Below are positions 1 through 64,000 of a stretch of 64,000 nt of DNA, piece by piece (positions within the stretch are counted from its first letter, which is position 1; every line of letters begins with the position of its first letter). Made by a program: the position numbers and the translations under genes. Where the stretch lies: positions 1,674,001 through 1,738,000 of the forward strand of contig CAKJVC010000068.1 in the NCBI GenBank assembly GCA_918026815.1, written 5' to 3'. This stretch comes from Chalara sp. BL73. Taxonomy: Eukaryota > Ascomycota > Leotiomycetes > Helotiales. The notes beneath the pieces were generated by a model. It was given only the letters and a program-made list of their open reading frames with translations. It searched no databases and was not told where the DNA came from.

Positions 1-415
1 AAGAAATAAGGATGAGATCTGGAGAAGGAGAGAACTGCAGGGAGGCTATTAACTTTATCTCAAGTACCGCACGAGGAAGTAGCAATTCTTCTACCATGTG
101 TGCTCGGCGGCAATGGCGTAGGAAGCTCACATTTAGGAAGGTCCGCTTCGTAGCTTCCTTCCAAGCTTCAAAATTTCCCAGTAAACCTTGTGCGACTGCC
201 ACCTTGCTTCTAAACTTTTACGTCACAATAGCTCATAGAAGATCCAAGGTATGTCTTGTTGCTGGAAAGGACGAGAACAGGCAAGTGATATCTCGGCGCT
301 GTGGTACTAAATTTGATCTTTCATACAACGGTTTGGATGGCATGGGCAAAGAATAAAGGAAATGGCACTTATTAACACTCAGGAATACCGATATTTGTTT
401 ACCAATGACGCTGCT
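1..415. other. No gene recognised at left edge
   Basis: One open frame spans most of this stretch on the plus strand, but its translation shows no recognisable motif. It may be downstream flank of the decayed transporter. Confidence 0.4.
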
Positions 416-1375
416 TTATGCTTCCATCTTTTTAACATGCGATACCCCCAACTTATTCTTATGGAATGCAAAATTTTCATCCGTCTTATCTTCGGGATTA
501 GGTGAGAAAAGGCACAATGCAGCAGCAACTCCGGTGAAAGCAATGGTTGTGTAAAAGACAGTAATATACGCCTTTGCGCTCGCAACCTGATAGGCTCTCA
601 TCCTTACGGCGAGGATGTCAGCGGAAAGTCCATGAACATTGGCAAATGATCCCGTTATGACGCCTTGAAGAAAGGCCGGGATAGAAGTAGTAGGAAGACC
701 GGCTTCAGCCACAGCCGCTGGAACCATGGCTGGAATAGTTTCGGCCAGGAGCCTATGCAAGACAGAGGCGTATCCAGCGTAGCAAACGCTGGATATGGTG
801 GAACGAATAGTTCCAGAAGCTATAAACAAGAATGTATCAGTGCCATTCATACAATACTTCTTCGAGAGGACTAACCTCCGACTGCAGTTCCTATCTCGCG
901 CTGGTCAAGTAACTCAATTCCCGAATTAAATAGGCACACGCTTTCATTTCGTAGACGTCAAAATCTCGGAGTTAGTTTGCCTATCCGAGAATGTATGAAA
1001 AGGATACAGCTCTTTCAAGAACAAAGTACTCTCAAAACATGCTCAAGGAGTACCTGCATATCTTAAGAGTAGCACAGCTCATAAAATTTCTAACTCGGCG
1101 TACATTTCCACGAAAAGCTGGCCCTTACATCCAATGAAAAATAGGACACCAAAGTCAACTCAGTAGCCATGCTCTTCGTGTCTGGAGCTGCTGCGGCAAT
1201 TACCGCTCCTAATTATTAGTACATCTGTCTTAAATCCGATATATGTTGGCATACTAGTAAGTAAAGTTCCGCCTACCGTAAGTACGGCGACGTATTGATA
1301 TTTAGTTTTTCCTATTGGTTCTGCTAAAAACCCAGCCACAATCTGGCCGAAGTTGATCGAAATGCGCATTATCAT
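416..1375 (-). pseudogene. Decayed TRI12-type MFS transporter (C-terminal part)
   Basis: Two separated minus-strand pieces resemble the C-terminal half of fungal TRI12/siderophore-type major facilitator transporters, which are plasma-membrane proton antiporters of about 550-600 residues. The upstream piece (1160-1375) carries a membrane segment with NFGQIVAGFLAEPIGK. The downstream piece (416-850) carries the late helices, including AYITVFYTTIAFTG, and a charged cytoplasmic tail. Between them lie about 300 bp that should encode roughly 50 residues but are interrupted by stops and frame changes. No N-terminal half is visible upstream before the next gene. I infer a truncated, broken relic. The alternative, a very divergent multi-intron gene, is unlikely because the first six helices have no place to lie. 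Substrate cannot be told. Confidence 0.6.
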
Positions 1376-1960
1376 AGTAAAATTAGCATTGCATTTGATA
1401 TTGAGATCGTAGACAAATCACTAGATTGGACTGCAGACGAGGAATGTTACATGGTTTGGCAGAAGCCTGACCTGCTTGTGAGATCAGTTCCTGTGAAAAC
1501 TGTATAGAACATTGCAGTTGGTTCTCGATGAGGTCTAGGTATCTATATTGAGGGTCTAGGCTTAAACAACGCTTCTCAACTGCCTCTCTCGCACGTCAAA
1601 TTTGGATAGATATAACCATGCGCAGCTACAGCGATTGTCTTGTATTCTCTCGTTTCTTGAGATGACGAGCCCGTTTCTTGATTTTCGCGCAGAAGACAGA
1701 CGATAAGCAGCTTTAACAGAGGTCAAAAGTCAGTATCGAAGCTAATAATGAAATAATCACAAAGTCTGGCTACGCAAGTGGACACAATATTGTGGAGGTC
1801 ATATAGTAGCTTCTAAACGGGCTTGGGAAAGTGGACAATCTATACCAACGAGTCGTTAGCGCCAAAGCTAGATATCGCTACCTTAGAGAACCTGGGGTAA
1901 ATCGCGGAGACTGGGTGAGGGGCAATCCGGGTGGGGAATTCAGGAATGGTTTCCGAGATA
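1376..1960. other. Intergenic, no gene seen
   Basis: AT-rich spacer with stops in all frames between the transporter relic and the bZIP gene. The transporter N-terminal half would be expected here but is not recognisable. Confidence 0.5.
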
Positions 1961-1995
1961 TTCGGGTGACAATACCCGAAGCCTTTTTTCACGTG
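1961..1995. promoter_or_regulatory. CGG-N10-CCG inverted repeat plus CACGTG box
   Basis: A perfect 7-bp inverted repeat (TTCGGGT at 1961-1967, ACCCGAA at 1974-1980) contains CGG-N10-CCG, the layout bound by many dimeric Zn2Cys6 activators. A palindromic CACGTG follows at 1990-1995. Both lie about 90-120 bp upstream of the bZIP start codon. The factor that binds is unknown; this is a motif-based inference. Confidence 0.35.
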
Positions 1996-2080
1996 CGAAG
2001 GTCACCGTTCGGGCAACTAATTTCTGACAAAATATATCAAGCGTTCCTTTAATCTAGAAATATTTATTCAATGACAGTAT

Positions 2081-3361
2081 ATGGCTAAGATGCCGAAATT
2101 ACGTTCCATCGATTTCCTCAGTCCTGAGCAGCTTCGCAGAAAACGCGAAGGCGACAGGAAAAGTCAGAGATATCTTCGTGATCGAACGAAATTATGCATC
2201 AGTGAGCTCGAGATGAAAGTAGGGGAACTTTCAAGTAAGAATCAAGCGCTCGAAAACGAGTTGTCCCTTCTTCGTTTACAATCAAATTCTCAGCAAAGGC
2301 TGCTGTCCGCTGGTCCAGTTGCAAGTATGAGCCATACAACTGATGAGGATCCTGAGTCCTCTTGCATTGATTTTGGCATAGAATATCCAAATTCAGCAAG
2401 GAACTCTCCCTGGAATAGCGTCTCTCCCGGAATGTATATATCCCCGTTTCAGGACCAGCGTAAGTTGGGCAACTTGGCTCTTCGTCCTGCACTGACTGGC
2501 TTCACAAGCATCAACATCATACTGGACCAGAGTATTAGAAGACACGATATTAATCACATCTCAAAACTTTGAAGTGCCAGGCATTCCTAATGCCCTATCT
2601 GTGCCTTCCTCCAACGAAATTCAAGTCTCAACCGAAAAACAAGTTTGGTCAACATTACCTAAGCATACATCTCCCACGTGTGCCTTGGATCTCGTACTCA
2701 TCGACCTGGTGCACTCTCGCCGCGCATGCGAAGCGGCAGGAGGCAACATTCAAGAATTTCAGAAACGCACTTTCCCCAGCGTACAAAGCTTGCTTAACCC
2801 AGCGCATGAACAGAAGAAGAGTCCCGTCACCACTCGCATTGTCAAAGATATCATTCATGTCATGACCGTTCCAACCCTTCCCGAACAGATTGCCATCCTC
2901 CATGTAATGAGCTCCATAGTCCGCTGGCAGATCTCACCTATCGAATCAAACTACGACAGCATGCCAGAATGGCTGCGCCCCACACCGTCACAACTTACAA
3001 GCAGTCACCCTGCATGGATTGATGTGATAGTGTGGCCTAAGTTAAGGGAGAGAATTTGCAGGTATCAGCAATATCACGATCAGCATCCGATTGTTTCAAA
3101 GCTTTGTAATGAATCGATTTCGATCAATTGGCCGTACGAGGCCTCGGACATGGTCATCCAGATCAATGGTGCGGAGACGATTCTGAATCCTATCTTTGAA
3201 CGACATATCAAGAACTTGAATAATTGGACGCTGGGGAAACGCATTCTGGAGGTGTAAGTACGCTCTGGCCTTCGTTTGTCAGGTGCTAACATGAATTGAG
3301 CAGATATCCTGAATTCAGAAATGAAGTCAACATTGGACCGTCAAGAGAGTCAAGCGTTTGA
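2081..3361 (+). CDS. bZIP transcription factor with DUF3425 domain
   Basis: Three exons, 2081-2459, 2539-3253 and 3304-3361, give 383 residues. The introns (GTAAGT...TAG and GTAAGT...CAG, 79 and 50 bp) restore frame exactly. Residues about 18-65 form a bZIP-like region: a basic segment (RRKREGDRKSQRYLRDRTK) followed by a short leucine-zipper/coiled coil. The C-terminal 200 residues match DUF3425, with the family's typical SHPAWIDVIVWPKLRE stretch. Such proteins are nuclear regulators; many sit beside metabolic or transporter genes they may control, here a decayed TRI12 transporter. The canonical bZIP basic region has Asn where this protein has Gly (EGDR for ENDR), so DNA contacts may differ. 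A tiny upstream reading frame starts at 2071 and overlaps the start codon. Confidence 0.82.
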
Positions 3362-3981
3362 TAGTAGGCATAGTGCAGTTACACGCTCGTCCTCCACAAA
3401 CACTGCCTATTTAAGCATTCTGAGAGGAACGTCTCGTCATCCCTAAGGACAATCGGAACACGATGAAGATTTGGAAAGCTCAATTTTCTAGATCGTGCTC
3501 TGTTACAATATCTCCAAGACTCAGATATCCAAGGCTCAGACTCAAGAATCCGCCCCTTCCTATGCGCTGCGATGTATTTCGCCGACAACTTCTTTTCATA
3601 TACAGACCGGTATTATCTAGACTAATTTGATTACCTAGGCCGATTGTGTGTAGGCATCACAGAGACAGCTGCGGAGATACGAATCGGCAATATTATGAGA
3701 CATTGGATCAAACGCATAATCGTTCTTCTACGCATTTGATTAAAGGTAGTCGCAATCAGATAAGGGAAGGAGGGAATAGCCTTGCTAGAGCTTTATCGTT
3801 TGGTCTGCTGTTTGGGGCTATTAAATTAATAAATTAAGCGTAAACGAGTATTGAACACACCGACCATCTATCAGTATAGCAACTGCTCTCCATTATGTGA
3901 TTCATTATTTGTCATTCTTAATGTTACCTATTCTGAGGCGAACTGTGTGTCCATTGCCATTATCATAGGCTATATCTTGAT
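3362..3981. other. Intergenic between convergent genes
   Basis: AT-rich spacer between the 3' ends of the bZIP and GH36 genes. Short open frames on both strands have no recognisable content. Confidence 0.5.
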
Positions 3982-6900
3982 TCAGTGAATTGCGTTGAGA
4001 TGAATTAATACTTCAACCTCATTGCTCCAGCCACTAGAAAGCTCCAATTCCTTCCACGCCTTCTCAACATCTATCTCCAAAACATGAACATCAGTCTCGC
4101 TGACGCGGACCGTATGAAGTGGAATGACTTTCCCAAGAATGGTGATAATAATGTGCTCGCTAAACTTGAAAGTTGGAAGCGTTGAGATGTAGATACCAAG
4201 CGTTCCTAAGGCTTTGATATTGGTGTCGATCACGATCCTTCCAGTTTCTAACTTAGTGATCTTGTTATCGACGATTGCGGCTGCTCCAGTCATCTTCCCA
4301 AGAAGTCCAAGGTTTGCGATCCATGTCGTTAAGTCTGTTTTGTCCTCATAGAAACCGCGGAGTGGATACGCGGAGAGAACTATGCACGATAATGATCAGT
4401 AAGTTGTTCTACAGAGAATTTGGGTTTAACCTTTTTTGGATGGCGGTGAGACAAAATGAGAGGCAATGAAGCTTGAAGTTCGGAAACATGGTTGTGTGAT
4501 ACATACTGTCATAACCTCGGATTCCGAGGGATACATAGAGTAACGAATTTGGATCAACTACTTGGATTGGGGGTGATATGATGCCACTTGAGTGTGCGCG
4601 GACAATATACAATTGAGCTTCTACCACGCCTGGAAACTTAGAAAGCGGAATAATTTCACTTATGTGACGCTGTGAGACATTGAAGAAGCCGATCATTCCA
4701 GTCCCAGTACCGGCAGCACCTAAACAAAGTTAGTTGTGGAAATCTGTTAAAGGGTCAATTAAGCAGGACACACCATGATATGTACCAACGAGGAGCAGTG
4801 TATCATCGTCATACCCGTTGTACTGATCCAGTGTCTTTCCAACTACGCTGGGCCGGAATATAACAGTCTTTCCACGGGGATTAGTACCGGTCATCTGGTT
4901 GATGAGACCAAAATCGTGTTGACCAGGCACATCAGTCATATATATCGGGCCACCGCTAACACATCTAGCCGCTGCATGAAACCCAGAATATTCATGCACT
5001 GTCTGGAACATGTCCCAATCAGGTAACAAGTTCAAGTGCTGAGTAAATAATGCATTGTGGGCGTTTGTCCATACATGCCACGGATGACTAGTGGGTATTT
5101 CAGGAAAGAAATCATCAGAGTTGCGGACTAGAATTGGAGGCCTGTTCTGTGGTAACTGGGAGTGGAAAAGTATCTGTGGTGTTTGGGACATGCAAGAAAT
5201 TGCTTTAACGCCAAAGTGCCGCAAGGTAGAAACTGTCCAAGCATCTTGATAGGTCGAAATGAGGTCTCGTCGGGCTTTTGCAGAAACCAATGTATCCAGC
5301 ATGAACTGAGCACTGCAACTGATCAGCTTGTAACAATCTGGGAGGATTAACATTCTCACTCAGTCTTCACTGCGTCAACTCCGCTCTCTGCTAGAAAGCT
5401 GTAAAAGTCATCGTAAAATTTAGGCACATCTTCTTTGGCAATGACAGTCATATGGCCGCCTAATGGCAAATTCCTTCGTTTTGCATCTTCCCGTTCAACT
5501 TCAACCGTCTTATAGGTTTTGGCAAGTTTTCCATCAGGAGCTAGACCCCCCCAATAGCCAAGGATTGCATGCCACACAGCAACATGCTGAATACTCGGAT
5601 GCCTTTTTCGGATTTCGGAGACAAGATTCTTAAGCCCGTTTGGGAAAGCTTCTGGCTCTGCCTCAAATTCAATCCAGCCGTGTTGGAACTGGCCATGACC
5701 TCGATAGTCGATGGACTGCCAATTGTCGTCCATAATGAAATTAGTAACGTTGATTTGGTTTTCGGCTAAAGTTTCCACAGCCTTCAAGACTTTCTCCGCA
5801 GTGAGTCGCTGTCCCAAGGCATTCCACGTGCAATAAGTCAAACCATCGTACCAGTTCTCTGCCCATACCTTTGCAATTTCATCACCAGTCTTCATGGCCT
5901 CAAACTCTCGTTGTTGCTCTCCAGTCAATGTTTCTACTTTTGCTACAACGCCTCTGGCATGATACATGACGGCAGCATTGGCTGACTCAAAATCATCACC
6001 CAGCCCGACGAGAACTTTGACTGTCTTCTGCTCGGTGCTATCATTACGAGCATGTAGATTCACGCTCCCATCAACGCTTGTGAAAAGAGTCATCACATCA
6101 TCAATACCACTAATGGCAAGCAGGACCAAGTGCTTTCCGCTCAAGCTAAGAAAAGAACACAACACAGCATTTTTGTCAAGATCAAAGTGATTCTTGCCTT
6201 GCCTTGGCGCCAGCCATGGAGACCAAATACGAATCAAAGCGAACCATCTTTCAGTGTTAGCGAAGTCCAATATGAAGGAGATGAGGGAGGCACTTCGAAG
6301 CGACGGATGCCACTGCTTACCTTGAGAATTTACCATGACCCCAAGGCAGACCAAAAGTGATGTCCTTAAAGGTAGATTTCTCGCCATCAGCGGCGTCGAT
6401 AGGCGCTTCCACCGACCATATCGTCGTGCCGGGTGATTGACTTAGATGGCTTCTCACTTGTAAACCAGGGTTGAGATTCTCAACGTAGTCGGACAGGTTG
6501 TTGGAGATGGCGTCTGTGGCAGTGGCCGTTTTCAGCAATATAGATCCGTCTAGTGTTCCTTGATGATCCTTGACCCATTTCCAGGATTGACTTGGGTTAT
6601 TTCGAAATTTGATTGTAAAATTTGTTGGAAGATCAATACTTAGGGGACAAGCGAAATATAACTTTTGTAGATGAGATGTGAGTTTTGGAGATTGGAGCGA
6701 AATAGGATGACTTTTAGTATTTGCTACCGGCTCCAATGGGACTTCGTGCCAGTCTTTTCCTCCTGAGTGCCATAACGATACCTGCCAAGGATCCCCAGCT
6801 CGACCAGCATCAACCTCAAGCAAGGCTGTGAAGGTAGTGATATGTTTGTCTATCTGTGTGACCTGGCCCAAGGCGGGAAAGGTAGATAGTATGGCCTTCA

Positions 6901-7003
6901 TGACGGGAGAGTCGGGCGAAGGACGGCCTTTTTGCTTTGGAATATATGCAGCCTGGAAAACCTCGTTACCATCAGTTGGGCTGATGAAAGTTTGCTCTGT
7001 CAT
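3982..7003 (-). CDS. GH36 raffinose-synthase-like alpha-galactosidase
   Basis: Five exons, 7003-6321, 6247-5360, 5312-4774, 4719-4507 and 4379-3982, give 906 residues, the usual length of fungal raffinose-synthase-type GH36 proteins. Introns are 47-127 bp and all phases agree. The GH36 catalytic signatures are visible: DDNWQS in the barrel, VKTDAQ around residue 524 (nucleophile Asp, split across an intron) and SGGPIYMTD ending near 651 (acid/base Asp). No signal peptide is seen, so it is probably intracellular. The likely substrates are raffinose-family alpha-galactosides; whether it hydrolyses or transfers galactose cannot be told. The start at MTEQTF is preferred over an in-frame ATG 16 codons upstream, which adds a poorly supported hydrophobic extension. 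It converges with the bZIP gene. Its upstream region is shared with the MSY1 gene. Confidence 0.92.
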
Positions 7004-7576
7004 TTTCAAGCACCCAAGGGTACAATATACATATATATCCCAAAAAGTCAAGCAGAATGAGTTCTAAGAACGACGACGAGAATTAGACGTACGTGAAAAG
7101 AAAAGAGAAATTTAAAGGAGCGAATGGATCTACAGCCGCTTGTTTGATAGGTGTGAACTGAGATGTATTGCACTGTTGTTCCTGCAGCAAGAGCGGTACC
7201 GGTGTATGAAATGGGTTACACTAGGGACACTGTTCACATGGTGAGAAAGGAGGGGAAGGCAAGAGTGGTCAATGATGCAAGCTTAGCAAAAAATAGCATA
7301 TTGTTCTGCTCACACCCTTAGACAAGACGCCTGTAGGCGTGGTTTTAGTATATTCAGGTGTGGATATAACATCATTCCCTAAAAGACGATATTGAGGCAT
7401 TCCTATAGGCCTGACGGGGCTTTTCTTTAGCGCATCGTATGAAGCACCCGTTGGCTGACTGGATGCAGGTCTCACCGCCAGATTCAGGACTAACTTTTTT
7501 CTGCCAACACTTCACGATAGATCAACAGCCTAGTCTTTCTAAAGCGATTGTTTAGCTGCTACGCGTTGTTAATGAC
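7004..7576. promoter_or_regulatory. Divergent promoter region between GH36 and MSY1 genes
   Basis: A 573 bp spacer separates two divergent start codons. I see no clear TATA box or dyad. The 5' signals of both genes must lie here. Confidence 0.5.
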
Positions 7577-9818
7577 TTGATGCCAGTTGAAGCTGTTGCC
7601 ATTATGGCATCACTTTCATTAGCACGAGGTCCAGCTCGACCAGCTATCTACAACTCTTCTAGATGCGTCATTCAAACGACCAAGAACTCTCAGCGGGCGA
7701 CAAGACGGTGGATCGGAACGAAATACCTCGCGAAGATAGCAGATGCCGAGTTGAAATGGCAGGAGCGAGCTTTAGATATTCGGGCTGGAGATAAGAAGAG
7801 TATCCTCGATATTCTAGAGGAGCGTGGCTTGGTCGAACAAGTAACTGGGTACTTCACCAACATCACAGTACACATTTAAATACTTATCAAACTGCTTAGG
7901 ACTCGGGAAGAAGTCAATGACATGTTGATAGATGACCGGCTCGGAGCCTACGTTGGCATTGATCCCACCGCCGCTTCTCTACACGTTGGACATATGCTTC
8001 CACTCATGACCCTTTTCTGGATGTACGTACATGGGTATCACGCCGTAACATTACTAGGAGGGAGCACTGCGAAATTTGGCGATCCAACCGGGCGGACGAC
8101 TGCAAGAGAACCTGTTCATCGAACAGTGAGAGTGCAGAACATGGCGAGCATGCATTTCCAGTTGAAGAAGCTATGGCTTAATGTTGAAGCATATGCGCTT
8201 AAGTACGACTATAAGTGGGAGTGGGCTTGGAAGAGAGCTCTTGTTAATAACAATACATGGCTCGGCAAACTTACGTGGGTGGAGGCACTATCAATCATAG
8301 GCTACACACCAACTAGCCCAATGTTTGCGAAAAGAACGTGAGTAAAGAAGGACTGCCAATGGATGCTCAAGTAGACTAATGTCGACCAGAGTTAAAAACA
8401 AGCTTTCTGATAGCGAGCAAGGACTCACCTACGCAGAACTTTCGTACCCTCTCATGCAAGCTTGGGATTGGTGGCATATGTACAACACAATGGGTGTTAG
8501 GGTGCAGATTGGTGGATCCGATCAATATGGGAACATTACAGCTGGAGCAAAAGCTGTCAAACACATTGCAGTTACACATCCATCCCCCGAATTGCCAAAG
8601 AGAACCACGAAACCTGCGTTTGGACTGACAACCCCGCTTCTCACGACATCTTCTGGAGCAAAGTTTGGCAAAAGTGCGGGAAACGCGATATGGCTTGACG
8701 AAAACATGACAAGTCCCTACGATCTTTACAAGTATTTCCTGGGAACATCGGATGCCGATGTTGGGAGTTATCTCAAAAAGTTTACGTTTATGCCTATTGG
8801 GGACATTGATAAACTTGTGAAGGAGCACATGGAGGACGCTTCCAAACGAAAAGCCCAGCATAAGCTCGCTTTTGAGTTTGTCGAGCTCATCCATGGCGTC
8901 AAAGTTGCTGAGGAAACACAAGCCCAGCATCATGCTATTTTCCAGAAGCCTGCTGTGGATGCCAGTAGGGATCTTGTCGGGGCGAGTGCTTTGAGAGAAG
9001 CCCAAGTAAATCTGAACAATCGACCTAGAGCGCAATTGAAGCTTCCTCGAACCCTCATTGTAACGAAAAGCATCGGAAAGGTTCTTCATGCTTGTGGACT
9101 GGCAGATTCTGCATCCGAAGGACATCGACTTGCATCCCTCGGAGGCGCATGGATAGGTGCTGGCGCTGATCGCAAAAAGGAGTCCATGAGAGATGGTGCT
9201 GTAAATTGGAATCCGATCAAGACATGGAAACCAGAAGAGACCAAGAATTTCTTGGTGGACGACTCGCTGCTCCTGCTCAGACGTGGAAAGGCCAACGTTC
9301 GCTTCATCGAGGTGGTTGAGGATGAAGAGTATGAGAAACTGGGTTTGAGATATCCCGGTGACGGCAAGGGTCCGATTGATCCAACACATCGTAGTTCAGC
9401 TGATCTTACGCAGAAGCACTCACCAAGACTGCCTTCTGTTGTAGCGGCAAGCGCCCCGAAACCAGAAGCGAACTATCGTCCAGCGTGGACAGATATGCAG
9501 AATAGTATGAGAGAAGATGCATTGGAAGAGATAAAGGAGGCACACAGGGATGCAGAATGGGGAGTGGATGGATCGCCTAGACTGGACAAGGCGGACAGGC
9601 TGATTGAGGATAACATCGGCCCAGCTGAAAGGTTGGAAATGTTGCGACGTCAGTTTGAGAGGGATATCCAGGGAAAGCAGCTGAAGTTTGAGAAGAAACA
9701 TGCTCCAAAGGGCAAATTTATGGGTCATGGCCTCCCAAGAGGCCCGGCACCTGGAGAAGAATGGGCACCGCAAAGGTCATCTAGGAATGAGGAGTGGGGG
9801 GGTCGGGGGAAGAAGTAG
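7577..9818 (+). CDS. MSY1: Mitochondrial tyrosyl-tRNA synthetase
   Basis: Three exons, 7577-7848, 7900-8337 and 8390-9818, give 712 residues; introns are 51 and 52 bp. Class Ic synthetase signatures are present: YVGIDPTAASLHVGH (HIGH motif, about 119-122), QIGGSDQYGNI (tyrosine/AMP binding) and KFGKSAGN (KMSKS, near 327). An S4-like C-terminal domain follows (TLIVTKSIGKVLHACGLA), then a charged tail of about 170 residues. The N-terminus is basic and hydrophobic, suiting mitochondrial import. An in-frame start at 7604 is equally possible. The protein charges mitochondrial tRNA-Tyr. In Neurospora and relatives the orthologue (CYT-18) also folds group I introns; whether this one does is not visible from sequence. 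In-frame continuity across both introns supports the model. Confidence 0.94.
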
Positions 9819-11826
9819 TATATATGTTGAGGCAATTCCCGGGGGAAAAGGCAGGGAATATATGTAGACTACAACCATGTAACAATAGTTGCAGATGTAC
9901 GATAAAGACTATGTTGTACGATATGAAGTACGATAAGAGGAATCCATCTCATCAAGCCCAAAGGCTCATCACACTTAATCATGTGCTACGCCTTCCTGTT
10001 TTCGCTCAAAGGCAATACTGATAGAACTGCTCACTCAAAGGACAAAGGCCCGATATATTTGGGGGCGGGTACAGATACGCTGGCGTACACATACGCCCCC
10101 AGCGTATATTTTACTAAGCAAAACCCCGGGGAACCTGATCCCAATATGCCGTATCACATAAGAAAGCATTTTACAGTACTGTACATACATCTACTAGTGC
10201 TGACTGGAGAAGATACGATGCTTCAAGGGCAGCCAATCATGTGTTCCTAGGTGTCAAGCATATGTGTGTTATGTGTAGGTTACAAATCATTCGTCTTTTT
10301 GGAAATTGGTTGTATCTGTTACTCAGCAACTGGTTCTGCTTGACACGTATACGCGAAATCACGCACGTAGATTAGTTATGCAAATTGCCCTTCAAACGCA
10401 CGAAATGAGGTTGCATTCGATTTTGTCACTTTCGAGATAGAGTGGGCTTGCCCGAGCCGATACGATCATACAGGTTCTTTCCAGGGCGTGCTGGAAATAT
10501 GGAGGAGCAGAATATTTGGTGCAAAGGCTTTGACAAGATCTCTATCCAACATTTCGAAAAGGTTCGAAAAGGTTGCGGGGAGGCAGCTATGCTTCCTTGG
10601 CATGCAGCCCTATCCGGGTTTCTGGTGGCGTGTCCCACTGGCGAGACCGCTGAATCTGCCTTACTGGTATTTAGCCAGCATGCAAGATTGAAGTTGCTCA
10701 CCGCTTCTTAATAGTAGTTTTTTTTTTTGGATTAAATCAAGTTGACTTACCGAGTAGATTGGAACCTGCCCGACCTGCCATCTTGTGATGCGTTGTTTGG
10801 CCAGGGGCCTTTGGTAACCGGCTCTGTATGAACAAATTATCATTTGTCAGGCCATGTCAATCACATCACGTTACTCCATAGCAAGGCACCCTCCTGAAAG
10901 GGCTCCTTGCATCTGTTCCAAAAGTTGGCCATACCAACAATGGTAAATGGTTTGGTGTCGCTTGCAGGACCTTAGATGGCTCAGCTCAGGCTTTGGCAAG
11001 AAATGCTGAGATGCTGGCAAATACTGAAAGCAAGAATGTGGAGGTTTTGTTCTTAATATCTAGCTGCCTAGAAACCGACTCAATAGGCTCAGACAACCTT
11101 ACCGTGATTCTTGGAGTCCTCGTTCATACACCACTCACATTGAGTTATGGCTATATCCGCCTTATGCTGCGTTACCATCAGTGCCTAGTTACCCTCAGAT
11201 GCGATGTGCTTAACGATTGCTTGCCTACAGAAAGGTTGTTAAAATAAGGTTTGCTTTCTAATTAATAATTAATATATCGTCCAGTTATTCTAGGCACAAA
11301 TATGTTTCCTTCAGGATTCAAAGAGCTACCTATTGCTGGCTAGCTCAGAAATGCCGTATGATGTCCCGTTATCTAGTCAGCTTAAGGTTAGCTCTCCCAT
11401 CTCATCCATGTGGGATCCCCATGCGCCAAAAGGTCCATACACAAAAACAGGGGTGGGATGGCAGAGAGTGGGACTGTTTTAAAGTTTGGGGCGTTGCATG
11501 CATCTCCATCGCCTTTTCAAAGCCCATGTACTGTAAGCTTATGTCGATAAACTTTACTGCAGAATTCCACAACCAGCTTGATACCCACCTCTTAGCATTC
11601 TATCATATCCTCTGCCTGAGGCAGGAATCGCTGTGCATCTATTTGCATCGCACCTGCGCGTATCCTTACCTCTTATCGCGTCTTATTTGATTTTGAAATT
11701 ATCGTTATTATCAAAGCCCAGTGTAATAAGGGGGGAAAGATAAATCCTTTTTAGCTCAACAGTCTTCCGCAATACAGAGCCTACTGTGCCGCCAGAAAAT
11801 TATCAAGAATCAACTGAAGTCACAGC
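9819..11826. other. Gene-free stretch of 2 kb
   Basis: No protein family was recognised in any frame. It contains the hairpin at 10075-10107 and a short poly-T tract near 10720. Open frames at 10426-10711 overlap on both strands and look like chance. Confidence 0.45.
10075..10107. other. GC-rich intergenic hairpin
   Basis: ATACGCTGGCGTA and TACGCCCCCAGCGTAT can pair around a CACA loop, with a few extra C in the right arm. It lies 257 bp past the MSY1 stop codon. Function is unknown; a 3'-end or replication-related structure is possible. Confidence 0.35.
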
Positions 11827-13455
11827 ATGTCATTTGTGGTAAACGTCTTTCAGTTAAATCAAAAGGATCCACAGCCCACGAAACGACACCGAGCGAGCAA
11901 GCCTAAAGTAAAAAGCGGATGCTGGACGTGCAAGTAAGCACCTACATCGATCCGCAACTTGCAAGCAATTTAATAACATATATCAGAAAACGGCGGATCA
12001 AGTGTGATGAAAGCAGACCGTGTTGGTACGAATTTTCCCGACCTTTCTTTCTGAAACCTACTTGTTCAATGGTGGTCATTTCGATGTTGTATCTAGATAT
12101 GTGCTAATTCTAGGTCCATTAGTCAAAGATGCATCACTTTCGGAACACAATGCGAGGGCTATGAACCAAGGGCAAAACTAGAACGGCCAAGTTCCAAAGA
12201 GCCAGACAAGATCCGCTCGATAATTCCGTTGCTTAGCCTCGAGCCTTTTGAAGCAGCCAACATCTTCCAAGATGATGAAGAATACCAGTATTTTATTCAC
12301 TTCCGAGAAGCGACTGTATTCGAGCTGTGTGAACACATGGGATTCTCGGGCAATGTATGGAACTATATTACGATGCAAGCCTGTAGCGCAGAGCCCTGTC
12401 TTCGGATGCTTCTCATATCGCTTGCATCTTTGAGCAAGAGCGCTACAGATGCAAAGCATGAAGCAATACATCAGCAGTATGCCCTGAAGCAATATGGCAA
12501 ATCTCTCCGAGGGCTACAGAAGAGGATGTCAACGAGGGATGAGCCTGATGCTGGAAGGATCGCGCTGATCGCTTCTCTGATGATTTTCTGCTTCGAGACT
12601 CAATTTGGCTGCATAGACGCCGCCGTCTCACATATGCGTACCGCTCTGGGTATACTGAACAGAAGGCTCGCAACCATCGACAATCCCACGTTCTCGCATA
12701 TAGAGCACGACTCTCCATTCCCGGATATCGAGTATGATCTATATGCTGCATTAGTAAGAGCTGATCACTCGATGGTCACGCATTCGCCGGTTCTTAAGCT
12801 ATCTTATTTACCAGAGACGAAGCCTATTCCTTCGACGTTTACAGAAATGCAAGAAGCACGAGACTTTTCGTGTGAAGTAATCGGCCCTTCCGTTATCAAA
12901 TATCTCCCGCACAGCGTTCTCAAAGATATTAGTAATATGGCCGTACCATCACAAGGTTACTTTAACACCAGCCAGCAATATATGCCCACACCAGTTTACC
13001 TGAAGTTCGCCAAGAAGCTAGAAGTATGGAAAACAGCCTACGCTCCAATCTACGCCAAATGCTCATCAGACCCGAAACACAAAGACTTCCTCCCGGCATC
13101 CCTCCTGCAGCTCCACACCCTCTGCGCCTCTCTCCTAGCACGAAAACTGCACTGGCCCAACCAAACCCTATCCGAAACCATGAAAGTCCAGGCCCGCGAG
13201 ATAATCAGCTTAGGCCGGCAAATCATCACGCACGAGCGCTTTCCCAGGAACTTCACAGGCTTTGACACCGGCGTCGTGTTTCCGTTCTTCGTGGTGATCA
13301 TTACGTGTGAGGATCCGGCGATCAGGAGAGCGGCGTTGGATCTTTATAGGATCGGGACGAGGAGGGAGAGCGTATTGAATAGCGAGCAATGTATAGCTGC
13401 GGGTGAGAATCTTCTCAAACTCGAGGAGAGGAGCTTAGATTGTGCTGTTTTCTGA
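11827..13455 (+). CDS. Zn2Cys6 fungal transcription factor
   Basis: Exons 11827-11933, 11987-12025 and 12123-13455 give 492 residues. Both introns interrupt the zinc cluster, and the chosen splice sites rebuild the exact pattern C-x2-C-x6-C-x6-C-x2-C-x6-C (CWTCKKRRIKC, then DESRPCCQRC, then ITFGTQCEGY). For the second intron an alternative TAG six bases earlier would destroy the C-x2-C spacing, which decides the acceptor. The cluster lies at about residues 32-57 after a basic leader. The rest resembles the alpha-helical fungal_trans_2-type middle region (LRMLLISLASLS, IALIASLMIFCFETQFG), with no second zinc motif. It is a nuclear DNA-binding regulator. Targets are unknown; no co-oriented metabolic cluster adjoins it. 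Confidence 0.88.
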
Positions 13456-14107
13456 CGATCGTTGTAGATCTTCAGCACATTGTGGATGTTGTGATAATGA
13501 GGCGGGAGTATTGGATCTTGCATATGCCAGATAAATGAATGAGGCGTTTGAAGATCCACTTCGCTAATAAACTCATGAGATCTGATGAGATAGTGGTAAG
13601 TATTCCAGTACCAGCCATCGTTCGCATCGCCAGAGAGATATGGCCTAAAGCCTTCTGCCTAGAGAACTGAAAGTGCTCTGAGGTCGCGCTGAGGAGGCTG
13701 GAAGGGAGATTAGGAATATTAGAATGGCAATTTAGTAGATGATGCCTATATTCTATTCCAAGATGTTTTGCTATGAACACAATCGATTTTATGTATCTGA
13801 ATATTAACAGAGGTACGATAAATCGTCAGTGCGTAGCGTATGATCTTATGAGGGCGTGCCCTGGTATGGTTACGCATTATATTTCTCCATTACGGTCCTT
13901 CTACGAGAGGACCTGAGGCTGAATCTGGTGCTCACACAACAGAATCCCATGGTTTTCATTGTTAAGTCAGCCTGCGCAGGACAGGTCACCCGCTCCTTTA
14001 TTTATATATCTGTCAGTTTGCTAATTCTCCGAGGTGCATGCCTGTCTGCGACATGCAGCAAAAGTCTTATCTGTATTCTACGCATACCTGCTAGTCAACC
14101 TCACCAG
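13456..14107. other. Intergenic before the palindrome
   Basis: No gene recognised. The spacer holds the 3' flank of the Zn2Cys6 gene and becomes AT-rich towards the palindromic element. Confidence 0.5.
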
Positions 14108-14786
14108 CTAGTACCGCATAATATAACGACCAACGTGCAACAACGCAAAATAAGGTAATAAAATATTATATTTGATCAAATTTCAAATCGCAATTAGAAA
14201 TCAGCTATTAGTTTACAAAAAATACTTAACCAAAAAAAAATCAAAGCAATGCGTTTCTAGCTAACTTTCCTAGGCGACCTGATTAATCTAGCCAATATAA
14301 CTAACATTCCTGGCTAACGTTTCTAGTAAGCCATTATAGTTATATTAAAATACAGGTGCACCGTAAAAAAGAGTTGTATTATAATAATAAAAACAAAAAT
14401 ACTTTCGAAAAGAAAGGTAATATGTCCAGGAAGTAAAAATAAGTCATAGGGAAGAGTCATGTAAAAGAAAGTCACGTGTAGCTTTTCTTTACTTCCTGTA
14501 CATATTACTTTTCTTTTTGATATTTTTAATTTATTCTTTATTGTTACTCAACTACAATAGAACTAGCTAGAAACGTTAGCCAGGAATGTTAGTTATATTG
14601 GCTAGATTAATCAGGTCGCCTAGGAAAGTTAGCTAGAAACGCATTGCTTTGATTTTTTTTTGGTTAAGTATTTTTTTGTAAACTAATAGCTGATTTCTAA
14701 TTGCGATTTGAAATTTGATCAAATATAATATTTTATTACCTTATTTTGCGTTGTTGCACGTTGGTTGTTATATTATGCGGTACTAG
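14108..14786. mobile_element. 679 bp palindromic foldback element (MITE-like)
   Basis: The arms 14108-14326 and 14567-14786 are inverted copies of about 219 bp that differ at only one base and one A in a homopolymer. The 240 bp between them is itself largely palindromic (GGAAGTAAA-containing arm near 14410-14440 against TTTACTTCC near 14488-14498). The ends read CTAGTACCGCATAA...TTATGCGGTACTAG, so a TA or CTAG target duplication is possible, but the palindromic end hides its exact limit. There is no coding capacity, so it would depend on a transposase elsewhere. The high arm identity means recent insertion or maintained pairing. A transcript would fold into a long hairpin. The superfamily cannot be assigned with confidence; Tc1/mariner is suggested only by the TA at the ends. 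Confidence 0.72.
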
Positions 14787-15221
14787 CCTGACAAGTCAAA
14801 ATCGTACTGTACATCGCCACATGTCTCTCTTCATTCATTCACTGGTTAGGCAATCGATTAACGCGTTACAGAATCCAAGAATAGCATTCACACAAATTCT
14901 TGATGACTATTGCATTCAAGGTAACTGTCAGACCTGTAATTAGATCTTATAATAAGGAGGTAATAGTTTTGAATGGGGCATATGCAATTGATTGAAAAGC
15001 TAGAATAGAATCTATCTACAGAATGATAAATAGGGGTAGCCATGCCAAGAGATGACTAATCAAAATTCAACCAATAGGCGTGGCCGTTTCACAGTAACAT
15101 ATCTACAACAGAATTGAACCGGTCCAGCCAACATCTTCCACCATGAGACCTCTAGCAGAAGAATCTAAGCCTTCTAACGCCCTCTCTTCTCTTCCGCGTA
15201 TATTGCCATCCGTCAAATCAA
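14787..15221. other. Intergenic, no gene seen
   Basis: Spacer between the palindromic element and the PL3 stop codon; nothing recognised. Confidence 0.5.
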
Positions 15222-16060
15222 CTAGCAGGCTGGAATGCTGGTTCCTTGAGTGCCCTTGCAATTCGCTGTGCTCGATACCTTAGGGCTTTCGGCGCTTCCA
15301 TTCTTCTCAATACCAGTGAACTGTTGGCATGTCTTCTTGATGCTCTTTCCACAGCTACCACTAATAGTTGACACATCGCCGTAGTTGGAGTTGATGCCTA
15401 CGACAGCAGAGGTGACGCTGTTGGCCTTTAGGCCAGTGACGATAACGTTGCGAGGCCCACCATTGTTGGAGCAGTTTCCGCAGGAGCGGTAGAGCTTGCC
15501 GACGTTCACAACTGTGTAGTCTTTGATGGTAGTGGTACCGCGGCCGTTGGCTTGGACTACTTTGTCTTTGGCGTTTTGAGCACCTCCTCCTTGAATAAGG
15601 ACTGTGCCAGTTCCCTTCAATGTGATGGCATCTATCAAACCATTAATATTTCCCCGATTACCCAACGATTGGAAGATACTGGCCCTCGCACACATCCCTA
15701 AACCATACATTGACAAGAGTGCATGCCCCTTCGCAGCTAATCATATTGCATTAATAACATTCTTTGAGAAGAATTGTTGTCAACTTACTGGACTCCCTCA
15801 AGGGCATTGGCACCAATTATAACATTCTTCAGCGTCCCACCTGCCTTAACGATAAAGACCGCACTGCTGGATCCCGTATCATCGTCGCTGTCACACGCAC
15901 GTCCGCGATCGAACTCCCTGTTTCCTAAGTCTACAGTACCGACAATGCTGCTTGGTGAAGAGAGCGAGACAATACTTCCAACACGGGTTGGGATGTTGAG
16001 AGTCTGCGCTGCAGCGAGAGAAGAGGCTAGGGCCGTGAGGAAGATAGTGGAGATTTGCAT
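15222..16060 (-). CDS. Secreted pectate lyase, family PL3
   Basis: Exons 16060-15789, 15736-15684 and 15631-15222 give 244 residues, the usual PL3 length. A signal peptide (MQISTIFLTALASSLAAAQ) precedes the PL3 domain, with family motifs NREFDRGRACDSDDDTGSS, HCEGACTLVNVWFRDVCEDA and KLYRSCGNCSNNGGPRNV. It is a secreted calcium-dependent enzyme that cleaves de-esterified pectin. Many cysteines fit an extracellular fold. The first intron is canonical (52 bp). The second (15683-15632, also 52 bp) must begin GCCAGT to give the conserved CEDAITLKGTG sequence, so it is a GC-AG intron or has a mutated donor. A canonical GT six bases downstream shifts the frame. In-frame ATGs upstream of 16060 would bury the signal peptide and were rejected. 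Confidence 0.9.
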
Positions 16061-18735
16061 TATGAAGAATTTATTTCTTGAAAAAAGGAAAGGAGTGGAT
16101 AGAATGAATGTATGATGTCTTGCTCGCAGAATCGAAGCAAATGGCCTTCCAAAGTCATAGGAACACCGCCATATTTGTACCCCCATCACTCCTTCATCGT
16201 AGGATTCGGAGAAACTAGATTACCGTCATTGATCAAGCATCGGTTGGCTCCCGAAGTCATCTCCGCGAATTCAGCCATCAAAAACACGACGAAGCTCCTT
16301 TGATCGCAGCCAAGATCTTGGGACTTTATAGGAGACGTCGATAATTGGGTTGAGGAGGCGAAATGGAGTCGGCAGATCTCCCGACAAGCTGGGTATCCTG
16401 CACCACGGTTGGTTGTTTGGGATTTACTCCACCAATGGAGGAAAGAGTGGAGGAGATGGATCGCTAAGATTTAGGAGGTTTGAGCGCCGCCACCGTGGTG
16501 CGGGTCGCTTGGCAGGTATCAGATTCATGCTAAGGATGATAAACAAGTAATTCTGGACATGCGATCACGTTTAACAAGAATACGGATTATAGATTGTTCT
16601 GGAACTTGTTCCTGTGGGCTTGAGTGGAAATAAAATGCATGATCGTGGGATTTGCGGAGTGTAGCTCACAAACTTGCTCACTTGAGTCCTGCATGGATCT
16701 GGGTTACATGGTATCTATGGAGAGCGGGTAGGGAATATTCTAATTCCATCTGTAACAACGGAAGCAATTGTTTCGACCTCTATCTCTATCTCTCATGCTG
16801 TCTATTTTTATTACATAAGATGGGAGCTCGCTTAAGATCGTCTACCCCTTTTCTACCTAACAGGAGTCTCTACCTTTCGAACTGTAACAACTTATTCAAG
16901 GGATATCTGCTGAAAGAAGAAATTTTGCTATAAGTGAAATGCATAAACTATTCTGTGTTAGTCTGAGTTGGTTCTTAATTGAACCGCATCTTTGGTTCGC
17001 GACAAAATGCCCCGTTTATAAGTTACGGGAAGTGCCAATAACAGCCGCGTACCTTCGCCCCATCATTCTCCCATAATCCGAGACCCTCCCTAGAGCCTCG
17101 CAATTCTATTTGATTCAAAACTTGTCGGGATCACAAAATTTTGACATAATGTCCTTTTTTTTGGGAGAGACAACCTCTGAATAGATTTCTGGTCGAAATT
17201 TGATGTTGATATTCAAGCTATGCGTCCACATAAATTACCAAACGTGAAAAAAGAAAGAGTATCCAGGGCACTCCTCCACTTTTTACCTAGCTTCCTTTTC
17301 AAGAACGCCGCTAGCTATACATTGATGTACTCAAACTAAGTTCACCCTTGCAAGACTAAAGCCAGACATTTAAAGTATAGGTTGCAAAACCTAGTGGACT
17401 TCCCGACAGAAAGTCTAAGACGCAGGTGGCGCCTATCCGTACCTAGCCAAGTCATTGCTATAAGCCCAGCGGCTAGCGGCCTGCGATCTACAAACAGCCG
17501 GGCAATAACCTAGAAAGAAGGCACGGAATGCGGAGGAGGCACAGATTATCCGGTGATCACAAGGCCAGATTCGGCTTTTGAGTTTGGTGCTTGCCTTTTT
17601 CGTCCGCAGGATTTAAGCCCGAAAGCCGTTATAGAGCTCAGTAAGTGGACCCTGATACTACTTGCCAATACCTCTGCTCTTTATGCGAGCCGGAAAATCT
17701 CACATATTCGCAAGTATTCAACAACCTGATCGTGAAAAAAACTGTATATTATCAGCGGAGAAATTGCAAATATAGACACGAAAATAGCCTACAATCCGGC
17801 GGTGTCCTTATACGAAGGATACAGCATCAGGTGTTCAAGAACTGGGTTAAGGTGTAGTTGTTCCGAAGGATGATCACTAGCATCTGTAGTGCCAGGTGAT
17901 GTCGCCTTTCACAGGGCCAAGTCATGACTAAGTTCCTACATAACCAAATATCGCTAACGAAGCATTGTACATGAATTGTTACTGGATGGACTTTTAATAT
18001 TTCTACATGTGCGCAGCAATAAACTCCGATAGACAAGCCCTATATACTTTGGGGATATAGAAGAGGGGGTTTCGTTCAATGTAACATCATCAGGAGCTTA
18101 TCACTTTCAAGCTTCTCAGCTCCAATCAAGACCAGCGTTGCGATTTCATGCGGTGGCCGCAGGTGCTTTAGCGCCATGGCACGCAGGAACATCACTCCGC
18201 GTTAAAGAGTCAAGTCATTGAGCCCTGATACTTCGCCAGACATCCTCAAATAAATGGCCTGGGTATGAGTGTGAATTCTGAACATCTAAGACTTTGTATA
18301 TTAAAAACTAAGTTCTTTTGATTGTGTAAGATTTCTGGTGTTGAATATCCAGGATATTCCGAACATATACCCTGATCTCTGCAAGCACGTGCACAACCCC
18401 ATGAACTGAATCAAGTAGCTTACGAACCTGAAAAAGCTATATAAAATCCAATTTCATAGCAGCAAACTTGAACTCAACTTAAAGAAACAATTCATGATCT
18501 AGCTGAGTCTAAATTTCTTTTCTCGCGGAAATATTCACATTAATGAATTAGTAATTAAAGTTACGTTCACCACATGGACATGTCAGCTTACTACTCGGGT
18601 TTTTCGGGTTCAGTATTCAAAGTTGATCGGAAGTTTGATTGTATGGAGCCCCTTTGAAGCTCACATATATATAGTAAAGAACGTAGTAGATCATGTTTTG
18701 AGAAAAGGTTCATATTATATGCTCCACAAGGAAAG
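16061..18735. other. Gene-free stretch of 2.7 kb
   Basis: No domain-bearing frame was found on either strand. A TATAAAG lies on the minus strand near 16325-16331, about 265 bp upstream of the PL3 start. The remainder is compositionally plain, with scattered short AT tracts. Confidence 0.45.
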
Positions 18736-20274
18736 ATGAGCGCGCTGGATAAGTCAGCTGCTGAACAAGCAAAAAGACTAATTCCTTTCTTATCGAAGAA
18801 TGCACCCGTCTTGACGGATCCGACCGCTAACACATTCAAACGTTCAATGGAAAGATGGAGCGACCACAACGTCTTGACACCGTCAGCGATCATAAAGCCT
18901 GCCTGCGAAGAGGACATCATCCGAATTGTAAAACTCTCACCCAACCATCCACCAAGAACCCTGACGCTCAACTCATATAGGTCAAGCACGCCGTTGAGCA
19001 CAAGATACCATTCGTAGCAAGGTGTGGTGGATGCAGCCCATGGTCGACGACGGGTCCTGGAGGCTGGGTAATTGACATGTCGCTCCAAGGCAGTATCTCT
19101 CTAGATGTGCAAAATAAAACAGCAACAGTTGCGCCCGGTGTCATAACAAAGCAACTCATTGAAGCAGTTGCAAAGGAAGGGATGTGCATCCAAACTGCCA
19201 GCGCATCAAGCGTTGGCTACATCCCCTTCCTCTTAGGCGGCGGCACCACATGGATGACAGGCATGCACGGTCTCGCGGTCGACAATCTTGTCAGCGCGAG
19301 AGTCGTGACTGCGACCCAGGGCTTAGTCGTTGCGTCTGCGACTGAGAATGTGAACTTATTTTGGGCATTGAAAGGTGCGGGTCAGTTCTTCGGTATCGTG
19401 ACTTCGGTTACTGTTAGGATGTTTCCCTTCGAGCGCCTCATCACTACATGGACGATAATATTCCTTCCAAAGCAGATCAACGAAGTTGCGTCTGCGTTGG
19501 CAAGGCTTGCCAATGGTCCAAATATTGAACGATCCCCAGGAATGGCAGCTATCATGGCTTCTCCAGGTCAAACAAATGTAAGTACATTGCTACCGTTCGA
19601 TAAGCAGCCTGATTATGTTAACAGCCATTGATACTTGTGAACACAACGCACTTCCGACCTGAGGAAGAAGCAGATGAGATTGTCGCTCCCCTTCTGGCGC
19701 TCCAGCCCATTCAGAATATTAAGAAAGTCATTGGTTTCGCAAATATCACCGATGCGAGCCAGGCGATCAACGAGCCAGGCGGATTCAAAGCCCAAATCTC
19801 TTGTGGCATGCAAAAATTTGATGCCCAAAAATTTAAGGAGTGCTTGAAGTCATTCACGAACCTTGTCGAAGAGCATCCATCAGCCTCAGGCAGCTTCCTG
19901 ATGACAACTTGGTACTCGACCAAAGCTATGAGGCAACTCCCAGACGACAGCTCATCATACAGCCATAGAGATTGTGGAGTATGGAAGTGAGTAATGGCCG
20001 TAATGTTTTCACTTGAACATCGTTGACCAAAAGAAGCATAGCATTTGTGACATCTCAGGATGAGAATGCGACGACAGCTGCGATACGCAGTGCACAAGAA
20101 CATTTGAAAATATGCCAAGAAGATCAAACAGACTCAGAGAAAGCATTTTTTCCTAACCACACTCGTGAGAATAGCCTAGAACAGAGGTATCGAGGAGAAG
20201 GACGAATGGTAAGGTTGAGGCAACTAAAGAAGCTTTGGGACCCTGAAGGAATTTTTACCGATCACTTCTTGTAG
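18736..20274 (+). CDS. BBE-like FAD-linked oxidoreductase
   Basis: Exons 18736-18927, 18981-19577, 19625-19986 and 20034-20274 give 463 residues. An alternative last acceptor at 20036 removes one residue. An FAD_binding_4 domain (IPFVARCGGCSPWST, VAPGVITKQLIEAV, FLLGGGTTWMTG, LFWALKGAGQFFGIVTSVT) is followed by the berberine-bridge-enzyme C-terminus (RLRQLKKLWDPEGIFTDHFL). No signal peptide is seen. Most members hold FAD through a His in GGH and often a Cys in the CxxVG loop. Here those positions are Cys (GGCS) and Ser (SASSVG), so FAD is probably held non-covalently, or activity has changed. Substrate is unknown; relatives oxidise alcohols or specialised metabolites. A gene-free stretch lies upstream and MSH6 converges downstream. 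Confidence 0.88.
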
Positions 20275-20545
20275 ATTAGCATATGGCTAGGACAAGATCG
20301 TGGCTAGACAGCCAATATGCCAAAGCTCAGTCATACTTGCCACGAATTCAGCTTAATAAAAAATACCGCACCAGTGAAGAAATTTCCCAGATATGCCATA
20401 ATAAACCACCTATGGAGAAGCTATATAAACCTGCTTACAAATACGTAGCCAACTGCTCTTGCCAACAGCGCCACCTCAAATTATTTCATTTATCGAGCCC
20501 CAAAACGCCGAGAAGTTATCAGTATTATAGCAGTGGTTTACACTT

Positions 20546-23500
20546 TTACAGGCTTTCAATAGCCTTCATCAGCACATTTAAGGCTCTTCCTTCTAGTTCA
20601 TCTTCCGTATCTTGTTTTAAGATCCAACTGATGTCACTTTGAAACCCAAGGGGGATGTAGCATCCGCTACGAGCCTTCTCCAGACTCTCCTTCAACCTTG
20701 AAGTATGTTCCCAAGCTTTAGCTGCGACCTCTGCTCGATCGATGACCTTTGATGGAATGCCACACATTGCAGCGCAATGCATGCCGAAACTGCCTTCTGC
20801 AACCCCATTCTCGAGCTTGTACAAGAATGTTACGCGGCGGTTATCATCATCCACATGGATCTGCATTCGCTTCGCCGCAATTTCTGGGTGACCTGCAAAC
20901 TCCGTGGCCAAGGAATGATAATGAGTGGCAAAGAAGCCAACACAACCAATATGCGTAGCAATGTGATGGAGGACAGCCTGTGCAACTGCTACACCATCGT
21001 ACGAGGAAGTACCTCGGCCAAGCTCGTCAAGAATGACTAGCGAACGTGGAGTCGCCTCAGAAAGTATTTTCTTGGTTTCGGAGAGCTCAACAAAGAATGT
21101 TGACTGAGCCGCAAAAATGTTATCGTTTGCTCCCAGACGAGACATGATTCTGTCCACTGGAGTCAGAGTTGCCGATATGCATGGCACGTAACAACCAATC
21201 TGAGCCATAATCACAGCCACGCAAGTCTGCAAACTGTTAGCGAAATGGTCAAGAATCTAGACATAGGTTTGGGCTCACCATTCGTAAAATGGTTGACTTT
21301 CCAGCAGCGTTGGCACCAGTCAACAGATTAATGTTTGAAGCATCTCCTCCAAGCTTGACATCATTAGGAATAAAGTCCGTAATGTTCGGAAGAACGCAAG
21401 GATGTCGAAGCTCTTCAAACTCCAAAACACTTCTTTCATCCTCAACAAACTTAGGTCTGCAGCTCGGTTCACCGAGCCCTGCTGATGCTGCAGCAAGACT
21501 GATCAAACAATCTAACTGAGCAATGACTTTAACAGCAGCAAGCCAGATCTTATAATCAAGATCGAACCTCGCGTAAAACCTTCCAGCAACTTGCTTCACT
21601 ACTTGCCCGTGTGTTTCCTGAGCCTCTTGTAGATCTCGAACCAGATCCTGTAGCTCCTCAAAGTAATATCGTTTGACGGCTTTGGTTGAAGACATCATCT
21701 TCCAATCCTTTGGCACCTTGATTTTGGCTGGTACCTCCAGTTGATATATTTCTTTTCCGATATCCTTAAAAGCGATGCTCTTAGTCCCGAATTCCTTTTG
21801 TTGGCGCTTCAACAGAGCCTGCAGCTCAGCTTCGACTTCCTCGATTCTGTCTTGGCTTACATCGAAATGTTCCTCTATGCCACGCTCCGGAACTAGGACT
21901 TTGAAATCTCTAGCCTTCTCACGATCAAAAGCTGTCTTCCACCACTCCAACGGCTTCGTAAGGTCTGGCATAGCATCTATAAGTCGATCGACAATACCTT
22001 CCCCACCGCCGAATGCTCCTAAAATGGTCATAGTATACTCAATTTGCTCAAATCCCTCCAAAACCCTCACAAAGTCTTCGGGTCTGCAGACTCCCGCGTG
22101 AATACGAGAAATCAGTCGTTCCAGATCAGGCATTCTGGTCATGGAAGCCGTGAATTGATCACTCACACTACGGTCGGCATTCAGCATATCTACTGCATCC
22201 AAACGCTCATTTATTCTCTTTGCATCCGCCAATGGATGGCAAACCCATTGCCGGAACATCCGTTTGCCGAAAGGTGTTACGCATCGATTAAGAAGGGTAA
22301 AAAGCGTTCCTTCAGAGCCTCCATCAAATGAATTGGCGAAGATTTCCAAATTGATAAGCGTCTGTCCATCTAAGACCAAAGTCGTGCCTTTCTGTATCGG
22401 GTTATACCATGAGAAGTTCCCTTGAGTAAGCAGACTTCGCTCTAGTTTCAAGGTTCTTAAATACTGAACCAATGCACCAAAGGCGGACATTAGGATATCA
22501 TTTTTCTTGGCTTCAATAAGAACCTCAGGCCATACCTCATCAGAGCCTTCACTAGTAAAATAGCCGCTAGAATCGAGTTCTCGACGAGTGACGTCGGGAT
22601 ACCAGAATTCATTTCCAGGCTTCATGTGGTTCCAAATCGTGGTTGGGGTAGTATTATTTTTCAGGATCCGAAGAGCTTTGGTGGAGACACAAGATTTCTC
22701 CAGTAACAGCTCCTGTGGTCTTGTCTGTGCAACAAATGTTTCGAATTTGGTAAGATCAACATCATCGGTGAATTCTGAGAGGAAAAACTGCCCAGTAGCA
22801 GTATCGACAAACGCTATCCCAAATGCTGAGAGGTCGTCAACTATTGATTCCTTGATGGCAACACAGAAAGTAGCCATGTCATTCTGAAGCATGCTAGCTT
22901 CAACCAAAGTGCCGCCTGTGAGCACGCAAGCAAGCTCCCGCTTAATGATTTTTTCCGGCTTCTTCTGCCCTTTGGCAGGCGGTCCTTGGCTGTCCTCCCG
23001 CTCGCGCATTTCCTTGCCTAAAGCAGATTCACACTGGTCGACTCTAGCGATTTTGTAGCCTTTCGCGACGAATTGGTTTGCCCAGTGGTCCAATGATGAT
23101 TCAGGAACACCGACCATGCGCATGTTGACCCTATCAGTGAGTTTCAGGTCGAACAGCTGATGGCCTATAGTAGCATCATTTTCGTATAGCTCGTAGAACT
23201 TTCCCTTTTTGAAGAATACAATGGTATCGAAGAACTTCTGTTTAATCTCCCAATATTGCTTCTCGAAAGGTGAGAATTGTGTCCACGCATTGGGGGGGAT
23301 GTAAACCGTTCTTGGGTCATAGTCTGGATGGTCTACAGGGTTTCGATCCATATCCATGATTTTGGCTAGCCAGGGATATCGCTTCTCCGGCTCCGACTTA
23401 TGTGCCTTCTCTTTCATATTCTTCTTTGCTGATGTTGGAGTCCTTAAGGAATTGGCAGACCGTGGTTGCAATGGTTGAGTGTTATTAGGGTCATATTTCC

Positions 23501-24375
23501 ATTGCTGGGCTGAGGACCCTTCACCGGTATTCATGGTTTCGTCGTCGTCTTCTTCATTTTCCTGCAGACTTCTTGGTGATGATACATTCGATCGTTTCCG
23601 AGACATCTGCGTGGAGACAGGACGCTTTCTCTTCCTCGAAGGTTTTACTGGAACATCTGAATCGTCTTCGACCACAAAATCGTCCATGTCGTCTACTACA
23701 AAAGAATTAATGTTTGGATCAGGGAGAGTGCAATGGAGGTATACCATCATCGTCATCAGCACCATCTAAGCCGCTAATAAATGCGTCCTCCTCGTCATCT
23801 TCAACTATCGATTTGTGCTTAGTTTTTCGCTTCTGAGACACTAAGCTCGCAGGATCAAATGCATCGTCGTCGTCCGAGGATTCTGCATAGGTAACAACCT
23901 TCTTGGCCTTCAGGCGTAGGCATTAGTAGAATTCATCGTTATGCTGAAAGGGTTACCAACCTTGCGAGATGGACTACTAGCCAGAATGTTCGGGTTGAGC
24001 TCCTATGCAGCACATTTGGTTAGTAAATGTAAGTAAGAGTAAGTAGGAATGAACGGCAGGTACTTCTTCTGGTATGCCTCCGTTGACGTTTTCCTGTGAG
24101 CTTGATGGGCCTATTGCATCACTACTCGGCACAGGTGTTGCACTTTTTATTGTGGACTTCTTGAAGGCCGGCTTTTTGACGGGTACATTTGATTTGGGTT
24201 TAGCATTGATGCCTTTTGCCTCCGAAGAGGGATTCCAAGTGCCAGGCGAGGATTTTGGCGTGCCATTGGGTGCCTTGGAGAAGAAACTGAGGATCGAACC
24301 GTTCTTCTGGGAGCTGGAGTTTTGCTTCTTCAGTGATGAAGGCGCTGGAGACGACTCTTGGTCCTTCTTTGCCAT
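20546..24375 (-). CDS. MSH6: DNA mismatch repair ATPase MSH6
   Basis: Exons 24375-24064, 24002-23961, 23907-23745, 23695-21279 and 21226-20546 give 1204 residues, right for fungal MSH6. The N-terminus has a PCNA-box-like SILSFFSK, with Asn rather than Gln at the first position, followed by a long acidic/basic disordered linker. MutS domain I includes GKFYELYE (about residue 340), the Phe-x-Glu mismatch-wedge motif. The ATPase has Walker A GANAAGKST (about 965) and Walker B LVILDELGRGTSSYDG. MSH6 pairs with MSH2 in the nucleus to recognise base-base mismatches and small loops. The start MAKKDQ is chosen over an ATG 25 codons upstream that encodes a hydrophobic leader unsuited to a nuclear protein. 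The second intron donor is GTTGGT, a weaker but standard GT. Confidence 0.97.
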
Positions 24376-24819
24376 AATGGGGAAGGTACAATAACGGAGA
24401 AGTGACAAGAACAACGAAAGCTTGAAAAAACTGGCTGCAGAACGAAACAATAAAAGCTCAAGTTACTCAATGTTGTGATTGTCGGGACGGATAGTTCAGA
24501 CTGGAACTCAGAACGCGTTCGGTTGCCCTAGCGTGTTTCTCGCGTTAATTGTTAAACCTTGAGTCTAAAGTCTTGGCTATTACATAATTATGGTAGCGCA
24601 AAGAAAGGGGGCGAGTTGCCTGAGGTTAAGACTCTATCAACCAAACAACCAACTAAAGGACGTTGGCAACTACATACACATTTTATTAGCCTAGAACGTT
24701 ATTAAAAACACATGAGAAACTTGTTAAGAGTATCACTTTGCTAACCATATAAATTGTCCCTGATACCTAATCATTCTGACCCTTCTTGAAGTAAGGCTCA
24801 AGTGGTTCACTTCATCGTT
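24376..24819. other. Upstream region of MSH6
   Basis: A 444 bp spacer that should contain the MSH6 promoter. No TATA box or coding content was recognised. Confidence 0.5.
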
Positions 24820-25515
24820 TCATTTCCCCCAAAATCTCTTCCTTTCCTGGTGTCTAACCCGGTCTGTAAATGGAATCGCTTTGGCGGCACGTTCTGCCCG
24901 CCTGAACCTGCTCGCTCTGATAGCATCGGAAGGACCTGGACCGATGACACGAGCACTGGTGACTTCCTTCTTTGTCTGTTCTTGGTTTTTCCTTCCATCG
25001 TGGCTGACTTTCCCCCGCCGGCGTCTGACTTGAACTTGTTCTGCTTGTAGCAGGATCTCCACGGAAATCAGTGGTAAGCCTTGAAAAGACGGAAATGTAG
25101 GCAATCGTCGCATTTCCCGTCTGAGGCTTGGGCCTTCTTTGGATACTTGAGATGAAGAAAGAGGACGACCAATTGCAACAGGAGGTAAGATTACCGAAGT
25201 AGATTTGAAGGAGCCTAGAGAAGCAGTGCTAACTCTCTCAAAGCCGTGTGTCATTCCTTCAAGTAATGGTGATTCAGATTGCTCCATCAGACTACCAAGA
25301 TTAGTGATGGAAGATGGGCGGCTCACAAGTGAGCTTGATGCTCGTGATCGCGGCTTCCTGTGCTCATCTGTCCCCAACGAATAGCCCATGGTGCAAACTC
25401 GATTGGCATGTGAGCCTTCTCTTTGGTATGAAGACTGGAAGCTGTGACTATACAGACGCGGCGAATCTACTTCGCTTGGTGGATCATGGAAAAGAGAGTA
25501 TATTCCTCCCTTCAA
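24820..25515 (-). CDS. Hypothetical Ser/Arg-rich protein
   Basis: A single uninterrupted frame of 231 codons. I recognise no domain. The middle is serine-rich and low-complexity (RASSSLVSRPSSITNLGS), like disordered linkers of fungal signalling or nuclear proteins. The C-terminal third is strongly basic, with possible nuclear localisation clusters (VRRRRGK). No signal peptide or membrane segment is seen. It lies 445 bp upstream of MSH6 on the same strand. It may be a real gene, an exon of a larger one, or the remnant of one; support is only length and composition. Confidence 0.35.
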   Translation of the reverse strand: MKGGIYSLFHDPPSEVDSPRLYSHSFQSSYQREGSHANRVCTMGYSLGTDEHRKPRSRASSSLVSRPSSITNLGSLMEQSESPLLEGMTHGFERVSTASLGSFKSTSVILPPVAIGRPLSSSQVSKEGPSLRREMRRLPTFPSFQGLPLISVEILLQAEQVQVRRRRGKVSHDGRKNQEQTKKEVTSARVIGPGPSDAIRASRFRRAERAAKAIPFTDRVRHQERKRFWGK

Positions 25516-27819
25516 CGGTACTGCTGAGAGCGTCGGGCACGTTTAAAGTCACCCTTGAATTCGAGAGCCGCATCAAAGCTATGACATATCAGATCCAGCA
25601 AGTCTTAGAGTAAGACGATTGAAAGGGATCTCCTCTTCCACCCTACAGAATTGTGCTTGCAGATTTCAAAACCCTTTATGTTAAGCCTATAGGCGAAACC
25701 AAAATAAAGACTATTCTTAATCGCCGCTACCCAAATATTTGGGGGCTCGGTGCTGAACGGAGCAGACTCTGTAGAGGCCCTGGTGAACTAGTTCCCAGAA
25801 TTGCGACGCAATCTGATTAGAGTTTTTCTGCCAAAGAATTTATGGGAGAAGCGCAGGCGGGGCATGTTCGCTCGGAGTAACGTATACTTGGTTCATAAAG
25901 ATCCTCCAGCATACGAAACGATACCTGGACACTTTCATATCACTAGATTATTGAAGCAGGGGATTTGTCTAAATTTGACGAGGACGCAGACCCACATTCC
26001 ACAAGAGCGTCCTCCAACCTACGCATTCTTGATTTCCTAGGAGTACACTGCCGATGATAGCCATAGCGAAGCAACTGTGCGACTTAAGCCACCACCAGAC
26101 GTTCAAAGAATTAGCATTTCCATGGGGACTGATGGAGCAACCATCATCTAGAGAATGCTAGACATGAACCATCGAGTACATTAAGCCTTACAAGGCTAAG
26201 TGGTGTAGTTGGAATTAGTTACTTAGAACTTACCAGAAGCCTGCTTGATGAATATTTCGGCTTTAACATCGATTTTAGATGCGTGGATGGATATACTTGA
26301 TGTTGAATTCAATAAAACCCATGGGGTGTTTCAAGTATGCTGCATATCCATCACTCTTCCCTGACCGCTAGACATATTATACCTCGTAGTAACATCATAT
26401 AGTGATGACAACATTCATTCGTGCAGATACTCAGTATTTGATGGGAATTCTGGGACTTCTGTTGTACCAGGCCCAGCTTCCTAGGTTGCTTCAAGAAACG
26501 AGTGCCAATTTCCTTCATAGATTCCGGCCCGCCTCTTTGTCCAAGAGCCATAGGTTCTGCATAAAGACCCAATCCAGTGGAATCACCCCTTGAGCCATTG
26601 GCTCGCTGAACTAAAATGACATGCATGGCTATACTGATAACTGTCTTGACTTAAATTTTCAATATCAGAGTAGAAACCCACACATTCGACAACACTTAAA
26701 CATTGATGCTTCTATCTTACTGATGAAGGACTGTCGTGGACAGGCCACATATTGCTGTCCAGGGCGCCGATCTATATATGGTCTATTATCTGGATCGCCT
26801 ACTGAGAACCTCGGAGATAGTTTCCTTTCTCAAGGAACACAATAGAAGTAGGGCAATGTTGCAAGAGGTGTTTACTTCGAGGAAAATTTCAGACATATGA
26901 GCATGTCTGAGATATCAAGCAATATCAAATAAGACAAGAGTTACTGCAAGATTTATGTCTAAAAATTATGAAACATTCCGCTCGGTCGATTTGCTCCGAG
27001 ACGCTGAGTAGCGAGCTGTATTTCTATATGGCTTTGCTATGCACCACATGGTTGTGAACATTCCCAGTCCGGCCAATTGTTAAACATAATCTTACAACCT
27101 GAGCAGAGCCTAGCCAGAACATCACAACAGACCTTTTTTTTCAATTATATCAGCCTTAAATGCCTCATCATCAAAATTCGTCACTTTTAAATTATTTCGA
27201 AATCCACGCACAAGGAGGGTCCTCTTTGCTGCCACGTGCTTCTCGTGCCATGATTTCAAAGCACCAATATCACAAGAATAAACATCTTGAGGTTGATGAT
27301 TGCGGCTAGTGTCGGTTGCACAAATGGTGATGCCCGCCACTGGCATCCTAATCTTGACGTTTAGAAATTGTAACTGTGCACGCCGAACCTTTCGCGTTTA
27401 GACTGGTTTGGAGCAAGTGGCAATTATAGACAATCAGCCGCGCAATTTTTTTGCCATGTGCAGCAGGACTACAGGTGTGATGCAAATAGGTTTGACTAAT
27501 GCTGCTCACTCTCGATTGTCCCAAAGAACACATTCTGGAGTTTGGCTAGCTGCACCCTTCGTGAGCAACGTATCTGCAACGACTTCAATTCGTCGACCTC
27601 AAGCAATTAACATTAGCTGCATACGCTGTAGAATGGAGCCTTTCCGGGGAAGCTTTGATTCCATGAGCCTCTACCACAGATTATGACTTAAGACATGGTG
27701 TTCACAAGTAATGTTCTAGATTTAATGTGATTTAATGTATCCCTTATTCGATTATATGTCGATTATATGTCACTATTTACATGATAAGCTTAGGAAACGC
27801 GGAGGACAAGAGGTTTGAC
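25516..27819. other. Gene-free stretch of 2.3 kb
   Basis: No family recognised in any frame. Two short direct repeats occur near its right end: a 10-bp TTTAATGTGA-type repeat at 27721-27738 and CGATTATATGT twice at 27749-27770. Confidence 0.4.
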
Positions 27820-29014
27820 TCACAGCTCATCCTTGGCTATATTTTCCCTTATCGTGGATTTTCCTTCTGTTTTAGCTGGGAAATATCCCTCTAGATCCAT
27901 CCACTCTCCCACAAAAGCTGTCACAATCTTCGCCCAATCTTCAACAGTAGGTAAATCTAGATGCTCCCCATCATCCTCAAGCCTGTGCCATACTGTCGGA
28001 AATGGAGTTGGTATAATATGCAACACTTCAACGCCACGCGCCATAAATGGAATGTGGTCATCTTGTACTCCCCATCCCCCTTGGAAGAACTTCTTATCCT
28101 CACTATTATCAGGAAGAAATGGGTGGTCCGTCTTCGACTGGAGTGACCCCAATGCTCGTAGGCGAGACTCCACTTCGGAAAGCGCGCGGTATGCCCAATG
28201 AGTTGTCTGGAAATACGAGGGGATCTTCGGCCCTGCGGCCCCAAGGAGATCGAGGAGGAGGAAAAGTGTTATAGAGTTCAGGGCATTTTTGTGCGTGGAT
28301 AGAGCAACATGAGGAGTCGACTCCCAGGTTTCCGCTAAAGATCTATAATGGTTTAGCATGAGCCTCTCTATCCTAGTTTGAGAGGTAGTACCTGGCTCCG
28401 TAGAGAGAGTCTGTGTCGGTCCAGCTCACAAATGCTTCTTCTCCATCTAAGAGCAAAATCTGGACCCCCTTCTCATCCTCTAATCCACTTCCTCCGGAGC
28501 CGTCAGCTTCCATAGCTGCCCATTTTCTTGTCAATGCTTCGTCTACGCTTCTCGCCGCATGCATAATCATCGCACATGGGGCTGCACTATCAGTTGCACC
28601 AATAAATCCAGCTGGGCTAAGTTTGCTGTCGAAGTGTGCCACCAGGGCTAATCTACCGACATCACCAGGCTTTGACCACGGCGGGTCGCGCGTGATTATG
28701 ATATTCGTAAATGGGACTTGCTTATCTCCAGTCGCAGGTGTTGTAGAGGTTGAATTCTGGTATTCAATTGTCCATTTCGGAAGATGAGTTGTGAACCAGT
28801 CTTTGAAATGCTTCTGAACTGCAAGATTTCCTGGCGTTCCGGGCACTCGAGGAACCAAAATAGGCGATAATATTCCACCAGTCTTTATGTCAAAATCTGC
28901 GCCGGCAGATGGGAGATTTTTAAGGGTTTCATCGGACAATGGTGTGAGGGCAAGAACATACAACGAGAAGGTGCTGAAAACAAGAAGCAACGCTTGGAAG
29001 ACGCGTGTTGCCAT
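27820..29014 (-). CDS. Secreted glutaminyl-peptide cyclotransferase (M28-type)
   Basis: Exons 29014-28392 and 28342-27820 (49 bp intron, GTACTA...TAG) give 381 residues. A signal peptide (MATRVFQALLLVFSTFSLYV) precedes a glutaminyl cyclase domain. Animal-type QC features are visible: VPGTPGN, AHFDSK, GATDSAAPCA, LLLDGEEAF, TDSLYGAR, and QDDHIPFMARGVEVLHIIP. The zinc ligands (Asp in GATDS, Glu in DGEE, His in DDHIPF) and the catalytic Glu are all present, so it should be active. It converts N-terminal Gln of secreted peptides into pyroglutamate in the secretory pathway. The larger upstream frame begins with a non-signal extension, so 29014 is preferred. It is divergent from the 29405 gene. A nearby precursor exposes an N-terminal Gln after a Kex2-type site. 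Confidence 0.94.
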
Positions 29015-29404
29015 GATATAATTTAAAGAAGGCAAAAGCCTAACATGAACTCTGCCTATACCTCTCTCAAGATCATGGCGATTGTGTAGTGTGGCATTCG
29101 CAACTGACAAGATAGATCTGTCAATATGGGTGGACGAAAGCGCGGCTGTTCGAAGCTTATTGACGAATAAGCGCGCTAAGCGCGAGTTAGTCGGTCTCTG
29201 TCTTGACTTGAATTGTTCGCAATTCTCTTTGAATTTCATATAATTCGAGGATCTTTGTTTTGTAATGTAAATCTTTGTCGCCATTATGGGAGTTAAAATT
29301 TCATGAGTATATAGTTCTCTTCCTACTCAATTTTCACATTAGCTCAACGAGTCCACCGCTTATCACACATAACATCCAAATCGATTGACGCTAGTAACAA
29401 GAAC
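29015..29404. promoter_or_regulatory. Divergent promoter region
   Basis: 390 bp between the glutaminyl cyclase and mitochondrial membrane protein starts. An open frame continues upstream of the cyclase start but looks non-coding. No defined motif seen. Confidence 0.4.
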
Positions 29405-30314
29405 ATGTTGCCTGCATTACGGGCTAACAGGCAATTTTGGAGGACGCCACTATGTATTAGGAGTTCCATACTTCGATTGTCAGAAGTAGCTCGCCATAGA
29501 CATCTGAGTCAATATCCTTCGAGGAGAGCTCTGAAACACCCTCCAAAAGCCATACACCCCAAATATGCTTCATACGAGGGCAGAACCTTTTGTAAGATTG
29601 CCAAACACAATTTATCAGATAAGGAAACTAATGCACGCAGATTTTCCACCACGTCTAATCATCTATCATGCTGGCGTTGGACGTTCCACTTTTGTGGGTG
29701 CACTGAAAGTTACCACTATAATAATCTTCTTCGTTTTTGCTTTAGTTGTGGCTCCTAGCCACTGGTATTCAGAAGACCAGCCAAAATGGGTAGCCGCTGG
29801 TGGTGAGTTTTGAGTTATCTCTCCTTCCTTTGCCCCAGCTGTCGAAGCTTACTTTGCCCATTCGATGGCTGCCATTTCAGTCTTTAGCTAATATGATCCA
29901 GTCCTCCTCTCAGGTCTCGTTCCTTTATCGTTTGTGGCATACATAACGAGCCCTTTCGTGACCCACATCCATATCCGGCTCCCAACGGCTGCTCGGTTAT
30001 CTCGTGACGCTCTGAGCCGATGGGTCAGTGCCTTGCCAAAGGATGCCACCATAGATTTCACAACACTGAGTTTTATCGGCAAGCCCCGCGTATCCAGAGT
30101 TCTCATCGACGATCTCTATCCTGTGAAACAACGCTTTGGGTTGGTGAATTACGCTCGTGATACGAAAAATCTGAACGCAAAAAGACCTTGGTGGGCTGGC
30201 AAAGCGATGGGTCAGTTTGGTGTGCACGGAGGAGAAGGATCCAAGGCCACTCCTACCATATGGAATGATATCGCGGTCAAAATCTCAAAGCAGCGAGCAT
30301 CAAATGTTCGTTAA
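29405..30314 (+). CDS. Predicted mitochondrial two-helix membrane protein
   Basis: Exons 29405-29591, 29641-29802 and 29914-30314 give 249 residues. The Arg/Ser-rich, acid-poor N-terminus of about 60 residues looks like a mitochondrial presequence. Then follow FPPRLIIYHAGVGRSTFVG, one membrane helix (about 82-105), a short loop, a second helix (GLVPLSFVAYITSPFVTHI, about 117-135), and a soluble tail of about 115 residues. The layout recalls TMEM70/TMEM186-like inner-membrane assembly factors, but I cannot confirm that relationship by eye. Splicing the first intron joins two different frames into continuous sequence, which supports the model. Function unknown. Confidence 0.76.
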
Positions 30315-31047
30315 TAATTGGGCTGTATTATCTCCAATTCCTTCCGAATGCACGAAAACATTTTGGCTGCCTTGCAGAGTCCACAAACCTTGTCACTATT
30401 GGTGTCTCTTGGGCGCTGTTATTTGATGGTGTGCAACAGGCTGTGAGCGTGACTAGCCTCGATACCACATGGGTAGCCTCAGTTGACGACGCCGAGTGTG
30501 TTGTTGTGCTTGCCACTACATGTCCTCGACTACTTGCGCTAGGATCCAAGGATATCTTGGATGGGTTCAACGTTCTATGCTTGGTGGTCATATATCTTGT
30601 TACTATCTGTGCCTGTTCCCATTCCTCTTTGCACTGAAGTGCTCGGATGTATGTACCAAATAGGTAGATACATAATATCAGCAAACCGAGGTTTACCATG
30701 CGCGCCATTGATGCAGAAAATTGTTATCGCTTCTTTAGCACGGACACGCGAATAGGTTCATTATAAATTTTTTGAGATATGATTGGTGAATTATTATTCA
30801 GAGAGTCACATTAGGGATATAAAGGATGAATGTTTCCCTGGAATTTGAGTCACTGATGGACCTGGTCACATATGACAATCCAAAGAAAACGCTGCGCTTG
30901 CAGTTCAAATGTGATATCCAAAGTCAATCCTTTATCCTTCAGCAATGTGCACTCCAAGCAAAGGTTCAAGGGATCTATTTCCCAGTGGCACAATCTTCCG
31001 GTACAAGACTTGGATGGTCACGCACGTGTACCTTTATAACGCCATAC

Positions 31048-31086
<39 letters not shown>

Positions 31087-31260
31087 GCGCTGTATCACGA
31101 ACTTGTCAGCGCATCTGTAATATTTCGAAGTTAGTTGCACGCCTCAGGACGTACCTCTTGTGTATTATTCTCCTCCAGCCCTCACGGCTGTATTCAAGCC
31201 CAAGGGCTCCAAGTTTTCGTTACGGCTTTTATTCTCCCCTCTTATATGGAGACATTCAGC
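30315..31260. other. Intergenic with TC microsatellite
   Basis: No gene recognised. Apart from the dinucleotide repeat at 31051-31084, the stretch is plain. Confidence 0.45.
31051..31084. repeat. (TC)17 microsatellite
   Basis: Seventeen uninterrupted TC dinucleotides in an intergenic stretch. Likely length-polymorphic between isolates. Confidence 0.97.
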
Positions 31261-31587
31261 TCAAAGCTTCTCCTCAAATATCGATGACGTGCTCTGTGGA
31301 GTCGTAACCATGTGATAAGCTGGTCGAGGGTGTGTAGTCTCATGGCTTCCATCGCTCGTCTGTGGCATATATACTGTAGTTGTACGTATGGATACGACCC
31401 AACGGCTTTCCTTGCTTATAAAAGGTGTGAAGTCATCATTTTCGCCGCTCTTGAGAGTTGCCAGCCCGTGTGTCTCAAGTGTTGTAATCGTTGCGCTATA
31501 TAGTTGGTGACCCCCTTCACTGCCAAGGAGTGCCATGGCAGCAAGAATGACTGGCGTGAAGAGGAACAAAAGACTGTAAGTTTGCAT
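31261..31587 (-). CDS. Candidate small secreted protein
   Basis: A single frame of 108 codons from the ATG at 31587. The first 20 or so residues (MQTYSLLFLFTPVILAAMAL) look like a signal peptide. The remainder is Thr/Ser-rich and hydrophilic, without cysteines or recognisable domain. In its favour are the signal sequence and its place 1.2 kb from the secreted Tyr-repeat protein. Against it, there is no homology I can recall and the frame could be chance. An in-frame ATG 14 codons upstream would spoil the signal peptide. Confidence 0.33.
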   Translation of the reverse strand: MQTYSLLFLFTPVILAAMALLGSEGGHQLYSATITTLETHGLATLKSGENDDFTPFISKESRWVVSIRTTTVYMPQTSDGSHETTHPRPAYHMVTTPQSTSSIFEEKL

Positions 31588-32792
31588 TGGGGCTTGGAAA
31601 AGACCGATATCAATGTGAGCAATTTGCAAGAAGTCCTACTTTTCTAGAGAAGTTGCAGAAGTCATCAGGTTGTGGTTTCCCCGCAGACATTCAAGGCAAA
31701 CCCCGCTTTTTATACAAAGCATCTGGAGGTAACACAATGATGCACAATAACCATTATACGCGTCCCTGCATTAAAGTTTTTCATTCTGGACTGCTTTCGC
31801 CGATATTTTCTTAAATCGAGAAGTCACGAGTGTTGGGGAACAAAGCCAGGCTATACTGAAGTCCGGCCATGGCCACAAATTAAACACTACACCTTAACTT
31901 ATCTCCCACTTATTGCTTCACAAACCATTCCTCACGAATAACACTTGACCATGCAATACACAGTGTTTGGCTTTGCGTTGCCTCGCCATCAATCTTGCGA
32001 TTATGTTCCTTGCCGGAATCCTTGCGTATTCACTTCAACCTCACATTCAGGCTAATAATGGCGACTCAATATTCGAGCTCGTGTTCGCCAAGCATACCGC
32101 AGACGATATATGCTATCCTTCATTTTCTTGAAGGCCATGTCAAAATTTATTCCAGGTTTCTTACTCCCCAAAATATGGACAACGGCGGCGAAACAGGATT
32201 GGCGGCGGATAAAGGAGCACAATTTTTATGATCTCAATCCAGAAAGGAGCGTCAGAACGTACACAATTGTGTTGGATATGCCGACAACCAGGCTTGATTA
32301 AGAAGGATGAGAGGAGGATTGTCCAGACCTTGACTTCGAGGATGGTATTGCAAAATGCATTGCGAGAGTGGCAACCGATATTGAGATAACGTAAAGTGTA
32401 GGTATCAAAACACTTAACGCATGGCGTTGTTTCGGTACATCCGGACTCTGTTTATAGAGAACATTACACTTTGCGAGTCTGTGGAAGCTTAGGCTTGCGA
32501 CAAGTCTAGCCTGTGTTTATAGTGAAGGACCGTGATACATGTTGAACAAAAGAACTCGATGCAGGTATATCTTTTACTACTGAGGTTCTGAAATGTTATT
32601 TGACACTCCCTGATCAACGATCGTAAATATTCACTTCAAACTGCTTTCCACCGAAATATAAATTACGTTTTACCGAATTATTGCAAAGCTCTTGATCTTC
32701 CTCTCTCTGATCTGCCCGATCACAGGTCCCACGGTCTGTGTGAGAAAAGTTAGTATGTTCTACATCGAGTCACAGACGAAGGTGTTGTTACT
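31588..32792. other. Intergenic, no gene seen
   Basis: Two overlapping short frames at 31995-32301 show no family. This is the 3' flank of the Tyr-repeat gene and the upstream region of the candidate small secreted protein. Confidence 0.4.
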
Positions 32793-33211
32793 TTAATGCC
32801 AGACCTTGTTGACCAGGTCGCGAATCACCCGCTTATAGGAACGATATGATCCATAACCGCCAGCAGGCGTGGGATAAGTACCGTAGCTTGCGTAACCACC
32901 AGCTGGAGCTGGGACAGGACCAGGCACGTTCACCGGGGCAGGAGGGGTGACTCCTTCGTAAGAGCCTATTAGAGTAAGAGTCAGGAACAACTGAAGATAT
33001 ATCACCTAATGCTGAGGCACATACCATAGCTGCCATATCCTCCCTCAGGTGCAGGAAAACTCGGGGCAGGAACAGGGGCATAAGAACCGTAGTCTCCATA
33101 TGCTCCGTACCCTTGACGTTTCTCGGGAGCAGCGGCCTCACTTCCCACCGGAATGGGTGCGGCGATGGCCGTGGTGGCAATGGCCAGAATGGTGACAAGA
33201 GTGAACTTCAT
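32793..33211 (-). CDS. Secreted Tyr/Gly-repeat protein, putative RiPP-like precursor
   Basis: Exons 33211-33025 and 32965-32793 (59 bp intron, GTATGT...TAG) give 119 residues. A signal peptide covers residues 1-18 (MKFTLVTILAIATTAIAA) and a short acidic propeptide ends in Lys31-Arg32, a Kex2-type site. Between this and a second Lys107-Arg108 lie four Tyr/Gly blocks: YGAYGDYGSY (35-44), GGYGSYGSY (57-65), GGYASYGTY (85-93) and GGYGSYRSY (98-106). Pro/Ala-rich linkers separate them. There are no cysteines. Cleavage would release a 75-residue Tyr-rich peptide with N-terminal Gln, plus an 11-residue tail. A divergent UstYa oxidase gene starts 1.05 kb away. It could be a post-translationally modified peptide precursor, a tyrosine-crosslinked wall protein, or an unmodified secreted protein. 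Gene model good; role inferred. Confidence 0.82.
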
Positions 33212-34261
33212 GACGGTATGTGCGAGAATGAATACTTATAAATACTGGAGCCTTGGTGAAGGGGGAGGAGAGAATAGAGTGACACCGGGAAGTATGGACG
33301 CAACAAGTCTTTATTCAAACCCAAGAGAGCAATATCAATATCGCTGCACAACAGGCCGCAAGCCGTCTAAGAGCTAAGGTATTAACAACGAAGGTAGCCC
33401 GTCATAAGCCCGCCTATTAGCCCTCTCTCAAGAAGGCACGATCAGCATGGCTATCCAAATCCAGTATGTGGTGGCACAACAACCATGTGCTTATCAGAGG
33501 CCATCAGAGCAACATCGGCAAAGCCCCAAAGAATATGGAAGTCTAGACTGGAGTTAGCCTGCAGCTCCTCGGTAAATCTAATATTTGAGAGGTCGCCACT
33601 TCACTAGGGCAGCAAACAGCTTCCGATATACAGCTGAAGGTTTGAGGACAACCCATACCACGAAATATGGAATATCCTTGAGTGCTCGATATCAGCGGAA
33701 GTTTTGGAGACTCGAGACTATCAACTTGGTAACACTATCCGCGCAACGATAAATTAAATCGATCACTACTGATTCTCTTCGTAGAGAGAGTTCTATGCTT
33801 TCAAAAGCGCTCCCGGGAGACGAATAGCCATGCTCGCCATGTGGCAGAACCTAGCTCATCGAGCCAAGTTGTGATCTTGGAACAGCAGGTAGTGGCTTGG
33901 ATCCCGTCGAAAGTCCAAAAAAAAGCAAATGCCCCCATAGGATCCCAGAAGCGATCTCCCAAGGATGCCGTGCCTAGACCAAACTTTAATGCGTAACTCC
34001 GATCTATCACATATGCCAAGCACGAGGCTGAAGGCTCCCCACAATCTCGCCAAATAAGCAAATAGCTTAGCATCTTTAGATCTTCAAGCCCAAAAGCCGC
34101 TTCATACTATGCCGCGTGTAGTGTGCTTTGCTACTTGGCATGTGATGCTCATGGACGACGTGTTTGGTATTCATGGGATAAAGCTGGTGTAAAAAGCTTT
34201 CAACTTAATGCCCATCTCATGACAGCTTAATATTTTCTCCTTTCCGGAGTAAGATTGCAAT
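33212..34261. promoter_or_regulatory. Shared divergent promoter of Tyr-repeat and UstYa genes
   Basis: 1050 bp between the two divergent starts. A TATAAA-like box on the minus strand at 33236-33243 is only about 25 bp from the Tyr-repeat ATG, close for a normal TATA. No gene is recognised; a minus-strand open frame at 33801-34073 shows no domain. Co-regulation is plausible but untested. Confidence 0.4.
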
Positions 34262-35326
34262 ATGTTGAAAGGATTTTTCAGTCGTGGAGCTCGGTTTAAT
34301 AAGATTTCTCAAGATGAGGACTGTGAATCCTTAGTCTCAAGTTCCAATAACTCTGAGAAGCTAGAACGATGTCCGCATCGGATCTTCTCCTTGAAAGAAG
34401 TTTCGATTCTAGTCCTAGGAACTTTCTTTGTGTCTGGTCTACTAGGAGCATGGATAGAAAGTCGTCATTTTCGAAGCCCAACTAGTTCAGCTATCAACCA
34501 AGTCTCGAAGTACTGTAGGTAGTTGCTTGTCAACTTGAGATTGAGTTATCTCTGACACATTTCCTAGCTCCGTTACTGCCGGATATAGACATCACCTTTA
34601 GCGAAGTCCAGTTCAATGGTTCACTCCTCAGAGAAAACGCCTTTCGGCAAGATGCAGGGCCAGATGTTGATGCAGCATGGGAATCTCTCGGAGTTAATTG
34701 TATGCGTAATCGCTTCTCATATAACGGTCAGTCAAGACTAACTTTCAGAAGATAGGGCTGCAATAGTGCCACAAGAACTAGCAGCAAAAAGCGGACTGAC
34801 TTCAGGCCAAGTCCAAGTCGCAGCGAAGTATGGGGGTGGATATCCGGCAAATGTCGAAGGGCTTCACCATTTGCATTGCTTGGTGAGATATAGCCTCCTC
34901 CTGAGACTCTCATACGCTAATCGCAGACATAGAACCTTCTTCGACAGTCGCTATACTATAATTTTGACTATTATCATGCTCTGGGACAAGGAGCATTCAA
35001 GAACGATGACAGAATCCTACACTTTCACGTTTGTAAGTTCCAACGGCATTGAGCAATATCCCATGAGCTGATCCCGGTATACAGCACATTGTCTTGATAT
35101 TCTCCGGCAACAACTTATGTGCACGGTTGACATCGGAGTGTTGGGCCAAGTATGGTGGAACAAGCAACAGCCCACTGCGTATCCAGACTTCAACACAAAG
35201 CACACATGCAGAAATTTCGAAGATGTGAGGAAATGGGCGGAGAAGCATCAAGCTCCTGCTGATGTACCGGATGACTATTTACAGCGACCACGAAGCATGG
35301 ATGAGGTTTCCGAATTCATACCCTAA
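34262..35326 (+). CDS. UstYa-like oxidase (DUF3328)
   Basis: Exons 34262-34514, 34568-34699, 34752-34882, 34933-35032 and 35085-35326 give 285 residues, the usual family length. A cytoplasmic N-terminus and one membrane anchor (VSILVLGTFFVSGLLGAWI, about 47-65) precede the DUF3328 domain. Landmarks include AWESLGVNYRAAIVP, the first HxxHC motif (HHLHC, 167-171) followed by LNLLRQ, and the second (HVSHC, 204-208) followed by LDILRQQLMC. TAYPDFNTKHTCRNFEDV near the C-terminus is also typical. The two HxxHC motifs are the presumed metal site, and both are intact. UstYa proteins catalyse oxidative cyclisation, halogenation or dehydrogenation in ribosomal and other natural-product pathways. Acceptor CAGAAG at 34751 is required, because the earlier CAG creates a stop. 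It is divergent from the Tyr-repeat gene and convergent with FluG. Confidence 0.93.
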
Positions 35327-35554
35327 ACTACCGAATTCCGAAACTCTGTACCCATATCTTGAGCGTATGATAATTCTAATACCTTAGTATGAAACATGGC
35401 ACTATCTTATTGTATAATTGTTTATAGAAAACAGAAAGGCGTCGAATGGCGGACAACTTAATTTCAGTTCAGCTGGATGTGTAATGGTGATTCGCAGCTC
35501 TCGTTAGTGAAACAATAGGCCTTTGGGAATGAACATGCGGATTACCACGGAGAC

Positions 35555-38352
35555 TCAATATCTGTCGATGATCCACTCCCTCCGTTTCTCTTCGTCCATT
35601 CCCTCGAGCAATTTCATCTCCGCCTTTTTAACGGTGCAATATCTATCAACCACGTCTCTACCAAGGGCCTTGCAAAGAACTTGGTTTCTTTTCAAGCTCT
35701 CCAGTGCCTGGTTCAAATCCGAAGGAAGTGCTTCCGTGATTCCAAGATTTTTACGCTCTTGGGACGCAAGACTAGCCGGATCACCCTTACAATCCAGCCA
35801 GTATAGTACTTGGCCTGCGTTATGGCCATACGTCCCCGCTGATATAATTGCTGCTAGCGCAAGATACATATTTGCGAGACCATCCAAGCATTTAATCTCC
35901 CAGTGACTTCCTTCAATCTTCCGCAGAGGCGTTTCGCGATTTTGAGTCCCCCATGTCACCCACCTGCCACCCGCCCAACATCCATCGACAACGCGTTCAT
36001 AGCTAGCTGGTTTGCTATAAGTGAAAGCAATTATACCTGGGAGAGAAGATAGTATCCCGGCATAGAACGATTCATACGAAATAGTCTTTGACTTATCCAC
36101 AGATGAAACGGAAATATGGAGGTGACTTGCAGTACCTATCTCAATGGGAGATGGTTTTGGTATAAGTGTTGCACGCAATCCATGAGAAGCTACGACATTA
36201 CCGATAATTTCTCGCGCGTGCAATAGAGTGTCTACTGCTTCCAAAGGTGGAAGGGGAGGGAGAACGAATTCATACTGTCCATTTGCACCTTCAGGATGCC
36301 ATTGCTCTAGCTCAATGCCGGCACGAGCCAAGGTATCGTATATTTCCGTGAGCACTCTATAATTGTTATCGAGCGCTCTAGCGGAGTTCCAAGCATGGCT
36401 ACTTGAGGTCGTTAATGGCTTGTACTTTGAACCACTGTGTTGCTCCTCACAAGGGTTCCTGGAAAGAAACACGAATTCAATCTCAAAGCCCACTAGGAAA
36501 TCAAGATTGGAAGCTTTGGCTCGCTTCACAGCGCGTCGCAAGCTGGAGCGAGGACACAGGGCTACTTCTTGACCATCTTGTTCATAAAATTCGCCTTGCA
36601 CAGATGCGAAATGCTCGTTTGGCCCAGGCCGCAAAGAAGAGAAAATGGCCCTCAAGCGATATTCACCACTAGCGGTAACTCCAGGAATGATTGTATCATT
36701 TTGGAGGAGCCCTAGACTAGCTTTGGTGATTCCAATGTCAAGCTTTGGAAGCTGTCCATTTTGATGCAATGCTTGACCTCGAAGGATACTCAGAGCCTTT
36801 TTAGTTGGAATTACACGTAGACGAGGGGTTGCAGTATAATCCAAATACTGAAGACGTAAGAACTTAGTATCCGGATATGTAACGAGGAAGGATGTAAGCG
36901 TGGCCAGGTCACTAGTCGTGCTGGGGGACTAAACAAATTCCATGTCAGCATCATCCATAATGACAGATATAAAGTAACCATCGAAATTCTGCCATGGGAA
37001 TAAATGGCTCGTTAAACAAGCAAAATTAACGAGAGGCTTATTCCACAACTCTGAAGTAGATGGTGACACTCACGTGAGCCCTTTCTGGAAGAGGTTTAAG
37101 TGACAGACCCAAACCATAAAGCTTATTGGAAGTATTGAAGAAAAGGTCTTCAACCACTCTGATAGCTTGGGAAACATTCAGAACATCTTTTATAACATAA
37201 TCTGAGAGGACCTAATACATTAATCAATGTTTGACAGAGGTGAAGGTGCTGACCTACCACCTCCAAAGCTTCTCGCACTTGCATGACTGCCAGCAAAAAC
37301 GTCTCCGGGAACCAGTGACCATCTGTGCTCCAAAGTATCTTCTCAGTAGGGCAAAGCTCCAGAACCTCGCGGACCACTTTCTCTTGACCTTCCTTGCTAA
37401 TGAACGGAAACACCTCCCCAATGTCAGCATAGCAATTTTCATAGACGCTGGCTAGATAGCCCGCCTCCTTCGTCCAAGGGTAACTGGCATGCAGAAGGAC
37501 AATTGGAACCTCTGGAAATTTTCTGATGAAGCTCTGAAGATGGGAAGGAGATGATCGTGTTAGAGTGATATCGTTATCCCCAAGTCCTGTATGGAACTGT
37601 AGAGGCTTCTTCACACGGCTCGACGATTTCTCTATGATAGAAGCAGTGTGATGAACGATCCAGGTATTGAAATGCAGGCCGTCCAGCCTCGTGAAGTCGG
37701 TTTTGCCTTCAGAATTCAGCTTTGTGAGAAGCTCTACGAATTCTGCTCTAACCACAGAGCCGGACGGGAGTGTTAGACGAAGACCAGTTCGGTAGCAAAT
37801 TACGGATTTGAAGCCGACTACTTCTGGGTCTACGACTGCTGACTTGATGGCATCCTCAAACTCCCGCAAAATGCCTTCAGCTTTCTGTTCTGCAGAGAGT
37901 TCCCCATGTTGCTTCAAGTACCTGTCTATAATTTCCTCTGCAACCTTCTCAATGCGAACAATTCTTTTGCTTGGCGTCCTCGTCAATCGGTCATGCCAAG
38001 AATAATCAAGCACATCATCCTTTCCATCAAGGCCATCATCAATGAGTAGCATTTCAATGCCCTCAAAACACCGCTTTGCCCAAGCATCATCAGGTTTAGC
38101 CTTTTCGCGCTGTATGGCGCGAACAACTTCGTCCCAATCTTCCCCACAACCCAGAATAGAGGCCAACTGTTTAACCCCTCGAATATGTGGTAAGCTTGAC
38201 TTCGTACTTGATATGGCATTTCCGTGGGCTTCTGTAGTGATTGCTAAAAGATTGTGTTTGGTTTGTGCGGACGGGGCAAGAAGCGGGTGAGCGTGGTTAT
38301 CTACGATCGGTGTCCTGTGGATTGCTGTGATAAGGTCATTCAGACTAGTCAT
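35555..38352 (-). CDS. FluG-type amidohydrolase/glutamine synthetase fusion
   Basis: Exons 38352-37258, 37211-37074 and 36928-35555 give 868 residues, matching FluG (about 865). The N-terminal half is an amidohydrolase-2 domain: metal site DNHAHPLL near residue 19, QFHTGLGD, and LLHASYPW further on. The C-terminal half from about 450 is a type I glutamine-synthetase-like domain: GFEIEFVF, EGANGQYEF, GTASHLHIS and WGTQNRETPLRKI. In Aspergillus, FluG acts in the cytoplasm and is needed for an extracellular sporulation signal. Many fungi carry paralogues of unknown role, so this need not be the developmental orthologue. The last intron (145 bp) is much longer than the first (46 bp) and could hide a microexon. 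A TATAAAAG lies about 50 bp upstream. It converges with UstYa, 228 bp apart. Confidence 0.93.
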
Positions 38353-38400
38353 CTTGTTTTTGTGGTCTTAATCTACGATATCCGTGAGTAAATAATTGCC

Positions 38401-38408
38401 TTTTATAC
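38401..38408 (-). promoter_or_regulatory. TATA box of the FluG-type gene
   Basis: A TATAAAAG-type sequence on the minus strand ends about 49 bp upstream of the FluG start codon, which would imply a very short 5' leader. Confidence 0.45.
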
Positions 38409-39495
38409 ACCAGGAAAGGCTGAACAGGGAGTGGAATGGGCACCAAAAAAAAAAGAGAATGTTTGATGCGAGATTCTGATTCACGTGATGCGGTCTGAGA
38501 AATTAATTCCACAAACTTTAAGTGGGGCTGCTCATAGGACGACATTGTAACACAGAGTTCATGAATTTTAGTTTTGGTTGTTTATTCAGGAGGATATCAT
38601 CCACTTTTCTCCTTAGCGTCGCATGTATTGAAGTCTTAGCCAACGTTATTGAACTTGCTATCACCTCTGGCGACGGGTTGGTAACATTTGCGATGGGCCA
38701 GGTAAGGACTCAAAAGCCAGTTGAAAATGATTCATTGGTCGAGTATCCATCTAGACAGATAACTCCAGCAAGAATTCTTCCACGGCATTGCTGATGCTAC
38801 GTTTATAATATGCGACTTAACTATTGTACATATGATAAAGTCCTAATCTCATGACCAACCTATCAAGCAAAGACTAGGCAGGAGGACTTCTCTTCAGTGT
38901 TATTAGGCAAATTAGCGCAATCAGAGAAGTGGTATGGAGTCTTCTAGAAAACAAATTGGAAATTATCTTGGTTTCTTGGGTCCAAGTGAGTTGCCAAGAC
39001 TTTGGGGCAAGGAGGGGAACTCTGAAAGGAGCGGATTCCGTGCACACTCCTAGAATTGACCACATCTAAAAAAGCTGTAACCCATAAGAGTGTGTGTATG
39101 TGTAGAGAATATGCAAAATTTAAGGTATGAAGGCATCAACTGGAGCATTCACTAACACGCTCAAAGTGTATACACTCAGAAAACTCGGCTTATAGAACAC
39201 AATCCGCTGGTCAAATGGCTCCCATACATTGGCAATAGCCAGCCAAGAAATAAACCTACAAAAAGCCTCAGGATCCTATTCCCTGTGGACTTGACATTGT
39301 AAAGCCGCCTCTGCTTCTCTCCGATCTCTTATTCTTCTGCTTTAATTCCATATTTTGTCCGGTACTCGTTCTCTTTTACGCGGGTTAGGCAACATCCAGC
39401 CTCCTCACCGATAGTTTCCCCAATAGGCACTAACCTAAAACATTTTTACTTACTTGTTTCTCTAAGCATTGCTCTTAGTTCAATGATCAACCTCA
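38409..39495. other. Intergenic between divergent genes
   Basis: Spacer between FluG and the 2EXR gene. No gene recognised; a short minus-strand frame near 38874-39065 shows no domain. Confidence 0.45.
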
Positions 39496-41378
39496 ATGTC
39501 TTCCAATAACAATAGGCCTCTACCATCTGGACCGCGCTACACTGCTCGAGATGTCGCTAAACTTGCACGAAGCATATCTACCATGCGAACAGGTGACGGT
39601 AGTGTTAGCAACAGGTAATTCACACCGACCATCCAACACCAACTCCCGCGATTGACCTCATATGCGTGATTGCTGATCATGGGTCTCCTGACAGTACTCT
39701 CGGAATATCGCTATGGAACGCTTCAGAGGGGAGCTCTAGTACCGCGCCTCAACAAGGTGTCGACAAGGCTGAAGAAGTTGCCACGACTCCCTCTGGCTCA
39801 TTGAGTCAGAATTGGGAGCAAGACTGGCCCGACCTTGCCATGGGAGCGGCTATTCCACGGAACCAAAAGAATCGACCCTCCAATACCCCTAGCAATCACA
39901 TTCAATCCCAAACATGTATACGACACAGGGTCCAGGCTCATGCTTGGACCCGGCGCGGGCCTTACAATGGTGACGCTCAAGCTCAGCTAAATGCCCACCA
40001 GCAGATCGAAGGCCGATCTAGGAACTGGCGTGGATCTCATGGTCGTGGGACTCAAGTTCGAAGAAGTCTCCATGGTAGTCGTGGACGTGGCCGGGGAGGT
40101 GCCTTTGGTAGTTTTCACAGGTTGGCCCCAAACCAAACTACTACGTTCCAACCTATCCCTCCCAATTTGAAGGAGACCCAGAACCAGAATTCCATCACTT
40201 CATCCACCTCTGGCAACTCGGAGAATCGTGCTGGCCCCAACAATTATGGTCATCCAATTCATGTTATTCACGCGTAAGCTAAGATGTTCCTTGAGGTCCG
40301 ACATCTACTGACAATTTCCAGTCTTCCTCCTGTAATCTTTATGAAGTTCTCTGAGCTTCCAGCGGAGATACGCAGCAAGATCTATAGGATGGCTGCCATG
40401 GAGCCGCGATTGCTTGAAATCGTGCGTACTCGCAACCATTCCGAGGCTCTGTTATCCGAGGCTTCCCGCTCTATACCCCCAATATTACTAGCAACTTTTG
40501 AGTCTCGGGAGGAGACCATTGGTTTTTTTGAAAGACGCTTCTTCAACATCAATACCAATGATGACACCGAACGTGGCATTTACTTCAATCCCGCGGCGGA
40601 TATTCTTTACTTTGCAGCCGACAAGAAAACCAAAAGACCCGCTTGCTTGAATACAATCTGGGGCGTCTCTAAGAAGATGATAAGAAAGGATGTTCCCCGT
40701 GTAGCGATCGAAATGACGGGGCGTATCACAACTTGCTGTAATTTGGATGACGATGGTGCTGGCTGGGCTATCAATGGCGGAGCCACGTTGATGCAGACCC
40801 TCCATGGAGTCCATCCATCACTCTGCTCTGGTCTCAATAATTTCCCCGGTTTTCAAGGCTTGACGGAGATATCCTTCGTCGTCCCTTCCAATCTTTGGCC
40901 AGTCCCTGGCGGGCAAGTCACCCCTCAGCATTGCTTTCGACCTGCTGTACACGATGGATTGACCAAAGGTCAGCAGAGATTCAAGAACAGAATTCTGCAA
41001 GATCAGGCCACAATTGCGGCAAATGGCGCACCAGATGGCGTTGGCGAAGACCACAAATGGAGTGGAGATAAGATGCCTACTATCAAGTTCGTGTCCATGG
41101 GTAAGAAGGCAGACGGAGGCAAATTTCTGGTTTGGGACGCAATGGCTCTCACTAAGAGTGATATGAACCATATTCTTGAGAATGGTTGGTCCTTCATCAA
41201 CGGCATTAGCAACAGAACCCATTGCCGGATTCATATCCCCAAGGCAGATGGTGGCGAACACCAGCGGGAAATTGGATTCCAAGGCAATTACGATGACGTC
41301 AAGGAAGCTAAGGAAGAAATACTGAATAAGCTGGTATGGGTTTATAGTACCGCAGAACTAGGCTTTGCTAACTTCTAA
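39496..41378 (+). CDS. 2EXR-domain protein with RG-rich N-terminal extension
   Basis: Exons 39496-39614, 39695-40273 and 40322-41378 give 584 residues. The first 230 or so are disordered and Gln/Asn/Ser-rich, with an RGG-like stretch (GSRGRGRGGAFGSF) typical of RNA-binding tails. The C-terminal 345 begin with a 2EXR/F-box-like motif (FSELPAEIRSKIYRMAAMEPR), a large Pezizomycotina family of unknown function with possible protein-interaction role. Both introns fit frame (phases 2 and 2). A separate gene starting at the internal ATG 40341 cannot be excluded, since the N-terminal part could be a fused or distinct gene. No signal peptide or membrane segment is seen. Confidence 0.74.
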
Positions 41379-42386
41379 ACAGCAGAGCAACGGTCGTAGA
41401 TATCAGGCCATCGCTAACATGCGCTAATATGCAAGACAGCACCTGGTCTCGTATATCCAGGAATAAATATTGAGAATGACGGTTTTCTTTGTTCTTAGGC
41501 CAGGTTTTACTCTCTTGGTATAGCTGGACTGTATCTAAAATTGGCATATATTTTTTGGCCATAAAAGTTGACTTGTTTCTGGGGTATCTCCTGTCGAACG
41601 AATTTCGTAGTATCTTGGCATTAAATCAGACGCAGCAATGAGTAATCATGCCTTCACCATCGCCTGTTTTCGTTCTGTAATGTCGGGTGTTGAGTGCGGG
41701 AGACTCATTTAGCGGTGCCATCAACTTCACCCAAGTCTCATATCGAATCGGACGTCGTAATTTGAGGGAATGCGGGACGCCTTCTTGAGAGATCTTCGTG
41801 AATTTCGACTTTCCCGATCGATGGTCCTGAGAACGGCAAACTTTGCAAGATAATCGACGCATCACTTTTCAGATGTCCTTACATCACTGTTGGTTGTGTA
41901 ATGTTGTGTAACTCAAATTGCTTTTGAGCATTCGCGTTCTTGGCGTGGCAAATCATCACCTAAAGCTCTGCAAGCCCGCGTATCGCACCTGAACGGCAGA
42001 ACTCACTCTGTGACGTTCCTCTCATACACTTGTGTCTCAAAACCTTCCGGCTACCTTTTCAAATTTGACTTTCGATAATAGACTGACACAGAATATACCT
42101 ACCAGCTTACATCGAACCTTGGTCGTTAATCTTTATCTCAGTAGTTCGCTACTTTCCCACGTCTGTCAAATACGCTCAAAAATGCAAAGTGAAACCTGAG
42201 TCGCGCATTCGTTTTGGAGCACAATGATCATATCTGCATGGATTCAAAATCCTATATACAACAAACAGGGATTCGTTATTGTTCACACCATCAACTCCTA
42301 TCAAGAACTATCATACATTCCATCTACCGAAAAGTCAACCAACACCTCTATATCGTTTCCCGTCCGTATCCCAAGAAAGTATCCAT
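41379..42386. other. Intergenic between convergent genes
   Basis: No gene recognised. A minus-strand open frame at 41626-41865 (79 codons, basic, three clustered Cys) shows no known zinc pattern. Confidence 0.4.
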
Positions 42387-44009
42387 TCATGTGTGGCCAA
42401 TCAAACCCTCCTGAGGAGCATTATCAGGGTTAATGTCAGTACCCTCAAAGCCCAATGCAGTATTCCATGCATCAGCCGTGGTCTCATCTCTCGTTCCGAG
42501 GGCCTGAATGTCAGCCTGTGCAGTCCTGCAAGCATCAATCGCGTCCTCGGCGGCTCCACAAACGTTGCCAAGTTGATCGCAGATGCGGTTGGTGATAATG
42601 TTGGGGTTCAAAGCCTCTTGTTGGCCCTCGTTGACGACTGGGTCAATAGCTTGGAAGGTGAACTCATCGACACTTCGACCATTGAGACCGGGTTCGAACT
42701 TGATGGTTGGGGTGCAGGTTCCGAAGTCGAGACCGAGGGAAGAAACTTGTTGTCCTGGATCGACTCCCTCAGGTGGGACGGCGCCACCGGCGTTGTCATC
42801 GGCGGCGTTGTCATCAGCTGCATTGTCGCCGGCGGCGTTGTCATCAGCTGCATTGTCGCCGGCGGCGTTGTCATCAGCTGCATTGTCGCCGGCGGCGTTG
42901 TCATCAGCTGCATTGTCGTCGGCGGCGTTGTCGTCACCAGCATTGTTATCAGCTGCATTGTCGTCGGCGGCGTTGTCATCACCAGCATTGTCATTTGCGT
43001 TATCGTTGGCGTTTCCTGCGTCCGCCTCGGCCGTGGCAGTGGCCGCAGCTCCGCGAGTGACGGTTACGAACGTAGTTGCCTGGCATTCAACGGCGGCAGC
43101 AGTGGAAGTAGCTGCAGCAGCCTCAGTGGTAGCCTGTTATGGTGTTAATCCCAGGTCTTATCCTACAAGGTTTCAAAACTTACGGCAGCATCATCATTTG
43201 CGTTTCCGGTACCTGCGTTGTCTTCCGTATCTGCATTGGCATCCCCCGCGTCCGCATTGTCTCCTGCGTCTGCGTTATCTCCTGCGTCTGCGTTATCTCC
43301 TGCATCTGCATTGTTTCCTGCATCTGCGTTGTCTCCTGCATCTGCATTGTCTCCTGCGTCCGCGTTATCTCCTGCGTCTGCATTGCCTGCTGGTGCTTCT
43401 CCAACGTTTCCTGCCGCGTCCTTGGTGTCAAAGTTGGTGAAACCATTAGCAGCCATGACATCAGCAACACTCAACCCGTCAGCGTTCAATGGATCAGTGA
43501 GCGAAGAAGCGGCATTGGCATTCTCGACGTCTGATCCATCAACATCTGGGTCGACGAGTGGCACAATACCACGGAGGAGCTCATTGGCAGGAAGTGTTGG
43601 GTCTGAGCAAACGGTTGGGACGGAAACTGCGAAGGGGTTGAAGTTCTGTTCAGCCCCGACAAGACCACGAGCTGCAGCAACAGCATCGTCACCCTCTCCA
43701 AGCGTCTCAAGGATCAAATCGGCATGTGAAAGCTGCTAAAATTAGCTCCGAAGGTGAGAGGCCCAGGATCTGCCTTACCTTAGCACAAGGATTTGCTGCT
43801 GCAAGAAGGAAGCTGATTGCAGCTCCCGCTAACGTTGCTGCCTCTCCAGGCTGCCCACCGCTAGTAACTGCTGATATGGCAGCGATTGGGATTTGCTCTT
43901 GACCAAAACTATAATTATTAGCCTTAGGCCCCTGAGATGGATAGAATATCACATACCGAGCCTCAGCAATTGCCACGAGGGCTGAAATAAGGGCTACCTT
44001 AGAATACAT
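42387..44009 (-). CDS. Secreted Asn/Asp/Ala repeat protein
   Basis: Exons 44009-43957, 43908-43779, 43735-43184 and 43133-42387 give 493 residues. A signal peptide (MYSKVALISALVAIAEA) is followed by a conserved fungal N-domain (FGQEQIPIAAISAV, NFNPFAVSVPTVC, LRGIVPLVDPDVDG). Then comes an array of about eight NADAGD hexapeptides, an Ala/Thr linker, a second array built on NAADDNAAGD decapeptides, and a C-terminal domain with four cysteines. No GPI signal is evident. It resembles secreted proteins that databases often mislabel circumsporozoite-like because of their repeats. It is probably a wall or extracellular protein; function unknown. The first intron (48 bp) is a multiple of three and has no stop, so retention would still give a protein with 16 extra residues. 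Confidence 0.83.
42791..43000. repeat. 30-bp tandem repeat array in coding sequence
   Basis: A 30-bp unit (GGCGGCGTTGTCATCAGCTG followed by ten bases) recurs in register from 42801 for about six to seven copies. The last copies diverge. It encodes the NAADDNAAGD-type decapeptide on the minus strand. Confidence 0.92.
43249..43396. repeat. 18-bp tandem repeat array in coding sequence
   Basis: About eight copies of an 18-bp unit (GCGTCTGCGTTATCTCCT and variants) encode NADAGD on the minus strand. The copies vary mainly at synonymous positions. Confidence 0.92.
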
Positions 44010-45516
44010 CTTTATCAAGGGATTGAAAGATAAGGTTTCGAAATTCAAAAAAGGAGTGAAATTTGACTTTAACGGAAGAAGAATAAAAGGAACCTGTCCA
44101 GAAAGTAAAAATATAAATCGAAGAGAATGCAAAAGTTCACAGAACTTGAAACGAATGTGAAAGCCGAAAGTCAAGAAGTTGAAGATGCGATGAGGAGAGA
44201 AGTGTGGGAAGGAAAACATCGACCTATATAGAAACTTAAGGATGCACGCATGGTTGCTGTCGTAGCATCGGCGCAATGTTCTGGTTCTTCCAAGATGAGC
44301 CTTCGGTAGATCATACTTGGAGGCACTCTTGGATGAACCACCTTGACAGCGCTAAGCTCAAGTTTGTCGTTGACTAACCGGATGGTGAACAGCGGCTCTT
44401 CTGACAGGTCTACGAGCCATGATTGGCACGGAGGAGAGATGCATCCCACAAAGTCGGGCCCATGACCGTTTCTGGGGGAGCCGCTCATCTCAGAGAGGTA
44501 ACCGAGTTCTTGGAAGGTCTTAAAAGTCATTACAGTCTCGGATCGGAAACTGACAACGATTTGAAAGATGGAGCATGGCGGTCGATACCAAGATCTTGGC
44601 GTCTGAAGTAGATGGAGCGGATATCGCGTCTAAGATTGACGCGAGAGAGCCAAGTAAACAAATTTCCTATCCCAGTTAGTATATGCGGCAGCGGAGAACA
44701 ATCAGCCAATTGAAGTGTAATAATAAGCCCCACCCTCACGGATGCCAAGGATGGGTCAAACTTTGCTCGCACCTTTACGACACAGGGGCTGTTTGAGCCT
44801 CCTTGCCACTATGGTTTTGCGTAGCTTATTGACCACCTAAATTTGTATGTGATCAGCATCATCATTGTGTTCCCTTTTCAAAGTCCAGACGAAAGTCTGG
44901 ATCGCATAAAAATCCTGCTCACGGAAGCCGAGCCTCCACGCTGAAGAAACAATCCTCGGCGCTTGGCAAATGCCTTTCATCATTATACTATTGGCATCTT
45001 AAGGATCGATTCGTTCATCTCATCAGTAGTACTATAACGACATTTATGCGATTAGCGTTCGTTTACAAGCGTGATCTTCTGAGCTTTGGTGATCATGCTG
45101 CCGTCTTCTCATGCTGCACATCTGATTGCACGTCACGGCTAAAAACATCATTGATGTGAAGTTGTGCGCGGAGTCTTTATTATGTCTTATAAGTTTAACT
45201 CTCACATCTTGAACAAATTGTCCACACGATGTCGAAATACGGTCCAGCAACGTCGATTTCACACGTAGGCATAACCATATCCTCGAAGATATTGCATACG
45301 AATTTCGAGACAGTAGGTGATCTTAGCATTCAAAACAGCATCACAATAATTTTTTGTTGAAAACAGAGAGCATGCATCAAGTTGTATAACGCCTCTGATC
45401 CCCTTGATATGGAGCACGAGTAAGTTTCAGCAAAACGTGTTCTTTCCGATCGAAGATGAGCCCATGCGCATGTGGAGCGTCTTATTCGTACGAGCGTAGA
45501 CTATGACCGTCTGATC
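44010..45516. other. Intergenic, 1.5 kb
   Basis: Minus-strand frames at 44171-44530 and 44530-44772 abut but show no recognised family. TATATAG on the minus strand near 44223-44230 may serve the repeat-protein gene about 210 bp downstream. It also includes the hairpin at 44884-44901. Confidence 0.4.
44884..44901. other. Small hairpin with GAAA loop
   Basis: TCCAGAC-GAAA-GTCTGGA is a perfect 7-bp stem closed by a GNRA-type tetraloop. It is intergenic, with no known role. Confidence 0.4.
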
Positions 45517-46308
45517 TCACTCGAGGTTTGCTGCCTCTTTCTGCTTTGCTAGCTCGGCTAGAACATCCCTCTTATACTCAACCCAGTCATCAGCCCGAGG
45601 AAAGTTTCCTTCAGGAACATCCTTTCCTAAGAACATACACAGAGGCTCCCAGCCTTGTTTGACCTCATATTCCAATATGTCTCGTCCTCGTTTCTTCGCA
45701 GCAACACGAACGCCATCATTATGGTCTCTGAGACGCTGAATTCCATCTTTCTCAGGATCGGAGCCCCAAACATAACGATGTGTCACTGTGCTGATTGGAG
45801 ACGGATACTTTTTATGTGCATGCCAAATGGTTAGCCGCATGCTCTCAAGCCACTTATCTTCATCTCTGGTCGTCAACACGATTTTAGCATCAGGATACGC
45901 ATCCATTAGCTCTTCATAAAAAAGAGCCCCAGGAATGTCTGTGATGCCCTAAAGAATATCTATATTAGCCAATATATGTTAGCTTGGAAGAAAGGGAAAC
46001 ATACAGCCCAATCCCCCAAGATATCATCGAACTCCTGGCGGCCTAAAGGTGTTCCCTTGCCTCCGAATTTGGCCTGGAAAACTGCCAGCCATGCGTCGAC
46101 ATGGCCATGCTTCTTCACCTCACGCATATGGTAGATCGGGCTATACCCCAGAGTTTGAAGCCCATCCGAAAGAGCTGTCACTACGATTAGCTTATATGCT
46201 CAATAAGAAACCCTTTGAATACCTACACTGTGTCCCTGTGCGACACATCCCAAGACACAGAACCTCCATTCGCACCGATCTATGCTTCTTCACAACCTGT
46301 TCAGACAT
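45517..46308 (-). CDS. Sulfotransferase-like P-loop protein (Sulfotransfer_4)
   Basis: Exons 46308-46227, 46180-46005 and 45948-45517 give 229 residues. The P-loop-like element LGMCRTGT (about residues 19-26) lies at the N-terminus and is followed by LGYSPIYHM. After the second intron come TDIPGALFYEELMDAYPDAKIVLTTRDEDKW, split here in description as the substrate and nucleotide region, and DVPEGNFPRADD. These are features of the fungal PF17784-type family, often mislabelled NAD-dependent epimerase/dehydratase. Whether it transfers sulfate from PAPS, and to what, is unknown. No signal peptide or transmembrane segment is visible. Some relatives have a C-terminal anchor that this one lacks. A TATA box lies about 96 bp upstream of the start. 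Confidence 0.88.
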
Positions 46309-46403
46309 GTGGAGAGAACGAACCGAAAATATACAATTAAACCAGTTTGAATCCAGCTATACTGAACACAATAGTGGAGGACATATGGCAAGTTGATTAT
46401 CGC

Positions 46404-46411
46404 CTTTTATA
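46404..46411 (-). promoter_or_regulatory. TATA box of the sulfotransferase-like gene
   Basis: TATAAAAG on the minus strand, about 96 bp upstream of the start codon at 46308. Confidence 0.5.
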
Positions 46412-47502
46412 CATAGATGGCGCGCATGGAATTCTCAACTGAGCAATTCCGAATGATCACGTTTGCAGGGGAGGTCGGGAGAAACAGGATCCTGTCATCC
46501 TTATGTCCTCGTGGTAGATATTTGGCAATACAAAAATGGTAGTACAATGGAGGAATAAAGTGGAAATATTGCACGTATTATGATCACATGTGTCAAATGA
46601 GTTTTCACAGCAATATTGATGATGATGAGGCTTGAGGTGAGCTCGATTTGGTGCTTGTGTTTGCTTCGATTGAAGCTTGCTCACCCCGCTTTTCGATTGA
46701 TGAACCTTGGCACCAACTAGCTTGGCAGAATCGAGACAGAGGGTTAACGAGTTCAGCACATTATCTGAGTAAACTTTTGAACGACAATGAAAGAGTAGTT
46801 ACTGAGAAGATGACCTTGGGAGTCTCAATGAGTAGCCGCAACGAGTCTCCGGTATTAAGATCCCTTTGAAAGAACAAAAGCATTGTCAGAAGATACAGAA
46901 GGAACAGCTAGCTAACGAACATATAATCATAGATGCCTGCAAAAGATAAACTCAGCTGGAGCATCATAGGTACCCTTCTGTCACACAACATCGTTATAAA
47001 TAATACTTTTGTGTGCACAAGAACTGAGCTGGACTCGCTTAATTAAGGGGCCTGGGGAAGTTGTACGACATCAAATTTAACGAGCACCCACGATGACCCA
47101 ATGAACACAAGAACAAACTTAACCAAGTTCGCAACGATAAAAGTTACTACTAAGCCCTTTTTTAGCTTTTCGGTTAATCATTTCCATGGACCGGGCTCTC
47201 GAAGTACCGGCCGGATATTGTCACTTGGCAGGGTTACATTGTGGGGAAAACAATCAATCTTCCGTAACGGTGAAAAATTATCCCACTACTAACCCTCCTC
47301 TACATCACTACTTTATTCCAATTTCTGTAGATTTCTGGGGTTTGCGTTCAGGAAGAGAGTGACGGAAAATCCAATTCCCAGCGGTTAGTTGGCTGTGCTA
47401 GTGCACAATTTCCCTGTACATCATGGATAACCTTACTTAATACCTAGCATCTCGTTGAATCTCATGGTGAGCTCTCGTCCACCTCTTCTGGGTTTGTTTA
47501 AA
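46412..47502. other. Intergenic between divergent genes
   Basis: No gene recognised; it contains the upstream region of the PL9 gene. An in-frame ATG lies 16 codons before the PL9 start. Confidence 0.45.
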
Positions 47503-48960
47503 ATGAAGTTCTCATTATTTATTGTAACAGTTGTGACTGCGTACTCGCAGCTCTCATCGTGTGTTACCATCTACGTGTCTCCTACGGGCTCAGACAGCGG
47601 GACTGGAACCATCACGTCACCTCTGAAATCTATACAATCCGCCGTTAATCTTGCCACAGCAGGATCAACTATATATTTACGAGGTGGAACATATGCTTTG
47701 ACCAAGAACGTTCAGTTCAGCAAGAGCGGAACATCCTCTGCACCATACATCGTCTCAGCTTACAGTACCGAGAAAGTGATACTTGATGGGGAGGCTCTGA
47801 CTGGGTATTCATTTCCTAGACACTGCTGTTGTAAAGAGAAGCCTTACTGATTGTCTGAAGCACGCCCGCGGCAGTAGGTGGCTCGCTAGCCAACGCTGAT
47901 CGCGGAATCTTCCACATCCAGAATGCGAACTACTGGAGGTTTTACAACCTCGAGTAAGAGATTAGCCCCCTCCCAAGTACAGAGAACTCACCTCTGGTCT
48001 ATAGGTTCATAAATGGTCCCTACGGAGTGTACAATCGTGATGCTTCCAACAACTACTTCGAAAAAATTATCACCCGTGATAACTATGAATCAGGTATATG
48101 AACTCTTTTGCCTTCCTTTCTTGGAGCAAAGCTAAACATGCATAGGCTTCCAACTGGAAGGTGCCTCAGCGAACAATGTGGTGCTGTATCTTGACTCTTA
48201 TGGCAACCGGGATCCGCGCAAGAACGGAGAGAGTGCCGATGGATTCGCATGCAAGTCCGGCTCAGGGGCTGGCAACGTGCTTCGTGGAGCAAGAATCTGG
48301 AATAATGTAGACGATGGGATCGACCTCTGGTAAGATCTTATAGTTCATCCAGAACCAGACTAACCGAGATGAAAGGGAATTCGCATCGCCCGTAACGATT
48401 GAGAACACCATTGTTTGGGGTAATGGCTTCAACCGGTAAGTTAACAACCCTTGGATAATAACCCTTAGGTATGATGCCAAATGAGATGCTAATGTACTTC
48501 TAGTTGGGGCTTTAGTGACTTTGCTGGAGATGGAAACGGCTTCAAGCTAGGCGGCGGCTCCACAGGCGCCATACCAGCAGCGAACCACATCATTAAGAAC
48601 TGCATCTCTTTCCTCAACGCCGTGGACGGCTTCATCGACAATGGCCAAGCTGGATCGCTTACCCTAACACGCAATACCGCCTTTAATAATGGACGCCATG
48701 GCTTCAGATTCGGATCGTCCACTTCGACCTTTACCAGCAACATAGCAGCATCCAACAAGGGCAATCCGACAGATGTAACAGGAACGCAAACTCAGAGCGG
48801 AAATAGCTGGAATGTTGGTGGGACATGGAGCAATGCCACCTTTAAGAGTGTTAGCGCAAGTATTATGGCGGGAGCTAGAGCATCTGACGGAAAGATCGTG
48901 GGTAGTGATTTCCTGTTGCCGACTAGTGGGGCGGCGATTGGAGCAACAACCTACTGGTAG
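47503..48960 (+). CDS. Secreted pectate lyase, family PL9
   Basis: Six exons, 47503-47804, 47861-47953, 48005-48093, 48146-48329, 48376-48435 and 48504-48960, give 394 residues; introns are 46-68 bp. A signal peptide (MKFSLFIVTVVTAYSQLSSC) precedes the parallel beta-helix (IYVSPTGSDSGTGTITSPLK, TIYLRGGTYAL). The Asp-rich strip (ESADGF, NNVDDGIDLWEF) resembles the PL9 calcium site. GDGNGFKLGGG supplies the conserved Lys expected to act as catalytic base. The enzyme cleaves polygalacturonate outside the cell by beta-elimination. The start at 47503 is chosen because it opens directly on the signal peptide. Together with the PL3 gene at 15-16 kb it suggests pectin degradation, though the two are far apart and not clustered. 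Confidence 0.92.
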
Positions 48961-49041
48961 TAGAACTAGTGAAAATAAACCAGTAGATAAACTATCATGA
49001 TTAGAATCTAGTGCAAAATTGGTCTCCTGCATGCCACATGT

Positions 49042-50145
49042 CTAGTACTCGTCACCGCGAAAACCTCCATACCAATTGAATTTTGGCTTGGCGACCTCCA
49101 CTTTAAACTTTTCCACCAACACAACCTTTAGATCTGCTCTCCAGCCATCTTCTCGGTCTCTCTTTTCACTTAACATCCTACACAAATCTCGGCAAAACGC
49201 CAACTTTGTCTCCCGATCGATAGTCTCGTCTTCGATCTCGAGTTCAAGGAATCGAAGTGACTTCAGATGTAGTACTCCGCCTTGTACCCAATCATAGTTT
49301 GTGTTGAGGAGATGATTGTCCTCACATCCCTCATTCCCAGATATATTAATTGAGCCCTCAACGACCGCATTGAGAGAGCCCTTGATGCTCAACTTCAAAC
49401 CCAAAACTCTTTCCCAAAGCCTGCACAGATCTATCCATTCTCCGCTACCCTTCCCTTTCCCATCAAGAGACATGCTTGCAAGGCCACCAATCTCACCCCC
49501 GATGCTATCCATACCACCTGTCCGCAAGTCCCTCGCCAGCACTTCTAGCGAGGTCCATCGAACAGCCTCCCTTTGCCATTTTTTTAGGCCACGCGTGAAT
49601 TGTCTAGCTGCATACACTCCACTCCAGAACCAGTTCACAAAGGAGAATGCGTTGGTGTGGAACGGCATCAGTCGTGCCTCTTCATATACCTGGCGACAAC
49701 TCACAAGCAAACCTGTGGGTATCTTGCCTTGGATACCGTGACAGAGAGCACTTGTGGCCGTTGTCATAACCATGAAATCACCAATAGCGTCACCAATATT
49801 TAATATTTGTGTCTTCTGTAAGGCGATATCGTAAGTGCCCAAAATTGGTTGCGACTCCGAGTTGTCATTTGGGCATCCAGTTCCGTTATCATGCTGAGGG
49901 GCCGCAAAAATGAAGGTAGTATACTGCAATTTCTCAAATTGGCTTAGAGCTAGCGGAGAAATTGTCGTAGGAGACAAGAGATTTGGGTGGTGTATCTCAT
50001 GAGAGCGCAAGACGTATGAATAGATGTGCATTCGAATCTCTAAAGGGATCGTCAACAGTGTTGTGCCAACCTTATACTTGCTGTGATCGGGAGTCGGCTC
50101 TAATGGCGTCAAAGGCTCTGAAATTGCTGAAAAGTAGACTGGCAT
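49042..50145 (-). CDS. F-box/2EXR-like protein of unknown function
   Basis: A single exon of 367 codons from ATG 50145. The same frame extends to 50217, but those codons look like leader. An N-terminal LLTIPLEIRMHIYSYVLR is the LP.EIR.IY motif typical of fungal F-box/2EXR or DUF7730-type proteins. It is followed by LLVSCRQVYEEARLMPFHTN, also typical of that group. The remainder is predicted helical with a basic C-terminus. These proteins may act as interaction adaptors; no substrate or partner is known. It is tail-to-tail with the PL9 gene, 81 bp apart, so the 3' ends may overlap. Confidence 0.75.
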   Translation of the reverse strand: MPVYFSAISEPLTPLEPTPDHSKYKVGTTLLTIPLEIRMHIYSYVLRSHEIHHPNLLSPTTISPLALSQFEKLQYTTFIFAAPQHDNGTGCPNDNSESQPILGTYDIALQKTQILNIGDAIGDFMVMTTATSALCHGIQGKIPTGLLVSCRQVYEEARLMPFHTNAFSFVNWFWSGVYAARQFTRGLKKWQREAVRWTSLEVLARDLRTGGMDSIGGEIGGLASMSLDGKGKGSGEWIDLCRLWERVLGLKLSIKGSLNAVVEGSINISGNEGCEDNHLLNTNYDWVQGGVLHLKSLRFLELEIEDETIDRETKLAFCRDLCRMLSEKRDREDGWRADLKVVLVEKFKVEVAKPKFNWYGGFRGDEY

Positions 50146-50969
50146 CGGTATTATGCTCTTTGACAAAGAATACATTGATAGGTGATAAATGTTTAAATTT
50201 ATGCACAGAACAAACACAGGATACTCTTAAGTATCCGTCCATGCAAGGTATAAATAAACTGTGAAATTCCGGAGATCAAAACGGTGCTAGAATGCCTTAG
50301 AGATAGCTCAGGAAATAGAAACTGCCTTCCGAATCACCAAAACAATGGATGAAGATGGAAGCATAGCTGAAAGCTGTCAAAGGTTGGAAATAGTTATGGC
50401 ATTCGCTTAGCAGAGCGGTATGTAAGTTTAACTTTCAACGCTAATCCAAAACCAACGAAGCAAATTGAAAGATGCTAAAAGAAGTCAAATGATGAGGCAG
50501 TTAGGGTTTTATATACCATTAACATCTTTTTTGTAGTTGGTAGGATACGAAAAGCACAGGCTGTCAGCCTTCCTGCCAAGAGATCCACTCCGCTGATGCT
50601 CCAACCTAGTCAAAGTCTTAGTGCTGACTCTATCAACTCTTCCAATAACCAGCGCTACATAGGGTGTTATCACACAAGGATGGCCATATGAATTGACCCA
50701 AGGAGCCAGGTTGGTTAAAGGTTGGTAGGCTCAAAAGCCAGGAACAAACGGCAACGTACCATTGATAGATCATGGACATATTAATCCTCTTGCGGCGTCG
50801 AGTGTTCTCTTACGTGATCTGTCAGAACCTACTTAGAGGTCGTTCTATAACAGAAGGCCTGTACAGTCAGAACGCGGATAAAATCTGACTGACGACAGCT
50901 GTGTCGATGTATCTTTTGATCCAGGACCTGGTTTGCTTTGTATATGGTCCAAGAACAAGGTCCATCATC
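50146..50969. other. Intergenic, no gene seen
   Basis: Contains the upstream region of the 2EXR-like gene, with a TATATAAAA on the minus strand near 50510. No coding content recognised. Confidence 0.45.
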
Positions 50970-51782
50970 TCACAATGTTGCGAAGTCGATACCAAGGCCA
51001 ACCCCATTTGCGCCAGTCGAGAATTTGAGAATTTCCTTTGCAAGCTTGCCAGGACTTTCGGTGCTCTGCTTATTTTTTCCCATTCCAAACTCAACCCCAC
51101 CTGCGCGACTTGTCCCCTCTGTGATATTAATCTCCACATCCTCCATTTCGTCATCCTCATCCTCTTCATCACTACCGTCGCTATCTAGACTATGCCTCAA
51201 GCCGGTACGAACATTCTCAATGCCCATGGCTATTTCCTCCTCCGTATACAGGACTTGAGATTCTTGCCTAACATACGTATCGAGCCTATCTTCAACCCAT
51301 TCTACTGCCCATTTCCAAAACTTCTCGGGATCCTCTTGTGTATCGCTCGTAACCTCCGCTTCGATGGCACGACCTTCGTCGATCCAGCTCTCAACCGCAA
51401 GATCAGGCTTTTTGCGTATCAATTGGGTCAGGAGATCTTCCTGAGTCCGTCCTGGATAATCCGTGAAAGGAAAGACAACAGTAGTATTCAATTGTTCGGA
51501 TTGCTTCGCCCCATCCTCAACCAATTTACTAAGAGTTCCACCAATGATTGCAGTAGTTGTTTGAATGGAAGACCTGCAGGACAGAGTTCATGTTAGATAC
51601 TATTTTCAATCCCAGTTTGACACATTAAACGCGTACCATGGTGGTAGAGGATTGCCTGTGGCAATCCGATGCTGTAGAGACTGGATATTGTTCCGGAGAA
51701 GTGTGATTTGCATCCGCGCGCGATCAAGAGCTTTGAGATCGTCCGGACGAGGAGGCGGGATGCCCAGAGTTGGATGAGACAT
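50970..51782 (-). CDS. MED8: Mediator of RNA polymerase II subunit 8
   Basis: Exons 51782-51637 and 51573-50970 (63 bp intron, GTACGC...CAG) give 249 residues, the usual fungal Med8 length. The N-terminus (DDLKALDRARMQITLLRNNI, then LPPWSSIQTTTAIIGGTLSK) matches the Med8 helical region that contacts the head module. VFPFTDYPGRTQEDLLTQLI and KKPDLAVESWIDEGR are also characteristic. A strongly acidic stretch (DEEDEDDEMEDVEI) and a conserved short C-terminus follow. Med8 belongs to the nuclear Mediator head module and couples regulators to RNA polymerase II. The spliced junction rebuilds the Trp codon and the family sequence. Confidence 0.9.
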
Positions 51783-52096
51783 TTCTTGTGCTTCTTGCGC
51801 CGAGATAAGATGTAATAATTCTTTGACCTGGGACCAGAAATTGTCACTGAAGACGCTTTGTCAAAATGGCTGAAAAGATGTATGAAAGGTACGAGGCTGT
51901 GATGACAAGGCTATAAGGATGGTGCGGCATGATTCAGCCAATAGAGTGGACCAACCCATCTTCACCAGCTATTCCCATGATGAGATCGCAAGCACTGATT
52001 CAGCTTTCCCAGTCTTCAAAAAGTGTTAAATATTCTATTTCACGATATTATAGATTATACTGTATTCTATTCCCGGCTCATGCTTCCTTTTAGTCG
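51783..52096. other. Intergenic, no gene seen
   Basis: 314 bp upstream of MED8 and past the end of the pseudogene; nothing recognised. Confidence 0.5.
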
Positions 52097-54006
52097 CTAG
52101 TCCTTAATGAATCGCCCCGTCAACTTGTCTATCATCCTTCCCATAGAAAATACTAGGGAGGCAAGAGCTGCAGCCATGTACCTACGGACGAGCCCGCTCT
52201 CATAATCGAAATCAATTTCTATCCGTGTAAGCTTCCTTTTCAGATGGATGATCTGCCACTCATAACCGCTTCTACATACTATCCTAGTATGTAATGATCG
52301 TTTGTCGCATCGCCATGCCGTCCTGAGCGTAGGGTCACACTTAAATGTAGATATCCTCGCCGTCCGATTTGACCGATCACTCTTGATACCGGCGATATGA
52401 TAAGCCTTTTCCAGGGGAACAAAATCTTCGTCTGTCAGGCCAACCTCGTCAAGCTCCATCAGCCATCTGATTATCTTGGCCATCAACTCGCTATCCCAAA
52501 GATCTTCACTCAAGGAGCTGGTCTCCAATATCTCCAAGGCGTCACGTCTACTTTGGCGATGTCGCCGCTGGGGCCTGGTATCATCAACGCACCACCATCG
52601 ACAGAGGAATCAGAGCCTGAATGGCTCATATTTCCGAGCTTCATCATGTCTTCACACATACATTGATTTCTTTCAGTTCACCAGTATTGTTATAATAATA
52701 GGCCTCTGGGCCACAACCGAGGGGTCGAACGGCCTGGTCCCATCGCTCATATTCAGAAAGTATTTTTGCACGCTGCAAGAATACAGGATTGACATCATAC
52801 GAGAAGTAATTTGAGCGTCCCGGAAAGATTAGCCTTTGCTTGTAGCTGACGGGCATCATAGTTGGCAGCCAATGTAAGGGTCGTTTTAGAACCATGTTCA
52901 GAATCTTCCATGCTTGATCAAGGCTTTCGAAATACTCTGGCATACTTGTGATTAGATCTTGTCGATAAGTGGCCTCTGGCCTACGATCATCAACAGTCAG
53001 ATTGGAGTTCCAAGCGCACCATCAACTGTATTATTTCGTCATCGATCATTGGTGCATGCTTCTCGACGTTTCCACCTCTTCCGTCTTCTAGCAAGCGCTG
53101 CTCTTCATCCATAAGATTTATCATGCTGCGGACCTGCGCAACCTTCCTGGCGTTCTCGAATCAGCATTGCCCAATTAGATATTTTATTCCAAGCTACTTA
53201 TAACACAAACTGACGTAGAAATTTTGCTCCCAATGCACTATTAATGTATTCATGCGACAGCTAGAATGGGATTTTGCCAGCGAGAATGTCAGACTCACAG
53301 CCGCACCGTTATTGCCATGAAATATCTCAAAACAGAAGAATAGAATGCTTGCTAGAAGGGTGATTTTATTGTTCACAGATGAGGCGGCTGTCTCTTCTCG
53401 TATCGCTCTGATAGCAAGTGCGCATTCTTCATAGGCAAACTGACGCCGCTGCTTCTCATCTGAGTTGCTCGACCAAATTCTGAGACTAAGAGCCCCGATA
53501 GCAATAATAGCATGGCGAATTGCTTTACTTGTCTCAGCAGCTTGTAACATGAGCCGGCCCCATAGATTAGACTCGAAGTATCCTGCCAGCTGGCGGGATG
53601 TTTTTGACTAAACATCCTAAATGCCCGAAATTCTTGTTCGGTAGAAAACACATTGACCCACGGAACAGCGTGGATTTTGGAAGCATCTTCTCGCGATTTA
53701 GGTACCAGAATCCGCGCCGCAGTTAAAGGTCGACCACCTGTGCCTTATATTCTTTTCTCGGAATAAATGCATCGACCACCTCTCCAGTATTTCTGGTATT
53801 TTAGGCACTTTGGTATTATCTCATCGCATTTGACTTTTCGATTTTTACAATAGATGTATCAGAATATTCATCCGCCTTCAGAACAACACGCATGCTTTCG
53901 CTTCGGATTTTACTCACTTGCATAGCGGACAACCTGTTTTGACTTTTGGCCAGGAAGCTCTTTTTCCAGTTGTGGCATTATTTATTTCTTCCGAGTTTTG
54001 CTCCAT
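52097..54006 (-). pseudogene. Zn2Cys6 transcription factor pseudogene
   Basis: Starts cleanly at ATG 54006 (exon to 53918, ending TGCPLCK in the zinc cluster, with a GTGAGT donor). The second exon resumes with KNRKVKCDE, but no AG acceptor is present: the expected TAG reads TAA near 53845. Downstream, a Cys of the cluster is Tyr (CLKY), an in-frame TAA follows YSEKRI, and a frameshift lies near 53602 in a run of five A. Six A would restore TSRQLAGYFESNLWGRLMLQ. Beyond it the regulator domain continues (IRHAIIAIGALSLRIW, NKITLLASILFFCFE), then further blocks at 52644-52943 and 52097-52537. At least four independent defects argue for a dead gene rather than one sequencing error. Original targets unknown. 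Confidence 0.7.
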
Positions 54007-56077
54007 TACCTTGAAGATATTCTAGCGCAAACGCTGGATGGTAGGAGGAGCAGCTAGCATCTAATTACCAAGCTATTCCATCAATACATCTACATGACCT
54101 CTTGAAGGTCAGATCCGGATATATGTCGAAAAGACGGCAAATTCCGCATCTCAGCCCTACGACCACCACCTAAAGGTCACATATATGTGCTTACTCGCGT
54201 CTCCTTAATAAGCCTTAACCAAGATTATTTGGGCCGTTTTGTGGGGCAAAATAGAGCAATGCCAATCTCCTGAGTGGTTAACGATCTATGCGACTCCCTT
54301 GTACTTACAGCAAGGCCTGCGTGAAGTCCATGTCGAGCCCCATGTTTCTCTGAGCCCGACCATTAAACACGGATATAAAGAACTGGACCAATTTTCACCG
54401 TAGTTAAAGGAAATCTTGGCTCTACCCGCCAAACGGCACAAATAACCGTCATGGGAGTAGAACTATGTATTTGTACTTAGCCTCACTTGGCTATTGATCT
54501 CTTGCTATTATGTTACTGATAGGTCATTGAAACGAGAGTTGACATGTGGATGTGAGAGAGACGGATTGAATCTCGGTGATTCGCTGACAGCCACTCAGCC
54601 TCAGACTTAGAATGCGGGATACAACTGGCTCGCTGGTACGACCCGGCACTTGTGTTAAAAGCATTCAAGACGTACATCAATTTACATATTTCAGAGCGTC
54701 CTATTTTTAGACGAAAATATATGTAAGCCGTGGCATTCTGAGCGTTGAATGTATCAGTGTTCATGTTTTCCCATGTGTTACGGTCCGCATCATATGTTAA
54801 TGCAGATCGAATTCTTGCATGGAGCCTCCAGTTGTGTAAGTGGCCCCAGTAACGGATTCTCTATCCAATAAAGTATTGGACTTGGCTTGATCTTTTCCTT
54901 CGTGGGATCCTTGTCTCGGGAAAATTGCCTCGCGATGCTTCATTTGAGGAAGAGGCGCCCTCCTTTCCTTTTTCCGCTAAGGGCCATCTTTTAGCTTTCT
55001 GAAGAAACAGAGGCCCCGGCTAGGTATTCGGTAGTTCACGTTGACAGGGCAGGACGGTAGTACACCAGGTAGAGAGATAGCCTCTCGGTTCATACACTAT
55101 TGTCGTGTAATACGCGAGACTGTCCACGTCTGCTACTACCTCGTTAGACGAAAGCCCGCCCCAGCTAGATCAGGCCTATTGCAATCAACAAAGATGAACC
55201 ACTCATTACCGTACTGACAGCATCCCGTATCAAAGTAAAATGAGCAGCCTCCCCACCCCCCCGGAACCAGAGACAGAGTCAGATTGTGGCCTTGGGCTCA
55301 GAGAGAGAAGGGGAGGGGGTCTGGCTGCTAAGATGAATTCTCGCTCCGCTTGGCATTTAGCGAAATCATTAGTACAGTAGTAACTAGCATTATTCACACC
55401 CAAAATGTTACCAAACCTCCACTCTTCTCGTCGCCAAAGGCCAATCTGCGCTCCCTCCTACCGGCGCATCATCCACCACCCACCTCGACTCCACCACCCA
55501 CTGGACTTGCAATCCCGGCCAATTTTCTTTTCTACGTTGACCCAAAATCCCAGAAGTCCATCACTCCGGCCCTCCCACGCCATACCCGAATCAGTGCTTC
55601 TCCTCTTCTTAAGACGCTCTCTCTTTTTTCTCTTCTAATCACAACCCCGAAAATAAAATTATATCCATCCAGTCGATTTCCCTTCATCACGTCTCGTCGT
55701 CGTCGTCGCCGCCGCCGTCGTTGCTGACTTGTTCGTTGTCTGAGTTGAGGGCTGTCTGTTCCTTTCTCTGTACCAAGGCCGCTGTGTTTCTTCTGGATTT
55801 CGTTTGGTGAGTGAGACATCCTAATCTGCCATACAATTCCCACGCCTACCCGTGAAGCCGCTTTTTCGCCCCAAGTCATAAATTTCTCCTCGGCTACTTC
55901 CTTTGCGCCAGTCTTGAACACATCATCAACGCTCTACTGCCGTTTCCATTGATTGGGTGCTGACACATGGCCTCCCTTTAGAGTCCTTTTTTTGCGACCT
56001 ACAGTCGTCTTACGTTCCTTACCACACCGAACCAGCGCTGCAGGCTCTAGCTTTCGAACCCATTTTGATTCGAAAAT
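54007..56077. other. Gene-free stretch and probable long 5' region
   Basis: No family recognised. The part from about 55400 to 56077 is pyrimidine-rich on the plus strand, with CGT/CGC trinucleotide runs near 55691-55720, and fits a promoter and leader for the downstream gene. Confidence 0.4.
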
Positions 56078-57739
56078 ATGTCTTACTACGATAATCAACA
56101 ATGGCAAGCAGGTGGGCAAGCATCGTGGGATCAGCAGACTCCTCCTGCTCGATCTGGTATGTCTGGTGGAGTTTTGAAGGGGCTTCGAAAGCAGGACAAA
56201 TGTTGACGATAGATAGGCGCCAGCTCAGCGGTCCCTCGCGAGGATTCAGCAGCATTCAGCACACAAATAGAGGGTAAGTTTAGTGAATCCAATTCAAGGG
56301 TGGTGTGAAGGAGGCTTGCGGATCTGCGAAGGGTCTTCATGCCAAAGTTTGGAGATCTGGGATAGCATGTGCCGCCAATATCTACAGATCTTGAAATGGT
56401 AAAGTCCAGTGCTAATATGCATCCAGAAGTCGACCGTGCCCTTGACAATCTTGTCAAGAGTGGAAAGATGGGCTTCAACTTGGGCGGTCGTCGCGACTCG
56501 ATCCCATTGAGCGGCGGCCCACCCAGAGAGTTCCAGCAGCAATTCGGTAAGCACTGTCCTACACATCGCCTTTCCAGTCATTAACACTTTGTCAGACCCT
56601 CGCATGGGAGGTGGCCCTCGACATCACTCCACTGGCAGTGATTACGGTGATGCTCGCTCATTCTCAGGATCCAACCTTCAAAGCTTCTACGCTTCGCAAC
56701 GACATCAACCATCACGCGGCGCGAATGAGGCCGAACAAGTAATGCAGGCGAAGAGACGGATGGCGGCCCAGCGAGAAAGAGAGTTGCGCAATTATCACCA
56801 GGAGCAGCAGTACAATCGAAGTAGGCCTCCCTCTTCTGTATCCTCTCAATAACACATGCACTGCATATTCTGTTCCCAGTGGTTCCAAATGATCTTCTAC
56901 ACTACTATCGATTTCTCTTGTCTAAAATGCCCCGTGATCTCTCAATCATGCCAAATCCCTGCTCAACCTTCATTATTTGCATTTACTGACTATACTAAGG
57001 CGTTGTAGCTGATGCCTCACCATTTGGAAACAAACCTAGCGACCGTACCATCAGTCCAAGCAGCGGTATGGGTGAGGATGAACGCCGAGAGCTGATTGCT
57101 CGCCAACGTAGCGCACTTTATGGCGAAGGAGCTGCATACACTGATGGCTTCGTTGACGAGAACGGTACGCCTCGTCCCGGAACTCAAGGGTCAAGCTCAC
57201 AGTCCGCCGCTGGAATCCGTGGTCATTCACCACTAGCTTTTGACCACTACAATGCTCAGGCGAACCAGGAGCAACAAGTCCAAGAACCTCAATCAGCCAC
57301 CCAAGGCCCAGGACAACAACGATCCCGTGCGAACAGCAACTCTTCGCCGTCTTCAAACCCGACAAGCAGCTTTGGCTTGTTCGAGTCTGCTGCACAGCAA
57401 TCGAGCCGCACATCCGCCTCCTCTCCGAGAGGATCACCTCCTCCAGGAGGAAAAGTATCATCAATTGGCTCTGGGGTCGCTCCAATCGGCACCAGACCTG
57501 CTGCTCAAGGTATCAATCCAGTTCTAACTAAGCAACGATCCACCACCCCGTTGCCATCGCCATTGAGCTACGGTTACGCAGCCAACGATGAGTCCTCAGA
57601 ACAGAAGGAGACTAGAACTCCTTCAGCAGCCTCGAACCCAAACTCCCAGGAGAATAACGTGCGAGGTGGGTGGACCAACAAGGGCGGTGTATGGGGGACC
57701 AAGCCTCTTGGTGTCCAGCAGGCTTCTGTTTGGGGATAA
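56078..57739 (+). CDS. Conserved disordered fungal protein
   Basis: Exons 56078-56156, 56217-56273, 56427-56546, 56596-56820 and 57009-57739 give 403 residues. The intron lengths (49-188 bp) and constant phase 1 at every junction support the model. The protein is Gln/Ser/Gly-rich and mostly disordered. A conserved core includes EVDRALDNLVKSGKM, FYASQRHQPSR and a predicted helix EAEQVMQAKRRMAAQREREL. GEDERRELIARQRSALYG follows, and the C-terminus is tryptophan/glycine-rich (GVWGTKPLG). It resembles a widely conserved Pezizomycotina protein of unknown role. No membrane segment or signal peptide is seen. Its long leader and housekeeping-like conservation suggest steady expression, which is inference. 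Confidence 0.86.
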
Positions 57740-59045
57740 ATACGTTGATGTTCAATGACAACAGCAAGCGAAGAATGAACTGGTGTTTGTAATCCGGCCA
57801 GCGTCTCGACTTCGGACATCGTGGTGCCTCAATCTTCTATACGGTGTTCAATGGACTGGCATGGGCTATCGACGTCTTATTTTACGTTCACGGAGATTTT
57901 CCTTTGGGTACTGGTTGGCTGGTTGCGAATGGGTTGTTTTGCGTGCGTTCGGATCTTGCATTTGCGGGGTGTCGAGGGGCGAAGGATACCTTTTGCTTTT
58001 TTCCATTTCTTTGTTTTGGCGGTAATCCATTCGGTGTTCCTGCTTTGGGCTGCACAAATGGGAAACGGCTGGTTGGAGCTGCGAGAGGTTGGCAAGAAAA
58101 AATCGCGGGGAGGAAAAAAAGTACTCGTTAGTTTTGCAAGCGATGGTTAGCATATGTGGCTGGCGCATCGTTGTTATCTCTCATTTAGCATTGCGGTGGA
58201 AATGGTCTGACTTGGTTTCTTTCACGGTTGTTGGGTCTTAAGGGGTCTGAATTTGTGTAATTAGGTATGCGATGGGTAATAATGGGGGCACGGGGTTGGG
58301 AAATGGTTTGTTATCGCAGGTAATTTGAGACATGTGGCTGGGAAGATTCGCATTAGATGTTTTGATCGACGTGAGAACGCTTGCCCAAATGCCTACGAGT
58401 GCGAACAATAGATAAAAATCTAGTATGCAGTTTTCTCTATTCAACCGTCTCTGTCTATTTGCGAACGGTCACCTGATGTAGCAATAACAGCACCCACCCT
58501 AGCCACTGCTTCTCATTTGAAAATCATTCTCTTTTCATCCACATCTCATCACCTAGTTTCATCTCTCCCGACCTCTCATAAACAAAATCTAGCTCTCCTC
58601 CAAACAAGCACGTCCACAATTCAATTAGTCTAGTATACGATTGGGAGCTAGCGCAAGATTTCATTATTTATACGGGGAGGTGCTTTTCGCATCCATATCC
58701 GGCTATGGCACACGGACGAGACTTGGGCATGCATTGCAATTCAAGCGTTATTCGATGCGGGAGCAAACTTCACCACGTTCAGCAACAATAAACCAAGTCA
58801 CGGGAGTGGTCGGCAGCTTTTTAGAACTGATGAGAGCATCATTGTCGAAGATAAGATGTTGGGACATATCTAATCCAGAGCATTACTGCCAGGAACCGGC
58901 CGGATGGGTCAGAGACGCTCACAATCAGAAGATTTCATGTGATGCACTTTTCCTGATCGGAACACCGTCAAAAATATCTCCCAGGTCGGGGCCGAGACCT
59001 GGAAGTTCAATCTGCAAGAGGAGTCCTGACGGGTAGCTGCTCACC

Positions 59046-59447
59046 CTAAATGTCCATGCTATATGAAATCTCCAGGCTTGTAGCCCACTTCAAATTGCCT
59101 ATTCGAGTATACTCATTAAGCACCCCGTTCGCCGTTAACACCAAGCCACATGTTGGCCCTGGCACACCAATTCCTCCTTCTCCTGCAGCTCGGGTTCGAC
59201 CGCGATTCTGAAGCACAGAGATCTCATTGAGCATCTTGGTAAGCATATCGCGCACAATCTAGCCTACTCCCCTTCCGTCCTTGTTGAACAGCTTTCGTAC
59301 CTCTAGGCCAGTCAAGGGGGCATTTAGTGACGGGTAGATAGTGCAAGAAGCCTCTTTCGACATGGCTATCACGCTTTGGGTAAATACGCCTTCGAGAATA
59401 TTGCTTGATGTTAGAGTCGCATTTCTTCCAGGGGGTGCTTCTGACAA
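59046..59447 (-). pseudogene. Possible decayed coding sequence, unrecognised
   Basis: One reading frame of about 134 codons is broken only by a TAG at 59256-59258. Both halves read like folded protein: ILEGVFTQSVIAMSKEASCT upstream, and a Gly/Arg-rich stretch with GVPGPTCGLVLTANGVLNEY downstream. I do not recognise the family. It could be a relic with one stop or a chance open frame. There are no convincing introns around the stop. Confidence 0.27.
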
Positions 59448-60115
59448 AGACCGGGAGCCATATGCAGTTTACGCTGGATGAGCTGACTGCGTTCTGCCCC
59501 GAAGATTCAAACTACACGATCTCGGCTCTCAAATCGTAAGTTGACATAGATTTCGCAAGCAGCTCTCTCAACTGAATTGTGTCTGATGATCTTCTGATAG
59601 TACCTTATGATAGTCCCCTGGTCTTCCCTTTCCAATCATGCAGCTGTGATGGACCATTTCCACATACCAGAGCGGTCTCATCGACAGATAGTCGTCCCTC
59701 CTTGAATATATGTTACCTATTTTCCCTCTCGTCCATATGTCTGAAATTTACCCGCAATGTCGTCTAAAGCTATGATTTTGTCGTCTCCTTAGTCGAGTAT
59801 CTTGAAGAATATTCTGCAACCACATTCCACCCGGCTTTCTTATATCGATCGTGAAGTGTTACGAATTTTCCATCTTTTCAATGCTTCCCAAAGTCAATAT
59901 AGCCACTTGTCGTTTATCCCATAAATAGAAGCGAAAGTTGGCACTCCAATGACTCGGATATGCAGCCTTTTAGCCGCATCATATGCGAGGCCCCAGGAAC
60001 ACAACCGCAAGTTCAAATTCCATCTCGGATTCTAACAATTTAACCCAAGAGTGCATGTGAAACCATACAGCATGAATTTAAATATCGTGGTGGGAGGAGT
60101 CCAGACTCTGCATAG

Positions 60116-60292
60116 CTAGCATAGGCTACGAACATCACTAGGATGTTCGAGATGGAACTGGTGGACGGGTATGTCTACAAAGATACACGGCAGCACGAAT
60201 CCGAAGATAATATTTAGGACAGCGCACCAGAATGTGGTATCATCGACATCTCGCATGTCTCGGCCTTCACGGTTTTCGCTGTTTCGACTCAT
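60116..60292 (-). CDS. Possible 58-residue membrane microprotein
   Basis: ATG to TAG, 58 codons. A charged N-terminus (SRNSENREGRDMRDVDD) precedes a hydrophobic segment (FWCAVLNIIFGFVLPCIFV) long enough to span a membrane. Another hydrophobic short frame starts 166 bp upstream on the same strand (60458), so this may instead be one exon of a relic. No homology recognised. Confidence 0.2.
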   Translation of the reverse strand: MSRNSENREGRDMRDVDDTTFWCAVLNIIFGFVLPCIFVDIPVHQFHLEHPSDVRSLC

Positions 60293-62109
60293 GTTAGTTA
60301 GAGTGTAAGCAGGAGCATATGGAGTCGAACGCCGATGATTAGAATGAATCGGACCTCATTTAATAATCGGCTAGAGCAGTGCCAATGGCTATAGTAAATC
60401 CAGCGGTTAGTAATCTTGTCGACGATCCAGGCTCAACCAAGCAGCCTTGTATGGACATTGCGACGGTAATAGTGGACGGCGGTGGTCAAATCGAGATGAG
60501 AAGGCGTCGCCGGCAAGCATTAACTTTTGTTTGTTAGATACTCTAAGCCTTATTACTTCCAGACGCTTTGGAAACCTTTAAACCACACGCTCGAAGCAAC
60601 TCTGCAACTCCTCAGTTGATTCTTGGTGATCATTTCCAGAAGCGTACGCGGTCCGTGCCAGCCTTGTCCTCCTCTCCAAGTCAATTGCGTACGCCATATA
60701 GATAATACATGTCGCCTCCGAGCTCAATTGAAGCAAGATATCCAAGTGTTGGCGTGTATACAAAGATAGTAGGCAGACTTGAGGGGGTCTACACTTTCCC
60801 AATTTTCCAACGGAACGCTATTGCTTCAAAGGTACTTGTGCTGCCTTATCTCCCTGTTACAAAGCATGTGACCAACACTTCCTTCTAAGCAGTTGTTATT
60901 GCTCGCTTAAATCAGGGGTAATATCCGCGGCAGCTGCTTGAAGGGCGCCTATCTTGAATCGGCCGGCGGTGGATTTACACATCTTCTGCAACGGCGCATT
61001 TGGAAGGCCCAAGGGGGTTGGTGGCTACGCTTTCCCATTTCCACAGCGTGCAAGAGCTATGAAAAGCCTACAACTTGGAGGCTCTGAGCGGATGGCTGTT
61101 GCAAAGGGGTTGTTTGGGCTACCTCGCTGTAGATGCTGCAATTTGACGTAGCTGTGGTTCCAAGAGAGCATCGCCATATGCTACACGAGGCGCTAGCCGA
61201 GATATTGGCTTTTCATCACCTTTTCCTTAGGAAGATGCAAATATAATCGATATAAATGGTACGCAGAATTCAATATCTGAGCTTTTACACTCTCCTCTCC
61301 TTTCTCGCTAAACAATTTAAGTTCCAACGGCACATTTGATCGCCATGTTTGGAAGCACTATACCTGTAGAAGGATGTAGGTGAGTTCGGGGAGGATACAA
61401 GTTCGGCACATGATATGCTTATTCCTGCGAGACGAGATGAGTTATAACTTTTTCCGTGCTCGCCTTCTTTGATGAGGGGATTAGATTGTTGGGTTTGTGT
61501 CGGGAGAGGAATGAGGAATGAGGAAACAGGAATGGAAAGGGGACGATGGGAGCTATTAGGGTCGGGCTAACAACGCTACGCACTGTCAGCCAAGATTGTT
61601 CATGGAGGCCCTGATCAAAGGGGATGACATGAGGTACTGATTTAAGGCGAGAAGTATGGGCCTCGGTGGCTCGTGGTTTGGACGGCGAGCTTGGGTTTAG
61701 TGGTTATTTTAGGATTTGTTTGTAAGTGAAATGCTTGAAGACAACGAAAATAATTGAGGAAGAGATGGTTTATTGGGAAGGGAAGAGGCGAGCTTCATGT
61801 GAGGGCTAATTCGACGGGTGATTGTGTGCGTTACTAGTGTGGATGGATATTTTGAGACTTTTGGATAGGTTTGAACGGGAGGAAGCGTAATAAGAGATGA
61901 CGAGTGGTTTTTGAACGGAGAAGGTCTGAGTGGAAGGGGGAAGCTTTTATGTTGGCTTCTTGGATTCACAAGGCCTTCAAAGCAGCTGACGAAAGAAAGA
62001 TTATATTATACTTTAAACTACATCTTTCCCGCTCCATGTGTTAGGGGAACTGTGACTAACATTATACTTTAGCACCATTCCCTACAGGAAGCCTTTTGAG
62101 CGTCCATTC

Positions 62110-62703
62110 TTATGCATAGGCTGCTACAACTGTGTTGTATACCGAGGCCAAGTAGGCCTTTAGCGTCGTGGTTGCTGTTGCATCGTCAGGTTGCGACTTG
62201 GCAACCAGGGCAGCGTACAGTGCGTCCTCGTATGTCTTGTGGGTCACAAGAGAGTCGTAAACGATCCTGTTAATGAGAGCGGCTCTGAAAAGTGATGCCT
62301 GAGCACAAAGTAAGTAGAGTTTCTTGATCGAATAGTCTTTTCATACCTTAGCAAGTAGAGCATTGAGGGTGTCGACAAGAGCCACTGTCGAAGAAGAAGT
62401 CCTTGCAAGAACAGCCGCGCTGTCCTCGACGCTGAAAGCTTCATGTGCATTGACATCGGTCGTAGTTCGGCTGATGGCGGTATCGAGCAAGTTGCTCGCG
62501 GTTATAAGTGGTGTGAGGACGGTGAAGTCAAGGCCACCTTTGTAGAGAGTAATGTTACCGAGATTCCAGCTGATGACAGTATCAAGGTAGTTGAAATCAG
62601 CAGTGATTGCAGCGATCTCGCGTTTGGCAACAAAGGAAGGAGCTGCGAGAGCAGTTGAGGCAATTCCGGCGAGGCCAACAACGAAGCTTTGTAGAACAAA
62701 CAT
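62110..62703 (-). CDS. HsbA-type hydrophobic-surface-binding secreted protein
   Basis: Exons 62703-62347 and 62298-62110 (48 bp intron, GTATGA...CAG, phase 0) give 181 residues. A signal peptide (about 1-20, ending STALAA) precedes a four-helix-like domain with LDTVISWNLGNITLYKGG. After the intron come ASLFRAALINRIVYDSLV and SQPDDATATTTLKAYL, a pattern typical of the HsbA/cell-wall galactomannoprotein family (PF12296). Members are secreted, bind hydrophobic surfaces or the wall, and can recruit cutinases. There are no cysteines. A TATA box lies 116 bp upstream. Confidence 0.9.
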
Positions 62704-62818
62704 TTTCAGATTTGGCACACTGTATAATCAATTGATTGTTTAATGTGAGGGCTTTGATGATCTGACGTAAGGGCTTGATGGAGAACGAGTGATCAATTGT
62801 TGGAGAATTTTGAGAATA

Positions 62819-62824
62819 CTTATA
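62819..62824 (-). promoter_or_regulatory. TATA box of the HsbA-type gene
   Basis: TATAAG on the minus strand, about 116 bp upstream of the start codon at 62703. Confidence 0.45.
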
Positions 62825-64000
62825 GAAAACATGTCCTCTACCCCTCTTTCTTTTCGTGTTCTCTCTGGTCATTTTCATCGCAGTATCGTTGCAATACAGC
62901 CACCACAAGGCGCGCTATGTGCTACTGATGCCTGGTGATACCTGTGTATATTTGCCAAGGGCTATTCTTGTGTGGTTGACCGAGATCCTTTCACATGTCC
63001 GAGCGTGCGGTGAGCGTTAATAGTTACTGTCCTTGCATTGCACCGCGGGAAGTAATTGCGAACATGGGTTCTCCGCATAAGGACACATGTTCGACCCATG
63101 AAATTCTGCACCCCACGCTCCTTTTGATGTTCTTCGAATGTATTTGTGGCCGTGATATGGAAGATCTTTGTGGGGGATCTTTGTGGAGAAATATCCTGCC
63201 GCTATGGCATAACCCATCTTAAACCGCTAGGCCTAAGCAAACCGATATATTACAAATATTCTCTTGAGAACCTAAATTTTTTGTCTAGCTCGGCAAGTTT
63301 TAATAGCTAAATCGAGTATCGGTTTTACATGCTTCGTAGATGATAAGACATTTTAATGTCTCTTCTAGCTTCGCTTTCTTCTTTCAAATGGCTTGGAGAC
63401 ATGCTAGGTGAGGATAGACGATGACCTTGATAAAAATCGGGTACCTTACAGTAGTTTTGCACAAGGTAAAACTTGCACTCATTCTACTCTGAGAAACGCT
63501 CGCAATGCGGGTCGAAAGGGAACAGTATGGAAGCTGTTACCTAAGTGGCTTGTTTTTTTCTCTCTCACAAGGTACAATATAAACTGATCAATTATCTCGC
63601 TTGCCAAGGAAAATTCAAAGTATCCATTAGCAAAATATGTAGTATTTCCACTAGTGGGAAAAGTTCGAGTTGGCAAAATTTCCATTTAAACTTTACCCTG
63701 AAGCGGGAGAGCACGAGCTTCGCCAAGCATTCCGTTCCTGACTTAAGACTGTCCAATTATGGCTAGTTCTTCTCAACCCCTGCAAGACTATGCTATTTGC
63801 GGCTTGTACTATAGAGCTGCATTTATAGTCGTAAATTATACAACGATGCAAAGTCCTGCATATCTTGAACTCTTTTGTCCCCCTTTCCCTGCAGAAAGGA
63901 TTGGTGGTGATTACCAATCAAATAACTCATTTCATAGATTCTCTTTGAATTTTGATTGGTTAGAAAACTCCATACTGCAAAATGTGCCAAAGTGTCGCTT
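62825..64000. other. Right-edge stretch, no gene seen
   Basis: Short frames on both strands (for example 62995-63222 and 63693-63917) show no recognisable domain. Confidence 0.4.

Follow-up and report, generated by a model that had tools for sequence, protein, structure and literature searches.

A Tyr-rich precursor gene and a divergent UstYa gene

The locus under study lies in a 64-kb window (the whole stretch of DNA analysed) and consists of a gene for a Tyr-rich precursor and a gene for a UstYa/DUF3328 oxidase, with the following features.

32793..33211, minus strand: precursor gene, 119 aa; exons 33025-33211 and 32793-32965, intron 32966-33024 (splicing and translation, homologues)
33158..33211, minus strand: signal-peptide-like N-terminus, about residues 1-18, MKFTLVTILAIATTAIAA (judged by eye)
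33116..33121, minus strand: first Kex2-type site, KR31-32 (translation; dibasic here in 37 of 122 homologues)
32835..33115, minus strand: Tyr-Gly/Pro-Ala segment, residues 33-106, containing the intron (74 aa, 13 Tyr, nine YxxY pairs)
32829..32834, minus strand: second Kex2-type site, KR107-108, immediately past Tyr106 (Tyr-dibasic in 101 of 122 homologues)
32796..32828, minus strand: C-terminal tail, residues 109-119, VIRDLVNKVWH (translation; similar tails in 62 of 122 homologues)
33212..34261, no strand: intergenic region between the divergent genes, 1,050 bp (gene models)
34262..35326, plus strand: UstYa/DUF3328 gene, 285 aa; exons 34262-34514, 34568-34699, 34752-34882, 34933-35032 and 35085-35326 (splicing, PF11807, homologues)
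34865..34879, plus strand: first HxxHC motif, HHLHC, residues 167-171 (His167, His170 and Cys171 invariant in the 72-row alignment A3)
35026..35092, plus strand: second HxxHC motif, HVSHC, residues 204-208, divided by the fourth intron (His204 invariant, His207 and Cys208 conserved in at least 90% of A3)

The precursor gene runs from an ATG at 33211 to a stop codon ending at 32793 and contains a single GT-AG intron of 59 nt. All 13 tyrosines of the protein are located inside the 74-residue segment between the two Lys-Arg sites, which carries the four Tyr/Gly blocks GYGAYGDYGSY, GGYGSYGSY, GGYASYGTY, and GGYGSYRSY. Splicing and translation confirmed the 119-residue protein with four such blocks between two Lys-Arg sites that a preliminary description of this DNA had proposed; its further statement that the protein is secreted agrees with the signal-like N-terminus recognised by inspection. 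The core had also been called richer in Tyr than described cores, which held for the number (13) and failed for the fraction, 13 of 74 residues against three of six in the asperipin-2a core FYYTGY. Unmodified, the segment of residues 33-106 has a calculated monoisotopic mass of 7374.34 Da, or 17.03 Da less with its N-terminal Gln as pyroglutamate. The motif Y[GASP]xY[GASP]xY, picked after the precursors had been seen, had two matches in a six-frame search of the 64-kb window, and the precursor gene accounted for both. With its long repetitive Tyr/Gly/Pro composition, presumably resembling that of plant wall or adhesive proteins, the protein could be a secreted structural polymer, activated by the oxidase and crosslinked into the wall or extracellular matrix instead of yielding a diffusible metabolite. 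We regard this as unlikely; the Pfam scan of the window precursor gave no match, and hence no wall-binding domain was found in it, and its Kex2-type sites suit a released peptide better.

The start codon of the UstYa gene is 1,051 bp from that of the precursor, in divergent orientation, and the gene is complete with both HxxHC motifs, as had been described. It is interrupted by four introns (34515-34567, 34700-34751, 34883-34932, and 35033-35084). Membership of the UstYa/DUF3328 family was established by the PF11807 score of 186.1 bits (cut-off 25, E 1.1e-54), obtained on a splice version 5 aa short at one acceptor, together with the arrangement HxxHC(x)nHxxHC formed by HHLHC and HVSHC. Within the window, the PF11807 search of the genome found this UstYa gene only, as two overlapping matches. 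The protein shares 96% identity with B0O99DRAFT_513547 of Bisporella sp. PMI_857, and the AlphaFold model of this homologue (P0030; mean pLDDT 73.3, pTM 0.62, input alignment of 72 rows with one row duplicated) shows an N-terminal helix formed by residues 44-69 and places the HxxHC motifs in two further helices, 164-178 and 198-218. CctR, the cyclochlorotine hydroxylase and likewise a DUF3328 protein with two HxxHC motifs, is a membrane-anchored, O2-using homodimer with two coppers per monomer, the activity of which requires these motifs (PMC12435403, in excerpt). The N-terminal helix and the helical motifs of the Bisporella model fit this description of CctR. Unlike the putative substrate of the window enzyme, that of CctR is a non-ribosomal cyclic peptide, which it hydroxylates.

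Paralogous pairs and control UstYa regions in the same genome

UstYa genes are numerous in this genome, since the 58.7-Mb assembly contained 89 PF11807 matches that fell into about 63 gene-like clusters spread over 52 regions, and a Tyr-rich secreted protein might therefore adjoin one of them by chance. Within the UstYa subgroup of the window gene, two more divergent pairs argued against this. The first was reached with the window precursor, which in tblastn hit one other place of the genome, C86, with an insignificant E value of 0.283. The C86 precursor has 253 aa and four Tyr units, each ended by YKR in the usual Kex2-repeat layout, and is divergent from its UstYa gene (1,542 bp from ATG to ATG). 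This UstYa gene has four introns, each interrupting matching sequence, and its product is 99% identical to B0O99DRAFT_505716 of Bisporella sp. PMI_857. Together with the 96% identity of the window protein, this places the host among the Helotiales as a Bisporella-like fungus. The second pair, C118, was reached with the enzyme: searched against the genome, the window UstYa had two close paralogues, those of C86 (57-62% identity by exon) and C118 (54-58%), and the rest showed at most 42% identity. The divergent C118 precursor, at a distance of 1,002 bp from the start of the UstYa gene, has 78 aa and ends in ANYGNYGAYGKYGTYGNYGVYKRSEEEAE, with a core of about 21 residues, a YxxYxxY run ending in YKR, and the tail SEEEAE. 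Besides its own exons, the C86 precursor found only the window gene (E 1.7e-8) and C118 (E 0.285), and the C118 precursor found itself and two chance matches. No fourth precursor of the family was found in the genome searches with all three precursors, and because such searches score only the best candidates exon by exon, a more diverged member could be missed. All three precursors found in this genome have a UstYa neighbour.

The layout at C86 bears on the absence of KR between the repeats, which had been considered odd. The absence is true of the window gene, but C86, with its four KR-bounded Tyr units, shows it to be variation within the family, making the window gene a one-unit relative. 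The predicted excision of four units from the C86 precursor is again better suited to released peptides than to a wall polymer, and so is the shortness of the C118 core.

With the window, C86, and C118 pairs set aside, 49 of the 52 regions remained, and the first 20 of these in contig order, taken with no random draw and comprising 196,911 bases, served as controls; some of the 52 regions are 78-bp matches only, and L019/L020 and L026/L027 appear to be near copies among the controls. Among the 20 controls, none showed a Tyr-repeat precursor of this type. The motif Y[GASP]xY[GASP]xY matched seven times in the C86 stretch and twice in the C118 stretch, always within the precursors, and four times in the controls, all in the near-identical L019/L020, where no secreted frame was seen. 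The difference between three of three and none of 20 regions gave a Fisher p of 5.6e-4 with the window counted as the discovery case; without the window, two of two against none of 20 corresponds to 1 in 231, calculated by hand. Four controls (L024, L026, L027, and L028) contained unrelated Kex2-repeat proteins, encoded divergently from the UstYa gene on the other strand, with repeats of the types SWAAA-KR (two near copies), SYLPN/T-KR, and YIAKR/YVAKR. Together with the three YxxY pairs, these indicated that divergent oxidase/precursor pairs recur in the genome, and among the regions examined the YxxY substrate went with one UstYa subgroup.

The 20 window ORFs scanned with Pfam included MutS, an M28 peptidase, and a glutamine-synthetase/amidohydrolase pair, which we take to be FluG-like; a GDSL lipase, an amino-acid permease, and a Cu amine oxidase N2 domain were located near C86, and an ATG17-like gene near C118. 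No third gene common to the three places and no aprT- or aprR-like gene was seen among the ORFs scanned, nor was a tyrosinase or methyltransferase among the 20 window ORFs. Since short exons fell outside the ORF scan, the two-gene reading is provisional. No motif common to the three intergenic regions rose above resampled sequence, and the lack of a common promoter motif counts against the proposed pairing, as do the two discordant species and the precursor missing for PMI_857 among the matches listed, which are described below.

The precursor family and its linkage to UstYa in other fungi

Homologues of the window precursor numbered 29 in a single-sequence search (E <= 0.01) and 171 in a profile search (E <= 0.001). 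The family set of 125 comprised 122 different sequences among the matches listed (120 of the 171 profile matches) and the three from this genome. Two or more YxxY were present in every one of the 125 members, and the gap between successive tyrosines was 3 in 973 cases, 7 in 243, and the third commonest gap occurred 25 times. Tyr-(K/R)-(R/K/E) was found in 110 members, in 15 of them twice or more; three or more YKR-type ends occurred in two of the 125, and most members carry a single one. As the set was picked by similarity, these counts describe the family and are no test of it. The core positions found invariant or nearly so in alignment A1, which has 28 sequences, were those of Tyr, Gly, Pro, and the last Arg. 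The conservation and the spacing of tyrosine support it as the residue that would be modified. A dibasic site at the N-terminal side was not general, while the Tyr-dibasic end was common.

The region past the last Tyr-dibasic could itself be the active product, a short and often hydrophobic, weakly cationic 10-11-mer for which the Tyr region would serve as carrier. By a crude rule, 62 of the 122 homologues had a hydrophobic, non-acidic tail, as this reading would expect; 22 tails were acidic, as is that of C118, and six homologues had almost none. Nearly all invariant or near-invariant positions lie in the Tyr region, and we consider a tail product highly improbable.

The named members belong to at least five classes, the Geoglossomycetes, Dothideomycetes, Leotiomycetes, Sordariomycetes, and Lecanoromycetes. 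This distribution, and the failure of the ORF scan to show a third biosynthetic gene in common, fit a general role, such as that of a wall polymer, better than that of a strain-specific toxin. Literature searches with family-typical strings found no fungal paper, and topic searches yielded reviews and surveys, supplementary files being outside the search; some multi-unit members may already figure in Umemura 2020.

Linkage in other species was judged indirectly, from locus tags and shared contigs, with the best 120 of 514 UstYa matches and 120 of 171 precursor matches listed. In Geoglossum umbratile, the precursor M1839_000997 and the UstYa protein M1839_000998 have consecutive tags and share a contig of 101,775 bp. 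In Mollisia scopiformis, the two listed genes were placed on a contig of 1,547,631 bp, and in Patellaria atrata on one of 172,349 bp, the identity of the contig being judged in each case from the matching size. Different contigs carried the listed genes of Mollisiaceae sp. DMI_Dod_QoI (123,170 and 844,654 bp) and of Pseudogymnoascus VKM F-4518 (64,173 and 54,988 bp). Thus, among the matches listed, the two genes shared a contig in three of the five species common to both lists and were on different contigs in two. For Bisporella sp. PMI_857, no precursor was among the matches listed, though both of its UstYa proteins were. With only the best 120 of 514 and of 171 listed, cognate genes may be hidden. 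Precursor homologues routinely lacking a neighbouring UstYa gene had been named beforehand as evidence that would speak against the association; the three precursors of this genome and three of the five species agreed with the association, and the two other species, among the matches listed, did not.

In a tree of 43 UstYa proteins, rooted for drawing only, the window, Geoglossum, and Mollisia proteins were on one side and those of Patellaria, C86, and C118 on the other, with weak support for the split (55/89). The latter three were included in a group of 26 rows with support of 97/90, which also contained the proteins of both discordant species. The presence of linked UstYa proteins on separate branches suggests that the linkage is ancestral. 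If it is, peptides of this kind may be the substrates of the whole UstYa subfamily, its Aspergillus and Penicillium members among them. The consecutive Geoglossum tags and the shared contigs in two further species, added to the two paralogous pairs, nearly exclude a chance neighbourhood. Our results show the locus to be real and conserved, with coincidence very unlikely; the chemistry and the role of its product are hypothetical.

Proposed mechanism and comparison with known systems

The recurrence of the pairing at two further places in the genome and in a distantly related fungus makes it very probable that the oxidase modifies tyrosines of the precursor, and the repeated linkage gives good support for action of the window UstYa on the Kex2-type precursor. 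The locus is probably a minimal two-gene UstYa/Kex2 RiPP cassette in which the oxidase most likely crosslinks the tyrosines of the YxxY pairs. The precursor would enter the secretory pathway, and Kex2 would cleave past KR31-32 and KR107-108, freeing the 74-residue Tyr-Gly/Pro-Ala peptide, while several shorter units would be freed from the C86 paralogue. The divergent UstYa protein, presumably a membrane-anchored luminal oxidase with the copper, topology, and O2 use described for CctR, would act on the tyrosines recurring at regular YxxY intervals (i to i+3), and neighbouring tyrosines would most likely be joined by oxidative crosslinks, by analogy with asperipin-2a and CctR. The preliminary description had likewise let the oxidase act on the Tyr-rich precursor; the repeated linkage supports this and the conservation and spacing support tyrosine as the target, while the crosslink is an inference.

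The window locus would, in our reading, work like the biosynthesis of asperipin-2a. The core FYYTGY of that peptide carries ethers that link the side chains of Tyr to beta-carbons, and the four-gene cluster of Aspergillus flavus (aprA, aprY, aprT, and aprR) encodes AprY as its UstY-type enzyme (PMC6514808, in excerpt). Both systems combine a ribosomal precursor with a single UstY-type oxidase and have a Tyr-rich core containing YxxY. The YTGY of asperipin-2a is itself a YxxY, and with nine YxxY in the window core this led to the proposal of Kex2 release and oxidative i,i+3 Tyr linkage, in either order. In contrast to the asperipin type, where a FYYTGY hexapeptide is repeated between Kex2 sites, the window core is a 74-residue segment with YxxY pairs, and the C86 units have about 37 residues. 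Counting against the proposal are the window segment, far longer than known cores, and the N-terminal KR, found in 37 of 122 homologues only.

Crosslinking is not the sole possible outcome, since DUF3328 proteins also hydroxylate and halogenate, and CctR is a copper- and O2-dependent hydroxylase (PMC12435403, in excerpt). The same enzyme and substrate could thus be engaged in hydroxylation of Tyr or of beta-carbons, giving for example DOPA-like residues and no crosslink. Such chemistry seems quite unlikely here, because the strict i,i+3 spacing, in which gaps of 3 occurred 973 times and the third commonest gap 25 times, suggests pairing of tyrosines, and the Tyr ethers of asperipin-2a are made by a single UstY-type protein (PMC6514808, in excerpt).

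The assignment to a class depends on the definition. In the dikaritins, such as ustiloxins and phomopsins, a DUF3328 oxidase adjoins a Kex2-type precursor and Tyr modification is expected, as at the window locus, which differs from them in its one DUF3328 gene, in the lack of a tyrosinase or methyltransferase among the ORFs scanned, and in its much longer core. An older definition is that of a five-gene system, and a newer one takes DUF3328 as the class-defining enzyme (PMC12048977, in excerpt). With a DUF3328 gene beside the precursor, the locus is dikaritin-like in the newer sense, short of a proven dikaritin; in the older sense, which calls for several DUF3328 genes as well as a tyrosinase and a methyltransferase, it is no dikaritin, since the window has a single DUF3328 gene. 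The new RiPP class offered as one outcome by the preliminary description was too strong a claim, and a variant of the UstYa/Kex2 kind fits.

More tentatively, a Pezizomycotina-wide UstYa subfamily might be dedicated to one old Tyr-Gly peptide family, with just precursor and oxidase as the minimal gene set. Its products might be ladder-like secreted peptides, multiply i,i+3-crosslinked and as long as about 74 residues, that serve a general function in matrix, adhesion, or signalling instead of acting as a strain-specific toxin. Were every YxxY a joined pair, such peptides would, to our knowledge, greatly exceed in size and regularity the known UstYa products, for example asperipin-2a with its six residues. 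The results connect one defined DUF3328 subfamily with one defined substrate family, a pairing replicated within one genome and in a second fungal class, and the question of the substrates of many fungal UstYa proteins becomes testable with two genes.

The same type of locus has been surveyed through Kex2-processed repeats. A DUF3328 neighbour was reported for 22% of 7878 KEPs, which were defined by three or more tandem repeats of at least 8 aa between Kex2 sites (Umemura 2020, PMC7329392, in excerpt). The window precursor shares with KEPs the N-terminal signal-like sequence, the dibasic sites, and the DUF3328 neighbour; with one unit it falls outside this repeat rule, while the C86 precursor with four units falls within it by count, the scoring of the paper left aside. 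Given that rule, as the excerpt states it, and that most family members have a single YKR-type end, surveys of Kex2 repeats may undercount UstYa-linked peptides.

Carboxy-terminal tails of the Tyr-Gly precursors

In the window precursor, the stretch after the last Lys-Arg site was as follows.

32796-32828, C-terminal tail of the precursor

By a crude rule applied to 122 homologues (P0001-P0029 and P0150-P0242), the tail past the last KR was hydrophobic and non-acidic, with a length of 10-11 residues, in 62 proteins, as exemplified by AVTDFFKKIFG, and acidic in 22. The tail could serve as a recognition follower or form a second peptide. The public protein P0157 of Sporothrix bragantina, labelled as a snoRNP complex protein, started as a Tyr-Gly precursor and ended in a Nop10-type domain (PF04135), and it is probably a gene-model fusion.

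Genes around two of the Tyr-Gly pairs

Two domain-bearing ORFs on the minus strand (35558-38367) adjoined the UstYa gene of the window and were convergent to it. Together they look like a single gene of FluG-like type. Some 23 kb separate the Tyr-rich precursor from a tyrosyl-tRNA synthetase gene, a proximity that was taken as coincidence. At the second divergent precursor/UstYa pair, on contig C86, an ORF with a copper amine oxidase domain was observed about 2.7 kb past the precursor gene.

Window 8346-9815, +, tyrosyl-tRNA synthetase gene (tRNA-synt_1b and TyrRSs_C domains)
Window 35558-36928, -, ORF matching the glutamine synthetase catalytic domain
Window 37153-38367, -, ORF matching the Amidohydro_2 domain
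L012:427-795, -, ORF matching the Cu amine oxidase N2 domain

Other UstYa regions of the genome

Kex2-repeat proteins divergent from UstYa genes were also found at four other loci of the same genome.

L024, C14:617287-627286
L026, C41:9760-19759
L027, C42:1-10000
L028, C44:587318-597317

Their repeats, of the types SWAAA-KR, SYLPN/T-KR and YIAKR/YVAKR, had no relation to the Tyr-Gly family, and the L027 copy of the Kex2-repeat protein was out of frame compared with that of L026. An identical 78-bp UstYa match was present on three contigs, C10 (L019), C11 (L020) and C156. Since L019 and L020 contained the same matches to the motif Y[GASP]xY[GASP]xY at nearly equal positions, they look like duplicated contig-end regions.
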